From contig LT009756.1 in NCBI GenBank assembly GCA_900012615.1, positions 450,035 to 514,034 of the forward strand: a DNA stretch of 64,000 nt, in the 5' to 3' direction. Numbering within the stretch: position 1 is the stretch's first letter; each line of letters starts with the position of its first letter. Source of the DNA: Agrobacterium genomosp. 13 str. CFBP 6927. Its GTDB lineage: Bacteria; Pseudomonadota; Alphaproteobacteria; Rhizobiales; Rhizobiaceae. Below, one piece after another: positions 1-64,000 of the stretch. The notes under the pieces were generated by a model. It worked only from the letters and a program-made list of their open reading frames with translations, made no database searches and was not told the origin of the DNA. The position numbers and the translations under genes were made by a program.

Positions 1-956
1 GCCAGGCCGGCAACGCCATGGAAGCGCGCGCCGCCATCAAGCATCTCAATCCCGATGTCGTGACGCTTGATATCGAGATGCCGGAAATGAACGGCCTCGA
101 ATTCCTCGAAAAGATCATGCGCCTGCGGCCGATGCCGGTCATCATGGTCTCGTCCTTGACGCATCGCGGCGCTGACGCCTCGCTTGCCGCGCTTGAAATC
201 GGTGCTTTCGACTGTGTCGGCAAACCCGCTCCCGGCGATGCGCGTCCCTTTGGTGATCTTGCCGACAAGGTAAAAGCCGCCGCCCGCTCGCAGCACGCGG
301 CCTATCGCGCGGCGCGCCCGGAAACAGCAGCGGCAGTGCAGCCGACCCCGGTCAGCGATTATCGCGCCGGCCGCAAGGTCGTGGCCATCGGCTCCTCCAC
401 GGGTGGCGTCGAGGCCTTGATCGCCGTGCTTCAGAAGTTTCCGGCTAATTGCCCGCCGACCGTCATCACCCAGCATATGCCGCCGACATTCACCAAGAGT
501 TTCGCGGAAAGGCTGAACCGCATCTGCGCACCTGTCGTGGAAGAGGCGACGGACGGCGCACGCCTGCAAACCGGCAAGATTTACCTCGCGCCGGGCGGCG
601 AGCGCCATTTGCAGATCGCCAATCGTACTGCGCCCTGCTGCCGGCTCATCGAGCGTGATCCCGTCAACGGCCATCGCCCCTCCGTCGATGTGCTGTTCGA
701 TTCGGTGGCCGAGCTTGCCGGACGCAACGCCGTCGGCGTCATTTTGACCGGCATGGGCCGCGATGGTGCAGCCGGATTGTTGAAAATGCGCCATGCCGGT
801 GCGCGCACCGTCGGCCAGAACGAAAAAACATGTGTCGTCTACGGCATGCCGCGTGTGGCTTATGAGCTTGGCGCCGTGGAACAGCAATTGCCGTTGGCCT
901 CCATCGGCGAAGAAATCCTGAAACTAACCACTGCCCGTAAAGAAGGTGCTGACTAA
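1..956 (+). CDS. cheB: Chemotaxis response regulator protein-glutamate methylesterase CheB (5' partial)
   Basis: CheB removes methyl groups from glutamates on chemoreceptors and so resets their sensitivity; it is a soluble enzyme activated when CheA phosphorylates its receiver domain. The visible part begins inside the receiver domain ([17 protein letters not shown] holds the phospho-acceptor Asp) and runs through a linker into the methylesterase domain. That domain shows the catalytic Ser in GSSTGG, His in TQHMPP and Asp in [10 protein letters not shown]. The frame is open through the left edge of the window with no start codon, so the true start lies upstream. The stop overlaps the cheY2 start (TAATG), which shows translational coupling in the che operon. 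Identification is firm; only the N-terminus is missing. Confidence 0.95.
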
Positions 957-1345
957 TGTCTCTCGCAGAAAAGATCAAAGTTCTGATCGTCGACGATCAG
1001 GTGACCAGCCGGCTGCTCCTCAGCGATGCGCTGACACAGCTCGGCTTCAAGCAGATTACTGCCGCTGGCGATGGCGAGCAGGGATTGAAGATCATGGAGC
1101 AGCAGCCCCATCATCTCGTCATCTCCGACTTCAACATGCCGAAGATGGACGGCCTTGGCTTCCTGCACGCCGTGCGGGCCAACCCAACCACCAAGAAGGC
1201 CGCCTTCATCATCCTCACCGCGCAGGGCGACCGCGCGCTGGTGCAGAAGGCAGCGCAGCTCGGCGCGAATAACGTGCTGGCCAAACCCTTCACGATCGAC
1301 AAGATGCGTGCTGCCATCGAAGCGGTTTTCGGATCGCTGAAATGA
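956..1345 (+). CDS. cheY2: Chemotaxis response regulator CheY (CheY2 type)
   Basis: This single-domain receiver of 129 residues carries the chemotaxis signal from CheA to the flagellar motor switch (FliM). Conserved residues are visible: the acidic pair D13-D14, phospho-acceptor D58 in [11 protein letters not shown]88, and K110 followed by Pro. There is no output domain. In Sinorhizobium the CheY next to cheB and cheD is CheY2, the one that slows the motor, while CheY1 acts as a phosphate sink; position in the operon makes this the CheY2 equivalent, which is inference. The start overlaps the cheB stop, and the 3' end overlaps cheD by four bases (ATGA). Confidence 0.93.
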
Positions 1346-1887
1346 TTGAAGCTGCGGCCAAGCGCGTACATATCATTCAGGGCGAGTATAAGGTTGTCAA
1401 CGATCCCGACGTGGTCATGACGACGATACTCGGTTCGTGCGTGGCCGCCTGTCTCAGAGATCCCGTTGCCGGCATTGGAGGCATGAACCACTTCCTGCTG
1501 CCGGGAACGGGCAATGTGACGGGGGGAGATGCAACGCGTTACGGCGTGCATCTCATGGAACTTCTGATCAACGGCCTTCTGAAGAAGGGCGCCCGCCGCG
1601 ACCGGCTGGAGGCCAAGGTTTTCGGCGGCGCGAAGACGATCGCCAGCTTCTCGAATGTCGGTGAGCAGAATGCCATCTTCGCCATGCAGTTTCTGAAGGA
1701 TGAAGGCATTCCGGTCATAAGCTCCTCCACGGGCGGGGAACACGGCCGCAAGATCGAATTCTGGCCGGTCTCAGGCCGTGCGCGGCAGCATCCGCTCAGC
1801 GGCGCGGAAACCCAGAAGACCGTTGCGATGGAAACGCGTCCGGTGCCGGCGCCCAAACCCGTCGCCAACGACATCGAATTTTTCTAG
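1342..1887 (+). CDS. cheD: Chemoreceptor glutamine deamidase CheD
   Basis: CheD deamidates specific glutamines of chemoreceptors to glutamates, creating methylation sites; in some bacteria it also partners with CheC-type phosphatases. The 181-residue protein has the family's catalytic triad in the right spacing: T27, C33 (in ILGSCVAAC) and H50 (in GGMNHFLLP), matching the Thermotoga spacing of 6 and 17 residues. A second conserved block, KVFGGA, follows at about residue 90. The gene overlaps cheY2 by four bases and is followed by the cheT-like gene after 14 bases, so it belongs to the che operon. Confidence 0.94.
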
Positions 1888-1901
1888 TCACGGAGTTTCC
1901 A

Positions 1902-2285
1902 ATGCAGATTGCAGACCACACCGGCACCACTCCGTTCGAAGAAGCCTTGCCGGACGTTCTGATGCGGGTGGTATCGGAACTGCACGACGTCGCCTATCTT
2001 ATTGAGCGCATCGAGCCGCAGCTGCTGGAAGTGACCAGCGGCGAATTGTCCAGCGATGGCGTCAAGCTGCTGCAGGGCATCGATCTTGCCGTTCAGAAGA
2101 CCCGCGGCCTTGCGGAGTTCATCGACACCATCACAGGCTCCATTCCCGGTGACTGGATCGTGGACGTCTCGACGGCACTCAGCCTCGTCAAGCTTGCCGA
2201 AATGCAAAAGGCGCTGGGCGCAGCGTTCCGCCATGGCCATTCCCAGCCGCTCGACAAGGCCTCCGGCGACTTCGACCTGTTCTAG
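1902..2285 (+). CDS. cheT: CheT-like chemotaxis protein with CheZ-type DxxxQ motif
   Basis: This small 127-residue, largely helical protein closes the che operon directly after cheD, where Sinorhizobium meliloti encodes CheT. A helix around residues 55-72 contains D61-L-A-V-Q65, the DxxxQ signature of CheZ-family CheY~P phosphatases. A leading helix at about 17-45 could pack against it in a CheZ-like hairpin, and the C-terminus ends in GDFDLF. Published work on S. meliloti CheT describes a role in signal termination, so phosphatase activity toward a CheY is the likely job; here it is inferred from position and motif. No signal peptide or membrane segment is present. Confidence 0.75.
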   Translation: MQIADHTGTTPFEEALPDVLMRVVSELHDVAYLIERIEPQLLEVTSGELSSDGVKLLQGIDLAVQKTRGLAEFIDTITGSIPGDWIVDVSTALSLVKLAEMQKALGAAFRHGHSQPLDKASGDFDLF

Positions 2286-2414
2286 ACCTTCCGGCTGCCA
2301 TTCATCCATCCTTCGCGGATAACGGAGAAAGGCAACGCTCGCGCAAGCTTCGCACCCTATTGTCACCACGGGGCCAAAAGGTCTCGGACTCTATGAATGA
2401 CGGTGCGGAACAGA

Positions 2415-4097
2415 ATGAATCTGTTAAATCAAATCCCTCAGGTCTTGAAGAATGTCGCGGCGCTGGGTCAGACACGGCTTCTGATGCTGGGCGGCGTGGG
2501 CGTTTTGTCCATGGCCGTTATCCTTGCAGCGGCACTCTATGTGAACCGTCCCGCTTACGAGACCCTTTATGTGGGACTTGAAAAGAGCGACCTCAACAAG
2601 ATCAGCATTGCGCTTGCCGAATCGGGGCTGGACTTTCAGGTTGGAACCGATGGTGCGAGCCTCCAGGTTCCCGTCGGGCTCACCAGCAAGGCGCGTCTGC
2701 TGCTGGCCGAGCGCGGCCTGCCGGACAGCGCCAATGCCGGTTACGAGCTTTTCGACAATGTCGGCTCTCTCGGCCTGACCTCCTTCATGCAGGAAGTGAC
2801 GCGGGTTCGCGCCCTTGAGGGCGAAATCAGCCGCTCCATCCAGCAGATCGACGGGGTTGCGGCCGCACGCGTCCATATCGTCATGCCTGACGTCGGCAAT
2901 TTCCGCCGTGGTGAACAGAAGCCCACGGCATCAGTCATGATCCGCGCCAGTGCCACCGCCGGGCGCAAGGCCTCCGCCTCCATCCGTCACCTCGTCGCCT
3001 CGGCCGTTCCCGGCCTTGAAGTCGATGACGTGACCCTGCTTGATTCGACGGGCCAGCTTCTGGCCTCCGGTGACGATGTCACCAATGCCGCCATGAACCG
3101 TTCGCTGACACTGGCGCAGAACGTTCAGCAGGAAATCACCACCAATATCGACAAGGCGCTGGCGCCTTTCCTCGGTATGGACAATTTCCGCTCCAGCGTC
3201 ACGGCGCAGCTCAATACTGACAGCCGCCAGATTCAGGAAACCGTCTACGATCCGGAATCACGCGTCGAGCGCTCTGTCCGCACGGTGAAGGAAGACCAGA
3301 AGTCCCAGGAAACGCAGCCCGACACGGCAGCGACCGTGGAGCAGAACGTGCCGCAGGCAGCGCCGCAGGGCGGCGCTGGTGGTCCACAGTCTTCCGACCA
3401 GTCCGCGAAGAAAGAAGAACAGACCAACTACGAGATCAATTCCAAAACGGTCGCCACCGTCAAGAACGGCTATACCGTCGAGAAGCTTTCGGTCGCCGTG
3501 GTCGTCAACAAGGGCCGCATCGCCAAGATGGTCGGTGAACCCGCCGATCAGGCCAAAATCGATGCCTATCTTGCTGAAATGCAGAAGATCGTAACCTCGG
3601 CTGCGGGCATTTCTTCCGATCGCGGTGACATGGTCACTCTGACTGCCATGGACTTCCTGGAAACGCAGCTGCTCGACGAAGCCGCAAGCGGACCGGGCAT
3701 CATGGAAGTGCTCAGCCGCAATTCGGCAGGCATCATCAATTCGCTCGCCTTCGTCGCTGTCGCCTTCCTTGTCATCTGGCTCGGTGTACGTCCTCTGGTC
3801 CGCACGGTCGCCGGCAACGGTGCTGCCGCAGGCCAGCTCAGCCAGGAGGCCGCAGGTCTCGAACTGCCGGATTTCTCCCCTGGCATGGATGCGGGTGCAG
3901 GTGGTCTCATGGAAGGTTTCGGGGCGGATTTCGGCTTCGACAGCACCGACGACCTTCTTGCTGGCGGCGACAGCGAAGGCACCTTCAACCGCCGGGTTCG
4001 CGAAGGACCCGAGCGCAGGCTCTCCCGCATGGTGGAAATCAGCGAGGAAAGAGCAGCCAAGATTCTTCGCAAATGGGCGGTGGAAAAAGCCGCGTGA
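2415..4097 (+). CDS. fliF: Flagellar MS-ring protein FliF
   Basis: FliF forms the MS-ring in the inner membrane, the first structure of the flagellar basal body and the seat of the export gate and C-ring. The protein (about 560 residues from this start) has an N-terminal membrane helix at about 24-44, ring-building motifs, a periplasmic region with a Gln/Pro-rich insert at about 295-335, a second membrane helix near residue 445, and a C-terminal tail ending in EISEERAAKILRKW that should bind FliG. An in-frame ATG at 2397 would add six residues; I chose 2415 because the sequence from there (MNLLNQIPQVLKN) looks like a normal FliF start. A strong terminator follows, so fliF is separated from visN. 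Confidence 0.94.
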   Translation: MNLLNQIPQVLKNVAALGQTRLLMLGGVGVLSMAVILAAALYVNRPAYETLYVGLEKSDLNKISIALAESGLDFQVGTDGASLQVPVGLTSKARLLLAERGLPDSANAGYELFDNVGSLGLTSFMQEVTRVRALEGEISRSIQQIDGVAAARVHIVMPDVGNFRRGEQKPTASVMIRASATAGRKASASIRHLVASAVPGLEVDDVTLLDSTGQLLASGDDVTNAAMNRSLTLAQNVQQEITTNIDKALAPFLGMDNFRSSVTAQLNTDSRQIQETVYDPESRVERSVRTVKEDQKSQETQPDTAATVEQNVPQAAPQGGAGGPQSSDQSAKKEEQTNYEINSKTVATVKNGYTVEKLSVAVVVNKGRIAKMVGEPADQAKIDAYLAEMQKIVTSAAGISSDRGDMVTLTAMDFLETQLLDEAASGPGIMEVLSRNSAGIINSLAFVAVAFLVIWLGVRPLVRTVAGNGAAAGQLSQEAAGLELPDFSPGMDAGAGGLMEGFGADFGFDSTDDLLAGGDSEGTFNRRVREGPERRLSRMVEISEERAAKILRKWAVEKAA

Positions 4098-4102
4098 TTT
4101 TG

Positions 4103-4130
4103 AAAAAGGCCGGGTTTACCCGGCCTTTTG
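4103..4130 (+). terminator. Rho-independent terminator after fliF
   Basis: A perfect stem AAAAGGCCGGG (4104-4114) / CCCGGCCTTTT (4119-4129) with a four-base loop lies six bases after the fliF stop and ends in a T run. It should end the che-fliF transcript and insulate visN. Confidence 0.9.
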
Positions 4131-4428
4131 CGCATTTACGGACTTTTTGGTATGTTTGGCAGGCGCGTGGCTGCATTCTCGTTTCAGGACACTGTTTACA
4201 AAAAATTCAGCAACGATACAGTTTGCTGGGAATAGGCTGAGAATGCCGTTTATGGATTGGCCAGCTTTTCAGTATGTTTTTTTAGCAATAGACGAGCAGG
4301 GAAATACGTGGAAAGGCTGTTGTCAGGTAATGGCAAATTCCGGTCGGTTCCATAAAATGAAGTGATTCGGTCTCCGGGGGGCGCCATCCCGTTTTGGTAA
4401 GCTTCTCGAATGGAATGATTCCATCCCG
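4131..4428 (+). promoter_or_regulatory. visN upstream region with a perfect 15-bp palindrome
   Basis: There is no credible gene here. The stretch is less GC-rich than its surroundings near 4190-4290, as expected for a promoter region. At 4410-4424 lies ATGGAATGATTCCAT, a perfect palindrome around a central G, and the heptamer CATCCCG occurs on both sides of it (4385 and 4422). It sits a few bases before the first possible visN start, so it could be an operator or part of the leader; no protein can be named from sequence alone. Confidence 0.45.
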
Positions 4429-5199
4429 ATGTATAATCTCCCACTGGGAGCAAGAGGGCGTAGGCGATTGAAAGTCGATGTTGATATCCGCAGGCTGTCT
4501 GCCAAGCCTATGGAGGGCATGGGTAAGCCCTTGCCGCGCGACCAGCTTGCCAAAAATGTCGCTGCCACGGCTGCCGCCGGTAACGTTTCAGGCGCGCTGG
4601 ATTTGCTTGTGACCTATGCTGGCGCCTCGCATTATCTGCTGGCGCGGGATGATCTTCTCGAAGAAACCGGGCTTAAATTCATCGTCACATCCGATTGGCC
4701 CTTCGATCTGGTGCGCAGGCTCGGCGTCGAACTGACGAACAGCCAGAACAGATCGAGCGAAATGGAAAAATGCCTTTCGCTTCTGCGGCCTCGATTGCTT
4801 TTCCTTCCAGACGACGTTTCCGTTCCCTACGGTATCGACCGGCAATATTCGGCCCTGTCTTTCTGCGTCGGCCGCATCCGGCTGTCGCTGCTGCTGCTGT
4901 TTCCTGAAAATGCCGTTCCTTTGCCGGAGCGTCTGCGCGAAATTGCCCTGCTGACGGGTTATTGCGTCAGTTTCGGCATCGCCAGCGAAGCGAAGGCGGT
5001 GCGGGATATCGATCTCACCGAGCGTGAGCTCGAGTGCCTGTTCTGGATCGCCGAAGGCAAGACCAGTGACGAAATTGCGATGATCCTTGGCATTTCTCGC
5101 AATACGATCAATAATTACATTACAAGCGTGATGCGTAAAACCGCGACAAAAACCCGCTCGGAGGCAATTGCCTACGCCGTGCGCAACAACCTTGTATAG
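4429..5199 (+). CDS. visN: LuxR-family motility master regulator VisN
   Basis: VisN works with VisR, probably as a heterodimer, at the top of the rhizobial motility cascade; in Sinorhizobium and Agrobacterium the pair activates rem and hence flagellar and chemotaxis genes. The protein has an N-terminal autoinducer-binding-like domain (about 30-170) and a C-terminal LuxR helix-turn-helix (about 192-256), where LTERELECLFWIAEGKTSDE opens the typical four-helix domain. The start is uncertain: ATG 4429 has no good ribosome-binding site, while TTG 4468 or ATG 4510 would give 243 or 229 residues. visR follows after ten bases. No acyl-homoserine lactone synthase is nearby; the ligand, if any, is unknown. 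Confidence 0.9.
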   Translation: MYNLPLGARGRRRLKVDVDIRRLSAKPMEGMGKPLPRDQLAKNVAATAAAGNVSGALDLLVTYAGASHYLLARDDLLEETGLKFIVTSDWPFDLVRRLGVELTNSQNRSSEMEKCLSLLRPRLLFLPDDVSVPYGIDRQYSALSFCVGRIRLSLLLLFPENAVPLPERLREIALLTGYCVSFGIASEAKAVRDIDLTERELECLFWIAEGKTSDEIAMILGISRNTINNYITSVMRKTATKTRSEAIAYAVRNNLV

Positions 5200-5209
5200 G
5201 CATCGAACG

Positions 5210-5953
5210 ATGGTACAGACGAAGGACAATGAGGGCTTTGGTCAAACGGGGATGTTTCACCGCAGCCCGGTCGTGACAACCCGGTCGGACCTGTTTCCGA
5301 AACTCGTCGCCATGCAGAAGCTGGTCGGCGCGCGAAATTTCGTGGTGACGAAAGCCGCTGCTTCCGGCTTCCCCAACAAGAAGAAGATGACCTGCGAGCT
5401 GGAAAACTGGGGCATGAATGCCGCGGAACAGAGCACCCAGTTCATCCGCGCCGTCGGCGATATTCTTCTCGACCATATCGAAACGTCGCTGTTGCCGGTC
5501 ATCTGGCGCAACAAGAATGCCGGCGGCTTCGCCGATCTTCCCGATGTGCCGGCTCTCTTGCGCCGGATCGAGAACGACACCTTGCCCTATGCGGGCCTGG
5601 CCCTGCCGGTGCGGCTTGGCACCATCGGCAACGGCTATATCGTTTTCTGCGGCAGCAATCTCGTTCTCGACAATGAGGTCGTCATCGAGCAGCACATCAA
5701 ATGCTGCGAGATCATGGTCGACATGCTGGCGCTGGACGAGCGCAAGGCGGCACCGTCGGAAGCCTTGAGTGAAAGGGAAATCGCCTGCCTGCAACTGGCG
5801 GGTGATGGCCGTATCAGCGAAGAGATTGCGGTCAAGCTCGGGCTTTCCGTGCACACCGTCAATGCCTATCTCGGTTCGGCAACGATCAAGCTCGATTCAG
5901 TCAACCGCATTCAGGCGATCGCAAAGGCGATCCGTCTCGGTTACATCCATTGA
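5210..5953 (+). CDS. visR: LuxR-family motility master regulator VisR
   Basis: VisR is the partner of VisN. The 247-residue protein has an N-terminal sensor-like domain and a C-terminal LuxR helix-turn-helix at about 185-247, beginning LSEREIACLQLAGDG. In Agrobacterium tumefaciens VisR is also reported to restrain cyclic-di-GMP synthesis and so link swimming to attachment; that is family knowledge, not visible here. An earlier in-frame ATG at 5168 would overlap visN, so I prefer ATG 5210, which lies ten bases after the visN stop. The two genes are almost certainly co-transcribed. Confidence 0.92.
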   Translation: MVQTKDNEGFGQTGMFHRSPVVTTRSDLFPKLVAMQKLVGARNFVVTKAAASGFPNKKKMTCELENWGMNAAEQSTQFIRAVGDILLDHIETSLLPVIWRNKNAGGFADLPDVPALLRRIENDTLPYAGLALPVRLGTIGNGYIVFCGSNLVLDNEVVIEQHIKCCEIMVDMLALDERKAAPSEALSEREIACLQLAGDGRISEEIAVKLGLSVHTVNAYLGSATIKLDSVNRIQAIAKAIRLGYIH

Positions 5954-6098
5954 TCCTGGACGGGGCTTCCCGTCCCGCATAAGCCGGGCGGGCGCCTGCC
6001 GGCCTTGTGCAGCCCCTAAAAGCTGCCATCGACACTTCGCGTTTTTTTAACAGTTGCCTACTAGAACTTTTATAAGTTTGGCTTTGGGGAACTGTTTC

Positions 6099-7946
6099 AT
6101 GTACAACCGGCTCTTTAAGTCCGTTGCTGGCAAGGTCGTCGCGTTGACGATCGGCCTGATCACGCTCAGCGTGGCGGCAGTTGGTTTTTCGACCTACATT
6201 CGCTTGAAGGATAACATCATCACCACCGCGCTGCGCGATACGCACAGCGCAATGCGCGGCATGGCAATCCTCTACGAGATGAAGGTCGGCGGCGTTGCCC
6301 TCGAAATGGTGGATGGCGAGTTGAAGAGCGTGGGCCGTGCCAGCATCGGAACGATGCGCGACAATGATCTCGTCGATCGCACGGCAGCCGGTAACGGCGG
6401 TATCTCTACTGTTTTTGAAGCCAAGGCCGGTGAGTTCATTCGCCTGACCACCAATCTGAAGAACGAAAAGGGTGAAAGAGCAGCAGGCACCAAGCTTGCT
6501 ACCGATCATCCCGCTTTCCCGAAAGTTTCCAAGGGTGAGGCCTATTTTGGCACCGCCACGCTGTTCGGCACCAGCTATATGACCGGTTATATGCCGGTTA
6601 CGAACAAGACCGGCGCAACCGTCGGCATCCTGTTCGTGGGTATTCCCATGGATGTCTACGATGCGCAGATATACAGCCTGCGCGACATGATGCTGATCTG
6701 CGGCGCGCTCGCCATGCTTGGCGTCGGATTGCTCGCCTATTTCGTCATCAAGCGTACGCTTCAGCCGCTTGGCAAGCTGACCGATGCGGTGAAGTCCCTT
6801 TCGGATGGTAATCTCGATACGCCGATCCCCTATGCCACCAACAGCAACGAGTTCGGCAACATCGCCCGCGCTCTGGTGATATTCCGCGAAAATGCGCTTG
6901 AGAAGCTGGCGATCGAAGGGAAGAGCGCCGAGGAACGCTCCATGGCGGAATCAGAACGTCACCGCAACGATGCCGAGAAGCAGGAGCTGGACGGCCAGAT
7001 CGAATTTGCGGTCGGTGAGATCGCCTCCGGCCTTGGCAGACTTTCGCGCGGTGATCTGAGCCGCACAATCGAGACGCCCTTTAACGGCCGTCTGGACCGG
7101 CTGCGCACGGACTTCAACGAATCCCTTCTCAACCTGCGCGATGCGCTGGGGCAGATCCGGGAACGCACACTCATCATCCAACATAGCGGCTTTGAAATCG
7201 AGCAATCGTCGGTCGATCTGTCGAAGCGCACCGAAAACCAGGCCGCCTCGCTGGAAGAGACCGCCGCCGCCGTAGACGAAATTACGGTGACTGTCAGATC
7301 CTCGGCCGAGCGGGCACGGGAGGCCAATGAGGCCGTTCGCGTCACCAAGCAGAGCGCCGACAGTTCCGGTTCGGTCGTCAGCAATGCCGTTGACGCCATG
7401 GGCCGCATTGAAGACGCTTCGCGCAAGATCGAGCAGATCATCGAGGTCATCGATGACATCGCCTTCCAGACCAACCTTCTCGCCCTGAATGCCGGCATCG
7501 AGGCGGCGCGTGCGGGTGAGGCTGGCAAGGGTTTTGCCGTCGTCGCGCAGGAAGTACGCGAGCTTGCACAGCGTTCCGCCGATGCGGCGCGTGAAATCAA
7601 GCAGCTCATCAACCAGTCGACGCATGAGGTCAGCTCCGGTTCGAAGCTGGTGCAGGAGGCGGGTACGGTTCTTTCCGCCATCAGCCGACAGATCGTCACC
7701 GTCAGCCAGCATGTCGAAACCATCGCGACCGCGACGCAGGACCAGTCTTCTGCGCTTCACAACGTCAACAGTTCCGTCAACCAGATGGATCAGATGACCC
7801 AGCAGAACGCCGCCCTTGCCGAACAGTCCAGCGCGGCGAGCAGGGTGCTGTCCGGTGAAGTGGAGGCGCTGCTCGATCTGGTTCAGCGGTTCCAGATGGA
7901 ACAGGGCTCAGTGACCGGCAGGGATCGGTTGAGCCGCGCGGCCTGA
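6099..7946 (+). CDS. Methyl-accepting chemotaxis protein with periplasmic Cache-type sensor
   Basis: This transmembrane chemoreceptor senses a ligand outside the inner membrane and controls CheA. From ATG 6099 (preceded by TTGGGGA) it has 615 residues: TM1 at about 11-33, a periplasmic domain of about 160 residues resembling Cache-type sensors (with an [12 protein letters not shown] block near residue 170), TM2 at about 198-220, a HAMP domain, a second HAMP-like linker near 305-360, and the signalling domain. The highly conserved hairpin tip ([19 protein letters not shown]) lies around residues 455-480. It ends SRAA, without the CheR/CheB-docking pentapeptide seen on some receptors. The ligand is unknown. 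An upstream ATG at 6054 lacks support. Confidence 0.93.
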
Positions 7947-7968
7947 GAGGCGCATTCAGAAAGCAAAG

Positions 7969-7999
7969 AACTCCCGGATCACAAGGTCCGGGAGTTTTT
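7969..7999 (+). terminator. Rho-independent terminator after the chemoreceptor gene
   Basis: The stem AACTCCCGGA (7969-7978) / TCCGGGAGTT (7987-7996) is followed by TTT. It separates the chemoreceptor gene from the convergent hybrid kinase gene, whose stop codon (7999-8001) touches the hairpin, so it may serve both strands. Confidence 0.85.
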
Positions 8000-10900
8000 C
8001 ATTCCGCCGCCGCACGGGCCGTGCTGGATATCTGGTTGATATAGGCGCGCAGGGCTGCCGGCTTGACCGGTTTGTGCTGGACGGAAATTCCGTATTTTTC
8101 CGCATCGCTGCGCACTTCCGGGCTGCGGTCCGCCGTCAAAAGCAGGGCAGGGATCGTCTTGCCGTAAAAAGTCCTGATGAGACGGATCGCGCTGATGCCG
8201 TCGCCATCATCCAGATGGTAATCGGCAACGATCACGTCGGGTGCCGCGGTCAGCGTCAGGAACGGTTCTTCCAGCGTCGCCACCGAACCTGCGGGTAGGA
8301 CCTCGCAACCCCAGCCCGACAGCAGCAGCGTCATGCCCTCAAGGATTTTCGGCTCATTGTCGATGCACAGGACCCTGATACCGTGAAGGCGATCGCTCGC
8401 CGCTGGATTGACGATTGTACCGCTGGCTTTCGCGGGTGCGATCCGGTCCGCCTCGCGCGGCAGGTGGATGCGGAAGGTCGTGCCCTTGCCGGGTGTTGAA
8501 ATCAGCTGCACGGGATGGTGCAGCATGCGCGACAGCCGGTCGACGATGGAGAGGCCAAGCCCGAGGCCCGACGCTGTCTTTGCCCCTTCATCCAGCCGGG
8601 CGAACTCCTTGAAGACCGTACGGAATTTGGAGGCGGGAATACCGATGCCGGAATCCGTCACCTGAATGACGACCTCACCGCCCCGGCGGCGCGCGCCGAC
8701 GACGACTTTGCCCGTCAGCGTATATTTGATGGCGTTCGAGACCAGGTTCTGTATCAGCCGCCGCAGGAGATTGGGGTCCGAGCGCACCGTCAGCGATGTG
8801 GGCATGACCACCAGATCGAGGTTCTTCTCCTGCGCCATGGGCGCAAAGTCGGTCTCGATGCGTTTCAGCAGCTCATTCAGCGGCACCGAGGTCATGCGCG
8901 CCTTCATCGAACCCGTGTCGAGGCGGGAAATATCGAGCACCGCACCGAGAATCGTCTCGACCGATTCGAGCGCCGAATCGATATTCTGCACGAGATCGCT
9001 TTCCCCCGATGCGCCAAGCCGCTCGACGAGCGAGGAGGAATAAAGGCGGGCTGCATTCAGCGGCTGAAGAATGTCGTGACCGGCGGCGGCGAAAAACCGC
9101 GTCTTGCCGATATTCGCCTCGTCGGCGGATGCTCTCGCCTCAGCCAGTTCGCGGTTGACGCGGGTAAGCTCGACGGTGCGCTCCGCTACACGCTGCTCCA
9201 GCGTTTCGTTCGCCTGTTTTAATGCCTGGTCGCTCGCCACCCTCTGGGTGATATCGGTGAAAGTGGCGACGATGCCCTTGTCCGGCATGGTGTTGGAGCG
9301 CACTTCGATAATCCGCTCGCCACCCGCAAGCACCAGCGAGAAGGGCAGGTCCATGGTCAGGAAACTGGTGATAAGCTCATTCGTATCGCCGGCCGGCATG
9401 TCGCCGCGCTCCTGCAACATGGAAACGATATCCGTGAGTGGAACCCCAACCTGACCGAATTGCTCGGGCAGATCCAGCAGGGTGCGGAAGCGTCGGTTCC
9501 AGATCGTCAGCTGCTGCGAACTGTCGAAAACGGCAATGCCCTGATCCATTTGCGCAAGAGCGGTCTGCAGCATGTCCTGATTATATTGCAGGGCCTCGCT
9601 CGCCTGATCGAGCAGCCAGGCCGTGTCCGCGCTGGTATCCTCCGCTTTCTGAAGAATGATCGAAAGCACAAGCCGGGCCGATGACGAACCGATGGCGCTG
9701 CCCAGCAATTGTTCGGAGAAATGAATGAGCGCCATATCGGCGGGCTGCTCGTCATTAAGCTTTCTGCCCGCCGTTTTTTCATAGGTCGCCAGCGAGCGCA
9801 GCATGCGCTCTTCGCCGAGATAACGGGCGATCGCGCTTTTGAGGTCGCCGACGCTGACGCGGGTTTTCCAGCCGCGCGTGGCGAATTGCGATTTCGAGTG
9901 GCGCTTGACGAAGATACCGGACTGGATGCGTTCCACCGGACGCGGATTGCGCGAGAGCGAGCCGAGCACGAAAGCAAGGCTATTGACCAGCAGGCTGAGA
10001 ATGACCGCATTCACAAATGGATCGGCCTCGGGACCGTTGAAGACCGTGCTGCCCGAAAACAGGAAGCCGAGAATATTCGCCGCGACCTCGGAGTTATCAG
10101 GCCCGCCGAAGCTTGGCAGAAACAGCAGATAGGCCCAGACGAAAAAGCCCGAGCTGAGACCCGCAATTGCGCCGCGCGCATTGGCCCGGCGCCAGAACAG
10201 GCCGCCGAAGAGGGCAGGGGCCATCTGGGCTATGGCCGCAAATGCCAGGAGGCCGATGGAGGCAAGCCCGGTCGCACTGTCTGCGGCACGGTAATAGCCG
10301 TAGCCCAGAAGCAGGACCGCAAAGATCGCCGTTCTGCGGATGTTGAGAAGTGTTTTGGCGAAGTTGTCCCGGTGCGGCGAGCGGTTCAGCAGCTTTTGCC
10401 GCAGGAAGATCGGCATGACGATGTCGTTGGAGATCATGATCGACAGCGCAACCGAGGCGACGATCACCATCGCGGTCGCCGCCGAAAACCCGCCGATGAA
10501 GGTGATCAGCGACACGACCGGCATCTGATGGGCGAGCGGCAGCTGCAACACGTAAAGATCGGCATCGCCATTTGCGCCGAGCGTCAGAATGCCGGCCAGC
10601 GCGATCGGCAGAACGAAGATGTTGATGGCAATGAGGTAGAGCGGCAGCAGGAAGCCCGCCATGCGCAGCTCTTCCGGCGTGCGGTTTTCCACCACGGTGA
10701 CGTGGAACTGGCGCGGCAGAAGAATGATGGCGAAGCCGGAAAGCAGGGTCATCACGATCCAGCGGCTGATGGGCGTATGGTAGGATATGGCCTTCATGGC
10801 CTGTTCATTGCCGGAGGCAAGCTGCCACAGATGCGAGGGACCGTCGAAAAGCACAAACAGGACGTAAAAGCCGACCGTGCACATGGCGACGAGCTTGACG

Positions 10901-11508
10901 AGGGATTCCATCGAAATCGCCAGGATCAGCCCATCCTGATGCTCGGTGGCATCGGTGTGGCGCGTGCCGAACATGACGGCGAAGCCGGCCATGACGATGG
11001 TGACGACCAGCGGCAGATCGAGGAAATAGAGATTGCCGCTGCCTATGCCGTAATCGCCGGGATCGACCATCGTCGCCACCGAGTTGGAAACGGCTTTCAA
11101 TTGCAGGGCGATATAGGGAATGGCGCCGACGAGCGCGATGATGGCGACGATCATCGCCACGGTGGAGTTTTTGCCGTAGCGGGCGGCGATGAAATCCGCA
11201 ACCGATGTCAGCTTTTCCGTTTTTGCCAGTTCGACGATGCGGCGAATGATCGGCATGCCGATGGTGAAGGCGAGGATCGGCCCGGTATAGATGCCGAGGA
11301 ACTCCAGCCCCCTGTCGGCGGCAAGCCCGACGCCGCCGAAATAGGTCCATGACGTGCAGTAGATCGCAAGGCTAAGCGCATAGACGAACGGCCGCCCTTT
11401 TTTCGGGGCGTTTCTTTTCCGGCTGTTCCTGTCCCCATAACTTGCAACCGCAAACAGCAGCAGGACATAAGCGAAGGCCGAACCGAATATGATCCACCCA
11501 GGAAGCAC
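7999..11508 (-). CDS. Hybrid sensor histidine kinase with N-terminal sodium:solute symporter (SLC5/PutP-like) domain
   Basis: This large inner-membrane protein of 1169 residues joins a transporter-like module to a two-component kinase. The first ~500 residues form about a dozen membrane helices of the SLC5/PutP family. A PAS-like region and coiled coil follow, then a phospho-acceptor domain with H811 in AAGHDILQPLNAAR, an ATPase domain with SNAIKYT and GLGLGLSIV motifs, and a C-terminal receiver starting at about residue 1044 with D1096 in VIVADYHLDDGD. Such proteins are thought to couple solute uptake or binding to signalling. The start is GTG at 11508, preceded by a GGGGAGG ribosome-binding site seven bases away. 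No partner response regulator is adjacent, so the target is unknown. Confidence 0.9.
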   Translation of the reverse strand: MLPGWIIFGSAFAYVLLLFAVASYGDRNSRKRNAPKKGRPFVYALSLAIYCTSWTYFGGVGLAADRGLEFLGIYTGPILAFTIGMPIIRRIVELAKTEKLTSVADFIAARYGKNSTVAMIVAIIALVGAIPYIALQLKAVSNSVATMVDPGDYGIGSGNLYFLDLPLVVTIVMAGFAVMFGTRHTDATEHQDGLILAISMESLVKLVAMCTVGFYVLFVLFDGPSHLWQLASGNEQAMKAISYHTPISRWIVMTLLSGFAIILLPRQFHVTVVENRTPEELRMAGFLLPLYLIAINIFVLPIALAGILTLGANGDADLYVLQLPLAHQMPVVSLITFIGGFSAATAMVIVASVALSIMISNDIVMPIFLRQKLLNRSPHRDNFAKTLLNIRRTAIFAVLLLGYGYYRAADSATGLASIGLLAFAAIAQMAPALFGGLFWRRANARGAIAGLSSGFFVWAYLLFLPSFGGPDNSEVAANILGFLFSGSTVFNGPEADPFVNAVILSLLVNSLAFVLGSLSRNPRPVERIQSGIFVKRHSKSQFATRGWKTRVSVGDLKSAIARYLGEERMLRSLATYEKTAGRKLNDEQPADMALIHFSEQLLGSAIGSSSARLVLSIILQKAEDTSADTAWLLDQASEALQYNQDMLQTALAQMDQGIAVFDSSQQLTIWNRRFRTLLDLPEQFGQVGVPLTDIVSMLQERGDMPAGDTNELITSFLTMDLPFSLVLAGGERIIEVRSNTMPDKGIVATFTDITQRVASDQALKQANETLEQRVAERTVELTRVNRELAEARASADEANIGKTRFFAAAGHDILQPLNAARLYSSSLVERLGASGESDLVQNIDSALESVETILGAVLDISRLDTGSMKARMTSVPLNELLKRIETDFAPMAQEKNLDLVVMPTSLTVRSDPNLLRRLIQNLVSNAIKYTLTGKVVVGARRRGGEVVIQVTDSGIGIPASKFRTVFKEFARLDEGAKTASGLGLGLSIVDRLSRMLHHPVQLISTPGKGTTFRIHLPREADRIAPAKASGTIVNPAASDRLHGIRVLCIDNEPKILEGMTLLLSGWGCEVLPAGSVATLEEPFLTLTAAPDVIVADYHLDDGDGISAIRLIRTFYGKTIPALLLTADRSPEVRSDAEKYGISVQHKPVKPAALRAYINQISSTARAAAE

Positions 11509-11791
11509 GCATCCTCCCCATGCCAGAATTCCCGAACAGGAGCATAGGCGAATTCCGTGCCGTTGAGAATGAGCGCGGTCTGATCATAAAGTTCAAGATG
11601 AGAGCATTTCCAATAAAAGTGCGTAGCGGTTTTATGCCCGGAAAATGCGTAGAAACAGAATGCTGGCGTGCAAAAAAGCTAATAAATGCAATCTTGGCGA
11701 ATTCCAAATGGGGTAAGGAAGCTATATGGTTGAGCGTGTAGGGACAGTCACATAGCTTCAGCTCGCGAAGCAGGAGAGAGGGACAATCTGA
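11509..11791. other. Divergent intergenic region between the hybrid kinase and mscL
   Basis: The 283 bases separate two divergent genes and should hold both promoters. They contain a palindromic repeat (separate entry). A short open frame on the + strand at 11520-11741 has no ribosome-binding site and runs through the repeat, so I do not call a gene. Confidence 0.5.
11602..11657. repeat. Palindromic intergenic repeat, copy 1
   Basis: The block starting GAGCATTTCCA, continuing with AAAAGTG, CGGTTTT and CGGAAAATGCG, closely matches a block at 43938-43992 in the same order and spacing. GCATTTCC at one end and GGAAAATGC at the other form an imperfect inverted repeat. Rhizobial genomes carry many short palindromic intergenic elements of this sort; I cannot assign it to a named family without a search. 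Confidence 0.6.
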
Positions 11792-12220
11792 ATGCTTAAC
11801 GAATTTAAAACCTTCATTGCCCGCGGCAATGTCATGGACCTGGCCGTGGGTGTGATTATCGGAGCGGCTTTCAGCAAGATCGTCGATTCCGTCGTCAACG
11901 ATCTCATCATGCCGATCGTCGGCGCGATTTTCGGCGGTTTCGACTTCTCGAACTACTTCCTGCCGCTGAGTTCCGGCGTTACCGCCACCTCGCTCGCTGC
12001 CGCCCGCGATCAGGGCGCCGTTTTCGCCTATGGCAACTTTCTGACGGTTCTTATCAACTTCCTCATTCTGGCCTGGATCATTTTCCTGATGGTCAAGGGC
12101 GTCAACAAGCTGCGGGCCTCCGTCGAGACCAAGAAGGTCGAGGAGAAGGCGGAAGCAGCGCCGCCGCCGGAAGACGTCAAGCTTCTCACCGAAATCCGCG
12201 ATCTGCTGAAGACGCGTTAA
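11792..12220 (+). CDS. mscL: Large-conductance mechanosensitive channel MscL
   Basis: MscL is a homopentameric inner-membrane channel that opens on sudden osmotic downshift to release solutes. The 142-residue protein has the family's N-terminal signature ([20 protein letters not shown]), TM1 at about 15-45, a short periplasmic loop, TM2 at about 78-102, and a charged C-terminal helix rich in Lys, Glu and Ala. Length and layout are normal. The ribosome-binding site AGGAGAGAGGG precedes the ATG. It looks monocistronic, with a hairpin following. Confidence 0.96.
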
Positions 12221-12230
12221 GATCGGAATT

Positions 12231-12281
12231 ATCCCCGGCCTGGTCGCCGGTCCATGCGGGCGGCGTTCTCTGGCCGGGGAT
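12231..12281. terminator. Candidate terminator hairpin after mscL
   Basis: A perfect 10-bp inverted repeat, ATCCCCGGCC (12231-12240) and GGCCGGGGAT (12272-12281), encloses a 31-base loop ten bases after the mscL stop. It has no T run, so function as an intrinsic terminator is uncertain; it may protect the mRNA 3' end. Confidence 0.45.
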
Positions 12282-12373
12282 TGATCCATAAAGAAAATCC
12301 ATGACCGCCTCACGGAATATCATGCATATCGGCTGTTCCATGGGATAAGAAGACACCAAACGGAGTGTCTTTA

Positions 12374-13540
12374 ATGTCCATTTTGAACAGTCTGAGTGCA
12401 CGCTCTCTGGCGGCTCCCGAGAGCGGCATTGTTGAAGTCGTGAATTATGCCCGGGGACGGGACAATCTTCTGCCGCTTTGGGTCGGTGAAGGCGATCTGC
12501 CGAGCCCGGACTTCATCAACAAGGCTGCCATCGACGGGCTCAACAATGGTGAGACCTTCTATACCTGGCAACGCGGCATTCCTGAATTGCGACAGGCGCT
12601 CAGCAGCTATTACGAGCGCCACTTTGCTGCCAGGCTTCCCCCTGAACATTTTTACGTGACAGGGTCCGGCATGCAGGCGATTGCGCTTGCCGTGCAGGCG
12701 CTGACGTCGCCGGGCGACGAAATGGTCTATCTCACGCCCACCTGGCCGAATATCGTCGCTGCCATCGGTGTGGCGGGCGCAAAGGCCGTTCCGGTTGGCA
12801 TCGATTTCCACGACGGTCGCTGGGATCTGGATATCGGCAAGCTGGAAAGCGCGATTACCGGCAAGACCAGGGCGTTGTTCATCAACACGCCGTCCAACCC
12901 GACCGGCTGGACCGCGACACGCGACAATCTGCGCGATGTTCTGACGCTCGCCCGCAAGCATGATCTCTGGATCGTGGCGGATGAGATTTATGCGCTTTAC
13001 CACTATGCCGGCACACGCGCGCCGTCCTTCCTCGATGTCATGGAACCGGACGACAAGATCGTTTTTGCCAATTCCTTCTCGAAGAACTGGTCCATGACCG
13101 GCTGGCGCGTCGGCTGGCTCGTGGCGCCGCCCGCCATCGGGCAGGTGATCGAGAACCTCATTCAATATTCCACGTCCGGCGTAGCGCAGTTCATGCAGCG
13201 CGGCGCGGTTGCGGCACTCGATCACGGCGACGGTTTCATCCGCGAGAACTATGAGCGCGCTCTGACATCCAGAGACATCCTTTGCGATGCCCTGATTGCA
13301 ACGAACCATGTCGAAACCCTGAAGCCTGATGGCGCCCTTTATGCCTTCCTCAAGATAGACGGCGTGACGGACAGCCGTGCGACGGCGCTGGATATTGTCG
13401 ACAAGACCGGCGTCGGCCTCGCGCCCGGCACTGCCTTTGGCGAAGGCGGGGAACTGTTCCTGCGCGCCTGCTTCCTGCGCAACCCCAAACAGATCGAAGA
13501 CGCGGCCGATCGGCTGGCGTCTTACATTCTCGGCCGCTAA
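12374..13540 (+). CDS. Class I/II pyridoxal-phosphate aminotransferase
   Basis: This 388-residue protein is a fold-type I PLP enzyme, probably transferring the amino group of an amino acid to a 2-oxo acid in the cytoplasm. Visible motifs are a substrate-binding N-terminus (LWVGEGDLPSPDF), the PLP-phosphate region (VTGSGMQAI), the Asn motif (NTPSNPTGW), the Asp/Tyr pair (IVADEIYALYHY), the Schiff-base lysine K237 in NSFSKNWSMTGWRVGW, and the C-terminal Arg (LFLRACFLR). The exact substrate cannot be read from sequence; aspartate/aromatic-type relatives are common. ATG 12374 follows CGGAG, whereas an in-frame GTG at 12365 is too close to that site. The gene stands alone between mscL and galE. 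Confidence 0.88.
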   Translation: MSILNSLSARSLAAPESGIVEVVNYARGRDNLLPLWVGEGDLPSPDFINKAAIDGLNNGETFYTWQRGIPELRQALSSYYERHFAARLPPEHFYVTGSGMQAIALAVQALTSPGDEMVYLTPTWPNIVAAIGVAGAKAVPVGIDFHDGRWDLDIGKLESAITGKTRALFINTPSNPTGWTATRDNLRDVLTLARKHDLWIVADEIYALYHYAGTRAPSFLDVMEPDDKIVFANSFSKNWSMTGWRVGWLVAPPAIGQVIENLIQYSTSGVAQFMQRGAVAALDHGDGFIRENYERALTSRDILCDALIATNHVETLKPDGALYAFLKIDGVTDSRATALDIVDKTGVGLAPGTAFGEGGELFLRACFLRNPKQIEDAADRLASYILGR

Positions 13541-13548
13541 ATCTTTGC

Positions 13549-13581
13549 CCTGCCGCGCCGCGCATCATGCTGCGCGGCAGG
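13549..13581. terminator. Candidate terminator hairpin after the aminotransferase gene
   Basis: A perfect 10-bp stem, CCTGCCGCGC (13549-13558) / GCGCGGCAGG (13572-13581), lies nine bases after the stop codon. It is GC-rich but lacks a T run. Confidence 0.5.
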
Positions 13582-13855
13582 TGCAAATCTGCCCCAGAAA
13601 TCACGATGAGCTGCGAAAACTACAACCCCACGGCGTAGCCATCGACGTGAGCGCATTTCTATGCTATGCGCTGATTGTTCCTTTTATGAGAACATTTTCA
13701 TCTAATAAATAAAAAGCACTTTATTGCGCTAACCAATCGTAAGCCACCTTTTCAGAGGGCTGAGGGTTTGATGGCGTATTCGCTGTGCAAGTAATCAATG
13801 ATGAAGAATTATTGGCTTTGATGGGATCAAGAAAAGCAAACAGGGAAGTAATGTC
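13582..13855 (+). promoter_or_regulatory. galE upstream region
   Basis: No gene is visible. The region becomes AT-rich from about 13675 to 13840, consistent with a promoter. A small inverted repeat, AGCGCAT (13650-13656) / ATGCGCT (13666-13672), is present; its role is unknown. Confidence 0.35.
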
Positions 13856-14887
13856 ATGGCTGTTCTTGTTACCGGTGGGGCCGGTTATATTGGAAGCCAC
13901 ATGGTGTGGGCTCTGCTCGACGCCGGGGAAGAGGTCGTTGTTGTCGACCGGCTTTCGACGGGATCGCGCTGGGCGATAGCACCGGCGGCGCGTTTCTATC
14001 TGGGCGACGCGGCGGATCGCAAATTGCTCGGCCAGATCTTCGAAGAAAATCAGATCGAGACCATTTTCCATTTCGCCGGCTCTGTCAGCGTTCCTGAATC
14101 GATCAGCCGGCCACTCGAATATTACGAAAACAATACTGGCACGACCCGCGCCCTCGTTGCGGCAGCGGTCGGCCATGGCATTCGCAACTTCATCTTTTCC
14201 TCGACAGCAGCCGTCTACGGAAACCAGCCCTTTGATGGCCCGGTTCCCGAAACAGCGATCCTCAGCCCGGAAAATCCCTATGGCCTGTCGAAACTCGCTT
14301 CCGAAATCATGCTGCGCGATGTCGTGCAGGCGCATGATTTCAACTATGTGGCACTGCGTTATTTCAACGTTGCGGGCGCTGACCCGCAGGGCAGGGCCGG
14401 TCCTTCCCCCACGGGCGTCGCGAACCTCATCAAGGTAGCGTGCGAAGCGGCCACCGGCCGACGCGACCGGGTCGACGTTTATGGAACCGATTATCCGACG
14501 GCAGATGGCACGGGCGTTCGCGACTATATCCATGTCAGTGATCTGATCGACGCGCATATGCTGGCCATGGCGCATCTGCGCGCCGGCGGCGGCACACGAA
14601 CGCTCAATTGCGGTTATGGCGTCGGCTACTCGGTGCTGGACGTCCTCAACACGGTGCAGCGGGAATCGGGGCAGGATTTCCCGATCATCCATTGTCCGCG
14701 CCGCGCCGGCGATATTGCGACAATGGTGGCGGATTCCGGCCGTATCCAGTCAGAGTTGGGCTGGCGCCCGCGGTTTGATGATCTGACCACCATCGTTCGC
14801 ACCGCGCTTCAGTGGGAAGCCAAGCGTCAGGCGCAGCAAAAGGACAGGATCCCGCCGGTCCGTCGCAAGCTGGCGGCGATAGGCTGA
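13856..14887 (+). CDS. galE: UDP-glucose 4-epimerase family protein (GalE/ExoB-like)
   Basis: GalE interconverts UDP-glucose and UDP-galactose with a bound NAD, supplying UDP-galactose for exopolysaccharide or lipopolysaccharide. The 343-residue protein is an extended short-chain dehydrogenase: glycine-rich NAD motif at 7-13 (GGAGYIG), the catalytic SST motif near residue 120, Y142 and K146 in NPYGLSK, and the family signature GVRDYIHVSDLIDAH near residue 223. A GGGAAG site precedes the ATG. It is not in an exo gene cluster; a convergent gene starts 12 bases after its stop. Related epimerases acting on other UDP-sugars cannot be excluded. Confidence 0.88.
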   Translation: MAVLVTGGAGYIGSHMVWALLDAGEEVVVVDRLSTGSRWAIAPAARFYLGDAADRKLLGQIFEENQIETIFHFAGSVSVPESISRPLEYYENNTGTTRALVAAAVGHGIRNFIFSSTAAVYGNQPFDGPVPETAILSPENPYGLSKLASEIMLRDVVQAHDFNYVALRYFNVAGADPQGRAGPSPTGVANLIKVACEAATGRRDRVDVYGTDYPTADGTGVRDYIHVSDLIDAHMLAMAHLRAGGGTRTLNCGYGVGYSVLDVLNTVQRESGQDFPIIHCPRRAGDIATMVADSGRIQSELGWRPRFDDLTTIVRTALQWEAKRQAQQKDRIPPVRRKLAAIG

Positions 14888-14899
14888 GCCGCCTTTGCA

Positions 14900-15736
14900 T
14901 CACGGGTTGTGCTTTTCCTTGATGGAAGGATAGAGGGTCGGTCGGTCGGAAACGGCGGCGGGCCGAAGCCATCGGTCCCTGTCGAAAAAGCTACGTGTCA
15001 CTTTCAGTCCCGGCGATTGTTCCGTCGCCAGCAAAATCACGTTCAGCCGATGCGGAGCGGTCGGCTCCGGCTTTACGGAAACGGAAATGCCGAAATGCTG
15101 TGCCTGATAGGGCTGCATCCTGCGCGCCGGCTCCAGCATGTTGGCCAAATCACCCCAGCGGGTTTGCCCGACGATCATGGTCAGCGCATCACCAAGCCGT
15201 GTCAGAATGACGGCTCCATCCGGTGTCTCGGGTGCAACCGCTTTCATCCTGATGGAGCGAACTTCGCCCGACGCTTCGCCCCTGATCTCCAGGAATAACG
15301 ATGCCCGTTCGGCAATGTCTGCTGTGCTCCCGGCGGCAAGATCGGCCATGCATTCAAAATTGCGGATATTGACCGGGCTGGCGTGCCAGCCCTGCGGGTT
15401 TGAAAAACCCTCAGCGGTAAAGCGGTCGCAGAGATCCTTGCCGGAAAGCACGAAGTCGCGTGCAAATGATGCGCGCACGCCTGCCTGCTCGAATTTCAAC
15501 AGGTGGGGCGGCAGATCGAGTTTTCTGGGAGCGGGCTTTTGCCGTTTGACGGGCTTTATCTTCTGCGGCGCTTCGGCGGAACTCGTCGCGGACGCCAGGT
15601 TGAGATAGGTCATCAGGCTTTTGAGGTGCTTTCCGTCATTGGCAAGCAGCACCGTCGCCAATATGGCGCAACAAACGGCCAGCACCGCAAATAGCAGCGC
15701 GCCATGGCTCACTCTCTTTTGCAAGCTTGCGTCCAT
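14900..15736 (-). CDS. Membrane-anchored conserved protein of unknown function
   Basis: The 278-residue protein has a short cytoplasmic N-terminus, one membrane helix at about 13-33 (ALLFAVLAVCCAILATVLL), a Lys/Pro-rich linker at about 58-72, and a soluble domain with three cysteines that should lie in the periplasm. Features such as VRSIRMKAVAPETPDGAVIL suggest a folded alpha/beta domain, but I recognise no family. It is convergent with galE (12 bases apart) and appears to be a single gene. Codon use is like its neighbours, so it is a genuine coding region. Confidence 0.75.
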   Translation of the reverse strand: MDASLQKRVSHGALLFAVLAVCCAILATVLLANDGKHLKSLMTYLNLASATSSAEAPQKIKPVKRQKPAPRKLDLPPHLLKFEQAGVRASFARDFVLSGKDLCDRFTAEGFSNPQGWHASPVNIRNFECMADLAAGSTADIAERASLFLEIRGEASGEVRSIRMKAVAPETPDGAVILTRLGDALTMIVGQTRWGDLANMLEPARRMQPYQAQHFGISVSVKPEPTAPHRLNVILLATEQSPGLKVTRSFFDRDRWLRPAAVSDRPTLYPSIKEKHNP

Positions 15737-15858
15737 TGCCGGACCTTAATGGCTGCCGGGGAGGGCGTCAGCCGGGTTTCAATATGGATTTTCGGGCAGT
15801 GGGTAACCCGGGAATTATATATTACGGGCGCAGGCCCTGAAAAAATATCATGCAATTC

Positions 15859-15879
15859 ACCGCCGGAGTTTCCGGCGGT
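15859..15879 (-). terminator. Candidate terminator after yacG
   Basis: A 9-bp perfect stem, ACCGCCGGA (15859-15867) / TCCGGCGGT (15871-15879), with a three-base loop lies eight bases beyond the yacG stop. On the - strand a T-rich stretch follows only about 12 bases later, so termination is likely but not certain. It would end the murA-to-yacG gene run. Confidence 0.55.
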
Positions 15880-15887
15880 TCGGGATG

Positions 15888-16115
15888 TTATTCGGAGGTA
15901 TTCCTGCCGGTATCCTGTCCGCCGGCGCTGCTTTCATCATCCGCGACGGGAATGGCGTAAGAGCCGTTCAGCCAGCGGGCAAGATCGAGCGAACGGCAGC
16001 GATCCGAACAGAAGGGATAGTCATCCCGGTTCGAGGGTCGCCCGCATTCCGGGCATGGCTGTGATTTCCGAAGCGGCGTGACATTTCCCACGCCTTCCTG
16101 GGATGGTTTTGCCAT
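15888..16115 (-). CDS. yacG: DNA gyrase inhibitor YacG (zinc-binding)
   Basis: YacG is a small zinc protein that binds GyrB and blocks gyrase in Escherichia coli. The 75-residue protein has the family's four-cysteine zinc site: C21 and C24 (CPEC), C36 and C40 (CSDRC), followed by [16 protein letters not shown], also typical. The C-terminus is acidic and probably disordered. The gene starts three bases after the maf stop, so the two are co-transcribed, an arrangement common in alphaproteobacteria. Confidence 0.92.
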
Positions 16116-16118
16116 GGT

Positions 16119-16742
16119 CTATCCTTCGAGCCAGCCTGACGTCACCTCAAATCCTTCGCCGGTAAGAAGCGACATTGTCTCATAAAGCGGCAGGCCGACA
16201 ACATTGGTATAGGAACCCGTCAATTTCTGGACGAACGAACCGGCAATCCCCTGGATACCGTAGGCGCCTGCCTTTCCACGCCATTGCCCGGAGGCAATAT
16301 AGGCATCGATCTCGCGTGTGGAGAGGCGCTTGAAGCGCACCTTGGTTTCCGCCACCTTCTGGCGGATTTTGCCGCCGGGTGTCACAAGGCAGATGCCGGT
16401 ATAGACCCAGTGGCTGCGTCCCGAGAGAAGATGCAGCGCCGCCGAGGCGTCTTCAGTATATTCTGCCTTGCCGACGATACGACGACCCACGGCCACGACG
16501 GTGTCGGAACCGAGAACATAGGCGTCTTTCCATGCCTGCTCGCTTTTCAGCGCCGCATGGGCCGCCTCGGCCTTCTGCTGCGACAGGCGACGGCACAGCG
16601 TTCGCGGATGCTCGAGCTTCGCGGGCGTTTCGTCGATGTCCATCGGCATCAGACGTGCCGGCTCGACGCCGATCTGATGCAGCAGTTCCAGACGCCGCGG
16701 CGAGCCGGATGCCAGAACGAGCTTTTGTTTTGAGTTGGTCAT
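16119..16742 (-). CDS. maf: Maf-family nucleoside triphosphate pyrophosphatase
   Basis: Maf proteins hydrolyse non-canonical or damaged nucleoside triphosphates to monophosphates and are linked to control of division. The 207-residue protein has the N-terminal motif LVLASGSPRRLELL and the ALKS...YVLGSDTVVAVGRRI region with the catalytic Asp, plus a GKAGAYGIQG motif near residue 165. Length is normal. It lies between infA and yacG. Which nucleotide it prefers cannot be read here. Confidence 0.93.
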   Translation of the reverse strand: MTNSKQKLVLASGSPRRLELLHQIGVEPARLMPMDIDETPAKLEHPRTLCRRLSQQKAEAAHAALKSEQAWKDAYVLGSDTVVAVGRRIVGKAEYTEDASAALHLLSGRSHWVYTGICLVTPGGKIRQKVAETKVRFKRLSTREIDAYIASGQWRGKAGAYGIQGIAGSFVQKLTGSYTNVVGLPLYETMSLLTGEGFEVTSGWLEG

Positions 16743-16775
16743 TGCGCTGCCCGGGCGTCCGATGCCGAAAACGGA

Positions 16776-16994
16776 TTACTTGAAGCGGTAGGTGATGCGG
16801 CCCTTGGTCAGGTCGTAAGGTGTCATTTCGACCAGCACCTTGTCGCCCGCCAGAACACGAATACGGTTCTTGCGCATGCGGCCCGCGGTGTGGGCGATGA
16901 TTTCGTGCTCATTCTCAAGCTTCACGCGGAATGTTGCGTTCGGCAGCAATTCGGTTACGATGCCCGGGAATTCAAGGACTTCTTCTTTTGTCAT
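16776..16994 (-). CDS. infA: Translation initiation factor IF-1
   Basis: IF-1 binds the ribosomal A site during initiation. The 72-residue protein is a single OB-fold (S1-like) domain with typical blocks: [20 protein letters not shown], the [15 protein letters not shown] motif and [12 protein letters not shown] at the end. An in-frame extension to 17075 is rejected because the ATG at 16994 gives exactly the family length and is preceded by AGGAAG. The gene lies 33 bases upstream of maf. Confidence 0.97.
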
Positions 16995-17137
16995 GTAAGG
17001 GTTTTCTTCCTGTTGATAGTGCCGGACATATCGAGTCCGGGAAAATTGCGCGGAAACTACACAATCCCGGCACATTTGTGAACCTCTAAAGCATCGGCTT
17101 GAAAATCGCGATTGATTTTAACAGGCCAAGGCAGTTT

Positions 17138-17626
17138 TCAGTCTTTTGAAAGCGTATCCGCCACCGGCTGCTGCCTTCTCGGCAGTCGTTCCGAGATCAG
17201 CTTTGCCAGATGGTCCCGTACCTCGCGATAGGCGTCGAGAATCTGCTCGCGCGTGCCGGTGATCACCGTCGGGTCCATGGTCGGCCAATAGACCACATCG
17301 AGCGAATTCGAGCGGGTCAGTTCCAGGGCTGCGTGGTGGGCTTCGGGTGTCAATGTAATGATCAGATCGAAAAAATCATCCTCGATCTCGTCTAGAGTGC
17401 GCGGCTTGTGCTTGCCGAGCGAAAAACCCTGTTCTTCCAGCACGGCATCCACGAAGGGGTCGCGCTCGCCCGCCCGCACGCCGGCGGACTGTATATAGAT
17501 ACCGGGCGCCACCAGCCGTTTGGCGATGACCTCGGCCATGGGGGAACGGATGGAGTTCATGCCGCACATGAAGAGAACCGATTTGGGCGCTCGTCCCTCA
17601 TTTGGCGCTGCGGCAGGATCGCTCAT
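17138..17626 (-). CDS. Low-molecular-weight protein-tyrosine-phosphatase family protein
   Basis: The 162-residue protein has the CX5R phosphate-binding loop (C21-GMNSI-R27, then SPMAE) and a late acidic WPTMDPT motif supplying the general acid. This fold is shared by small tyrosine phosphatases and arsenate reductases; with no extra cysteine pair visible, phosphatase activity is more likely. The in-frame TTG at 17641 would overlap the upstream gene, so I use ATG 17626. It sits between the UPF0262 gene and infA in a gene order widely kept in Rhizobiales. The substrate is unknown. Confidence 0.85.
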   Translation of the reverse strand: MSDPAAAPNEGRAPKSVLFMCGMNSIRSPMAEVIAKRLVAPGIYIQSAGVRAGERDPFVDAVLEEQGFSLGKHKPRTLDEIEDDFFDLIITLTPEAHHAALELTRSNSLDVVYWPTMDPTVITGTREQILDAYREVRDHLAKLISERLPRRQQPVADTLSKD

Positions 17627-17628
17627 CT

Positions 17629-18102
17629 CTAACCCCGCCAATAAAGCACGCAGACAAGGGTGAAGAGGCGGCGCGCCGTATCGAAGTCCACTTTGATCTT
17701 GCCGGAAAGCCGGTCCATCAGTGTCTGCGACCCGTCATTGTGAATACCCCGCCGGCCCATGTCGATCGCCTCGATCTGGCTGGGGGTGGAAGAGCGTATC
17801 GCCTCGTAATAGCTTTCGCAGATCAGGAAATAATCCTTGATGATGCGCCGGAACGGCGTCAGCGACAGGATATGGGTCGCGACATCCTTCTCGTCTTCGG
17901 TTCGGATCGAAAAAACCAGCTTGGCGTCGACCAGCGAGATATGCAGCCGGTATGGCCCGCCGACATGGCCAAGCGGCTCGAAGGTGTTTTCCTCGATCAG
18001 GTCGAAAATGGCGACGGCGCGTTCATGCTCCACGTCGGGCGTGGACCGGCCGATGCTGTCGTCCAGTACCACGTCGCAGAGCCGGAAATCGCCTGAAGCC
18101 AT
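17629..18102 (-). CDS. UPF0262 family protein
   Basis: This 157-residue soluble protein belongs by its sequence ([24 protein letters not shown] and the [16 protein letters not shown] block) and position to the UPF0262 family found in alphaproteobacteria next to hisD. The function is unknown. It is tightly packed between hisD (3 bases) and the phosphatase gene (2 bases), so it is translated from the same mRNA. No signal peptide or membrane segment is seen. Confidence 0.85.
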
Positions 18103-18105
18103 CGC

Positions 18106-19404
18106 TTAACTTTCCGGATTGAGGCGGATTGCGACGGAACGCGCATGCGCGTCCAGCCCCTCCGAACGGGCAAGGGTGATCGCCGCCGGTGCGAGCTGGC
18201 GCAGCTGCTCGGGGCCGAGGCGCAGGATCGAGGTGCGCTTGACGAAATCCAGCACCGAAAGGCCGGAGGAGAAGCGCGCCGAGCGTGCCGTCGGCAGAAC
18301 GTGGTTGGAGCCGCCGACATAATCGCCGATCACCTCAGGCGTATGGCGTCCGACGAAGATCGCGCCTGCATTGCGGATGTGGGCCATCAGCGCATCCGGG
18401 TCATCGACGGCAAGTTCCAGATGCTCGGCGGCGATGCGGTTGGCCAGCGGAATGGCGTCGGTGAGCTTGTCGACCAGAATGATTGCGCCGAAATCAGCCC
18501 AGCTTGCCGCCGCCGTCTCGGAACGTGACAGACGCTTCAGCTGCCGCTCGACAGCGGCCTCAACCGCCTTGCCGAGTTCGGCATTGTCGGTGATCAGGAT
18601 GGATTGCGCGCCGCGATCGTGCTCCGCCTGGGCGAGAAGATCAGCTGCCAGCCAGTCCGGATCATTGTCCCTGTCGGCAATGACGAGCACTTCGGAGGGG
18701 CCGGCGATCATGTCGATACCGACGGTGCCGAAGACCTGGCGCTTGGCGGCCGCCACATAGGCGTTACCTGGACCGACGATCTTCGCGACCGGCGCGATGC
18801 TTTCCGTGCCATAGGCAAGAGCTGCGACAGCCTGCGCGCCGCCGATGCGATAGATTTCCTCGACGCCCGCAATACGCGCCGCAGCCAGCACCGCCGGATT
18901 GACCGCGCCGCCATTTGCCGGCACGACCATGACGATGCGTTCCACACCGGCAACCTTGGCCGGCACGGCATTCATCAGCACCGAGCTTGGATAGCTGGCG
19001 GTGCCGCCGGGTACATAAAGGCCAACGGCTTCGATGGCGGTCCAGCGCGAGCCGAGACCCACGCCGATATCGTCCTCGTAGATGTCGTCCTTCGGCATCT
19101 GCCGTGCATGGTGTTTTTCGATACGCCGGGCTGCGAGTTCGAGGGCCTCGATGACGCTTGCATCGACGGCGGTAAAGGCCGCATCGATCTCATCCGCCGT
19201 CACCCGCATCGAGACCTTGGAAAAATCGATGCCGTCGAATTTCAGGGAGTAATGGGCAAGGGCCGCATCGCCGCGATGGCGGACATCGTTGATGATGTCG
19301 CGAACGGTCGCGTTGACGTCTTCGGAAACTTCTCTCTTGGTTGTCAGGAAGGCAGCGAATTTCTGTTCGAAATCAGCCGATGCCCGCTCCAGCCAGATTG
19401 CCAC
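18106..19404 (-). CDS. hisD: Histidinol dehydrogenase HisD
   Basis: HisD catalyses the last two steps of histidine biosynthesis, the NAD-dependent oxidation of histidinol to histidine, using zinc. The 432-residue protein shows family motifs: YVPGGTASYPSSVLM, the GPGNAYVAAAKR block, GIDMIAGPSEVLVIAD (the HisD signature), QAEHDRGAQSILIT, and the C-terminal GGSNHVLPTARSARFSSGL. Length is normal. The gene stands apart from other his genes, as is usual in this group, and heads the UPF0262-phosphatase-infA set. Confidence 0.97.
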   Translation of the reverse strand: MAIWLERASADFEQKFAAFLTTKREVSEDVNATVRDIINDVRHRGDAALAHYSLKFDGIDFSKVSMRVTADEIDAAFTAVDASVIEALELAARRIEKHHARQMPKDDIYEDDIGVGLGSRWTAIEAVGLYVPGGTASYPSSVLMNAVPAKVAGVERIVMVVPANGGAVNPAVLAAARIAGVEEIYRIGGAQAVAALAYGTESIAPVAKIVGPGNAYVAAAKRQVFGTVGIDMIAGPSEVLVIADRDNDPDWLAADLLAQAEHDRGAQSILITDNAELGKAVEAAVERQLKRLSRSETAAASWADFGAIILVDKLTDAIPLANRIAAEHLELAVDDPDALMAHIRNAGAIFVGRHTPEVIGDYVGGSNHVLPTARSARFSSGLSVLDFVKRTSILRLGPEQLRQLAPAAITLARSEGLDAHARSVAIRLNPES

Positions 19405-19538
19405 GCCATTACCCTTTCATTGTCCCCGCGGGCGATCCCGCAAGGTGCACGAACTTACCGCAGCAACAATTGCGGTTCTGGTATGTGGCATAAATCGAAA
19501 CGGTGACGAAAGGCAACCGTTGCAGTGGTGTGGAGCGC

Positions 19539-19979
19539 TTATTCGCTATCGGGATGATGCGGTTTGGCGGCCGTTTCCCAGGCGCCGCTCACATCGGTCA
19601 GCTGCGCCTCGATGCATTCGACGTCAAGCGCGATTGCGCCGCCGCCCGAAAGCGTGAGCTCAACGGCTCCATCCGGCCCTTCGCCGTTCTGCACGAAACG
19701 GATGGCGAGAAGCGAAAGCACCTGTTCCTTGTCCTCGCGATTGATGCCGTGCGAGCGAACGGCGGAGACCCGCTTCAGGAAAACAACGCTGCGGCAGCGT
19801 TCCGGCGGCAGGGCCTTCTTGTTCGTGCTTTCCCAGACGAAACGATTGGCGGAAAGCGTGAATTGCCCGTGCTTCGGCTCGAAGGCGACATCCTTCAGCT
19901 TGAAGACGCTGTCCTGCATATGCGTCGAAATGACGGAGAGATCTTCATTATCCAGCGCGAGCAATTTCAGGCCGCTCAT
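19539..19979 (-). CDS. DUF2948 family protein
   Basis: The 146-residue soluble protein starts MSGLKLLALDNEDLSVISTH and matches what I know of the DUF2948 family, which is kept between murA and hisD in Rhizobiales. The function is unknown. The gene lies 113 bases downstream of murA and 134 bases upstream of hisD, on the same strand. No membrane segments are visible. Confidence 0.8.
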   Translation of the reverse strand: MSGLKLLALDNEDLSVISTHMQDSVFKLKDVAFEPKHGQFTLSANRFVWESTNKKALPPERCRSVVFLKRVSAVRSHGINREDKEQVLSLLAIRFVQNGEGPDGAVELTLSGGGAIALDVECIEAQLTDVSGAWETAAKPHHPDSE

Positions 19980-20092
19980 CGTTTTTTCCTTTTCCGCGGG
20001 CTATGGCCCGCAATGTCTATTTCTTGCTATTGAAATAGGCAGTCGCGGGCCGCTCTGCAACGGGTAGAAACGGATGAGCGGCGATGAAAGGA

Positions 20093-21385
20093 TCAATCGC
20101 TGACGCGTTCGACCAGCGCACCGCAGCGGGTGAGCTTTTCTTCAAGACGTTCGAAGCCGCGATCGAGGTGGTAGACGCGCGAAACCATGGTCTCGCCTTC
20201 CGCCACCAGGCCGGCAATGACCAGCGACACCGAGGCGCGCAGATCGGTCGCCATGACAGGCGCACCCTTCAGGCGGGAAACACCTTCGATACGGGCCATC
20301 TGTCCGGAGAGCGAAATCTTCGCGCCGAGACGGGCCAGTTCCTGCACATGCATGAAGCGGTTTTCGAAGATCGTCTCGGTAATGTGGGAAACGCCCTGCG
20401 AGCGGGTCATCAGCGCCATGAACTGCGCCTGCAAATCGGTGGGGAAGCCGGGGAAGGGCTCGGTGACGATATCGACCGGCTGAATGCCGTTGCCGTTACG
20501 CACGACGCGCAGGCCCGTTTCCGTGTCGCTGATGCCAACACCCGCAAGCCGCAGCGTGTCGAGCGCGTTGTCGAGCAAGGATGCGTGCGTGCCTTCCAGC
20601 ACCACGTCACCGCCGGCCATGGCAACCGCCATGGCATAGGTGCCGGTTTCGATACGATCAGGCAGAACCCGGTGGCGCGCACCCGAGAGCGAGGTAACGC
20701 CCTCGATAGTGATGGTAGAGGTGCCGGCGCCCTCGATCTTCGCGCCCATGGCGGTGAGGCACTGCGCCAGATCAACGACTTCCGGCTCGCGCGCGGCGTT
20801 GTGAATGACGGTGGTGCCTCTTGCAAGGCTCGCTGCCATCAGCATCACATGTGTTGCGCCGACGGATACTTTCGGGAAGGTGTAAACCGCGCCGATCAGG
20901 CCGCCCTTGGGGGCTGTCGCGTTGATGTAACCGCCGTCGATCTCCATCGTCGCACCCAGCGCCTCAAGACCCTCGATGAACAGGTCGACCGGGCGCGTGC
21001 CGATGGCGCAGCCGCCGGGCAGGGAAACGCGGGCGCGGCCTTCACGGGCCAGAAGCGGGCCGATGACCCAGAAGCTGGCGCGCATCTTGGAAACCAGCTC
21101 GTAAGGGGCGGTGGTGTCGACAATGGTGCGGCAGGTGAAATGCACGGTGCGGGAATAGGCTTCGCCCTGGCTCTCGCGGCGGCCATTGACGGAAATATCG
21201 ACGCCATGATTGCCGAGGATGCGGATGAGCTGCTCCACATCGGCCAGATGCGGAACGTTTTCAAGCGTCAGCGTATCGCTTGTCAGAAGCGATGCGATCA
21301 TCAAAGGCAAGGCGGCGTTTTTCGCGCCGGAGATGGGAATGATGCCGTTGAGCTTGTTGCCACCCGTAATTCTGATGCGATCCAT
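20093..21385 (-). CDS. murA: UDP-N-acetylglucosamine 1-carboxyvinyltransferase MurA
   Basis: MurA carries out the first committed step of peptidoglycan synthesis, adding enolpyruvate from PEP to UDP-GlcNAc in the cytoplasm. The 430-residue protein has the EPSP-synthase-like two-domain fold, with the start [14 protein letters not shown], the catalytic cysteine C126 in [15 protein letters not shown] (the fosfomycin target), the IEGVTSL block, and [12 protein letters not shown] near residue 310. Length is slightly above the E. coli enzyme. It opens the - strand housekeeping run. Confidence 0.97.
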
Positions 21386-21487
21386 GCGTCCCTACGGGCC
21401 TTCGCCCGCCTTTCTTTATCTGCCTTGCGGAAAGGCGCGTCCTTAGACGAGTTTCCGCGGCGTTTCAATTTTATGCTGATGAATTCT

Positions 21488-21754
21488 CTATGAGGATGAT
21501 TCGTCCGTTTTTGCGGCAGGCAGGCCAATCGTGTCATCCGCATCGCCGGCACGGCGCGCACGAACCTGCTGTTTGCGCTTCATGAGGTTTTCGCGAAGCT
21601 TCTTCGCCGCCCGCGCCTTGCGTTCCGCCTCGCGCTGGCGCGCCTTCTCGCCGGGGCCAGCCTGCGCGTTGGCGTTTGCCGCCGGGGCGGACGGCTCCGC
21701 GGAAGCGCCGGGGGAAACCCCTGCCTTCGCCTGTTTGTCATGATGTTCGTTCAT
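21488..21754 (-). CDS. Small basic hypothetical protein
   Basis: The 88-residue protein has an Ala/Pro-rich N-terminal half and a strongly basic helix in the middle (EKARQREAERKARAAKKLRE) followed by an acidic tail. It is low-complexity and could bind RNA or DNA, but I recognise no family. It lies 102 bases upstream of murA on the same strand. Reality as a gene is likely but not certain. Confidence 0.55.
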   Translation of the reverse strand: MNEHHDKQAKAGVSPGASAEPSAPAANANAQAGPGEKARQREAERKARAAKKLRENLMKRKQQVRARRAGDADDTIGLPAAKTDESSS

Positions 21755-21909
21755 AAATTCAGCAATATCCGAAAAATACGTTTTTCAACAGGGGGCATGC
21801 TTTTTTGCGCCGCTTGATGAAGAATATCGTTTTGCGACTTGCGCTCATCAAAAACCTATGGCAATAGGCCGCCACGCTTGATGCTGAAGCAAACGCTTCG
21901 GCACCGGAT

Positions 21910-21984
21910 GCTGCTATAGCTCAGGGGTAGAGCACTCCCTTGGTAAGGGAGAGGCCGAGAGTTCAAATCTCTCTAGCAGCACCA
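21910..21984 (+). tRNA. tRNA-Thr (GGT anticodon)
   Basis: A full cloverleaf can be folded: acceptor stem GCTGCTA/TAGCAGC, D-arm GCTC...GAGC, anticodon stem CTCCC/GGGAG with loop TTGGTAA (anticodon GGT at 21942-21944), T-arm AGAGTTCAAATCTCT, and an encoded ACCA 3' end. It reads threonine ACC/ACU codons. It lies between the small basic gene and the flagellin block. Confidence 0.96.
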
Positions 21985-22090
21985 TTTTCCCCCAATGTAA
22001 TCAAATATTTACGCGCGAATTTAGCTGTCGTGGCCGATGCCATTTGCGGTATCTGCGCGCCCTTTTGCGCACGCCGTGCAGCTTTCGGCA

Positions 22091-22125
22091 AACGGGAAAA
22101 CCGCGCCTCTTGCGAAGCGCGGTTT
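22091..22125 (-). terminator. Terminator downstream of the third flagellin gene
   Basis: The stem AAACCGCGC (22098-22106) / GCGCGGTTT (22117-22125) is followed on the - strand by TTTTCCCGTTT, about 65 bases after the stop of the flagellin gene. A second short hairpin, GCCCGT/ACGGGC at 22168-22184, lies right after that stop. Confidence 0.75.
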
Positions 22126-22189
22126 CCATATCCGAATATTCTGTTGCTGCCAGAGCGGGACGAAACCGCCCGTAGCCAACGGGCGCCGC

Positions 22190-23521
22190 TTACTGGCGGA
22201 ATAGCGACAGGATATTTTCGGAGCTGGTATTGGCGATGGAGAGCGACTGGATTGCCAGCTGCTGCTGTGTCTGGAGAGCCTTGAGTTTGGTGGACTCTTC
22301 GTTCATGTCCGCATCGACGAGGCGGCCGATGCCCTTGTCGATGGAGTCGGTCAGCTTCGAGACGAAATCTTCCTGCAGGTCCAGGCGCATCTTGATGGAA
22401 CCGAGATCGGCACTCGCGCTGATGACCGATTCCAGCTGGGTATTGACGAACTGGATCATGTTGTCGAGACCGTCATTTTCAGTCAGTGCCTGACCGCTGG
22501 CATTCGTCAATCCGCCGAGATGTTTGGTAATGTCGAGGTCGATCAGCGAGTAGTTAAGCTTCTGGGCCATCTGCGAATCCGCGGCGGCGGTCTCGAGATA
22601 GATATTATTGTTGGACGAGCCGCCCGTTCCGATTGTGGTGACGGTGGTGCCGGCGGCGGGCGCAGTATTGTTGGCCTTGACATAAAGGGCTTCGCCAGCG
22701 GCGTTTTCACCGATCTTGAAGTAGGTGCCGTTATCTTTCGCGGCGGTTGCTGCGGCAACGGTAACAAGGCCGGTCGTTGCGTCGGCAGCTGAAACCGTTG
22801 TTGTCGAGCCCGACGGGAAGGCCAGAAGCTGAGCCTCTGTAAATACCTTTGCAGTGTGGAGCGTGGTTGTGGAAACGCCTGCGGTTGTCGTCGTAATCTC
22901 GAACTGCTTCAGGACGCCGGTGTCGGAATAATAAGCGGCGCTGTCGAGAATGCCGTTCTTCGTCGTACCCGTCGAGGTGTCGAAAAGCGCCGTCTTGTTG
23001 TCGACCTGAATATCGATGGTCTTGACCGCAACATTGCCTGCGCCATCGCGGATAAAGGAGCCGACGACCTGTTTGGTGATTGGTGTGAGATTGCCGGTGG
23101 CGTCGCTGATCTTGCCCTTCAGCCAGTTTTCGCCGGAGAAGGAGGCGGATTCGCCGATGCTCTTCAGCTGATCCTGAAGCTGGCTGATTTCTTCCTGGAT
23201 TTTCGCCTTGTCGACGCCGGCTTCGCGGGCCGCAACCAGCTTCTTGCTGATTTCCTTGACGACATCGACTGTGGTTTCCATGGCCGAATAAGCGGTGTCG
23301 ACCTTTGCTGCGCCGAGGCCGAGGGCGTCCTGAACGGCGGAAAGCGCACCATTGTCAGAGCGCATGGTGGTCGCAATCGACCAATAGGCGGCGTTGTCGG
23401 AGGCGGTCTTGACACGCAGGCCGGAGGAAACACGCGATTGCGTTTCTTCCATGCTGCTGCCGATGGCGCGAAGGGTCTGCAGGGCGGCCATTGCCGCGAC
23501 GTTCGTCAAAATGCTGGTCAT
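22190..23521 (-). CDS. flaC: Flagellin (third in cluster, FlaC-like)
   Basis: This flagellin subunit is exported through the flagellar channel to build the filament. The 443-residue protein has conserved D0/D1 ends: the N-terminus MTSILTNVAAMAALQTLRAI with SSGLRVKTASDNAAYWSIAT, and the C-terminus AIQSLSIANTSSENILSLFRQ. The central part (about 160-330) is Ala/Thr/Gly-rich and unlike that of the two neighbouring flagellins. It is longer than them by 47 residues. It has its own conserved leader (23522-23566) and terminator. The gene name follows the Agrobacterium order and is provisional. Confidence 0.9.
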   Translation of the reverse strand: MTSILTNVAAMAALQTLRAIGSSMEETQSRVSSGLRVKTASDNAAYWSIATTMRSDNGALSAVQDALGLGAAKVDTAYSAMETTVDVVKEISKKLVAAREAGVDKAKIQEEISQLQDQLKSIGESASFSGENWLKGKISDATGNLTPITKQVVGSFIRDGAGNVAVKTIDIQVDNKTALFDTSTGTTKNGILDSAAYYSDTGVLKQFEITTTTAGVSTTTLHTAKVFTEAQLLAFPSGSTTTVSAADATTGLVTVAAATAAKDNGTYFKIGENAAGEALYVKANNTAPAAGTTVTTIGTGGSSNNNIYLETAAADSQMAQKLNYSLIDLDITKHLGGLTNASGQALTENDGLDNMIQFVNTQLESVISASADLGSIKMRLDLQEDFVSKLTDSIDKGIGRLVDADMNEESTKLKALQTQQQLAIQSLSIANTSSENILSLFRQ

Positions 23522-23566
23522 AATTATTTGCCCCTTGATTGGCTGAAATGAAAAGGGACATTCCGG
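23522..23566 (-). promoter_or_regulatory. Flagellin leader with a hairpin able to hide the ribosome-binding site (flaC)
   Basis: On the - strand the leader contains CCGGAATGTCCCTT, 16 bases, then AAGGGGCA and nine bases to the ATG. TGTCCCTT (23553-23560) pairs with AAGGGGCA (23529-23536) over 8 bp including one G-T wobble, which would cover the Shine-Dalgarno sequence. The same layout occurs before flaB and flaA. Confidence 0.65.
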
Positions 23567-23702
23567 ATTGCCGCCGGGAACGATCGCGCGGCTTGATGCC
23601 TGTTAACCTCTTTTTCGTCTTGGTTAACCAATCGTTTCGATGACTAGGTTTTAGGCGGCAAATGGTTAACAAAGCCTAAATCAACGGAACGAGAAATTAA
23701 GG

Positions 23703-23727
23703 AACGATAATTTTTCTTAACGATAAT
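23703..23727. repeat. Direct repeat AACGATAAT upstream of flaC
   Basis: AACGATAAT occurs at 23703-23711 and again at 23719-23727, 16 bases apart, between the flaB terminator and the flaC leader. The position is right for an activator site on the flaC promoter, but no binding protein is known from the sequence. Confidence 0.4.
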
Positions 23728-23757
23728 GAAAAAAGCCGCGCTTGGAGCGCGGCTTTT
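23725..23757 (-). terminator. Rho-independent terminator after flaB
   Basis: The perfect 11-bp stem AAAAGCCGCGC (23731-23741) / GCGCGGCTTTT (23747-23757), with a five-base loop, ends in TTTTTT on the - strand. It starts 23 bases after the flaB stop. flaB is thus a single-gene transcript. Confidence 0.92.
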
Positions 23758-23780
23758 CAGTCTTGAAAGGCTTTTTCCGA

Positions 23781-24971
23781 TTAACGGAAGAGCGACAGGA
23801 TGTTCTGCGAGTCGCTGTTTGCGATCGAGAGCGACTGGATTGCCAGCTGCTGCTGCGTCTGCAGGGCCTTCAGCTTGGTGGACTCTTCGTTCATCTCGGC
23901 GTCGACGAGGCGGCCGATACCGCTGTCGATCGAGTCGGACAGCTTGGAAACGAAGTTTTCCTGCAGCTTGAGGCGGGAAGACACGGCACCCAGTCCTGCG
24001 GCTGCGCTTGTTGCGCCTTCGAGCTGGTTATCGACATGCGAGATCAGCTGGTCGAGAACGTCTTCGCTGGTTGCGGTCGCACCCAGGTTGAAAGCGGTCT
24101 TCATGGCGTCAAGCTTGGTGATGTCCAGGTTGAGAACCGATGTACCGGAAGCATATACGGCTGCGGTCGTCGTCAGTGCAGCGGGAACAGCGGCATTGAG
24201 AGTTGCACCAGTGGCGTCAGTTGTCTGGAGCCACTTGTTTTCGCCAACCTGCTTGTAGAAGTCCGTGCCATCGCTCCAGACGCCGTTTGCGCCTTCGGAG
24301 AAGGTCGCGCCGAGCGTCGTCGTTGCGGTGCGGAACGTACCATCGGTCCATTTTGCGACGTCGGCGCGCAGTGCGTCCGCGTCGAGAATGCCCTGCTTGT
24401 TGCCGCTGACGTCGACGAGAACGTTCGAGCCGTCGAGAGTGACGTCGATGGACTGAACCTTGACGTTGCCGTCAGAGCTACGGGTAAAGGAACCGACGAT
24501 CTGCTTGTTGACGGAAACGCCGGTTGCCAGGTCGCCGGCCGTTGCGGCGGTTTTACCGATAACGCCCTTGAGCCAGTTTTCACCGGAGAAGGAAGCCGAG
24601 TCGGTGATGGACTTCAGCTGATCCTGAAGCTGCGTGATTTCTTCCTGGATCTTGGCGCGGTCTACACCTGCTTCGCGCGAAGCGACCAGCTTGTTCTTGA
24701 TTTCCTTGATGACGTCGATCGAGGATTCAAGGCCGGCATAAGCCGTATCAACCTTGGCGGCGCCGAGGCCGAGAGCGTCCTGAACTGCGGAAAGAGCGCC
24801 GTTGTCCGAACGCATGGTGGTCGCGATCGACCAGTAAGCGGCGTTGTCGGAAGCCTGGCCAACGCGGAGGCCGGACGAAACACGGTCCTGAGTGGCTTCC
24901 ATGTTCTGGCCGATAGAGCGCAGCGTCTGGAGAGCAGACATAGCTGCGATGTTGGTAAGAATGCTAGTCAT
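23781..24971 (-). CDS. flaB: Flagellin (second in cluster, FlaB-like)
   Basis: This 396-residue flagellin has the same conserved ends as its neighbours (MTSILTNIAAMSALQTLRSI; C-terminal AIQSLSIANSDSQNILSLFR). From about residue 112 onward it is nearly identical to FlaA, including the central domain (VDVSGNKQGILDADALRADV, and NGVWSDGTDFYKQVGENKWL), while the first 110 residues differ more. That pattern suggests gene conversion or a recent partial duplication. The length of ~396 is longer than plain-filament agrobacterial flagellins and closer to those of complex filaments. The gene has its own leader and terminator. Confidence 0.93.
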   Translation of the reverse strand: MTSILTNIAAMSALQTLRSIGQNMEATQDRVSSGLRVGQASDNAAYWSIATTMRSDNGALSAVQDALGLGAAKVDTAYAGLESSIDVIKEIKNKLVASREAGVDRAKIQEEITQLQDQLKSITDSASFSGENWLKGVIGKTAATAGDLATGVSVNKQIVGSFTRSSDGNVKVQSIDVTLDGSNVLVDVSGNKQGILDADALRADVAKWTDGTFRTATTTLGATFSEGANGVWSDGTDFYKQVGENKWLQTTDATGATLNAAVPAALTTTAAVYASGTSVLNLDITKLDAMKTAFNLGATATSEDVLDQLISHVDNQLEGATSAAAGLGAVSSRLKLQENFVSKLSDSIDSGIGRLVDAEMNEESTKLKALQTQQQLAIQSLSIANSDSQNILSLFR

Positions 24972-25017
24972 GATAGATTTGCCCCTTGAATGGCTGATTA
25001 AAGAAGGGACATTCCGG
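24972..25017 (-). promoter_or_regulatory. Flagellin leader with a hairpin able to hide the ribosome-binding site (flaB)
   Basis: On the - strand, CCGGAATGTCCCTT is followed after 16 bases by AAGGGGCA and ten bases to the ATG. TGTCCCTT (25004-25011) and AAGGGGCA (24980-24987) can pair over 8 bp. Sequence and spacing are almost the same as in the flaC leader. Confidence 0.65.
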
Positions 25018-25373
25018 TCTCACCGGGAACGGCGCACAGCATCATGCCTGCTAACCGGCTGATTTTTAAAGGTTAGCTCACCGTTTCGATGGCCTTAGCT
25101 AATCCCGCTTTGGTTAATGAAGCCCTAAGCTGGCAGCAAAATCGCACATCTTTTGATTTAATTTTTCAACCATCGCGCGCACGCGCGCGTAAAGCAAAGA
25201 CCTTAAAAAACAGATAAGGCCGCATCCTTTTTAAAAAGATGCGGCCTTTGTCTGTATGGTTGGCTCAGCCTCCGACCATTTTTTCCTATCGTACCAGATG
25301 CCCGGTCAGCCCCCGCACACCTGGTCTCGATATTGGATCCCCCAGCCCCTTAAGGGCTATGAGATGCCGTCTC
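25018..25373 (-). other. flaA-flaB intergenic region
   Basis: This holds the flaB promoter and the flaA terminator. On the - strand it shares with the flaC upstream region the ordered blocks TTAACCA, CATCGAAACG, AGGCAT and CGTTCCCGG before the leader, so the two promoters are related. An alternating GCGCGCACGCGCGCG run lies at about 25174-25189. The 120 bases between the flaA stop and its terminator carry only a small palindrome (AGCCCCTTAAGGGCT near 25345). No gene is seen. Confidence 0.5.
25205..25248 (-). terminator. Rho-independent terminator after flaA
   Basis: The perfect 11-bp stem AAGGCCGCATC (25216-25226) / GATGCGGCCTT (25238-25248) is followed on the - strand by ATCTGTTTTTT. It lies about 125 bases beyond the flaA stop, giving that mRNA an unusually long 3' tail. 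Confidence 0.85.
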
Positions 25374-26564
25374 TTAACGGAAGAGCGACAGGATGTTCTG
25401 CGAGTCGCTGTTTGCGATCGAGAGCGACTGGATTGCCAGCTGCTGCTGCGTCTGCAGGGCCTTCAGCTTGGTGGATTCTTCGTTCATGTCGGCGTCGACG
25501 AGGCGGCCGATACCGCTTTCGAGCGAGTCAGACAGCTTGGAAACGAAGTTCTGCTGCATATCCAGTCGCGAAGATACGGCGCCCAGCTTTGCGGCTGCGC
25601 TTGTCGCTGCTTCGAGCTGGCCATCAACATGCGAGATCAGCTGGTCGAGAACGTCTTCGCTGGTTGCGGTCGCACCCAGGCCGAAATCGGTCTTCATGGT
25701 GTCGAGCTTGGTGAGATCCAGGTTGAGAACCGATGTGCCGGAAGCATAGACGGCTGCGGTCGTCGTCAGTGCAGCGGGAACAGCTGCATTGAGAGTTGCA
25801 CCAGTGGCGTCAGTTGTCTGGAGCCACTTGTTTTCGCCAACCTGCTTGTAGAAGTCCGTGCCATCGCTCCAGACGCCGTTTGAGCCTTCGGAGAAGGTCG
25901 CGCCGAGCGTCGTCGTTGCGGTGCGGAACGTACCATCGGTCCATTTTGCAACGTTTGCCTTCAGGGCGTCGGCATCGAGGATACCCTGCTTGTTGCCGCT
26001 GACATCGACGAGAACGTTCGAGCCGTCGAGAGTGACGTCGATGGACTGAACCTTGACGTTGCCCTCAGAGCTACGGGTAAAGGAACCGACGATCTGCTTG
26101 TCGATGGAAACGCCGGTTGCCAGGTCGCCGGCCGTTGCGGCGGCTTTGCCGATAACGCCCTTGAGCCAGTTTTCACCGGAGAAGGAAGCCGAGTCGGTGA
26201 TGGACTTCAGCTGATCCTGGAGCTGCGTGATTTCTTCCTGGATCTTGGACTTGTCAGCCGTCGATTCCTGGGCAGTGATGAGCTTGTTCTTGATTTCCTT
26301 GATGACGTTGATCGAGGATTCAAGACCGGAAGAGGCGGTGTCGACCTTGGCGGCGCCGAGGCCCATCGCGTCCTGTACGGAAGACAGAGCTGCATTGTCC
26401 GAACGCATGGTGGTCGCGATCGACCAGTAAGCAGCGTTGTCGGAGGCAGAGCTTACGCGCTGACCCGTCGAGATACGGCTCTGCGTGTCTTCCATGCTGG
26501 AAGAGATCGAACGCAGCGTCTGAAGAGCGGACATTGCGTTAATGTTGGTGAGAATGCTTGCCAT
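25374..26564 (-). CDS. flaA: Flagellin (first in cluster, FlaA-like)
   Basis: This 396-residue flagellin is the first transcribed of the three. By analogy with FlaA of Agrobacterium and Sinorhizobium it is probably the main, essential filament subunit; that is inference. It has typical ends (MASILTNINAMSALQTLRSI with STGQRVSSASDNAAYWSIAT; C-terminal AIQSLSIANSDSQNILSLFR). The central region is almost the same as in FlaB. It contains no cysteine. The leader at 26565-26611 resembles those of flaB and flaC, and a terminator follows. Confidence 0.93.
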   Translation of the reverse strand: MASILTNINAMSALQTLRSISSSMEDTQSRISTGQRVSSASDNAAYWSIATTMRSDNAALSSVQDAMGLGAAKVDTASSGLESSINVIKEIKNKLITAQESTADKSKIQEEITQLQDQLKSITDSASFSGENWLKGVIGKAAATAGDLATGVSIDKQIVGSFTRSSEGNVKVQSIDVTLDGSNVLVDVSGNKQGILDADALKANVAKWTDGTFRTATTTLGATFSEGSNGVWSDGTDFYKQVGENKWLQTTDATGATLNAAVPAALTTTAAVYASGTSVLNLDLTKLDTMKTDFGLGATATSEDVLDQLISHVDGQLEAATSAAAKLGAVSSRLDMQQNFVSKLSDSLESGIGRLVDADMNEESTKLKALQTQQQLAIQSLSIANSDSQNILSLFR

Positions 26565-26611
26565 AGTAAATGTGTCCCTTGTTTACGAGATACTGGAGTG
26601 GGGACATTCCG
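26565..26611 (-). promoter_or_regulatory. Flagellin leader with a hairpin able to hide the ribosome-binding site (flaA)
   Basis: On the - strand, CCGGAATGTCCC is followed after 22 bases by AAGGGACA and the ATG. TGTCCC (26601-26606) pairs with GGGACA (26573-26578) over 6 bp without wobble. Compared with flaB/flaC the ribosome-binding side has changed from GGGGCA to GGGACA yet still pairs, which supports a selected structure. Confidence 0.6.
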
Positions 26612-26935
26612 GACTTTGTATTACCGGTCGCAACGTTTCGGCTTCATGCCACTCGGTTCAGAAATGCTTAGTTTCGGAAACCAAACCCGTTGTGTGTGTG
26701 GGAAATCTCGCAGCGAAAAATTGCCCAATGATTAATTTGAACGTTAAGAAATACTGGAAAATACTTATAGTTAGTTTTGGATTTATATTATTGGTGAGTT
26801 TTCAATTTAAAAATATAGTTACCAAGTCATCAGTAAAGCTGGTAACTAAAGCGTTAAAACGCAAAAACCCCGCAGCCTTGGGCATGCGGGGTTAAAGAAC
26901 AGGGTTAAGCGGTGTCAGTTCGGCACAGATTGCCG
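26612..26935 (-). other. flaA promoter region and fliP 3' region
   Basis: No convincing gene. Bases 26730-26850 are strongly AT-rich, in contrast to the flanks, and should include the flaA promoter. On the - strand the block GCATGAAGC...CCGG just before the leader resembles the flaB and flaC regions. The fliP terminator occupies the distal end. Confidence 0.45.
26862..26893 (-). terminator. Rho-independent terminator after fliP
   Basis: The perfect 9-bp stem AACCCCGCA (26866-26874) / TGCGGGGTT (26885-26893) is followed on the - strand by TTTTGCGTTTT. It ends the flgB-to-fliP operon, 43 bases after the fliP stop. Confidence 0.9.
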
Positions 26936-27673
26936 TTAGTTGAACGATCTGACGAGGCTGCCGACAAGCAGGTTCCAGCCGTCGATCAGCACGAAAAACA
27001 GGATCTTGAACGGCAGCGAAATGGAGGTGGGCGGCAGCATCATCATGCCCATCGCCATGGTAATGGTGGCGACGATCAGATCGATGACCAGGAACGGCAG
27101 GATGATCAGGAAACCGATCTCGAAACCGCGCCGGATTTCCGACAGCATGAAGGCAGGAACCAGCACGCGGTAGTCGACGACATTGTTGGTCATCACTTCC
27201 TGTCCGCGCTCGCGGGCGATATCGACGAAGAGCTTCAGATCCTTGTCACGCGTATTGGCGTTCATGAAGGTGCGGAAGGGTTCGGCGATGCGCTCTACGG
27301 CCTGCTGTTCGTTGATCTGGTTCTGCAAAAGCGGCTGCACGCCGTCCGTCCAGGCTTTGTCGAAGGTCGGCGACATGACGTAGAAGGTCATGAACATCGC
27401 CATCGACAGCAGGATCATGTTGGACGGGGTCGATGCAAGCCCCATGCCTGAGCGCAGGATCGAAAAGGCGATCACGAAGCGCGGAAAGCTCGTGACCATG
27501 ATCAGAATGCCGGGCGCGACGGAGAGAACCGTCAGAAGACCGAAGGTACGGATGATCCATGCCGCGACGGATCCGTCTATCTGCGTATTGAACAGATCGG
27601 ACGGAAATTGCTGGGCATTGGCAAGGCCCGGCAAGGCGAGGAGGACGGCGATGGTAACAAGAAATCGAATCAT
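26936..27673 (-). CDS. fliP: Flagellar type III export gate protein FliP
   Basis: FliP forms the core of the export gate with FliQ and FliR in the MS-ring membrane patch. The 245-residue protein has a cleavable signal peptide (LLALPGLANA), then four membrane helices with the family signatures FVIAFSILRSGMGLASTPSN and FLIILPFLVIDLIVATITMAMGMMM near the end. Length is normal. It overlaps fliL by four bases and is the last gene of the operon. Confidence 0.96.
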   Translation of the reverse strand: MIRFLVTIAVLLALPGLANAQQFPSDLFNTQIDGSVAAWIIRTFGLLTVLSVAPGILIMVTSFPRFVIAFSILRSGMGLASTPSNMILLSMAMFMTFYVMSPTFDKAWTDGVQPLLQNQINEQQAVERIAEPFRTFMNANTRDKDLKLFVDIARERGQEVMTNNVVDYRVLVPAFMLSEIRRGFEIGFLIILPFLVIDLIVATITMAMGMMMLPPTSISLPFKILFFVLIDGWNLLVGSLVRSFN

Positions 27674-28176
27674 TCGATGACAAAGGTCCGGAACATGACC
27701 TTGGATACGCGCCCTTGAGAGCGCAGGTCAACTCGTTCCTGAATGTCATCCTTAAGATATTGAAAGCCACGCGGCCCTTCCAGCTGCTGAAGGGAGACGG
27801 TGCGGACATAGGCCATGATATCCTGATGGATATCCTCGGCGAGACCCACTTCCACCGGCCCCTTGAACATCAGCGCCACTTCAAGCCGCACCCAGTTCGT
27901 CGCAGGGTAGGCGAGGTTGGTGGTGATGGGGTCGAGCTGGACGATGCCGTTCGCCTCGGCGGAAATTTTTTCGATGCCTTCGGCGTCTTTGCCACCCTTT
28001 TCACCGGCAGCTTCCGGCGCTTTCGCGGCCGTCTCGGCGCCGGCGATCCTGGGGGCGATCATACCGCCCACAAGCCAGCCGCCGCCTGCGCCGAGCAATG
28101 TGAGGATAGCAACGCCGGCGATGGTCATGACCAGCGGGGAGGACTTTTTCTTGCTCTCAGCCTGTTCGTTTTCCAT
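27670..28176 (-). CDS. fliL: Flagellar basal-body-associated protein FliL
   Basis: FliL surrounds the stator units and supports motor torque. The 168-residue protein has a short cytoplasmic N-terminus rich in Lys and Ser, one membrane helix at about 17-37, an Ala/Glu-rich linker and a periplasmic FliL domain (DPITTNLAYPATNWVRLEVA ... RVSKVMFRTFVIE). This is the canonical FliL; a second FliL-like protein is encoded at 60183. It lies between flgH (28 bases) and fliP (overlap). Confidence 0.93.
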   Translation of the reverse strand: MENEQAESKKKSSPLVMTIAGVAILTLLGAGGGWLVGGMIAPRIAGAETAAKAPEAAGEKGGKDAEGIEKISAEANGIVQLDPITTNLAYPATNWVRLEVALMFKGPVEVGLAEDIHQDIMAYVRTVSLQQLEGPRGFQYLKDDIQERVDLRSQGRVSKVMFRTFVIE

Positions 28177-28204
28177 GGATCAGTCTCGTTCCCGCATGCC
28201 GGCG

Positions 28205-28924
28205 TCAGAGGGGCGAGAACAGGTCGACGACCTGCTGACCGACCGGCGGTTGCTGCACTTCCGTCAGACGGCCGCGACCGCCATAGGAGATGCGTGCTTC
28301 GGCGATGCGCTCGTAGGAGATCATGTTCTGCGCATCGACATCCTGCGGCCTGACGATACCGCCGACATTGAGGATGCGGATTTCGTGGTTGACGCGCACT
28401 TCCTGCGAACCGCTGATGATGAGGTTGCCGTTTTCGAGAATGCCGGTCACCACGGCGGCCACGAGGAGTGTCAGCTTTTCAGAACGCTTGGTCTTGCCCT
28501 TGGCCTGGGTGTCGGTATCGGAACCGTAATTGATGCTGGAATCGGCCTTCGGGTTCCAGCCAAGGATCTCCGCATTGGCCTTCCAGTTCAGGCCGCTGGA
28601 ATTCGTGCGGTTACGCTCCGTTTCATTGTCGAAATCGGCCTTGTCGTTGATCTGGATGTTGACGGTCAGGATGTCGCCGATATTCAGCGCGCGCAGATCC
28701 TTGAACAGTGCTCCCTGGCTGTCGCTCCACAGCGAATAGCCGCTGGCCATATGTTTCGGCTGCTTGGGATACATGCCCATCTGCGGCGTCTGGCTGAATT
28801 GCAGGCCGCTGCCGATCGGGCTCATCGCGGGCGCATTGCCGATTTCCTTCAGGGTCTGGTTGTTCTGGCAGCCGGCCAGCAGAGCGAGCGGCAGGAGGAG
28901 GGCCGGAAGACGACGCGTGCTCAT
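28205..28924 (-). CDS. flgH: Flagellar L-ring lipoprotein FlgH
   Basis: FlgH assembles the L-ring in the outer membrane around the rod. The 239-residue protein has a lipoprotein signal peptide with lipobox LLAGC (lipidated C19), then the family blocks YSLWSDSQGALFKDLRALNI, GDILTVNIQI and a C-terminal region with SGSQEVRVNHEIRILNVGGI and RPQDVDAQNMI. It overlaps motE by four bases, so the two are translated together. Confidence 0.96.
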   Translation of the reverse strand: MSTRRLPALLLPLALLAGCQNNQTLKEIGNAPAMSPIGSGLQFSQTPQMGMYPKQPKHMASGYSLWSDSQGALFKDLRALNIGDILTVNIQINDKADFDNETERNRTNSSGLNWKANAEILGWNPKADSSINYGSDTDTQAKGKTKRSEKLTLLVAAVVTGILENGNLIISGSQEVRVNHEIRILNVGGIVRPQDVDAQNMISYERIAEARISYGGRGRLTEVQQPPVGQQVVDLFSPL

Positions 28925-29457
28925 GAAGGATCCTTCGAAGTGTTTTTGTCAGTTGCCTGCGACATGATGCCGGCGACGGTTGCGGCTTTCTGCGCATCCA
29001 TTTCGCTGAGGATGAGACCGGATTGGCGCGGCGGCAGCTGCATGATGATGGCGGCGGCAATCTCCACATGCATCTTTTCAAGCTGCGGTGCGGCGGCGTC
29101 CGGCTTCATCGTCTTGTAGACATCGACGAGATTGGCTTTCGCCTGAGCGAGGAAATGCTCGCGGCGGGCCAGCCAGTCCTCATATTCCGCCTTGCGGTCT
29201 TCCAGCACGGAGATGCGCTCGTTGACGTCGGCCTGAAGCTTTTCAAGCTCCTGCTTCTGCATCAGGTAACGCTGGTCGCGGGCGGCATCGGCAATGTTGG
29301 TGCAGAATTTCTGGATTTCATCCTGCGTACTGAGTTCCGACACCACGTTCTGCTGGCTTTCCGCGCCGGCGGCCGGCAGCAGGAATAGCAGCGATGCCAC
29401 CGCTGCGAAGCGGGCAAGGCCATTCGAGAAATGGTTTTTCTTCAGACTTTTCATCAT
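28921..29457 (-). CDS. motE: Periplasmic motility chaperone MotE
   Basis: In Sinorhizobium meliloti MotE is a periplasmic chaperone needed for folding of MotC. The 178-residue protein has a signal peptide (LLFLLPAAGA, cleavage near residue 33), a long coiled coil at about 60-125 (EKLQADVNERISVLEDRKAE), and a C-terminal domain of the MgtE-N-like type (AAIIMQLPPRQSGLILSEMD). It overlaps flgI and flgH by four bases each. MotC is encoded elsewhere in the window (45981). Confidence 0.88.
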   Translation of the reverse strand: MMKSLKKNHFSNGLARFAAVASLLFLLPAAGAESQQNVVSELSTQDEIQKFCTNIADAARDQRYLMQKQELEKLQADVNERISVLEDRKAEYEDWLARREHFLAQAKANLVDVYKTMKPDAAAPQLEKMHVEIAAAIIMQLPPRQSGLILSEMDAQKAATVAGIMSQATDKNTSKDPS

Positions 29458-30575
29458 TGCAGCACAAGCTCCGCCTGAAGGGCGCCGGCGGATTTGATGC
29501 CTTGCAGAATGGCAATGATGCCATCCGCCTTGAGCCCGATGCTGTTGAGACCGGCAACCAGCGTGCGAAGGTCAGGGCCTTCGACGATGGCGACCTTGCT
29601 GCCTTCCTGCATTGCCATGATATCCGTCTGCGGCTGCACGGCCGTCTGGCCACGCGAGAATGGCGCCGGCTGGATGACCTGCGGCGATTCGGTCACCTGC
29701 ACGGTCAGCGTTCCATAGCTTACGGCGACGCGGGAGATGCGCACATCCGCACCGATGACGATCGTGCCCGTACGCTCGTTGATCACGACCTTTGCCGGCG
29801 TGTCCGTCTCGACCGTCAGGTTCTCGATTTCCGCCATCAGGCGGGTCAGATCGGCGGTGCGGGGCTTCTGCACCGCGATTTCCTGCGAATCGCGCGGCTC
29901 GGCGATCGGATCGCCGTAGCGGGCGCGCGCAAAGGCGTTGACGACATCGGCGACCCTGACCGCGGTCGAAAAATCGGGATTGCGCAGCTGAAGGACGAGA
30001 TTGACCGAATCCTTGAACTTGGACGGCAGCTCACGCTCGATGATCGCGCCGTTCGGCACGCGTGCGGAGGTCGTCACGCCCTGCGTCAGCGTCGCAGCGT
30101 CGCCCTGGGCCGAAAAGCCGTTGACGATCAGCGCACCCTGCGCGACCGCATAGATCTGCCCGTCAGCACCGGAGAGCGAGGTCATGATGAGTGTTCCGCC
30201 GCGCAGCGAGTTTGCGTCGCCCAGCGAACTGACCGTCACGTCGACGCGGCTGCCGGGGCTGGCGAAGGGCGGCAGATTGGCCGTCACCATCACCGCGGCG
30301 ATGTTCTTGGCGTTTGACTGGCCGCCCTGCGTGGTGATGCCGAGATTCTGCAGCATCGCGCGCATGGATTGCTCCGTAAACGGCGAGGACCGCAGGCTGT
30401 CGCCCGTGCCCTGCAAACCGACGACGAGACCATATCCGATCAGCTGGTTGTCCCGTCCGGCCTGCAGCGATGCGATATCCTTGATGCGGGACGTATCGGC
30501 ATGGGCTGCGGGCATGGAAAGGAACGGCTGGGCTGAAAACAGAATGGCCGCGGCTATGATACGAAGCACTCTCAT
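29454..30575 (-). CDS. flgI: Flagellar P-ring protein FlgI
   Basis: FlgI forms the P-ring in the peptidoglycan layer. From ATG 30575 the protein has 373 residues, the usual length, with a signal peptide ending AHA near residue 27, then RIKDIASLQAGRDNQLIGYG, the SSFTEQ-like region and the conserved C-terminal half (IIAILQGIKSAGALQAELVLQ). The frame is open upstream as far as 31022, but that part lies across flgA and does not resemble FlgI. The ATG overlaps the flgA stop by four bases. Confidence 0.96.
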   Translation of the reverse strand: MRVLRIIAAAILFSAQPFLSMPAAHADTSRIKDIASLQAGRDNQLIGYGLVVGLQGTGDSLRSSPFTEQSMRAMLQNLGITTQGGQSNAKNIAAVMVTANLPPFASPGSRVDVTVSSLGDANSLRGGTLIMTSLSGADGQIYAVAQGALIVNGFSAQGDAATLTQGVTTSARVPNGAIIERELPSKFKDSVNLVLQLRNPDFSTAVRVADVVNAFARARYGDPIAEPRDSQEIAVQKPRTADLTRLMAEIENLTVETDTPAKVVINERTGTIVIGADVRISRVAVSYGTLTVQVTESPQVIQPAPFSRGQTAVQPQTDIMAMQEGSKVAIVEGPDLRTLVAGLNSIGLKADGIIAILQGIKSAGALQAELVLQ

Positions 30576-31072
30576 TTCGCCATCACCTGAATGGTTCCGT
30601 CCTTCATGACCGTGCCACTGACCATCACGCCGGAATCGATGTTGCGCACGCGCACGACCTCGCCGAGCGATCCATCGGTCATCGGCGTTCCCGAAGCCAT
30701 CAGCGTCATGTTGCCGATGGTGAAGACGAGCTTGACGCTGGTGCCGCGCACGACGAGCGAGGGTTCGCGCAGGGCCGCGACGGGAATGGTGCGGCCGGGA
30801 AGCAGGGTCTGCTTGGAGATCATGCCTTCGACTTCGCTGATGTCGCTGGCATAGCCCGAGGAAATATTGGGGTTGGTCACTTCCACCGGCTTCACCTGTT
30901 CGGGCGTGATCGTCTCGCCCGGATAGATGGTACGTGTGGGAACCAGCGCCATCGGCGCCTGGGCCAGAGCCGGCATCGATGCGGGCGCAAAAACCCCCAG
31001 TGAAAAGGCAGACGCCAGGCACATACGGACGAGCGCCGTTCTGTAGCTGCTATTGTTCCGGCCAAACCTCAT
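30572..31072 (-). CDS. flgA: Flagellar P-ring assembly chaperone FlgA
   Basis: FlgA is a periplasmic chaperone for P-ring formation. The 166-residue protein has a signal peptide ending near ALAQA (residue 39), a SAF-like region (TIYPGETITPEQVKPVEV) and the family's C-terminal part (VVRGTSVKLVFTIGNMTLMA ... VRVRNIDSGVMVSGTVMKDG). It is shorter than enterobacterial FlgA, as is usual in alphaproteobacteria. It lies 20 bases after flgG. Confidence 0.92.
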   Translation of the reverse strand: MRFGRNNSSYRTALVRMCLASAFSLGVFAPASMPALAQAPMALVPTRTIYPGETITPEQVKPVEVTNPNISSGYASDISEVEGMISKQTLLPGRTIPVAALREPSLVVRGTSVKLVFTIGNMTLMASGTPMTDGSLGEVVRVRNIDSGVMVSGTVMKDGTIQVMAK

Positions 31073-31092
31073 GTTCGCCTGCCTTTCCGTTC

Positions 31093-31881
31093 TTACTTCA
31101 GGTTCTTGCTGACAATCGAAGCCATTTCGTCAGCGGTGGTGATGACCTTGGAATTCATCTCATAGGCGCGTTGCGCCGTGATCAGGTCGGTGATTTCCTT
31201 GACGGCGTCGACGTTCGAGCCTTCGAGGTAGGATTGCTTGATGTAGCCGTAGCTCGGATCGTCAGGCACGCCGATGACCGCGTCGCCGGAAGCCGGCGTC
31301 TGGGCAAAGAGGTTGTCGCCGAGTGGCTTCAGACCCGCTTCGTTGGCGAAGTTGGCGATGGTGAGCTGGCCGAGTTCGGTGAATTCAGCGGCATTGCCGA
31401 TACGGGCCGTCACCTGACCCGTGCGGGTAACGGTGATGTCCTGCGCGTCGGTCGGGATATTGATGTTGGGAATGACGTTATAGCCATCGACCGTCACGAG
31501 ATTGCCATCGGCATTCTTGTTGAAGGCGCCGGCGCGGCTGTAGAGCGTCGAACCGTCGGCCGCCTCGATCTGGAACCAGCCCTGTCCGATGATCGCCACG
31601 TCAAGCTTGTTGCCGGTCTCGATCAGGTTGCCCTGGGTGTGGATGTTGCGCACGGCCGAAGTCTGCACGCCGAGGCCGATATTGGCGCCTTCCGGCACGA
31701 TCGCCTGGTTGGCGCGGTTCGGCACGCCCTGCATGCGCTCGGTCTGGTAGAGCAGATCGGTGAACTCCGCACGCGCGCGCTTGTAGCCGGTGGTGTTGAT
31801 GTTGGCGATGTTGTTGGCGATGACTTCCAGATTGGTCTGCTGGGCGTCCATACCGGTGGCAGCGATGGCAAGAGCTCTCAT
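31093..31881 (-). CDS. flgG: Flagellar distal rod protein FlgG
   Basis: FlgG builds the distal rod that crosses the periplasm. The 262-residue protein has the axial-protein N-terminus ([30 protein letters not shown]), the GYKRARAEF motif, a central domain, and the C-terminal coiled segment ([20 protein letters not shown] ... [13 protein letters not shown]). Length matches FlgG rather than FlgF. It lies between fliE (18 bases) and flgA. Confidence 0.97.
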
Positions 31882-31899
31882 GTCAATATTCCTGCTGGG

Positions 31900-32235
31900 C
31901 TAGATCTGCATCTTGGTAATGTCGAGATAGGCCGACACGATCTTGTCGCGCAGCGCGATGGCGGTCTGCAGCGACTGCTCGGCCGAAAGCACGGCATCGA
32001 CCACTTCGCGCGTATTCGCCTTGCCCTGAATGCCTTCGAAGGAGGCAACTTCGGCTTTCTTCAGGTTGTTCATCGCATCGATCGATACGTTGCCGAGAAC
32101 GCTTGCGAAGCTTGCACCCGTCTGCTGGGCGGGCGTCGTCTGCTGGCTGCCGAAAACGCTTTCCGTCAGCGAGGAAACGCCGCTTGCGCCGCGCGCGAGC
32201 GAAAGGGAGCTGAGTTGCTTGATGCCGTCGATCAT
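31900..32235 (-). CDS. fliE: Flagellar hook-basal body complex protein FliE
   Basis: FliE joins the MS-ring and export gate to the rod. The 111-residue protein has the typical C-terminal half: [21 protein letters not shown], then [28 protein letters not shown]. It overlaps flgC by four bases. There is no signal peptide, as expected for a substrate of the flagellar exporter. Confidence 0.93.
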
Positions 32236-32651
32236 TGCGATGCCTTCAGAAGGTCGATGGTGGAAGCGACGAGGTCGCGTGTCTGGCGGATGACCTGAAG
32301 ATTGGCGTCGTAGCTGCGGTTGGCTTCGCGCATGTCTGCCATTTCGATCAGGATGTTGACGTTCGGCATCTTCACCATGCCGTTGGTGTCGGCGGCCGGG
32401 TTGCCGGGGTCGTATTCGTTGACGAAGTCACCCCGGTCGACGCCGAGCTTCTTCACCGTCACGCGTTCCACGCCGCTGGCGCGGTCGAGCTCCGAGCCGA
32501 AGGTGACAGTCTTGCGGCGATAGGGGTCGGCGCCCGGGGTGTCGCCGGTCGATCTGGCGTTGGCGATGTTTTCGGACACGATGCGCAGTCGTGTGGACTG
32601 CACTTCCAGGCCGCTGCCCGCGATCTTGCTCGCCGCACTCAAGGGATCCAT
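32232..32651 (-). CDS. flgC: Flagellar proximal rod protein FlgC
   Basis: FlgC is part of the proximal rod. The 139-residue protein has the axial N-terminus ([27 protein letters not shown]), the [10 protein letters not shown] block, and the C-terminal [20 protein letters not shown]. It lies 3 bases after flgB and overlaps fliE by four bases. Confidence 0.96.
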
Positions 32652-32654
32652 GGC

Positions 32655-33047
32655 TTACCTCTTTACCGTCATCAGCATCATGCGATGGAAGGATTTGACG
32701 AGATTGGCGTTCAGGTCGTACTGCCGCTTGATCTCGCCGGTCTTGGTCATTTCTTCCGCAAGCGCGACCGAATTGCCCGATTCCTGCATGCCGATCTCGT
32801 TATTGACCGGGTTGTCGCGCAGAGCGATGTTTTCGCTAAGGGCGCTTGCCCCGAAATGGGCGGGATGGGTTTTCGCCATGCCGACCTGCTGGTCGGTGGC
32901 CTGCATCACGGCTTCAAAAGGGCTGACATCCTTGGCGCGGAACTTCGGTGTGTTGGCGTTGGCGATGTTGGTCGCCACGACTTCCTGCCGCACGCTCAGC
33001 CATTCCGCTTGGCGGGATGCCAGATCGAACAGTTGAATCGGTTGCAT
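32655..33047 (-). CDS. flgB: Flagellar proximal rod protein FlgB
   Basis: FlgB is part of the proximal rod. The 130-residue protein begins MQPIQLFDLASRQAEWLSVR and shows the axial motif VVATNIANANTPKFRAKDV. An ATG at 33059 would add four residues, but GGAG lies six bases before the ATG at 33047, which therefore looks like the real start. It is the first gene of the long operon ending with fliP; its promoter should lie in 33048-33160. Confidence 0.94.
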   Translation of the reverse strand: MQPIQLFDLASRQAEWLSVRQEVVATNIANANTPKFRAKDVSPFEAVMQATDQQVGMAKTHPAHFGASALSENIALRDNPVNNEIGMQESGNSVALAEEMTKTGEIKRQYDLNANLVKSFHRMMLMTVKR

Positions 33048-33161
33048 AGACTTCTCCATCTCGTATGGCCCGAACCTACGGCGCTAATCTTGCGTCAGAC
33101 TTGCGGGGAGGGCGAAGATGCGGAGAAGGGAGAATGTGATCTCCCGGGCTGTCGTGGAAAC

Positions 33162-33191
33162 AAAAAAAGCGCGCCGGCAGATGCGGCGCGC
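33162..33191 (-). terminator. Rho-independent terminator between the fliI operon and flgB
   Basis: The perfect 8-bp GC stem GCGCGCCG (33169-33176) / CGGCGCGC (33184-33191) is followed on the - strand by seven T. It lies 110 bases after the last gene of the fliI operon and shows that flgB has its own promoter. Confidence 0.9.
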
Positions 33192-33212
33192 CTTGAGTAT
33201 CAAAACCTCTCC

Positions 33213-33240
33213 GTCATGCCGGACTAAATCCGGCATCCAG
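33213..33240. repeat. Short palindromic intergenic element
   Basis: CGTC followed by ATGCCGGA (33216-33223), a five-base loop, TCCGGCAT (33229-33236) and CCAGC resembles the small mobile palindromes (GTCATNCCGG...CCGGNATCCAGC) found between genes in many proteobacteria. One copy is seen in this window. Confidence 0.5.
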
Positions 33241-33301
33241 CCCGGTGTGCGGATGCTGAATCATTGCCAAATCTGACAGCAATACGGGCTGAATGATTTG
33301 A

Positions 33302-33865
33302 CTACTTCTCGGGATGATAGGTCTTCCCGGAAGAGGTCTCTATCAGCCATTGGCCACCGCGCTGCTCGATCTTCGTCAGGCGCGCATTGTCGGGCAATGT
33401 GGAGCCGACCCGCACCACATACATGCCCGATCCGTCTTCGATCAATGCGCGGCCGTTGGAAACATGCAGCAGGCGGAAGGAGGTCTGGCCGGGGAAGGGC
33501 TGGTCTTCAAGCCCGGCTGCAAGGTCGTTCTGTTTTTCCTTGCCGTTTCCGCTGACGGTCGCCGTTGTCAGCATATCCGGCAATTCCGCCGGTGGCGGCA
33601 TGTCTTCCTTGTTGCGGTTGGTCATGGCCATGGGCGAAACACTGAAGACTTCACGCGGGCCGGTATGGGGCAGGTCGCGCGTGCGATCGCCGCCTGCCAC
33701 CTTTATTCCGAACTTGTCCTCGTTGAAGAACACATACCACGGAAAGAAGGCCGCAGCGGCGGCAAGCCCTATTCCCGTCCACGCCAGAATACGGTCGAGC
33801 GTGAAAAAAGGAGGCTGCGGCCGCGCATCCCCGACATCGCCATTGTCGATCTGATTCTTTTTCAC
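33302..33865 (-). CDS. Membrane-anchored protein of the fliI operon, function unknown
   Basis: The 187-residue protein has a short cytoplasmic N-terminus, one membrane helix at about 27-46 (ILAWTGIGLAAAAAFFPWYV), and a periplasmic part. Its last 60 residues (HVSNGRALIEDGSGMYVVRV ... KIEQRGGQWLIETSSGKTY) look like a small beta-rich domain. It follows fliI by three bases and is the last gene before a terminator. Its place in a flagellar operon suggests a role in motility; I do not recognise a named family. Confidence 0.8.
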   Translation of the reverse strand: MKKNQIDNGDVGDARPQPPFFTLDRILAWTGIGLAAAAAFFPWYVFFNEDKFGIKVAGGDRTRDLPHTGPREVFSVSPMAMTNRNKEDMPPPAELPDMLTTATVSGNGKEKQNDLAAGLEDQPFPGQTSFRLLHVSNGRALIEDGSGMYVVRVGSTLPDNARLTKIEQRGGQWLIETSSGKTYHPEK

Positions 33866-33868
33866 GGA

Positions 33869-35275
33869 TCAGCCTCTCATTCTCGGGTTTACCTGCGGCT
33901 GATTATTTTGCACTCCGCCACGCAGCGCAGTCGCCAGATCGGCATAGGCGTCCTGCGCCGCCGGTTCGTTCGGAAGCTGTTTCAGCGTTTCATAGATGAT
34001 CGGAACCTGCTTTACCGCCATGTCGAGATCGGGGTCGGTCCCTGGACGATAGCCGCCGATCAGCCGCAGATCCCGCGTTTCCTCAAAGCGGTGCACCAGC
34101 GCCTTGAGGCGCGAGACCAGCTTTTCCTGATCCGGCGTCCAGGCCTTCTTGGCCAGACGCGAGATCGAAGCGAGCGGATTGATCGGCGGATAGCGGCCTT
34201 CTTCGGCGAGGCTGCGATCCAGCACGATATGGCCGTCGAGAATACCGCGGGTCGAATCGGCAATCGGATCGTTGTGGTTGTCGCCGTCGACCAGAATGGA
34301 GACGATGGCGGTGATGGTGCCGGTGCCTTCGGCGCCGGGTCCGGCCCGCTCGAGAAGGCGCGGCAATTCGGTAAAGACCGAGGCTGGGTAACCGCGCGCC
34401 ACTGGCGGCTCGCCCGAAGCGACCGCCACTTCTCGGATCGCATGGGCGAAACGGGTGACGCTGTCGATGATAAGAAGGACGTTGTCGCCCTGGTCGCGGA
34501 AATGTTCGGCGATGGTGACGGCGGAAAGCGGGGCCATCTTGCGCAGCATCGGGCTTTCATCGCTGGTTGCGACGACGGCGATGGATTTGCCCATGTTTTC
34601 GCCCATCGTGTCTTCGATGAATTCCCGTACTTCGCGGCCGCGCTCGCCCACCAGCCCGATGACGACCTTGTCGAAGGCGTCGGCCTTAGCGAGCATCGAC
34701 AGCAGCGTGGATTTACCCACACCCGAACCGGCGAAAATGCCGAGGCGCTGACCGAGGCACAGGGGCGAGAATATATCGATCGCCCGCACGCCGGTTTTAA
34801 AGGGCGTTTCCACGCGCTTGCGCGTCATCGAAGGCGGCGCGTTGTTGGAAATCGAACGACGCTCGGTGCCAGAAGCAAGCGGGCCTTTACCGTCGATGGG
34901 TTCGCCAAGCGCATTGATGGTGCGCCCGCACCAGCTGTCGTCAGGCGCGACGCGGAAGGCGCCCTTGCGAATGACGGTGTCGTGGATGCCGATCGGTTCG
35001 CCCGGTTCGATCGGGCAGACATAGCAGATGTCCGGTTCCACGCGCACCACTTCGCCGAGATGAATGCCGGTCGCGCTGCGATGGGCGACGAATTCGCCAA
35101 GCCTCACATGCCGTGAAAGGCCGGAAACCGTATAGTGTCCGGCGGCGATGGTGCGGACATGACCGCCCGGCGACACGGAAAACTCCGGATCGGCATAGTG
35201 CCCGGCAAGGCTTGCCAGCTGGGCGAGCTTCGGAGAGATCGCGTGGGCCGAGAGCATGGATTCCGGCATTGTCAT
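33869..35275 (-). CDS. fliI: Flagellum-specific ATPase FliI
   Basis: FliI is the ATPase of the flagellar exporter and forms a hexamer below the gate with FliH and FliJ. The 468-residue protein has the F1-like core: Walker A GIFAGSGVGKSTLLS, VIGLVGERGREVREF, Walker B VLLIIDSVTRFAHA, and PPVARGYPASVFTELPRLLE. ATG 35275 is preceded by GAGGAA; a GTG just upstream overlaps that site. No typical fliH or fliJ lies beside it, though diverged candidates occur at 44054 and 58695. Confidence 0.96.
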   Translation of the reverse strand: MTMPESMLSAHAISPKLAQLASLAGHYADPEFSVSPGGHVRTIAAGHYTVSGLSRHVRLGEFVAHRSATGIHLGEVVRVEPDICYVCPIEPGEPIGIHDTVIRKGAFRVAPDDSWCGRTINALGEPIDGKGPLASGTERRSISNNAPPSMTRKRVETPFKTGVRAIDIFSPLCLGQRLGIFAGSGVGKSTLLSMLAKADAFDKVVIGLVGERGREVREFIEDTMGENMGKSIAVVATSDESPMLRKMAPLSAVTIAEHFRDQGDNVLLIIDSVTRFAHAIREVAVASGEPPVARGYPASVFTELPRLLERAGPGAEGTGTITAIVSILVDGDNHNDPIADSTRGILDGHIVLDRSLAEEGRYPPINPLASISRLAKKAWTPDQEKLVSRLKALVHRFEETRDLRLIGGYRPGTDPDLDMAVKQVPIIYETLKQLPNEPAAQDAYADLATALRGGVQNNQPQVNPRMRG

Positions 35276-35286
35276 CACTCAGTTCC

Positions 35287-36021
35287 TCAACGCGCGCCGC
35301 CAAGCGTCTTGATCCCCTCACCGAAGGTGGATTCGGTGTCGCGCATCAGTGAGGAAATGCTTTCGAAGGCCCTGTTGACCTGAATGAGCTGCGTCATCTG
35401 TGAAATGCCGTTGACGTTCGATTCTTCCAGATAACCCTGAACAACGCCGACCTCGTGGTTGTTGACGACCGGTGTCGGCTGGGCCACGGGCTTCACACCG
35501 CTATTGGGATGGCGCAGGAAGCCTTGCGAGAAATCCGCCTGGAAGATGCCGAGCGTGGCGACGATGTTTTCGTTCTGCCTGATGGCGCCGTCGAGACCGA
35601 CGGTGATCGGGCCGCCATTCGCATTGAGCTGGATGGGACCGCCGCCCGCGTCGAGCACAGGATAACCGTTCGAGGAGATGAGCGCGCCGTCCGGGCGCAT
35701 GGTGAAGCGGCCGTCGCGTGTCAGGATCTGGCCATCGGGCGTATCCAGCGAGAACCAGGCATCGCCCTTGATGGCGAAATCGAAGGAATTGCCGGTCTGT
35801 TCGAAAGCGCCCTGACGGGTGGAGAGGTAGTCGTTGCCCTGCGATACGAAAGCCACCTTGGCATTCATGTCATTGTGGTTCTTGGCGACCATTTCGTCGA
35901 ATTTCACTTCGGAGCCGCGGAAGCCGACCGTGTTCACATTCGCCATATTGTCGGAAATGGTGGTGAGACGGCGCTCCAGCGCGATCTGCGAGGACAGGGC
36001 GACGTATAGTCCGGATTGCAT
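35287..36021 (-). CDS. flgF: Flagellar rod protein FlgF
   Basis: FlgF is a proximal rod component. The 244-residue protein has the axial N-terminus (LYVALSSQIALERRLTTISD), central blocks DAWFSLDTPDGQILTRDGRF, and the C-terminal SNVNGISQMTQLIQVNRAFE. It lies one base after the DUF1217 gene and eleven bases before fliI. Confidence 0.95.
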   Translation of the reverse strand: MQSGLYVALSSQIALERRLTTISDNMANVNTVGFRGSEVKFDEMVAKNHNDMNAKVAFVSQGNDYLSTRQGAFEQTGNSFDFAIKGDAWFSLDTPDGQILTRDGRFTMRPDGALISSNGYPVLDAGGGPIQLNANGGPITVGLDGAIRQNENIVATLGIFQADFSQGFLRHPNSGVKPVAQPTPVVNNHEVGVVQGYLEESNVNGISQMTQLIQVNRAFESISSLMRDTESTFGEGIKTLGGAR

Positions 36022-36022
36022 A

Positions 36023-36802
36023 TCATTTGCCTCCGAGTTTCAGGGAGTTGATGGAGATCAGCAGGTCAGGGGAAATGCCGTAGCCGCTGGAGGAGCCGAA
36101 AACGGCAAGGGGATCGTAGGTCGTCGAGGGATTTTGCATTTCCCACATGATGGTGAAACGCTCGAGCAGCTTGCCGACCTTTTCAGGATCCTGCAGATCC
36201 TTGATATTGATGGTTTTTTCGATGAGAGCGGCCTGTTTCTCGACATCTGCTGCCGCAAATTCGTCGGGCAGGTTGTAGGCCGTGCGGAACACCTGCGCGA
36301 GCGCGTCGTCTGCCAGAAAGTCGAGGCCCGATTTGATATTCGGCGCCATGCGCTCGAAATAAAGGGCAAGACGGACGCCGTTATTGTCGTCACCCGCCTC
36401 CTGTTCAAGGGTCTGGCGTGTGTATTTGCTGATGACGCCGGACTGCGCCGCCTCAGTTGCGGTCGTGGCTGCCCCGAAGCTCACAAAGTCCAGCGATTTT
36501 GCAAGATCGGCATAACGACTATCGGAAAGCTTGTTGGCGAAGGCGTCCTTGCTGGTTGTGCCTTCCGCCAGCACCTTGCGGATGAAGGCTTTCGCGTAGG
36601 CCATGTCCTCGAGGCCGTGGGCTTTCAGCGCATAATTATAGAGACGGGTATCTGCCATGAAATCGTCGATGGATTTTACATCGCCGATTTTCGACCGGTA
36701 ATATTCGGTCTCGCGCGCCACGTCGGGCTGCTTCGACACGCGCTCGAGCGACTTGCCGATGTCATGACTGATCAGTCTGTAGCTGGTGTAGGTGGAAGTC
36801 AC
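36023..36802 (-). CDS. DUF1217 domain flagellar-operon protein
   Basis: From the GTG at 36802 the protein has 259 residues, starting VTSTYTSYRLISHDIGKSLE (Val read as Met). It is mostly helical, with repeated units around DVARETEYYRSKIGDVKSID, VLAEGTTSKDAFANKLSDSR and PNIKSGLDFLADDALAQVFR, typical of DUF1217 proteins found in flagellar operons of Rhizobiales. The function is unknown. The open frame extends to 36988, but that would remove the whole promoter region of divergent motA; the GTG is more plausible though its ribosome-binding site is weak. It heads the flgF-fliI operon. Confidence 0.82.
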   Translation of the reverse strand: MTSTYTSYRLISHDIGKSLERVSKQPDVARETEYYRSKIGDVKSIDDFMADTRLYNYALKAHGLEDMAYAKAFIRKVLAEGTTSKDAFANKLSDSRYADLAKSLDFVSFGAATTATEAAQSGVISKYTRQTLEQEAGDDNNGVRLALYFERMAPNIKSGLDFLADDALAQVFRTAYNLPDEFAAADVEKQAALIEKTINIKDLQDPEKVGKLLERFTIMWEMQNPSTTYDPLAVFGSSSGYGISPDLLISINSLKLGGK

Positions 36803-36987
36803 TGAACCGCCGCTCTCGTTTGATCCCGATCTCAAGGCGCACGTCCGCCTTTGCCGGCATAGTGCCGCAGCTTGCTTGTGCGAAACTGGCTGATGGGGAA
36901 GCGAGCAGGAGGCCTCGCGGACAGGTTCACGCAAGCCACATTTTCTAGAGATGGCGGCATGGAACACTGTTCGGGCGTGGTCGATCA
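36803..36987. promoter_or_regulatory. Divergent promoter region between the DUF1217 gene and motA
   Basis: These 185 bases separate the - strand DUF1217-flgF-fliI operon and the + strand motA-fliM-fliN-fliG operon, so they must carry both promoters. I see no clear consensus boxes or strong palindrome. One regulator could control both operons from here. Confidence 0.55.
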
Positions 36988-37860
36988 ATGAATATTGTAA
37001 TTGGACTTATAATCACCTTCGGCTGCATCATCGGCGGCTACATGGCGATGGGCGGCCATCTGGACGTGCTGGTTCAGCCGTTCGAATTGTTGATTATCGG
37101 TGGCGCCGGCCTCGGCGGCTTCATCATGGCGAACCCGATGAAGGTCGTGAAGGACTCGGGCAAGGCGCTCGGCGAGGCCTTCAAACATTCGGTGCCCAAG
37201 GAGCGAAACTATCTCGACGTGCTCGGCGTGCTTTATTCGCTGATGCGCGACCTGCGCACGAAGTCGCGCAACGAGATCGAGGCCCATATCGACAATCCGG
37301 AAGAATCCTCGATCTTCCAGAGCGCACCTTCGGTCCTGAAGAACAAGGAACTGACCTCGTTCATCTGCGACTACGTCCGCCTGATCATCATCGGCAACGC
37401 CCGCAGCCATGAAATCGAAGCGTTGATGGATGAGGAAATCGAAACCATCCTGACCGACAAGCTGAAGCCCTACCACGCGATCACCACCATGGGCGATTCC
37501 TTCCCCGCCATCGGTATCGTCGCGGCGGTTCTCGGTGTCATCAAGGCCATGGGCAAGATCAACGAATCGCCGGAAGTTCTGGGCGGCCTGATCGGCGCCG
37601 CACTCGTCGGCACCATGCTCGGCATCATCCTGTCCTATTCGATCTGCAATCCGCTCGCGTCGCAGGTCAAGATCGTCCGCACCAAGCAGCACCGCCTCTA
37701 CATCATCGTCAAGCAGACGCTGATCGCCTACATGAACGGCTCGGTGCCGCAGGTCGCGCTCGAATACGGCCGCAAGACCATCTCCAACTATGAGCGGCCG
37801 TCCATCGACGCCGTCGAGCAGGAGATGATGAACCCCGGCGGCGAAAACAAGGCGGCATGA
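36988..37860 (+). CDS. motA: Flagellar motor stator protein MotA
   Basis: MotA forms the proton channel of the stator with MotB and presses on FliG to turn the motor. The 290-residue protein has four membrane helices (about 2-20, 33-51, 168-190, 200-222), a large cytoplasmic loop with conserved charges, and the [20 protein letters not shown] block. Its partner motB lies 7 kb away in another operon, as usual in rhizobia. The stop overlaps the fliM start. Confidence 0.96.
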
Positions 37861-38816
37861 CGATGGCTAAAGCTGCACCCCAAAGAGCCCCCGCCATCGA
37901 TACTGCCCTGCTCGCGAAACTCACGGGAGGGCTTTCCGACCGCAGGACGATCGCCAAGATCGGTTCCGATATCGGCCATCTCTACAGCGAATTCCTGCCG
38001 GACATCTTTCACAGCGAGACCGGCATTGCGATAGAGGTCGAATATCTCGGTTCCGAATCGGGGTTGATGACCGATCTCATCGCCAATGTCGGACAGAATG
38101 TCGCCGTCGCCGATTGTTCGCTGCGCAACTGGTGCCCCAATTTCATGATGGCTGTCGGCAACGGCTTCGTCATCGCGCTCATGGAGCGCATGCTGGGTGC
38201 GGCCCCTGACAGCATCGGCGAGCCTGATGAGCGCAGCCTGTCCCATATCGAACTCGACCTTGCGGCCATGGTTCTCGGACGCATCGCGGGTGTCCTGCGC
38301 TCGGGCGTCAATGCACCTGGTGGTTTCGAGGCGACCATCGATCCGCCCTTCAACGCCAATGGAAAAAGCGCCTTCGACGAAATGATCGCCGGCCTCTATG
38401 GCGTGACCATTCGCATGAAGATCAATATCGGCAAGGTCGCGTCGGAATTTTCTCTCATCGTTCCGCAGCGGCCCCTGCTCAAGACATCCATCGTCGCTCC
38501 CAAGGCTTCAGCCCAGGCGCTGAAGAAGCAGGAAGAATGGATGGATATGATTTCGCAGCAGGTGAAAAGATCGCAGGTAACGCTCGAGGCGCGCATCAAG
38601 CTCGAAACGCTGACCCTGCGGACGATCTCCAGGCTGGTGGCCGGCGACGTCATTCCGTTTCAGGATCTGAAGCAGGACGATATCGGCGTCGAGGTCAGTG
38701 CCAACGGCTCCAAACTCTATAATTGCGAATTCGGCAAGTCCGGCGACCGCTACATGGTTCGGGTAAAGAACAATGTCAGCACGGACGACGAGATTCTGCG
38801 ACATTTGATGGGTTAA
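37857..38816 (+). CDS. fliM: Flagellar motor switch protein FliM
   Basis: FliM is the C-ring subunit that binds phosphorylated CheY. The 319-residue protein has a middle CheC-like domain (about 60-235) and a C-terminal SpoA domain (about 240-319, with [20 protein letters not shown]). The usual N-terminal CheY-binding motif (LSQxEIDALL) is not clearly present: the start reads [20 protein letters not shown], only a weak match. ATG 37863 is an alternative start two codons later. It overlaps motA by four bases. Confidence 0.92.
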
Positions 38817-38881
38817 ATCCTGCCCCGGCCTTTTGGGGTTTTGGGCAGGTTGACGCAAGTTTCAAAGGGAATAATCAGCGC

Positions 38882-39421
38882 ATGGCTACGAAGAAAACAC
38901 CTGTGACCGATGATGCGGTACTGCCGTCGCTTGAAGACAGCGGCGACATCGACCAGGCTATCGGCGATCTGCGCGGCGTCCTCAAGACGGATGCGGAAGG
39001 TTCGCTATCCGATTTTGGTGACTTCGGCGATTTCGGAAGCGCGGACGATGCTTCCGCAGACAGCGATCTTTCCGCCTTCGGTGGCGGGTCGACCGATTTT
39101 GCGATGGATGATTTTGCCGCCGCCCCGCAGGTTGCGGGCGTCAAGGCGCCGCTTGGCAGCGGATTGTCCGACAATATGGACCTGATCATGGATATCCCGA
39201 TCGATGTCCAGATCGTTCTCGGCACCAGCCGGATGCTGGTTTCGGGTCTGATGAGCCTCGAGGAAGGTGCGACGATCGCGCTAGACCGCAAGATCGGCGA
39301 ACCGGTTGAAATCATGGTGAATGGCCGCCGTATTGCGCGCGGTGAAATAACGGTACTTGAAGACGACGATACGCGCTTCGGCGTAAAATTGATTGAAGTA
39401 ATGAGTACGAGAAAAGCCTGA
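38882..39421 (+). CDS. fliN: Flagellar motor switch protein FliN
   Basis: FliN forms the base of the C-ring with FliM and binds FliH. The 179-residue protein has an acidic, low-complexity N-terminal half (repeated FGDFGDFG, many Asp) and a C-terminal SpoA domain of about 80 residues ([20 protein letters not shown] ... [12 protein letters not shown]-type end). It starts at ATG 38882 after AAGGGA; a longer frame from 38723 has no FliN-like sequence. The gene lies between fliM and fliG. Confidence 0.94.
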
Positions 39422-39448
39422 TCCCTGTGGGGACGGAGAGGAAAGACC

Positions 39449-40492
39449 ATGATGGACTTCGAGGATTTCGGTAACCCCCTTGCGGGCAAGCCGTTGTCTC
39501 AGGCCGACAAGGCGGCCGCGGTGCTTCTTGCCATGGGCAAGGGCGTCGCCGGCAAGCTGCTGAAGTTTTTCACGCAGCACGAATTGCAGCTGATCATTTC
39601 CTCGGCCCAGACGCTGCGCGTCATTCCCCCGGACGAACTTGCACAGATCGTGGCGGAGTTCGAAGACCTGTTCACCGAAGGAACGGGTCTGATGGACAAT
39701 GCCAAGGCGATTGAAAGTATTCTCGAAGAAGGCCTGACACCGGAGGAAGTCGACAGCCTTCTTGGCCGCCGTGCAGCCTTCCAGGCCTATGAGGCGTCGA
39801 TCTGGGACCGCCTGCAGGAAGCCGAGCCGGAATTCGTCGGCAAGTTCCTGCTGCGCGAGCATCCCCAGACCATCGCCTATATCCTCTCCATGCTGCCCTC
39901 GTCTTTCGGCGCCAAGGTCCTTCTCACCATTCCGGAAGAACAGCGCGCCGATATCATGAACCGTACGGTGAACATGAAGGAAGTCAGCCCCACGGCTGCG
40001 CAGATCATCGAGAAGCGTGTGGTCAACCTCATCAACGAGATCGAGGCAGAGCGCAATGCGGGCGGTTCCACCAAGGTTGCCGATCTGATGAACGAAATGG
40101 AAAAGCCGCAGGTCGACACGCTGCTCAGCTCGCTCGAAACGCTGAGCAAGGAAGCCGCCAACAAGGTCAAGCCGAAGATCTTCCTCTTCGACGACATCAT
40201 GTTCATGCCGCAGCGCAGCCGCGTCCTGCTGCTCAACGATGTCTCGGCAGATGTTCTCACCATGGCCCTGCGCAGCGCCACGGCGGAAATCAAGGAATGT
40301 GTCCTGTCGAGCATCAGCCCGCGTCAGCGCCGCATGATCGAATCGGATCTCGCCGTGCCGCAGGCCTCGGTCAACACCCGCGAAGTGGCGATCGCGCGCC
40401 GCGCCGTGGCGCAGGAAGCCATCCGCCTGGCCAATTCCGGCCAGATTCAGCTGAAGGAAGCCTCCACGGACGAACAATCGGCGGCGGCTTAA
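39449..40492 (+). CDS. fliG: Flagellar motor switch protein FliG
   Basis: FliG sits between the MS-ring and FliM and carries the charged residues that meet MotA. The 347-residue protein has N, middle and C domains: KAAAVLLAMGKGVAGKLLKF at the start, EHPQTIAYILSMLPSSFGAK in the middle with the EHPQ motif, and a C-terminal torque helix (DDIMFMPQRSRVLLLNDVSA ... LRSATAEIKE). A terminator lies 81 bases after its stop, before flhB. Confidence 0.96.
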   Translation: MMDFEDFGNPLAGKPLSQADKAAAVLLAMGKGVAGKLLKFFTQHELQLIISSAQTLRVIPPDELAQIVAEFEDLFTEGTGLMDNAKAIESILEEGLTPEEVDSLLGRRAAFQAYEASIWDRLQEAEPEFVGKFLLREHPQTIAYILSMLPSSFGAKVLLTIPEEQRADIMNRTVNMKEVSPTAAQIIEKRVVNLINEIEAERNAGGSTKVADLMNEMEKPQVDTLLSSLETLSKEAANKVKPKIFLFDDIMFMPQRSRVLLLNDVSADVLTMALRSATAEIKECVLSSISPRQRRMIESDLAVPQASVNTREVAIARRAVAQEAIRLANSGQIQLKEASTDEQSAAA

Positions 40493-40573
40493 GCGGAAGC
40501 CGGTTGATAACCCACACCCTTGGCAGACGCGGCCATTGCGATGGCCGACCATGGGCGCTAGTTTCGGGATGAC

Positions 40574-40602
40574 GGCCTGCCGGGATCGGCGGGCCTTTTT
40601 TT
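40574..40602 (+). terminator. Strong intrinsic terminator between fliG and flhB
   Basis: The 9-bp stem GGCCTGCCG (40574-40582) / CGGCGGGCC (40587-40595), with one G-T wobble and a four-base loop, is followed by seven T (40596-40602). It ends only 16 bases before the flhB TTG start, so flhB either depends on read-through or has a promoter inside fliG. Confidence 0.9.
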
Positions 40603-40618
40603 ATCCCGGGAACGTGCC

Positions 40619-41701
40619 TTGGCAGACGATCAGGACAAGGACAGTAAAACAGAAGCCCCGACGGAGAAAAAACTCCGCGATGCGGCCGAAAAGGGCAACC
40701 TTCCATTTTCTCGCGAAGTGCCGATCTTTGCCTCGTCGCTCGCCTTTTATTGTTATCTGGTTTTCTTTCTGCCCGATGGTGCCGGTCGCATCGGTGTCAC
40801 ACTGAAGGACCTGTTCGGCCAGCCCGAGCAATGGGATCTCAGCACCAGGCCGGACGCCCTGTCGCTGCTTTATTTTCTCGGCACATCCATGGCCTATCTG
40901 CTCATGCCGGCCATGATCATGTTCATCGTCTTCGGCCTCGCTTCGTCGTTTTTACAGAACCTGCCGTCGCCGGTGCTTGAAAGGGTGCGTCCGCAATGGT
41001 CGCGTGTCTCGCCCGCAAAGGGTTTCACACGTATCTATAGCAAGCAGGGTTTCGTTGAATTCGGCAAATCGCTGTTCAAGATATTGATCGTTTCGGTGAT
41101 CATGTTCTTTGCGCTGCGCGGCGATTTCTACAGTCTCATCGACCTGATGTTTTCCGATCCGCAGGTGATTTTCGTCAGGGTTGTCGAGATCGTCAAAAAA
41201 ATGATGGTGGTGATCCTGCTGTCGACCGCGCTGCTCGCCGCCGTCGACCTTTTGTGGACGCGCCACCACTGGTTCAGCCAGCTGAAAATGACGAAGCATG
41301 AGGTGAAGGAAGAGTACAAACAGTCGCAGGGCGACCCCGTGGTCAAATCCCGCCAGCGTTCGATCGCGCGTGACCGTGCCCGCCGGCGCATGATCAACAA
41401 CGTGCCGCGCGCAACGCTTGTCATCGCCAACCCCACACACTTTGCGGTGGCGTTGCGTTATGTGCGCGAAGAAAGCGATGCGCCGATCGTCGTGGCCAAG
41501 GGCCAGGACCTTATCGCATTGAAAATCCGCGAGATTGCGGAAGAAAATAATATCCCCGTTTTTGAAGACCCACCGCTCGCACGCTCCATGTTTGCGCAAG
41601 TCTCGATCGATAGTGTGATTCCACCAGCCTTTTATAAGGCTGTGGCTGAACTCGTTCATCGGGTTTACGCCATGAAGTCATCGAAAATACGGGTTCAATA
41701 A
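40619..41701 (+). CDS. flhB: Flagellar export switch protein FlhB
   Basis: FlhB is the membrane protein that controls the order of flagellar export, switching from hook to filament substrates after cutting itself. The 360-residue protein has four membrane helices in its N-terminal half and the self-cleavage site N271-P-T-H274 in [14 protein letters not shown]. The start appears to be TTG at 40619; no better ATG exists near. The terminator at 40574-40602 lies directly before it. A hypothetical gene follows by five bases. Confidence 0.95.
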
Positions 41702-41706
41702 AACCA

Positions 41707-42144
41707 ATGAAAAAATCCGCCTATTCTGAACAGCGGGAAATGATCGTCGCAGAGGCGATCAACCCGATCGCCACCGAACTACGCCTGCTAGACCCGGCCG
41801 ACCTGATTTCGCTGCTCAGATTCGAGTGCAATGGCAGCATAGCTGACCTCGTCTCGTCTGCCGCGGAACTCTATTATCATCCGGGCACGATCAACTTCGG
41901 CGCCGGTGGCGAATATAAGCTCGAATGGGAAGGGGCGCCGGAGATCACTCTCGATCTGGAGCTTAAGCCGAAGGGCGCCACGGTCTATGCGCGTTTGATT
42001 CTCGCGAACGACCATGCGGCGGTCGAGATCAACCATGTCTCGTTTCAGAACCCTTCCGAAAATCCTGACGAGAATACCGAATTTCTGCGTCAGAGCCTGA
42101 TGGCGGCCCGATTCGTGCCGACCCGTCAGGGTGAAGCGGCCTGA
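41707..42144 (+). CDS. Conserved hypothetical protein downstream of flhB
   Basis: The 145-residue soluble protein has a helical N-terminal part (EAINPIATELRLLDPADLIS), then a beta-rich part (INFGAGGEYKLEWEGAPEIT, LKPKGATVYARLILANDHAA). I recognise no family. It starts five bases after the flhB stop and is surely co-transcribed with it, which points to a role in flagellar assembly or export, but this is inference only. It has no signal peptide and one cysteine. Confidence 0.78.
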   Translation: MKKSAYSEQREMIVAEAINPIATELRLLDPADLISLLRFECNGSIADLVSSAAELYYHPGTINFGAGGEYKLEWEGAPEITLDLELKPKGATVYARLILANDHAAVEINHVSFQNPSENPDENTEFLRQSLMAARFVPTRQGEAA

Positions 42145-42450
42145 ACCAGACCACCGGACATTTTGATCGATTATCCGTCGTGCCTGCAAAAATCACGGGC
42201 GCGACGGCCTCATTGGGGCATTTTTTCGCCCGAGCTTGCCTGAAGCCTGTCGGTTTATGCAAAACCGTTCTGTAAAGCCAAGGAACGCCTTGCAAATCAG
42301 CGTTGTTGTTTGTTACCTATCGCATTAACGATTTGTTAACGAACGGCAGGTCGCGGTGGCCGGTTTCAGCCATTGCCGATGCGCATGATGCTCCTGCTCG
42401 TTTTCGGCGAAGCGCCGGATTTTTCTGACATTTTGAATTGGGTGGATCCC
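42145..42450 (+). other. Region upstream of the fourth flagellin gene
   Basis: A hairpin (42175-42207) follows the flhB operon. Further on, TTAACGA occurs twice, at 42325-42331 and 42336-42342, 11 bases apart, in the likely promoter zone. The conserved leader seen before flaA, flaB and flaC is absent; the ATG is preceded simply by GGGTGGATCCC. No gene is seen. Confidence 0.45.
42175..42207 (+). terminator. Candidate terminator hairpin after the flhB operon
   Basis: A 10-bp stem with one wobble, CCGTCGTGCC (42175-42184) / GGCGCGACGG (42198-42207), lies 30 bases after the stop. There is no T run. Confidence 0.4.
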
Positions 42451-43743
42451 ATGACCAGCATTTTGACCAATGCGGCGGCAATGGCCGCGCTGCAGACCCT
42501 GCGCATGATCGACAAGAATCTGGAAACGACACAGGCGCGGGTGTCCTCCGGTTATCGTGTCGAGACTGCGGCGGACAATGCGGCCTACTGGTCCATCTCG
42601 ACGACAATGCGCTCCGACAATAATGCGCTTTCCGCGGTGCAGGATGCCTTGGGTCTGGGCGCCGCCAAGGTCGACACTGCCTATGACGCGCTTGAAAGCA
42701 CGATCGAGGTTGTCAAGCAGATCAAGGCCAAGCTTGTTGCCGCCTACGGCGTTGGCGCCGACCGCGGCAAGATTCAGGATGAAATCAAGCAGCTTCAGGA
42801 GCAGCTGAAAAGCATTTCCGAATCCGCTTCCTTCTCCGGTGAAAACTGGCTGCAGGCCAGCATCAGCAACGGTGGCACGCCGCCGGCCGAAGAACCCATC
42901 ACGAAGAAGGTCGTTGCATCCTTCACGCGAACGGGCTCGGGAAATGTCGGCGTCACCACCGTTGACTACAAGCTCGATGGCAGCACCGTCCTTTTCGACC
43001 TGAGCGGTGGAAAGCTCGGTATTCTCGACAAGAGCGCCGTTTTTGTCGGCAAGACGGAATATGAAGTCACCCAGACGTCGACGACCGCCGGCACGGTAAC
43101 GAAGACGGGTTACGTCCTGCCGAAACTCACCGACGCGCAAATTGGCGTTCTGAATGCCGCGACGGCGGATACGAACACGGATCCGAATGTCTATAGTGGC
43201 GGGGCCGACAATTATCTCCGTCTTGCGGAAAACGTATGGGTCAAGGTGACGGCAACAGACCCGTCCGGCGGCGGAACGACCGTTTCCTCTGCCTATCGCG
43301 ACACCACTGGCAATGACTGGTTTTACGATACGAGCGGCGGCCAGACCTCCATCGCTCGTTCCCTCGGTTTTTCCGTCTCCACACTCGATCTCGGCAATCT
43401 CGATGTCGTCGCTGCGGCCATGGGCGGTTTTGCCGGCGGCGGCACCACCTATACCGATGCGGATGCCATCGATGTGATGATGTCCTTCGTGGACAAGCAG
43501 CTCGAGGCGATGACCAGCACGGCTTCCAGTCTCGGTTCGCTGCAGAGCCGCATCGACATGCAGGAAAATTTCGTGTCGAGCCTGATGGATGTGATCGACA
43601 AGGGCATTGGCCGTCTCGTCGATGCTGACATGAACGAGGAATCGACCAGGCTGAAAGCGCTGCAGACGCAGCAGCAGCTCGGCATCCAGGCGCTCTCCAT
43701 CGCCAATGCCAATGCGGAAAATATCCTCCAGCTCTTCAAGTAA
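42451..43743 (+). CDS. flaD: Flagellin (fourth copy, FlaD-like)
   Basis: This 430-residue flagellin lies away from the other three, on the opposite strand, as flaD does in Agrobacterium tumefaciens. It has the usual ends (MTSILTNAAAMAALQTLRMI; C-terminal GIQALSIANANAENILQLFK) and its own Gly/Thr-rich centre with Trp residues (ENVWVKV, GNDWFYD). The last residues differ from the SLFR ending of FlaA/B. ATG 42451 is chosen over 42373 because the conserved N-terminus begins there. It lacks the leader hairpin of flaA, flaB and flaC. Confidence 0.92.
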   Translation: MTSILTNAAAMAALQTLRMIDKNLETTQARVSSGYRVETAADNAAYWSISTTMRSDNNALSAVQDALGLGAAKVDTAYDALESTIEVVKQIKAKLVAAYGVGADRGKIQDEIKQLQEQLKSISESASFSGENWLQASISNGGTPPAEEPITKKVVASFTRTGSGNVGVTTVDYKLDGSTVLFDLSGGKLGILDKSAVFVGKTEYEVTQTSTTAGTVTKTGYVLPKLTDAQIGVLNAATADTNTDPNVYSGGADNYLRLAENVWVKVTATDPSGGGTTVSSAYRDTTGNDWFYDTSGGQTSIARSLGFSVSTLDLGNLDVVAAAMGGFAGGGTTYTDADAIDVMMSFVDKQLEAMTSTASSLGSLQSRIDMQENFVSSLMDVIDKGIGRLVDADMNEESTRLKALQTQQQLGIQALSIANANAENILQLFK

Positions 43744-43757
43744 CCGGTTTCGGCCGA

Positions 43758-43787
43758 CCTGCGCGCGCATGGATGAATGGGCGCAGG
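43758..43787 (+). terminator. Candidate terminator hairpin after flaD
   Basis: The stem CCTGCGC (43758-43764) / GCGCAGG (43781-43787) with a 16-base loop lies 15 bases after the flaD stop. No T run follows, so it is only a candidate. Confidence 0.35.
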
Positions 43788-43937
43788 CTTGCTGAATGGC
43801 CCGCCTTCATCCTCGCACAAGTTTGAACACCTAACGTCGGGGCAATATGGGGCGGATCGCATGGCGTGATCCTTCCGGAAATCATGGAAGAGACGGGCAG
43901 GGTAGCAAGGATGACGGTGGTGCCGCCAAACGGCTTA

Positions 43938-43992
43938 GAGCATTTCCAGGAAAAGTGGATCCCGGTTTTCCATCCGGAAATGCGACAGAACG
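43938..43992. repeat. Palindromic intergenic repeat, copy 2
   Basis: GAGCATTTCCAGGAAAAGTG, then CGGTTTTCCATCCGGAAATGCG: the same ordered blocks as copy 1 at 11602-11657. GCATTTCC and GGAAATGC at the two ends form a perfect inverted repeat, so RNA from either strand could fold. Confidence 0.6.
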
Positions 43993-44053
43993 CTCTGGAT
44001 CGCAGGCAACGGAACATGTCTCGCTCTTTTGGTCTGTTCTGCCGGGGGCAAGC

Positions 44054-44704
44054 ATGAGCGCGTCCATTGCACGATATCTCAAGGATTTCGGTGATGCCCA
44101 GCCGGCAGGCGTGGCTTTCGGCGATCCGCTGGCGGATGCCGATGGTGCCTCCGGTTTTGCCGATACGACGATTGGTTTCGACGACTTCGAGACCGTCGAC
44201 GTGGAGAGCGAAAAACAGGCGGCCTATGCCCGTGGTCACCAGGACGCCACCCGCGAAGTCACCGAGAAGATGCAGGCTGAGCGGGAAGAACTGCTGGCCG
44301 CCCACGCGGCTGAGCTTGAGGACCTGCGTTCTGTCTATCTCGAAGAGATCGCCGTTTTCCTGTCCCGCGGCTTGCGTGAGGGTATCGATGCCATCGCCGC
44401 CAGTCTCAGCGAACAGACCGCCAATATTCTCGCGCCGGTTCTGACGGAAGAGCTTTCGCTCAAGGCGGTCTCGGCGCTGGCGGATGTCGTTCGCGCTTCC
44501 ATGCCGGATGGCGAGGCCGTCACGCTTGTTGTGAAAGGCCCGAAAGATTTGTTCGAGCAATTAAAGACGCAGCCGGGCTTTGAAGAAGAGACGATGAAAT
44601 TTACCGAGTCCACGGATATCGACCTTTCCGTCGAGGTGGGTGAAAGCGTGTTCGTCACGCGCATGTCCGCCTGGTCGTCCAGTCTTCGCAAGGTGATGAA
44701 ATGA
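44054..44704 (+). CDS. FliH-like flagellar export protein (candidate)
   Basis: The 216-residue protein begins [14 protein letters not shown], has an acidic stretch, then a helical segment with spaced Ala and Gly ([20 protein letters not shown], a FliH-type stalk pattern), a coiled coil to about residue 115, and a C-terminal domain ([19 protein letters not shown]-like helices, then [20 protein letters not shown]). This layout resembles FliH/YscL, the stator of the FliI ATPase, and no other FliH is present. It overlaps motB by four bases. Identification rests on layout and context, so it is tentative. Confidence 0.65.
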
Positions 44705-45984
44705 GTGAAGGCGAAAACCACCACCACGGTAAAAACGAGATCATTATCGTCAAACGCCACAAGGGCGGGCACGATGGCGCCCATGGCGGCGCGTGGAAAA
44801 TCGCCTATGCCGATTTCATGACGGCCATGATGGCGTTCTTCCTCGTCATGTGGCTGGTCAACGCCGCGAACGAAGAAACCAAGGCCTCGGTCGCGAGCTA
44901 TTTCAATCCGATCAAGCTGTCCGATGAGAAACCCTCGTCCAAGGGGCTGGAAAAGCCGGTGGACAAGGAAGAGGGCATTCAGAAAAAGGACCAGTCCAAC
45001 ATCCAGGCTGAAAAGGTGACCAAGGGTTCCGCTGCCGCGACGGGTGAGGACCTGACCTCCCAGACTGGCGAACAGTCGAATTTCTCGGAAGCCGACTTCT
45101 TCGAGAACCCCTATTCGGTGCTGGCAGAAATCGCCCAGCAGGTCGGGCAGCAGGCAAATGTCAGCGCCAAGGGCGAGGGTGGCGCTGCCGATTCCGGTCC
45201 GGCGACGGGTGCAAGCGGCGGTGAAGCCTATCGCGATCCCTTTGATCCTGATTTCTGGACACAGCAGGTGAAGATCACCCGCGCCGACCAGCAGCAGAAT
45301 CCGGTCGAGGCTCATCAGTCTGCCGAGAGCAGGCAGGATGCGGCAGCAAAGGACGGCGAAGCGGTTGAGGCCGTTCAGTCACAGACACCGGCAGATAAGG
45401 CGCAGGACGGCAAGCCGATGGAAGTCGCCGCCGTGGTGCCGCAGCAGCGCCCGGATGCCGCTGAGCAGGCAGCACTTGCGAAACCGCAGCCGGAGCAGCA
45501 GCAGGCCAGCGATGCCGAGTGGGAAAAGGCTGACACGCTGCGTGAAGAGATTGAAAAGCAGATATCCGGAATTACCGGCAAGCTCTCCGAAGGCCTGGTG
45601 GTGACGCCGGCCGAAGGCGGATTGCTGCTTACCATTTCCGACCAGACCGAAACGCCGATGTTCAATGTCGGATCGGCCGTGCCCCGGGGGGAATTGGTTC
45701 TGGCCATGGAAAAGATCGGCAAATTGCTTCAGGAGCGGGGCGGCAGCGTGGTGATCCGCGGCCATACCGATGGACGGCAGTTCAAGGGCGAGGCCAATGA
45801 CAATTGGCGGCTTTCGATGGATCGCGCCCATAGTGCCTATTACATGCTGGTTCGCGGTGGCCTATCCGAACAGCGGGTGAAGCAGGTATCGGGTTTTGCG
45901 GACCGCAGATTGCAGGTGCCGACGGATCCTTTGGCGGATGCGAACCGCCGTATCGAAATCCTGCTTGAGGCCGATCGGGGGTGA
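44701..45984 (+). CDS. motB: Flagellar motor stator protein MotB
   Basis: MotB anchors the stator to peptidoglycan and carries the proton-binding aspartate. The 427-residue protein has a His/Lys-rich N-terminus, one membrane helix at about 35-58 with the key Asp in [19 protein letters not shown], a very long Gln/Ala-rich periplasmic linker (about 70-290), and an OmpA-like domain ([20 protein letters not shown] ... [11 protein letters not shown]). The long linker fits rhizobial MotB, which binds MotC. It overlaps its neighbours by four bases on each side. Confidence 0.95.
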
Positions 45985-47258
45985 GCGTGAACAGATCCTC
46001 GAAACGCTGGCTTTTTCTTGCAGCGACGCTTTGCGGTCTCGGTGGCGAGCCGATCAAGGCGTTTTCGCAATCGCAAGACAATCTCATGCCCTATGCCATG
46101 TTGCGCTCCCTGCAATTCGTGCAGGATTCAGTCGCCATGGGAGACCATTCGGCCACCGAGATGCAGCGCTTCCTGCTCCAGACCATCGACGAACGGTTGA
46201 AGAGCGCTCCCCCGGCGATTTTCAAGGATCCGCGCAATGTTGATGCGGCGCTTATCTATGCGATGAGCGGTGGCAATCCGGCGACGCTCGAATTGCTGGT
46301 CGCGCGCGATGTGGACGGCAATTTCGACAGCCGCGTGGCCGATATCCTGCGTAAATATCTCTCCGGCAAGGGGACGCTGGTGGCGCAGAGCATCGCCGCC
46401 ATGGTGCCCGAATATCGCGGCACACGGATTGGCGCCTATCTGGCGTTGATTGGCGGCAATGTGACGATCCCGCGCGATCCGCTGGCTGCCCTCGGTTTCT
46501 ACGACATAGCCCGGCTCGAAGCGCCCGGCACCATCGTGGAGGAGGCCGCGCTCCGCCGCTCGCTGGCGATTGCCGTTGAAGACGGCGACGCGGGGCGGGG
46601 CGTCGACTATGCGCAGCGTTATGCGCGGCGGTTCCTGCATTCGCCCTATGCCAGCCAGTTTGCCGATCTCCTGGTCTCGCTCGTGGTCAAGCGCGCCGAT
46701 TCCATCGGCGAAGAGGCGATACAGGAAACATTCGCCATGATGGACACGGAGAGGCAGAAGGAGGCCTATCTGCGTCTTTCGCGCCTTGCGGCGATCAGCG
46801 GCAAGGATTCGCTGGCGCGCATGGCGGCACTGAAGGTCAAAGGCCTCTCGCCTGCCATGCCGGACCAGCCGGAAGTGCAGGCAAATCTCTATGAAAGCCT
46901 CTCCAATATCGGCACGCCTGACGTGGTGAGCGCGATCGAGACAATCGGACAAATTCCCGAAGCGCAGCTTTCTGATCGTGACAAAGCCCTGCTGGGGGCG
47001 GCAAGGGCAATCGCCGAACAGGTGGTTCGTCCACCCTCCGTGCAGCCGGGTACGGATGCGGGGGTTACGGCAGGAGCGGGTACCGGGCACGATGCGCCGT
47101 CAAAAGAGGCGGCCAGTGCCGAGGCGAAGAGCATATGGCGGGTTGAAACCCATAAGGCTGATGATGAGGGCGAGAACGTCCGGCAACTCGTAACGAGCGG
47201 TCGCAGCAAGCTCGATGAAATCGACAGCCTTTTAAAGAAAGGCGAGGGGGCACCATGA
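45981..47258 (+). CDS. motC: Periplasmic motility protein MotC
   Basis: MotC is a rhizobial periplasmic protein that binds MotB and is needed for rotation. The 425-residue protein starts at GTG 45981 with a signal peptide (about 1-29, [20 protein letters not shown]). The mature part is helical and rich in repeat-like units, with a Gly/Ala-rich break near 358-380 and a charged C-terminus. Its chaperone MotE is encoded at 28921. It overlaps motB and fliK by four bases. Confidence 0.9.
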
Positions 47259-48607
47259 TCGACGCAACCATCAACGCGATAGTGAATGCACCGCAGGCCG
47301 ATCCACGCGCCGGCAGCGCCGGTCCGCGCGATGACGCCAGGGGCGGCAGTTTCGGCGAGGCACTTTCCACGGTTCGGGACGATCGGCCACCCCATTCGCG
47401 GCAGCACCAGGAGGCGGGTTCGGCTGAAGAGCAGCAGGCGCAAGCTGGCGGTGAGGCGGAAAAGATGGATGTCCCGGTCAAACGACAGGCAAATTTTCTG
47501 AATGTTATCGTCAACGAGCATGCTGGAGAAGGCCATGCCCAGGAGACGGCGGCGGAGTTTCACAATGCGATGAAAACCGCCCGCACATCGCCTGAAAACG
47601 GCAAGGCGGGCAAGAAGCTCAAGGATGATGCCGACAGCGACGCCGAGACGACGGCAGATGTGCTCGATCCGAAGCTCGCTGAGCTGAAGATGATTGTGGC
47701 CAATGCCGGCGATATCGCGACGGCGAAGACGCCGCTTGAGGAAATAGCGCAGGCCATTGCCGGCAAGGCAGATGCGGTCAAGTCGGACAAGGCCGATGTG
47801 CCCCGGGGAAAAACGGAGCCTTCTCTCAAGGACATGCACACGGGCATGGAACCGGCCGGAAACGACGCCGGCTCAGGTGCGGACAACGGCAGCGATGCCT
47901 CGGCATTCCGCTTTTCCTCGCCGCGATCCGGTGCGGCCCGCGGGCTCGATATGAGCACGGTGCAGCGCGACGGCCGTGTTGAGTTCGATACCCGGGAAAG
48001 TACCGGAAAGGCGACCGATACAATAACGGTTCTCGATTCACGGCGGTTCATCGGTCTGGCGCCGTCGACCAACGCATCGGCCCTGACCGGCCTCATCGCC
48101 AACGACCCCGAATGGGTCAGCGCCATGCAACCCGGTTCGTCGCTCTCCAACGCAGCGGCGCAGAGCAGCACTGGCAAGGTCGTGCATACGCTGAAGCTGC
48201 ACATGACGCCGATCGAGCTTGGATCGGTGACGATGTCGCTGCGTCTCGCCGGTGATGAGCTCGCCGTTCACATGACGGTGGAGAGCGTTGCGGCCTATAA
48301 AAAGCTCCAGGAAGACAGCAAGAGCATCCTTGATGGTCTCAAGGCGCAGGGTCTGACGGTCGATAACATCACCATCAGCATCGCTTCTTCCGACAAGAGT
48401 GACCAAACGGGCACACAGGGCAACAATCAACAAAATCAGCAGGCGCAGCAGCAGGGCCAGCAGGCCGCGGCGGGGCGCAACCGTGACGAGTCCGGCGCAC
48501 GGGACGGCCGACAGGGCAATGGTGAGAATTTGGGGGTGCATAATGAAGGCATGGATAGCGCTCTTGGCTCTGCCCGTTCTTCTGCTGACAATGGCGTCTA
48601 CCTCTGA
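47255..48607 (+). CDS. fliK: Flagellar hook-length control protein FliK (formerly MotD)
   Basis: FliK measures the hook and triggers the FlhB switch. The 450-residue protein is mostly low-complexity (Ala, Asp, Lys, Gly) for the first 300 residues, then has the Flg_hook domain (VHTLKLHMTPIELGSVTMSL ... GLTVDNITISI, about 310-380), and a Gln-rich tail. In Sinorhizobium the gene at this place was named motD and later shown to be fliK. The end overlaps the next gene by 65 bases. Confidence 0.88.
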   Translation: MIDATINAIVNAPQADPRAGSAGPRDDARGGSFGEALSTVRDDRPPHSRQHQEAGSAEEQQAQAGGEAEKMDVPVKRQANFLNVIVNEHAGEGHAQETAAEFHNAMKTARTSPENGKAGKKLKDDADSDAETTADVLDPKLAELKMIVANAGDIATAKTPLEEIAQAIAGKADAVKSDKADVPRGKTEPSLKDMHTGMEPAGNDAGSGADNGSDASAFRFSSPRSGAARGLDMSTVQRDGRVEFDTRESTGKATDTITVLDSRRFIGLAPSTNASALTGLIANDPEWVSAMQPGSSLSNAAAQSSTGKVVHTLKLHMTPIELGSVTMSLRLAGDELAVHMTVESVAAYKKLQEDSKSILDGLKAQGLTVDNITISIASSDKSDQTGTQGNNQQNQQAQQQGQQAAAGRNRDESGARDGRQGNGENLGVHNEGMDSALGSARSSADNGVYL

Positions 48608-49121
48608 AAACGCCTCGGCTTCGGCAACATCAGGCGTGTGTGAAAGGGAGATCCAGTCCGCTGCCCGCAAATATGGGGTGCCGGAGGGAATTCTCTATTC
48701 CGTCGGACTGACCGAGACGGGCCGCAAGGGGCGGCTCGACCCCAATGCCATGAATATCGAGGGAAAACCGGTATTTGCCGCCTCCACCGAGGAGGCATTG
48801 ACCACTTTCGAGGCGGCAAAACGCAACGGCGCCAAGCTGATCGACCTCGGCTGCATGCAGATAAACCATTATTTCCATGGCGAAAACTTCACATCCGCGC
48901 GCGAAATGTTCGATCCGCGCCGCAATGTCGAATATGCCGCCATGTTCCTGCGCAATCTCCATAACAGGCATGAAACCTGGACCATGGCGGTCGCCCGCTA
49001 TCACGCCGGCCCCAACAATGACCCGGCCCAGAAGAAATATGTCTGCCGGGTCATCGCCAATCTGGTGGCGACGGGCTACGGAAAATGGACTGCCAACGCG
49101 AAAAACTTCTGCGATGGTTAG
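48543..49121 (+). CDS. Lytic transglycosylase of the flagellar region
   Basis: This periplasmic enzyme should open peptidoglycan for rod growth. The 192-residue protein has a signal peptide (LLALPVLLLTMAST, cleavage near residue 26) and a lysozyme-like domain: IQSAARKYGVPEGILYSVGL with the catalytic Glu in the following TETGRKG, the LGCMQINHYFHG block, and AVARYHAGPNN. ATG 48543 follows GGGGG; a longer frame from 48399 lies wholly inside fliK. FlgJ in this window has no muramidase domain, so this protein probably supplies that activity, like SltF of Rhodobacter. Confidence 0.88.
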   Translation: MKAWIALLALPVLLLTMASTSENASASATSGVCEREIQSAARKYGVPEGILYSVGLTETGRKGRLDPNAMNIEGKPVFAASTEEALTTFEAAKRNGAKLIDLGCMQINHYFHGENFTSAREMFDPRRNVEYAAMFLRNLHNRHETWTMAVARYHAGPNNDPAQKKYVCRVIANLVATGYGKWTANAKNFCDG

Positions 49122-49184
49122 CAATCTTTAGTTGTGCAAGCGCGCCTGAGACTCGCAATTTTAAATGTGGCGATAGATTGATTG

Positions 49185-49210
49185 AAAAAAGGCGCTTCAA
49201 GCGATTTTTT
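49185..49210 (+). terminator. Rho-independent terminator after the motB operon
   Basis: Six A (49185-49190), CGCT (49193-49196), a three-base loop, AGCG (49200-49203) and six T (49205-49210) form a hairpin ending in a T run, 63 bases after the transglycosylase stop. Confidence 0.7.
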
Positions 49211-49402
49211 CGGAATTTTGAAATTTTTACACAAAAATTTTGTACCGTATATGGTTAACAACCACTATATGTAGATCAAATCGGCACAAAATAGTTAATC
49301 AATTATTAATAACTATCGATGATTTCCTACAGTTGTCGCTGAATCCTCCGATTCGTACCAATGCCACATTGGAAAATACCACAGTGATTCGGAGGCGGAC
49401 GA
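49211..49402 (+). promoter_or_regulatory. rem promoter region with inverted repeats
   Basis: This is one of the most AT-rich stretches of the window. It has a perfect palindrome AAATTTTT-acac-AAAAATTT at 49221-49240 and a near-perfect inverted repeat ATAGTTAAT (49291-49299) / ATTAATAACTAT (49305-49316). Both lie upstream of rem, a known target of VisNR in relatives, so one may be the VisNR site; this is inference. AGTGATTCGGAGGCGG before the ATG gives a good ribosome-binding site. Confidence 0.5.
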
Positions 49403-50074
49403 ATGATCGTAGTGGTTGATGAGCGCGAGCTCGTTAAAGACGGCTATACATCTCTATTTGGGCGTGAGGGCATCCCCTCGACCGGTTTCGATCCGGTCGA
49501 ATTCGGGGAATGGGTCTCAACGGCGGCGGACAGCGATCTTGCGGCCGTGGAGGCCTTCCTGATCGGTCAGGGCGACCGGAGCTTTTCATTGCCGAAGGCG
49601 ATCAGGGATCGCACGACGGCGCCGGTGATCGCGGTGAGCGACCAGCCCTCGCTGGAATCGACGCTTGCGCTGTTCGACAGCGGCGTCGACGATGTCGTGC
49701 GCAAGCCGGTTCATCCCCGTGAAATCCTCGCACGTGCGGCGGCGATCCGTCGCCGGCTGCAGGTCATTTCGAACTTCACCGATGCGGGACCGATCCGGGT
49801 TTTCTCCGACGGCCGTGATCCGGAAGTCGGTGGTGAGGTATTTCCCCTGCCGCGCCGCGAGCGTCGCATCCTTGAATATTTGATTGCCAATCGCGGACGC
49901 CGCGTTTCCAAGGCGCAGATTTTCAACGCGATCTACGGCATCTTTGATGATGACGTTGAAGAAAATGTCGTCGAAAGCCACATCAGCAAGCTGCGCAAGA
50001 AACTGCGCAAGAAGCTCGGCTACGATCCTGTCGATTCCAAGCGTTTCCTTGGCTACAGCATTGATTGGCAATGA
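49403..50074 (+). CDS. rem: OmpR-type motility regulator Rem
   Basis: Rem is the middle-tier activator of rhizobial flagellar genes, switched on by VisNR. The 223-residue protein has an N-terminal receiver-like domain (1-120) and a C-terminal winged helix (about 130-223, with [20 protein letters not shown] and [17 protein letters not shown]). The receiver keeps D6-E7 and K101 (RKPVHP), but the stretch where the phospho-acceptor Asp is expected reads [11 protein letters not shown], with no Asp at the strand end. It may therefore work without phosphorylation. No kinase gene is adjacent. Confidence 0.92.
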
Positions 50075-50178
50075 TCTTCATTGACCCGCGTGGTCTTTTT
50101 CAAACGCGGTATTTCAGACAGCTTCACGCAAGCCAAACGCTTTACCTTCTCCCTGAAGATGACCACGAGGGTTTTTGA

Positions 50179-51474
50179 ATGAGTATTTTCGGCACTATGC
50201 GAACCGGTGTGTCCGGCATGAATGCGCAGGCGAACAAGCTGGGAACCGTTGGCGACAACATCGCCAATGCAAGCACCACCGGCTACAAACGCGCATCGAC
50301 GTCGTTCTCTTCGCTCGTCCTGCCCTCCTCGTCGGGCAGCTATGCGTCGGGCGGCGTGCAGTCCAACGTTCGCTACAGCATTTCGGAGCAGGGCAACCTC
50401 TCCTACACCACCTCGAGCACCGACCTTGCCGTTCAGGGCAACGGCTTCTTCGTGGTTCAGGATGGTGCCGGCACGCCTTATCTGACAAGAGCCGGCTCTT
50501 TCCAGAAGAACTCGGAAGGGTATCTGGAGAATGCAGCGGGTTTCCTGCTGATGGGTTACCCCTATGGTACCAACCCGCCGGCAGCGGTCGTCAACGGATT
50601 TACTGGCCTTGAGGCCATCAACATCAATGACTTCGGCCTGACGGCATCTCCTTCCACGCAAGGCAGCTTCCCGGCCAACCTCAATCGTGACGAAGCGATT
50701 GTTGCAGCGGGCTCGCGTCCGAGCGACAACGTCGCCACCTCCAAGGTTGGCGCCAAGACCTCGCTCACGGCGTTCGACAGCGGTGGCGCCAAGGTTCTCT
50801 ACGACTTCTATTACACGCGTATCGACAATGATGCTTCCGGCAATCCCCAGTGGGAAGTGAGCGTCTATCGTCAGGATCAGTCGACCGATGGCGGGTTCCC
50901 GTATACGGCAACTGCCCCTGCAACGCTCGTAAAGGAGACGGTGACGCTGGCCTTCGATCCGGCCACGAACAAGCTCACGACGGCGTCGCCCAAGGCTATC
51001 ACGATCAATGACGACAACAGCGGCGTGGCGCAGGCGATCGAGATCGACCTGTCGCAGATGACGCAGTTCTCGTCGAAGTTCACGCCCGGCACCGCGGTTC
51101 TGAACGGTAACGGTCCGAGCCAGATCAAGGACGTCGAAATCGGTAAGGACGGCCTGGTGACGGCGGTTTATCAGGATGGCGGCCGTCGCAACATCTACCA
51201 GCTGGCGCTGGCAACGGTGCCGAGCGTCGACAATCTGAGCCCGCAAAACGGCAACGTCTATCTGCCGAGCAACGAATCGGGTGTCGTTACCATCGGCTTC
51301 GCGCAGACGGGCAGCTTCGGCTACATCCAGAAGGGCGCGCTCGAAGGCTCGAACGTCGATATCGCCAGCGAACTCACCGACATGATTGAATCTCAGCGAA
51401 TCTATACTGCGAATTCGAAAGTCTTCCAGACCGGATCGGATTTGATGGATGTCCTGATCAATCTGAAGAGATAA
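50179..51474 (+). CDS. flgE: Flagellar hook protein FlgE
   Basis: FlgE builds the hook. The 431-residue protein has the axial N-terminus (MRTGVSGMNAQANKLGTVGD, NIANASTTGYKRASTSFSSL), a variable middle, and the C-terminal GALEGSNVDIASELTDMIES and QRIYTANSKVFQTGSDLMDV. It lies 104 bases after rem, so it may share the rem promoter or have its own. flgK follows after 22 bases. Confidence 0.96.
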   Translation: MSIFGTMRTGVSGMNAQANKLGTVGDNIANASTTGYKRASTSFSSLVLPSSSGSYASGGVQSNVRYSISEQGNLSYTTSSTDLAVQGNGFFVVQDGAGTPYLTRAGSFQKNSEGYLENAAGFLLMGYPYGTNPPAAVVNGFTGLEAININDFGLTASPSTQGSFPANLNRDEAIVAAGSRPSDNVATSKVGAKTSLTAFDSGGAKVLYDFYYTRIDNDASGNPQWEVSVYRQDQSTDGGFPYTATAPATLVKETVTLAFDPATNKLTTASPKAITINDDNSGVAQAIEIDLSQMTQFSSKFTPGTAVLNGNGPSQIKDVEIGKDGLVTAVYQDGGRRNIYQLALATVPSVDNLSPQNGNVYLPSNESGVVTIGFAQTGSFGYIQKGALEGSNVDIASELTDMIESQRIYTANSKVFQTGSDLMDVLINLKR

Positions 51475-51496
51475 GAATTCTCACGAGGACAAATGA

Positions 51497-52975
51497 ATGT
51501 CGCTCACGTCAGCAATGAATACTGCGCAGTCGATTTTCAATAATACAGGTAAGCAGACTGACGTTACTTCGAAAAACATTGCCAATGTCGGTAATGCGAA
51601 CTACGTCAAGCGAACCGCCATTCTCGGCACGACCATGGCTGGAGCGAGTATCGTCTCCAACGGTCGTGCCCAGAATGATAGCCTTCTCAGGCAGACCATC
51701 TCCAGCGCGTCGCTTGCTTCCGGTCAGAGCACCGTTCTGACCGGTCTCCAGGAGATGAAGAGCCTTTTCGGCGGCAATGATTATGAAAGCTCGCCGGCAA
51801 CCTACATGAAGGAATTGCTGAAGAGCCTTGACGGTTACGCCGCCAAGCCGAGCGATGCTGCACTGGCCGCAACGGCAGTGACTGCGGCCAGCGACGTTGC
51901 CAATTCCCTGAATACGGCCTCTGCCGAACTGCAGGCCATGCGGCTTCGTGCCGACAAGGAAATTTCCCTCCAGGTCGACAAGCTGAACGGCCTTCTCACG
52001 AAATTCGAAGAGGCCAATAACGAGGTCAAGGCGCAGACCGCGATCGGCGGCGATCCGAGCGATGCGCTTGATCAGCGCGAGACGCTGCTGAAGGATATTT
52101 CCTCCATCATCGGGATCAATGTCGTCAGTCGTGAAAACAACGATGTGGCTCTTTACACGACGGAAGGCGCAACGCTGTTCGAGGTCGTGCCGCGCAAGGT
52201 GACCTTCAAGGCGCAGCCCGGTTATGATGCGACAACCACCGGCAATGCGATTTATGTCGATGGCGTGGCCCTCAAGGCAGGCAGCGGCAGCAATTCGACG
52301 GCGGCAGGTTCGCTTCAGGGCCTGATGCAGGTGCGCGACGACCTGGCGCCGACGATGCAAAGCCAGCTCGACGAAATCGCGCGCGGCCTGATCACCATGT
52401 TTGCGGAAAAGCCTGCGGATCCGGCAAGCGGTCTGCCGAACATGCCGGGTCTGTTCACCTATGGCTCACCGGCGGCAACCACCATTCCGGCGGCCGGCGT
52501 TGTCTCTCCCGGGCTCGCAGCCAGCATTACCGTCAACCCGGCGTTAATTATTTCCAAAGGTGGCAACCCGGAATTGTTGCGTGATGGCGGCATCAACGGT
52601 ACCGCTTATGTGATCAATACCACAGCGACGGGCGGAACAGGCTTTTCCACCCTGATACGCAGCTATGTGACCGCATTCGACGCGCCCATGAGTTTTGACG
52701 CGTCGACACGTATCGATACGAATACCAGCATCCTGAAATACGGCACCAACTCCATGGGTTGGCTCGAACAGGAACGCTCCGGCGCAACGTCGGCAAACGA
52801 GGCGAAGAGCGCGCTCTACGAGCGCTCCGCCGCTTCCTATTCGAACAACACCGCCGTCAGCCTGGATGAGGAGCTTTCGCTGCTCATGGACATCGAGCAG
52901 TCCTACAAGGCGGCTACGAAGCTGGTGACCACCATCGATGAAATGCTCAAGTCGCTGATGGATATGGTGAGGTAA
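51497..52975 (+). CDS. flgK: Hook-filament junction protein FlgK
   Basis: FlgK (HAP1) is the first junction protein between hook and filament. The 492-residue protein has the axial N-terminus (ALNTAQSIFNNTGKQTDVTS-like, KNIANVGNANYVKR) and the C-terminal motif AVSLDEELSLLMDIEQSYKA followed by ATKLVTTIDEMLKSLMDMVR. It lies three bases before flgL. The length is shorter than enterobacterial FlgK, as is common in alphaproteobacteria. Confidence 0.95.
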   Translation: MSLTSAMNTAQSIFNNTGKQTDVTSKNIANVGNANYVKRTAILGTTMAGASIVSNGRAQNDSLLRQTISSASLASGQSTVLTGLQEMKSLFGGNDYESSPATYMKELLKSLDGYAAKPSDAALAATAVTAASDVANSLNTASAELQAMRLRADKEISLQVDKLNGLLTKFEEANNEVKAQTAIGGDPSDALDQRETLLKDISSIIGINVVSRENNDVALYTTEGATLFEVVPRKVTFKAQPGYDATTTGNAIYVDGVALKAGSGSNSTAAGSLQGLMQVRDDLAPTMQSQLDEIARGLITMFAEKPADPASGLPNMPGLFTYGSPAATTIPAAGVVSPGLAASITVNPALIISKGGNPELLRDGGINGTAYVINTTATGGTGFSTLIRSYVTAFDAPMSFDASTRIDTNTSILKYGTNSMGWLEQERSGATSANEAKSALYERSAASYSNNTAVSLDEELSLLMDIEQSYKAATKLVTTIDEMLKSLMDMVR

Positions 52976-52978
52976 CAG

Positions 52979-54082
52979 ATGAAAACGTCCTTCATTTCAT
53001 CGCTGGCGATGCAGAACAGCATGCGCAGCACCATCCTGAAGGCTCAGCTTGAGATGACCAATCTCAACACCGAGCTGACGACCGGCAAACACGCGGATAT
53101 TGGCGCCACGCTCGGTGCCAATACGGCCCGCAGTCTCGATCTCAATCGCGATATTGACCGCATCACCTCGCTTGTCAGCGTCAATTCCATCGCCACACAA
53201 CGCCTCAAATCGTCCCAGACGGCACTTGATGGCATGGCGAAGGCGGCGCAGGAAATCCAGAAGGTTCTTGTTCCCAATACGAGCAGTGAAGCGCCGACGC
53301 TGACGACGGTTGCCAAAACCATCTCGAATGCGTTCAACAATTTTACCAGCTTCGCAAACACGGCGGTCAATGGCGAGTTTCTGTTTTCCGGCATCAATAC
53401 GGATGTGAAGCCGGTTGACGACTACTTCGCCGAAGGCTCGACGCTGAAGGCAGCCTATGAGGTGGAACTGAACGCATTCATGGCGGCGCAGACGCCCCCG
53501 GTCGGCAATGTCGAGAGCCTGTCAAAAGATCAGGCCGCGGCGTTCATGACCCATATTGAAGGTGTGTTCAACGGCACCACGACCGTGACGAACCCGCCGC
53601 ACGCCGACCTGACGGCTGGCCAGAACTACGATTTCTGGACGACCTACGGTTCCAAGGCGAGCGACACGAACATGACGAGCCGCATCAGCCAGAACGAGGT
53701 GGTCGAGACATCGACCAACAGCAATTCCCAGGGCATGCGTTATTTCGCGATGACGGCCATGACGGCGATGACCTTCCTCGACGAAAAGGTCAGTAGCGAC
53801 GTTCGTGAAATGGTGGCGACCAAGTCGGTGACCAATATCGGCACTGCCATCAGCGGCCTGAACCAGCAGCAGAGCCAGCTTGGCCTTTCCGAAAGCCGTG
53901 TTTCGAAAGCCAATGATTCACTGGCCGCGCAGAAAAAGATCATCGAAACCCATCTGCTGGATATCGAGGGGATCGATACCTACGAGGCGAAGACCCGTCT
54001 CGATCTACTCCAGCAGCAGATTGAAATCGCATACAGTCTCACGTCGCGTCTGCAAAAAATGAGTCTGGTGAACTACCTCTGA
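52979..54082 (+). CDS. flgL: Hook-filament junction protein FlgL
   Basis: FlgL (HAP3) is the second junction protein and resembles flagellin. The 367-residue protein has an N-terminal flagellin-like helix (SLAMQNSMRSTILKAQLEMT, NLNTELTTGKHADIG), the middle LFSGINTDVKPVDDYF block typical of FlgL, and a C-terminal helix (YEAKTRLDLLQQQIEIAYSL). The gene lies between flgK and flaF. Confidence 0.94.
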   Translation: MKTSFISSLAMQNSMRSTILKAQLEMTNLNTELTTGKHADIGATLGANTARSLDLNRDIDRITSLVSVNSIATQRLKSSQTALDGMAKAAQEIQKVLVPNTSSEAPTLTTVAKTISNAFNNFTSFANTAVNGEFLFSGINTDVKPVDDYFAEGSTLKAAYEVELNAFMAAQTPPVGNVESLSKDQAAAFMTHIEGVFNGTTTVTNPPHADLTAGQNYDFWTTYGSKASDTNMTSRISQNEVVETSTNSNSQGMRYFAMTAMTAMTFLDEKVSSDVREMVATKSVTNIGTAISGLNQQQSQLGLSESRVSKANDSLAAQKKIIETHLLDIEGIDTYEAKTRLDLLQQQIEIAYSLTSRLQKMSLVNYL

Positions 54083-54116
54083 TGAACAGAGGTGGCGGCA
54101 GATAAAGGATACATGA

Positions 54117-54461
54117 ATGTACCAGTTTTCCTACGCCGAAATCATGGAGGATGGTGTCGCCAACGCGAAAGATCGCGAGCGGCAGGCGTTGACAAAATCG
54201 ATCGAACTTCTGGTGGAGGCAAAGGATTCCTCTTCCCAGCGCCATACGATCGAAGCGCTTTTTTACACTCGAAGGGTCTGGATCCGCTTCATTGAGGATT
54301 TGAAGCAACCCGACAACCAGCTTGCCACGGAACTCAGGGCCAACCTGATTTCGATTGCGATCTGGATATTGAAAGAGTGCGAACTGATCCGGAAACGTCA
54401 GTCGACGAATTTCCAGGGCATTATTGACGTGACAACCATCATCAGGGATGGACTGAAATGA
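54117..54461 (+). CDS. flaF: Flagellar biosynthesis regulator FlaF
   Basis: FlaF is needed for flagellin production and acts with FlbT after transcription; in Caulobacter it works against FlbT and may chaperone flagellin. The 114-residue protein is all-helical ([20 protein letters not shown] ... [20 protein letters not shown], with [14 protein letters not shown] at the end), as expected. It overlaps flbT by four bases. Flagellin leaders in this window are its possible targets. Confidence 0.93.
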
Positions 54462-54907
54462 AAAGTACACTTCGAATTTCGCTGAAATCGGGCGAAAAGA
54501 TTTTCATCAACGGCGCGGTCTTGCGTGTGGATCGCAAGGTGGCGCTCGAATTCCTGAACGATGTCACGTTCCTGCTTGAGAACCACGTGTTGCAGCCGGA
54601 GCAGGCGACGACGCCGCTCAGGCAGCTTTATTTCATCGCGCAGATGATCCTCATCAACCCGGAAGGGCGCGAACAGTCGACTAACATGTTCCGCAAGTCC
54701 GTGAGCATGCTGTTGAACTGCTTTCAGCATGATGAGGTTCTGGCCGAACTCAAGCGGATCGACGGGCTGGTTGCCTCCGGCAAGGCTTTCGAAGCGCTGA
54801 AGGCCATTCGCGGCCTCTATCCGCTCGAGGAGAAAATCCTCAACAATCAGGAAATGACCCCGGCAACGATCGAACACATTCGCAAGGAGATAGCACCATG
54901 GCGGTAG
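54458..54907 (+). CDS. flbT: Flagellin mRNA regulator FlbT
   Basis: FlbT controls flagellin translation; in Caulobacter it acts on the 5' leader of fljK mRNA and lowers its stability. The 149-residue protein starts with a small beta-rich part ([20 protein letters not shown]) and continues with helices ([40 protein letters not shown]). It overlaps flaF by four bases and flgD by ten. It is the most likely partner of the hairpin leaders upstream of flaA, flaB and flaC. Confidence 0.94.
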
Positions 54908-55368
54908 ATGCAGTCAGTTCGGCAGCGTCAAATCCCTGGGCCAATGCCGGTGCGAACAGCACCGACGGCAACGCGGCATCGTTGAACTATGACAGCTTCC
55001 TGAAGCTCCTCATCGCCCAGATGAAGAATCAGGACCCGACCAGCCCGATGGATGCCGGACAGCAGATGTCACAGCTGGCGAGCTTCTCGCAGGTCGAGCA
55101 GACGATCAAGACTAACACGCATCTGAAGAGCATGCTGCAGGCTGAAGCCCTGACGCGCGCTTCCGATCTGGTCGGCAAGACGGTCAAGAGCGCTGACGAC
55201 AAGGTTACGGGTGTGGTGAAGGAAGTCGAAGTTTATTCGGATGGCGTTGTCGCCATCACGGAAGCTGGTGACAAAGTGCTGTTGCAGGCCGGCGTGACCT
55301 TCTCGAACGGCCCGATCGCGACTACACCTGATAGCGATACCGATTCGAATACGCCTGCCGATTCGTGA
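54898..55368 (+). CDS. flgD: Flagellar hook-assembly scaffold protein FlgD
   Basis: FlgD caps the growing hook. The 156-residue protein has the conserved N-terminal domain ([40 protein letters not shown]) but lacks much of the C-terminal Ig-like region of enterobacterial FlgD, and ends in a Thr/Asp/Ser-rich tail. Short FlgD proteins are usual in rhizobia. It overlaps flbT by ten bases. Confidence 0.94.
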
Positions 55369-55417
55369 TCGTGAAGGGGCGGTATGATGCCGCCCTTCCG
55401 GAGTAAAGGATGCGACG

Positions 55418-55684
55418 ATGAACGAGGCCGATGCGCTTGATATCATGCAGGCTGCAGTCTGGACGGTTCTCGTCGCGGCCGGTCCGGCGGTTCTCGCCGC
55501 CATGGTCGTGGGTGTCGCCATCGCCTTCATCCAGGCCCTGACCCAGGTTCAGGAAATGACCCTGACCTTTGTGCCCAAAATCGTGACGATCATGCTCGTC
55601 CTTGGCATCGCCGCACCTTTTGTGGGCGCGCAGATCGCCCTTTTTTCCAATCTCGTCTTTTCGCGCATTCAGTCCGGATTCTGA
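55418..55684 (+). CDS. fliQ: Flagellar export gate protein FliQ
   Basis: FliQ is a small export gate subunit with two membrane helices. The 88-residue protein matches: first helix AAVWTVLVAAGPAVLAAMVV, FIQALTQVQEMTLTFVPKIV between, and a second helix (IMLVLGIAAPFVGAQIALFS). GGAGTAAAGGA precedes the ATG. It lies 49 bases after flgD; flhA follows after 158 bases. Confidence 0.95.
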   Translation: MNEADALDIMQAAVWTVLVAAGPAVLAAMVVGVAIAFIQALTQVQEMTLTFVPKIVTIMLVLGIAAPFVGAQIALFSNLVFSRIQSGF

Positions 55685-55717
55685 CCTCCATCCGGGGCAG
55701 ATGCCACCCTCGCGCAA

Positions 55718-55745
55718 GCTTCAGCGGCTAGGGATAGGCTGAAGC
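55718..55745. repeat. Inverted repeat upstream of flhA
   Basis: GCTTCAGC (55718-55725) and GCTGAAGC (55738-55745) are perfect inverted copies with a 12-base loop, in the fliQ-flhA gap. It could be an operator or an mRNA hairpin. Confidence 0.35.
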
Positions 55746-55842
55746 ATCGGACCGAACTGCGTTTATATCCTTGCGATCCGATGCCGCGAACCGTGCGGCG
55801 GCTTTTCCGTCGCCCTTCTCATGAAGAGACAGGACGATTTTT

Positions 55843-57930
55843 ATGGCGCAACCACCAGTCATCTCCTTGCCCAAGGTAACCCCGAGCATGCGGGATATCG
55901 GTTTCGCCCTGGGCATCGTGGCGATCCTTTGCGTTCTGTTCCTGCCCATTCCGGTCGTTCTGGTGGATATCGGCCTGGCGTTTTCGATCGCGCTTTCGGT
56001 CCTCATCCTCATGGTGGCGCTCTGGATCCAGCGCCCGCTGGATTTCTCGTCTTTCCCGACCGTGCTGCTGATCGCCACCATGATCCGCCTGTCGCTGAAC
56101 ATTGCGACGACACGTGTCATCCTCTCCCACGGCAATGAGGGGCCGACGGCGGCGGGCGGCGTGATCGCCGGTTTCTCTAGCCTCGTCATGTCCGGCGACT
56201 TCGTCATCGGTCTGATCGTCTTTCTGATCCTGATCACCGTCAACTTCATCGTCATCACCAAGGGCGCGACCCGTATCGCTGAAGTCGGCGCGCGCTTCAC
56301 CCTGGACGCCATCCCCGGCAAGCAGATGTCGATCGATGCGGATTTGTCCGCGGGCATTATCGATGAAAAGGAAGCGCAGCGCCGCCGCCGCGAACTGGAA
56401 GAGGAAAGCTCCTTCTTCGGTTCGATGGACGGTGCCTCGAAATTCGTACGCGGCGACGCGATTGCCGGCCTGATCATCACTGCGATCAACGTTTTCGGCG
56501 GCATCATCATCGGTTACTTCCGCCATGGCATGCCGATCGGCGAAGCGGCCGATGTCTTCGTCAAGCTTTCGGTCGGTGACGGTATCGTTTCGCAGATTCC
56601 GGCGCTTATCGTCTCGCTGGCGGCCGGCCTTCTGGTGTCGCGCGGCGGCACTGCCGGTTCCACCGACCAGGCGGTCGTCAACCAGCTGAGCGGATATCCG
56701 CGGGCGCTGATGGTCTCGGCCATGCTGATGGGCCTGCTGGCGATTATTCCGGGCCTGCCCTTCCTGCCCTTCATCATGCTGGGCGGCATCATGGCTTTCG
56801 GCAGCTGGTATATTCCGCGCCAGGCGGAAGCTGAAAGCACGCTGCGCCGCCAGGAGGAAGAAAACAAGGTTCTCCAGACCACCGAAGCCGAAAAGGATTC
56901 GGTCAAGCAGGTCCTCAAAACCTCCGAAATCGAGCTGGCCCTCGGCAAGCAGGTCTCGACCCGCCTTCTCGGCGCGCATCAGGAACTGGCTTTCCGCGTC
57001 GGCAAGATGCGCAAGAAGTTCGCGACCCAATATGGCTTTGTGGTGCCGGAAATCAAAGTCTCCGATGACATCATGATACCGGAAAAAGCCTACCAGATCC
57101 GCGTCCACGGCACGACGATCGCCTCCAGTAACCTGCGTGTTGGCGATGTTCTTGTCGTGACGGGGGCAGGGCGCAAGCCAAGCATTCCGGGCGACGAAAT
57201 CCGCGAACCCGCATTCGGCATGCCAGCCGTCTCCATTCTCGAGACCTTTACCGAGGATTTGAAGCGCGAAGGCTTCCACCCGATCGACAATGTTTCGGTG
57301 GTACTGACGCATCTGAGCGAAGTCATCCGCAACAATCTTCCGCAATTGCTGTCCTATAAGGACGTCAAGATTCTCATCGACCGGCTCGATCCCGAATACA
57401 AGAAGCTGGCCGATGAAATCTGCTCGTCACATATGTCCTATTCAGGCCTGCAGGCGGTTCTGAAACTGCTGCTTGCCGAACGTGTGTCCATCCGCAACCT
57501 GCATCTCATCCTCGAAGCGGTCGCCGAACTTGCCCCGCATGTGCGCAAGACCGAGCAGATCGTCGAACATGTGCGGGTGCGCATGTCGCAGCAGCTCTGC
57601 GGCGATCTTGCCGACAATGGCGTGTTGCGTGTGCTTCGCCTCGGCAACAAATGGGATATGGTCTTCCATCAGGCGCTCAAGCGCGACCAGAAGGGTGAAA
57701 TCGTCGAATTCGACATCGATCCGCGCCATCTCGAGGAGTTCTCAGAGCAGGCATCGAAAGTTATCCGTGAATTCATGGATCGCGGACTGCCCTTTGTCCT
57801 TGTCACGTCGCCGGAAACACGGTCCTATGTGCGCATGATTATCGAGCGACTCTTCGCGACCCTGCCGGTTCTTTCGCATGTGGAACTTGCCAAGGGGCTG
57901 GAGATCAAGATCTTGGGCGCCATTTCATGA
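55843..57930 (+). CDS. flhA: Flagellar export gate protein FlhA
   Basis: FlhA is the large export gate protein that docks chaperone-substrate complexes. The 695-residue protein has eight membrane helices in its first 320 residues, the FHIPEP-type signature region ([30 protein letters not shown], seen in two adjoining parts), and a four-part cytoplasmic domain (from about 360). The C-terminus [13 protein letters not shown] overlaps fliR by four bases. Length is normal. Confidence 0.97.
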
Positions 57931-58682
57931 TAACCGACCCGCAAGGGACAATTATCGCATTGTTCCTTGCCATTTGCCGTATCGGCGCCTGTTTCATGAC
58001 CATGCCGGGCTTTTCCAGTTCGCGCATTTCACCGCAGATCCGCATGTTGCTCTGCGTCGCGGTGTCCATGGCGCTCCTGCCGGTGCTGTGGGACGGAATT
58101 TATCCGAAAGTCTCCGGCTCAAGCCAGGGCACCGTCGTCGGCCTTATCTTCTCGGAAATCGCCATCGGCGCCATGTATGGGCTGATCGCACGGTTTTACA
58201 CCCTCGGTTTCCAGTTCACCGGTGCGCTCATCGGCTCCTCCATCGGTTTGAGCGCTCCGGGTGGCGCGGATGTCATCGAAGACGTGCAGGAAAACCAGAT
58301 ATCCAACTTCATCACCTTCGGTGGTCTGCTGGTGCTGTTCATGCTGGATTTCCACCATATCGTTCTGAAGGCGCTGGTCGATTCCTACACCGCGACGCCG
58401 GTGGGCGCGCTCATCAGCGGCCAGAAGATGCTGATTACGCTCACCGACACGCTGCGGGCGTCCTTCTCCATCATGCTGCGGCTTGCCAGCCCTTTCGTGA
58501 TCTACGGGTTGATGTTCAACGTCGCGGTCGGTCTCATCAACAAGCTGGCGCCACAGATACCGGTCTATTTCATCTCGACGCCCTTCGTTCTGGCGGGCGG
58601 TCTTTTCATGCTCTATTTGTCGATTGCGGCCCTCATCCGCCAGTTCGTGGATGGTTTCGGCCCGGTCTTCATCGGTTTTTGA
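57927..58682 (+). CDS. fliR: Flagellar export gate protein FliR
   Basis: FliR completes the FliP-FliQ-FliR gate. The 251-residue protein has about six membrane helices ([20 protein letters not shown] at the start; [20 protein letters not shown] in the middle; [18 protein letters not shown] at the end). It overlaps flhA by four bases and is followed 12 bases later by the fliJ-like gene. Confidence 0.95.
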
Positions 58683-58694
58683 TCTGGAGAAACC

Positions 58695-59114
58695 ATGGCT
58701 TCGGACAAGCGCTCTGCAAAACTGAAACGCCTGGTAACGGTCCAGCGCCACATGGAAAAAATGGCCGAAGTGGAACTGGCCGACACCACCCGCGTGCGAA
58801 CCGAGGTGGCCCAATCCATGGACAACGTGCTTGAAGCCATGAGCTCCATGGAGCCGGTCCATCAGATGTTTTCCAAACATTATTCGGATCGTTACGGCCG
58901 CCTTGTCGTCAAGGATCGCCAGCTTGCCGGCGTGCAGCAATTGCAGGAAAACAAGGTCCTCAAGGAAAAGACCAAGGCCGACCGGCTCGAGGACAGGATG
59001 CATATTGCCCGCGATCTGGAAGACCGCGAGGCCGACGACAATGCAATCTACGATCTACTTGAAATGACGAACGCATCCCGGACACCAGCCTCCAGCAAGG
59101 TTGGCGATTCATAA
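58695..59114 (+). CDS. FliJ-like coiled-coil protein (candidate)
   Basis: The 139-residue protein is almost all coiled coil and highly charged: KRLVTVQRHMEKMAEVELAD at the start, then long helices with QLAGVQQLQENKVLKEKTKA, ending in a Ser-rich tail. FliJ, the central stalk of the FliI ATPase, has this size and layout, and no other FliJ is found among these genes. It lies 12 bases after fliR. Identification is by layout and context, not by strong sequence match. Confidence 0.6.
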   Translation: MASDKRSAKLKRLVTVQRHMEKMAEVELADTTRVRTEVAQSMDNVLEAMSSMEPVHQMFSKHYSDRYGRLVVKDRQLAGVQQLQENKVLKEKTKADRLEDRMHIARDLEDREADDNAIYDLLEMTNASRTPASSKVGDS

Positions 59115-59227
59115 TCTGTCCCATTGTTGCATCGCAGGCGTTTCGAAAGAGGTCTCCGGCGATGTTTCTTGATTGAGTAAACGTGCAGGCTGCTTGCCGC
59201 GTGTTTATCAGCTCGGGAGATCGGGAC

Positions 59228-59785
59228 GTGGCGATATCGATTATAAGCGATCTGGTGATGGATGTGGTTCGCGCTGCGGACCCCCAGGAAGTGCAGGTCG
59301 CCCAGGAAAAACTGAAGGCGAACAAGGCCGCTTTCGCCGCAACCAGCCTTGCCGATGCCGGCAAGGGCTTTGGCGCCGCTGTCGATATGCTGGATGGCGC
59401 CTCCTCGAAAGCGGGCCTTGGCGACACCAACATCCGCTCGGCCCGCACGGAAATTCCGGAAACATACCGCAAATACGAGGCTTCCGTCCTCCAGACCTTC
59501 GTTGCCAACATGCTGCCGAAAGACAGTGAAGAGGTCTATGGCAAGGGCAATGCCGGTGAGATCTGGAAAAGCATGATGGCGGAACAGTTTGCCGACACGA
59601 TCTCCAGAAATGGCGGCGTCGGCATTGCGGAACAGGCTTACAAGGATGCGTTGCGGAAAGCCGAAAGCAAAGGGATTACCGACGTATCCATGAATGAAAA
59701 AGACCACAATGCTGCAATTCGGATGGTGGCGGAGTTCGAGCGGCAGGTCCTCGGCGTTTCCAATGAGAAAACGGACGAGGCTTGA
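59228..59785 (+). CDS. flgJ: Rod-binding protein FlgJ (N-terminal type, no muramidase domain)
   Basis: FlgJ caps the growing rod. From GTG 59228 (after CGGGAGATCGGGAC) the protein has 185 residues and ends with the FlgJ N-domain (YEASVLQTFVANMLPKDSEE, VYGKGNAGEIWKSMMAEQFA, then GGVGIAEQAY). It lacks the C-terminal muramidase domain of enterobacterial FlgJ, like CheL of Caulobacter; the transglycosylase at 48543 probably supplies that role. A GTG at 59183 would add 15 residues. Confidence 0.88.
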   Translation: MAISIISDLVMDVVRAADPQEVQVAQEKLKANKAAFAATSLADAGKGFGAAVDMLDGASSKAGLGDTNIRSARTEIPETYRKYEASVLQTFVANMLPKDSEEVYGKGNAGEIWKSMMAEQFADTISRNGGVGIAEQAYKDALRKAESKGITDVSMNEKDHNAAIRMVAEFERQVLGVSNEKTDEA

Positions 59786-59814
59786 AAATGAAAAATCGTA
59801 ACGAGGAGACAAGC

Positions 59815-60183
59815 ATGGACCTTATGTCGAACGACCACCGCATCAAATCCGTTCTCGGCCGTCTTGAAATGATCATCGACAATGAGAACGATAATATCGG
59901 TAAGGACCCCCAGTTCGATTTCAAGGTCTCCAATGCCCATAAAAGCCGTTGCCTTTATGAACTGACGATGCTCTTCCGCGATACGCCCCACGAGGAAATC
60001 GCTGCGGGACATCTCGATCAGGTACAGGGCATCAAGTCCAAGCTCGCGACCAATGCCAGCCGTGTCGAGGCGCATCTGAACGCGGTTCGCGCCGTTGCGG
60101 ACCTGCTCAAGAACGCGATCCAGGAAGCCGATACGGACGGCACCTATTCGCAGGAACAGTTCATGTATGGTGCCGCCTCCTGA
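59815..60183 (+). CDS. Small helical flagellar-operon protein, FlgN-like candidate
   Basis: From ATG 59815, after the ribosome-binding site GAGGAGACAAGC, the protein has 122 residues and is nearly all helix (SVLGRLEMIIDNENDNIGKD, LYELTMLFRDTPHEEIAAGH, VEAHLNAVRAVADLLKNAIQ). FlgN, the chaperone of FlgK and FlgL, has this size and helical make-up, and no other FlgN is seen. This is a guess from context. It follows flgJ by 29 bases, and its stop overlaps the next start. Confidence 0.65.
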   Translation: MDLMSNDHRIKSVLGRLEMIIDNENDNIGKDPQFDFKVSNAHKSRCLYELTMLFRDTPHEEIAAGHLDQVQGIKSKLATNASRVEAHLNAVRAVADLLKNAIQEADTDGTYSQEQFMYGAAS

Positions 60184-60725
60184 TGTTGAAGCTTCTTCTC
60201 ACCGGCGTCTGGGTTTGCGCCGTCACGCTCGGCGCGGTGTATTTCTCCGTCCAGATGGCGACAGCACCCGCGCCGGGGGATGAGGCGGGCGCGAAAAAGG
60301 CCAATCTGCAATTGGTCAAGGGTGAGAGCATCACCATTCCCGTCATCAATGATGGCGGGGTGAACGGTTATTTCCTCAGCCGTATTTCCCTGCGTGTCGA
60401 CAAGGAAAAGATGGCGAAGATCGAACTGCCGGCCACGCAATTGATGACCGACGAATTGTTCACGCTTCTGGCGGGTTCATCCATGGTCAACATCGCCAAT
60501 ATTTCCACCTTCGATCCCGAGGCATTCAAGCAGCGCATTCGTGAAGGGCTGAACAAGAAGCTCGACGACGAGGTGGTCGAGGATGTGTTGATCGAGCAGC
60601 TCGACTATCTGTCGAAGGCCGACATTCGCGAGCAGAACGGCAATGGCACGCCACGCTCGGTCAAGATCGTCGAAGGCGAGAAGCCCGAGGCGGGCAAAGA
60701 AGCGGCCGCCGCCCCGAGCCATTGA
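60183..60725 (+). CDS. Membrane-anchored FliL-like protein
   Basis: The 180-residue protein has one membrane helix at the very start (LKLLLTGVWVCAVTLGAVYF) and a periplasmic domain: LQLVKGESITIPVINDGGVN, SRISLRVDKEKMAKIELPA, then IREGLNKKLDDEVVEDVLIE with QLDYL. The order of a short linker, beta strands and an IR...LN...V..VLI helix resembles FliL. It would be a second FliL-type protein beside the one at 27670. The start overlaps the previous stop (TGATG). No gene follows for 200 bases. Confidence 0.65.
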   Translation: MLKLLLTGVWVCAVTLGAVYFSVQMATAPAPGDEAGAKKANLQLVKGESITIPVINDGGVNGYFLSRISLRVDKEKMAKIELPATQLMTDELFTLLAGSSMVNIANISTFDPEAFKQRIREGLNKKLDDEVVEDVLIEQLDYLSKADIREQNGNGTPRSVKIVEGEKPEAGKEAAAAPSH

Positions 60726-60927
60726 TACTGCGTGGGCACGCATCCCCTGCGCGCTATCATGGCGAACCTCGATCTGGTTAATCGTTCCTTGCTATTTCCC
60801 GTGACATTCGAGAGGTTGCCTTCAAGGTAACTTCAACCTGCACCTGTATAAACAGGCCTGTGAGCCGCTATCCCGCTAATGAAGCGCCGGACTGGTGGCG
60901 GTAGGCTTGGCATTCGGGGGTTGGCAA

Positions 60928-61602
60928 ATGAATTTCGCGGCAGGTAGTGCGCAGCCGGGATCGCAACGGAATATCCACGGACTGCGCGTTTGTGATCTCG
61001 ACTGGAATGGGGCGCTCGAGCTGGTCAGCGGCAGGGCTTCGGCCTGCGACGGGCATACCATGCTCTCCTTCCTCACCATTGAGAAGGCAAAGCTTTCTTC
61101 CAGGGATATTGCCTATCGGCATATTCTGGAAAGTTGCCTGCTTCTGCCGCAGGGCAAGGCGATGAATAGCGCCGCACGCGCCGAAAATGGCAGGTCTCTG
61201 CCTGTCGTCATTGATGGCGTCGCCTTCACCATGGCGCTTCTGACCTATATGGCCGTACCGAAACGGATCGGCGTTGCGGGTGACGATGCGGCACAGGTCG
61301 GAGAGGTCCTCACCAAGCTGCGCGCGCACGCGCCCTGGCATGATTTCGTGATGCTGAACCGGGATATGTCCGGTGTGAAGGTGGATGTCCTTCTGGCCGG
61401 TATGGTGCGGGAAGATCAGGAAAGGTGGCTGCACCACACTGTCAGCCGTGACGATGCGCGCGTCGCCATCGCGGTTGGCCCCTTATTCAAGGTTCTGTCA
61501 TCCGAAGTGGCCGGCATGCCTGAAATCTTCCGCAAGCTGCATATGAGCTGGCTATACAGCCTTTGTGCCGAGCCCTGGCATATCGCACTCGGCAAGGGCT
61601 GA
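60928..61602 (+). CDS. WecG/TagA/CpsF-type glycosyltransferase-like protein
   Basis: The 224-residue protein starts MNFAAGSAQPGSQRNIHGLR after GGGGG. The first half resembles the WecG/TagA fold (HTMLSFLTIEKAKLSSRDIA ... AARAENGRSLPVVIDGVAFT), and the second half has the family pattern VDVLLAGMVREDQERWLHHT and IAVGPLFKVLSSEVAGMPEI followed by a C-terminal Trp-rich part. Such enzymes add a sugar to a lipid-linked precursor. Key motifs are altered, so activity is uncertain. Next to a Wzz-like gene, it may serve surface polysaccharide or, less likely, flagellin glycosylation. Confidence 0.68.
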   Translation: MNFAAGSAQPGSQRNIHGLRVCDLDWNGALELVSGRASACDGHTMLSFLTIEKAKLSSRDIAYRHILESCLLLPQGKAMNSAARAENGRSLPVVIDGVAFTMALLTYMAVPKRIGVAGDDAAQVGEVLTKLRAHAPWHDFVMLNRDMSGVKVDVLLAGMVREDQERWLHHTVSRDDARVAIAVGPLFKVLSSEVAGMPEIFRKLHMSWLYSLCAEPWHIALGKG

Positions 61603-61714
61603 GACAGGTCGCCAAGAACGCGTTAACCATTTGTTTGCCACGATCCTTTAACCTCTCGTAAGGTTTTGACAGTCGCCCGCTGCGGGCGGCGCCCAGCGTG
61701 GCAGACGGCTTCAG

Positions 61715-63502
61715 ATGGTTGATGACAATCCGGATATGATGGCGACACGCCCTGATGAGGATGACGTCGCTGTGCCTGCGTCGCAATGGCGCAAACATTG
61801 TCTGCGGCTTTTGACCGCCAGTTGCGTGGCCGCCGCCACCGTTGCCGGCGCAGCCCTTCCGCTGATGCTCATCGATTCCGGTTTTCGCGGTTATGTTTCG
61901 CAAGCACATGTCGAGGTCACCCAGAGCAGCTATGATGCGCCGGATTCGGCCCGCTTTCTTGCCATGGCCCGCCGTACCCTGCTTTCACCCTCCGGGCTGG
62001 ACCGGGTAACCACTGACCTCAAACTCAAGCCGGCCGATATGGTCGGCGTCCGCAATCAGGGCGAGCTTGGCCTGCTTCTTGATCTCTTGACGGGGGCGGA
62101 TGCACGTCCGCTTTCGCCGCGTGAAGCGCTCAACGGTGCGGTGGGCGAGGCGATCCGGCTGGAACTGACGCCGGATGAAAATACGCTGATCGTGACCGCC
62201 AAGGCCGCAACGCCGGAAGCCGCGATGCGGCTGACCGATTATCTCTCGATGCGGATCATGGCGGATGGTAAGGCTGGCACCATGACACCCGCCATGCGCG
62301 AGACGGAGAGGGCGCGGACCCGGCTAGACGAGGCGGAAGCGGCGCTGAACGGTTTCCAGATGCGCCACGGCGACACCGTCCTGTCGGAAGTGCAGCAGCT
62401 TGAACAGCAATTACGCGACGTCAATAATAGTCTTGCAGGCGCTACACAGCAGCAGCAGTCGCTTCAGGCGGATCTGGCGGCGGCCTCTGCCCTGAAACCG
62501 AATGATGTGTGGTCGAAGCCGTTGCCGACAGGGATCGCTTTTTCCGCACTCGAGGATATCAGGCAAAGACATGCCAGTGCCAGCATGGCGCTTGCCGGCG
62601 TCTCGGTCGATTATGGACCGAAGCATCCGCGCCGCATTGCCGCCCAGAATGGGGTGGATGCCGTGCAGTCGCTGGCCGCCCCGGCGCTCCGCCAGCTGGT
62701 CGACGGTTTGCGAACGGATGAAAAACGCGTTGCCCAGGAGATCGCAACAGCGACTGGCGAACGTACCAGATACCTCGATCGCCTGAACGGCCTCGGCGTC
62801 GCCCCCGGTGACCTTTCCAGGTTGCAGGGTGAGCTGGAAACGGCGAGAAGTGCCTATCTCGAGGCGAGCGAACGCCGTGATCTCGCTTCCTCCACCACGC
62901 CCGCCATTGAAACCCGTCTTGCGAAGAAGGCCGGCCCGGGCGAATTGTCGCGCGATCTGACGCAAGCTGCGATGATGGCGGGCGGCGGCGCCTTGATCGG
63001 CCTGCTGGGCAGCCTCTATCTCCTGAGCTACCGCCGCCACGACGAGGAAGAGGTGGCCGCACCGATCCTGGAAAACGACGAACAACTTCCGCTCGCCATG
63101 GAAGCGGACGAGGAATTCCGGCAGGAGCAATCCCCGCAATTTGCCGAGTTCGAGCCAATCGAGCCGGATGTGTTCCACGATCTTGAAGAACTTGCCGCAG
63201 ATGGCGATGTCGAACCAGAGGATGCTTTTGCCGATTATTACGCCGGGGCGGCGAATGATGCCGATGACATCCCGCTGGACGAGCGCGTGCGGCAGGTGCT
63301 GATGGGCAATCGTAGCTTCCAGACGGCCGATCAGCCGCGACCTGAGCTTCCGTCCCTGTTGAGCGAAGCCCTTGCCGGACATTTCGATCACGAACAGGCC
63401 GAAGCCGAGGAATTGGCGGAATTGAGACGCGAGCTGGCGCTCTTGAGGGAGCGTCTCGCCGATTACGCCGATCACCGCGACGGCTACCGCAAAACAGCCT
63501 GA
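61715..63502 (+). CDS. Wzz/ExoP-like polysaccharide co-polymerase without kinase domain
   Basis: The 595-residue protein has a cytoplasmic N-terminus, a membrane helix at about 33-55, a periplasmic domain of about 360 residues with coiled coil ([20 protein letters not shown], then [20 protein letters not shown]), a second membrane helix at about 418-438, and a long acidic cytoplasmic tail. This is the layout of Wzz/GumC/ExoP chain-length proteins. No Walker motifs of a tyrosine kinase are seen. It lies 112 bases after the glycosyltransferase-like gene, so they may form an operon. Confidence 0.8.
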
Positions 63503-63579
63503 AAACGCCGCATTTTCGCTTGCATTCCTGCGAAGGGGGCACCATACGGAGCCTACGTAACCCAGCAGGAGCAGGACGC

Positions 63580-64000
63580 ATGGCAGTTGTGATTGACGGG
63601 AAGGCGAAGGCGGCTTCGGTCGTGGAGGAAGTCCGCAAATCGGCAGAAGCGCTTGAGGCGGAAAAGGGTGTGAAGCCCGGCCTCGCGGTCGTCATCGTCG
63701 GCAATGACCCCGCCAGCCACGCCTATGTGAACTCCAAGAGCAAGATGGCCAAGCAATGCGGCTTCAACTCCATCCAGCACACGCTGCCGGAGGAAACCAC
63801 GCAGGCCGCACTCCTGAAGCTTGTCGGCGAATTGAACGCCGATGCCTCCATCCATGGCATTCTGGTGCAGCTTCCCCTGCCGAAACACTTCAATTCCGAT
63901 GAGATCATCCAGTCGATCCTGCCGGAGAAGGATGTCGACGGCCTGAGCGTGCTCAATGCCGGCAAGCTGGCAACCGGCGATCTCGCCACTGGCCTCATCT
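63580..64000 (+). CDS. folD: Methylenetetrahydrofolate dehydrogenase/cyclohydrolase FolD (3' partial)
   Basis: FolD interconverts 5,10-methylene-, methenyl- and 10-formyl-tetrahydrofolate with NADP in the cytoplasm. About 140 residues are visible, from [20 protein letters not shown] on. They include [20 protein letters not shown] with the catalytic KSKMAKQCG lysine region, [14 protein letters not shown], and the start of the [20 protein letters not shown] block. AGCAGGAGCAGGAC precedes the ATG. The window ends before the stop codon. Confidence 0.95.

Follow-up and report, generated by a model that had tools for sequence, protein, structure and literature searches.

Does the leader shared by three flagellin genes of Agrobacterium genomosp. 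13 str. CFBP 6927 govern their translation, and which protein might read it? The initial annotation of the window, that is, the whole 64,000-nucleotide stretch of DNA analysed here, had described a leader able to fold over the ribosome-binding site of flaC, flaB and flaA, and had pointed to flaF and flbT in the same window. Pfam searches located the latter two as adjacent genes, and CCGGAATGTCCC together with the complement of the Shine-Dalgarno sequence (SD) was indeed found before each flagellin gene, in three exact copies (23555-23566, 25006-25017 and 26601-26612, - strand). The SD stem proved to be one part of a larger element with three hairpins: hp0 (GGC-AUGAN-GCC), hp1 (CCGG..CCGG) and hp2 (UGUCCC..GGGRCA, over the SD). 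Bit scores in the list below are those of a covariance model, R1, whose own rows included these three leaders.

22190..23521, - strand: flaC, flagellin (Pfam Flagellin_N and Flagellin_C)
23519..23601, - strand: flaC leader element, start codon 23521 (R1 66.7 bits, sequence, fold); hp0 23590-23600, hp1 23563-23577, hp2 23529-23560, SD arm AAGGGGCA 23529-23536
23781..24971, - strand: flaB, flagellin (Pfam Flagellin_N and Flagellin_C)
24969..25049, - strand: flaB leader element, start codon 24971 (R1 66.9 bits, sequence, fold); hp0 25038-25048, hp1 25014-25026, hp2 24980-25011, SD arm AAGGGGCA 24980-24987
25374..26564, - strand: flaA, flagellin (Pfam Flagellin_N and Flagellin_C)
26562..26651, - strand: flaA leader element, start codon 26564 (R1 60.1 bits, sequence, fold); hp0 26640-26650, hp1 26609-26627, hp2 26573-26606, SD arm GGGACA 26573-26578
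54117..54461, + strand: flaF, candidate FlbT partner (Pfam FlaF, E 2.1e-33)
54458..54907, + strand: flbT, putative leader-reading regulator (Pfam FlbT, E 2.3e-42)

Layout and folding of the leader

In flaB and flaC, hp2 joins TGTCCCTT to AAGGGGCA through eight contiguous pairs, one of them U-G, and in flaA it joins TGTCCC to GGGACA through six, in agreement with the stem lengths first proposed. The change from GGGGCA to GGGACA keeps pairing, as had been claimed (U-G becomes U-A), but it is one-sided and weak evidence by itself. Minimum-energy folds included hp2 in all four flaB and flaC stretches and in one of two flaA stretches. Folding z-scores of three longer stretches against dinucleotide shuffles were -0.84 for flaC, -0.77 for flaB and +0.46 for flaA, values so weak that hp2 is not demonstrated by energy alone. 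The CCGGAATGTCCC 12-mer has five exact copies in the 5.16-Mb genome (reversed control, 0), three of which are these leaders; the other two (L004, judged by eye, and L005) sit within reading frames. With two mismatches allowed, the window held eight matches against 7.88 expected, so only the exact copies are notable.

Upstream hairpins without the SD hairpin

The flaD gene had been said to lack the leader and hence perhaps to escape its control.

42381..42453, + strand: flaD leader, start codon 42451 (sequence; R1 14.1 bits, E 0.035 in the window)
42383-42391, + strand: hp0-like hairpin, GCATGATGC
42405-42417, + strand: hp1-like hairpin, CGGCG..CGCCG; hp2 absent
42440-42450, + strand: SD region, GGGTGGATCCC

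CCGGAATGTCCC and hp2 are indeed missing, but hp0- and hp1-like hairpins are retained, and the SD lies within a small repeat of its own, GGG-UGGAU-CCC; escape from control therefore does not follow. A chemoreceptor gene is also preceded by hp0 and hp1 without hp2, about 200 nt from its start. The hp0-hp1 gap is nearly constant, and the pair is found ahead of genes with differing leaders. R2, a narrower model of hp0 and hp1 only, built from the 21 of 47 rows that share one spacing, clearly marked the same four places in the genome, with no others below E 0.4. Predicted SD pairing was high in flaD-class leaders too (0.81 versus 0.79 and 0.91), and neither SD pairing probability nor folding energy z-scores separated the leader classes.

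Occurrence across the rhizobial order

Of the order's 297 genomes, 69 carried R1 matches, spread over 33 of 123 genera. Among 385 class-sample genomes, only 2 from outside the order gave matches, both borderline. Outside this genome there were 106 order-level matches, of which 104 were fetched, two at contig ends being left out; a flagellin gene follows 96 of the 104, with its start codon at the match end in 92 of these. The leader set retained 275 of 296 sequences after removal of those with an odd start codon, a short upstream region, an N or a duplicate, and hp0 could be placed in 262 of the 275. The UGUCCC arm is absent in some FlbT-bearing relatives (L248, L249, L253, L254 and L257), and 142 of 210 genomes with FlbT gave no R1 match.

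Leaders that sequester the ribosome-binding site, such as ribosomal-protein operators, thermometers and many small RNA targets, restrict initiation by pairing an upstream arm with the SD. The flagellin leaders resemble them in carrying an SD-complementary arm more commonly than other genes: 118 of 138 flagellin leaders had a stem of at least six pairs over the SD, versus 88 of 573 other genes at the same loci, and 51 of 138 versus 12 of 573 had one of at least eight pairs (each reading frame's first ATG being taken as its start codon, and the 138 being the leaders that passed the reading-frame filter). As a class property, SD-covering stems in flagellin leaders exceed chance. Unlike such leaders, the flagellin element places a two-hairpin module before the SD hairpin, and this module also occurs without it (flaD, the chemoreceptor). 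Arm and SD go together: GGGNC was present in 208 of 215 arm-bearing leaders versus 15 of 60 that have no arm, a difference that is partly a paralogue-class effect.

Pairing and covariation

Alignment A3 (67 leaders of the two arm-bearing classes after an 80% identity filter, flaD-like leaders not included) had 88.9% of cells paired and a covariation score of 0.170, versus 0.111 when shuffled (reached in 0/500) and at most 0.090 when slid. Against a tree-aware null for 113 leaders, of which 52 order-sample rows had been picked by a pairing-rewarding model, the paired fractions of hp0, hp1 and the hp2 core were each reached by 0/1000 simulations; hp0 pairing was 0.941 versus 0.725 in the null. 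For hp2 as a whole, 13/2000 nulls reached the observed paired fraction.

Tree-aware nulls reached the observed covariation score in 21/2000 and 59/1000 cases for hp0 and in 151/2000 and 219/1000 for hp1, and the score was not significant for hp2 (1147/2000; core 295/1000), whose columns are nearly invariant. Among column pairs of 275 MAFFT-aligned leaders, a G-test against a tree-based null detected no significant one (best E 1.4), and in a best-hairpin search of the hp1 region only 14 of 262 leaders exceeded 95% of shuffles. Compensatory variants do occur: UGUUCC/GGAACA (L174, L210), UGUUUC/GGAGCA (L239) and UGUCCU/AGGACA (L244) in hp2, and GCUGC/GCAGC (L227), CCAGC/GCUGG (L240) and UCGG/CCGA (L239, L264) in hp1. 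The covariation expected of hp2 in relatives is present as individual variants but not as a significant tree-aware score. The order-wide leader has a conserved structure, a covered SD and pairing kept with a few true compensatory changes. At the level of sequence, comparison across genomes establishes a conserved element, directly before flagellin genes, with pairing above the tree-aware null.

Relation to described RNAs

An Rfam search of the window at gathering scores returned one tRNA only and no match to the leaders, and relaxed thresholds over 23400-26900 brought up no credible family. We rejected identity with the flg-Rhizobiales RNA, RF01736, which had no window match at its gathering score and was absent among the lax 23400-26900 matches. 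A genome search for RF01736 restricted to stricter candidates yielded none at E 0.001, the controls also being without match; across the order, 46 of 297 genomes gave matches, 9 of 297 over its cut-off. According to the accessible part of PMC3765529, RF01736 resembles the leaders here in being a structured RNA that precedes a flagellar gene in the same order and is drawn with three stem-loops. It differs in having 141 positions with another sequence and structure, and two examples precede a rod gene of the FlgE/F/G family, whereas our leaders precede flagellins. In genomes G059, G260 and G277, RF01736 has as its neighbour, at about 10-23 kb, the FlbT copy that is not near R1; in G167, RF01736 and R1 are on separate contigs.

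We found no earlier description of the leader, nor a mapped flagellin transcription start, in the full-text literature, a search that lay mostly outside subscription papers; neither appears in the accessible portions of PMC2864571, PMC3765529, PMC9812332, PMC10469942, PMC3616915, PMC8781033, PMC3930126, PMC4433202, PMC4347634, PMC7591256, PMC6406911 or PMC8429497. No flagellar words were found in PMC2873474.

FlbT as candidate reader

An FlbT gene is present in 68 of the 69 R1 genomes versus 210 of 297 genomes overall, and where a genome has two FlbT genes, the element sits 12-28 kb away from one of them in 18 of 20 cases. The association with FlbT may simply reflect flagellar clusters being inherited together. 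By sequence, FlbT has no solved relative (best E 0.36). Published roles, as given in the accessible portions of the papers cited from here on, diverge: FlbT acts as a repressor in Caulobacter (PMC7591256, PMC3930126, PMC9812332), where its binding promotes decay of the target mRNA (PMC4347634); in Brucella it acts as an activator (PMC4347634, PMC9812332), and in Bradyrhizobium it induces lateral flagellins at the translational level (PMC8429497); and an Agrobacterium fabrum motility screen hit flbT and flaF, loss of flbT impairing motility (PMC9812332). The Caulobacter FlbT-bound flagellin 5' UTR is comparable as a flagellin leader under translational control in the presence of FlbT and FlaF, as reviews describe it, but its reported sign is repression.

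The same leader before flagellin genes across the order probably restrains translation until a regulator opens it. We propose that flaC, flaB and flaA mRNAs would start with a conserved cis-regulatory RNA roughly 80 nt long, in which hp0 and hp1 would form a 5' module common to other late motility mRNAs, and the UGUCCC(UU) of hp2 would pair with the SD (AA)GGGRCA, holding flagellin translation at a low level by default. The FlbT protein, a product of the same flagellar cluster, would most likely recognise the hp0-hp1 module and help to free the SD at times when flagellin is needed; FlaF would be its partner. That a conserved SD-covering RNA controls flagellin translation is, on these sequence comparisons, probable; that FlbT acts through the leader is a plausible proposal that we hold with somewhat less than even confidence. 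The default off state, FlbT as ligand, the activating sign and hook completion as the signal, to which the initial annotation had coupled its hypothetical switch, are inferred.

Alternative explanations

The near-fixed hp0-hp1 gap, the varied leaders downstream of it, the distance of about 200 nt to the chemoreceptor start and the mere 3 bp of hp0 would also suit a late-class promoter or operator acting as DNA, with hp2 alone, or nothing, acting in RNA; CtrA binds flagellin promoters in S. meliloti (PMC4433202). We consider this unlikely, given that the hp1 arms of L227, L240, L239 and L264 change together, losing direct repeats while retaining complementarity, that hp0 pairing exceeds its tree-aware null, and that the hp0 loop varies freely at its fifth base whereas the mirror position is fixed, unlike a symmetric operator. 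A sigma54, sigma28 or ECF promoter at hp0-hp1 was set aside, judged by eye only. Chance complementarity of two separately conserved motifs would account for the near-invariance of hp2, its non-significant covariation scores and the weak folding z-scores, but it is very improbable in view of the hp2 paired fraction and the existence of compensatory variants. Scarcely more probable is a leader that chiefly shields the mRNA from decay or serves a small RNA, with SD pairing secondary: a hairpin close to the 5' end can make an mRNA more stable, and the Caulobacter decay effect of FlbT would fit, but the complementarity targets the SD in most flagellins and rarely in other genes, and in L174, L239 and L244 the SD has changed in step with the arm.

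FlbT could also work in the opposite direction: together with a co-repressor of flagellin it would bind the closed leader and lock it, up to the point at which the hook is finished and the co-repressor leaves by export with FlaF. The Caulobacter reports and the adjacency of flaF and flbT favour such repression, which we nevertheless regard as improbable: FlbT is reported to activate in Brucella and to induce lateral flagellins in Bradyrhizobium, its loss impairs A. fabrum motility, and the SD is already closed by hp2 alone. For a self-closing leader, an activator fits better than a repressor.

Implications

Together, the leaders might tentatively be assigned to a rhizobial-order RNA family not described before, although we think this broader proposal rather doubtful: a two-hairpin module on late motility mRNAs (flagellins, chemotaxis cluster) would be read by one type of FlbT, and a flagellin-specific third hairpin would turn binding into SD opening. 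The leader bears on how FlbT controls flagellin and on why reports make it a repressor in one species and an activator in others. It supplies a delimited RNA, a phylogenetic range, natural compensatory variants and, in the two-FlbT genomes, a natural control, which makes the binding of FlbT and its sign directly testable.

Three-hairpin element in flagellin leaders

The initial annotation had described a common leader upstream of flaC, flaB and flaA with an arm complementary to the Shine-Dalgarno (SD) site, and these sequences were present as stated, with one 12-mer shared by the three leaders (sequence match):

23555-23566, - strand, CCGGAATGTCCC in flagellin leader
25006-25017, - strand, CCGGAATGTCCC in flagellin leader
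26601-26612, - strand, CCGGAATGTCCC in flagellin leader

The SD arms are AAGGGGCA in flaC and flaB and AAGGGACA in flaA. Genome-wide, the 12-mer occurs in five exact copies, three of them the flagellin leaders and two within reading frames (L004, by eye, and L005), while its reverse, serving as control, occurs in none. The SD-pairing stem was part of the minimum-energy fold in 4/4 flaB/flaC stretches and 1/2 flaA stretches, and folding z-scores of the flaC, flaB and flaA leaders were weak. The FlaA and FlaB proteins (window 25374-26564 and 23781-24971, - strand) are 88% identical and their leader classes differ (GGGACA vs GGGGCA), as if the coding regions, but not the leaders, had been homogenised.

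Protein similarity was used to gather flagellin starts in 77 named loci and in further loci of relatives, giving 296 starts and 275 distinct leaders. This set displays three hairpins, hp0, hp1 and hp2 from 5' to 3'; the hairpin over the SD is borne out, within an element larger than the single hairpin noted at first. hp0 consists of a 3-bp stem with loop AUGAN, its motif CAT[GC]ANG being placed in 262/275 leaders; 259 of these 262 have a standard base pair at the next position outwards. hp1 (CCGG..CCGG) is present in 242 of the 262. For hp2 (UGUCCC..GGGRCA), a GGGNC SD accompanies a UG[UC][UC]C arm in 208/215 leaders vs 15/60 leaders without the arm, a contrast that is in part one between paralogue classes and whose arm search pattern overlooks a few arms. 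Five flagellin leaders from same-family genomes of the Rhizobiales sample (L248, L249, L253, L254, L257) keep hp0 and hp1 but have the UGUCCC arm replaced by UGUCAAA. In three of them (L248, L249, L257), AAGGUACGAGUACC contains the SD and is able to fold into a small hairpin of its own, perhaps a substitute SD cover.

Statistical support for pairing

SD-covering stems of at least six pairs were found in 118/138 flagellin leaders vs 88/573 other genes of the same loci. Across 67 leaders less than 80% identical, aligned with MAFFT without structure, 88.9% of cells were paired, and the covariation score reached 0.170 vs 0.111 ± 0.006 in shuffles (0/500 reaching it) and 0.032-0.090 in slid controls. 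To allow for shared ancestry, we also used a tree-aware null, in which columns evolved independently on the flagellin-protein tree. The observed paired fraction was reached by 0/2000 nulls for hp0 and hp1 each, 13/2000 for hp2 and 34/2000 for the hp2 core; the covariation score exceeded this null for hp0 (21/2000), but not for hp1 (151/2000) or hp2 (1147/2000). A larger tree test covered 113 leaders, including 52 from the Rhizobiales sample picked by a model that itself rewards pairing. Here, no null reached the paired fraction of hp0, hp1 or the hp2 core (0/1000 each), the excess was weaker for all eight hp2 pairs (14/1000), and no covariation score was clearly above the null (hp0 59/1000, hp1 219/1000, hp2 core 295/1000). 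A model-free G-test returned 0 significant column pairs. The strongest single pieces of pairing evidence are variants changed on both sides, namely UGUUCC/GGAACA (L174, L210), UGUUUC/GGAGCA (L239) and UGUCCU/AGGACA (L244) in hp2, and GCUGC/GCAGC (L227), CCAGC/GCUGG (L240) and UCGG/CCGA (L239, L264) in hp1. Sequence comparison gives good support to a conserved flagellin leader that covers the SD, with hp2 covariation scores staying within the tree null.

Range of the element

R1, a covariance model of the element built from rows including the three window leaders, matched these leaders in the own genome and a fourth, previously unseen place:

L126 1501-1580 (own contig 1, 444270-444349, ~5.7 kb left of the window), R1 match, 29.0 bits, E 2.9e-4

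This place has hp0 and hp1 without hp2 and lies ~200 nt upstream of a globin-type chemoreceptor gene (domains MCPsignal and Protoglobin); the same arrangement precedes a similar protein in four same-family genomes (L260, L261, L263, L265). By eye, all five chemoreceptor leaders have an additional hairpin of varying sequence just 5' of the SD (for example GGCCGG..CCGGCC and CCAAUCC..GGAUUGG).

In the Rhizobiales sample, R1 matched 69/297 genomes and 33/123 genera. Of 106 matches outside the own genome, 104 were fetched; a flagellin-like protein lies downstream in 96, with a start codon at the match end in 92, and the other eight comprise the four receptor leaders, L241 before a HAMP-domain protein, and L251, L255 and L262, whose downstream genes are unassigned. 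The class sample gave matches in 4/385 genomes: the own genome, G059, which also belongs to Rhizobiales, and two borderline matches beyond this order, for neither of which a flagellin was assigned.

The fourth flagellin gene, flaD, had been said to lack the leader and perhaps escape control. Its leader is indeed without hp2 (R1 14.1 bits, E 0.035), but it carries hp0-like and hp1-like hairpins and has its SD in GGGUGGAUCCC; because this common module is kept, minus the cover specific to flagellins, and the SD is so placed, calling flaD free of control would be too simple. Upstream of flaD, TTAACGATTTGTTAAC (window 42325-42340, + strand) matches TAA-N7-TTAAC, the CtrA consensus given in PMC3616915, and TTAAC half-sites also occur upstream of flaB and flaC.

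FlbT and the leader

Both flaF and flbT lie in the window, as first annotated. FlbT was found in 210/297 genomes of the Rhizobiales sample and in all but one of the 69 R1 genomes (68/69), the exception being G137, which is 86% complete. As 142 genomes have FlbT without an R1 match, FlbT does not need the element. Twenty R1 genomes have two FlbT genes. In 18 of them an element is found 12-28 kb away from one of the copies, the other copy being on a different contig (11) or at least 428 kb off (7); the last two genomes have their elements on contigs that carry no FlbT. In these 18 genomes the FlbT model match spans 372 nt in 17/18 near copies and 363-366 nt in far copies. Over the FlbT copies found in the sample, the match is mostly 372 nt near the element and 360-366 nt in the other copy, which suggests two FlbT types differing by about two residues. 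Four flagellins of G059 less than 9 kb from the far copy had no R1 match at E 0.001. The near-copy pattern fits one regulator per flagellar system but also agrees with plain co-inheritance of a gene cluster.

Rfam gave 0 matches at gathering score for the flagellin leaders. RF01736 was ruled out as their identity, since model, gene and flagellar cluster all differ; in G059, G167, G260 and G277 it lies in the other FlbT copy's flagellar region or on another contig. Two flagellar systems within the same cell may thus use separate leader RNAs. We found no earlier description of the leader in the mostly open-access literature searched.

A leader shut over its own SD would require an opening factor, and FlbT could act as an activator through hp0-hp1. 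Published reports describe FlbT as an activator in Brucella (PMC4347634), translational induction of Bradyrhizobium lateral flagellins by FlbT (PMC8429497), flbT and flaF among the genes hit in an A. fabrum motility screen (PMC9812332) and, in Caulobacter, repression by FlbT together with the flagellin FljJ (PMC7591256). Given the self-closing leader and the Brucella, Bradyrhizobium and A. fabrum reports, we favour activation via hp0-hp1, and we offer FlbT as a reader of the leader as a guess, in the form of a testable proposal.
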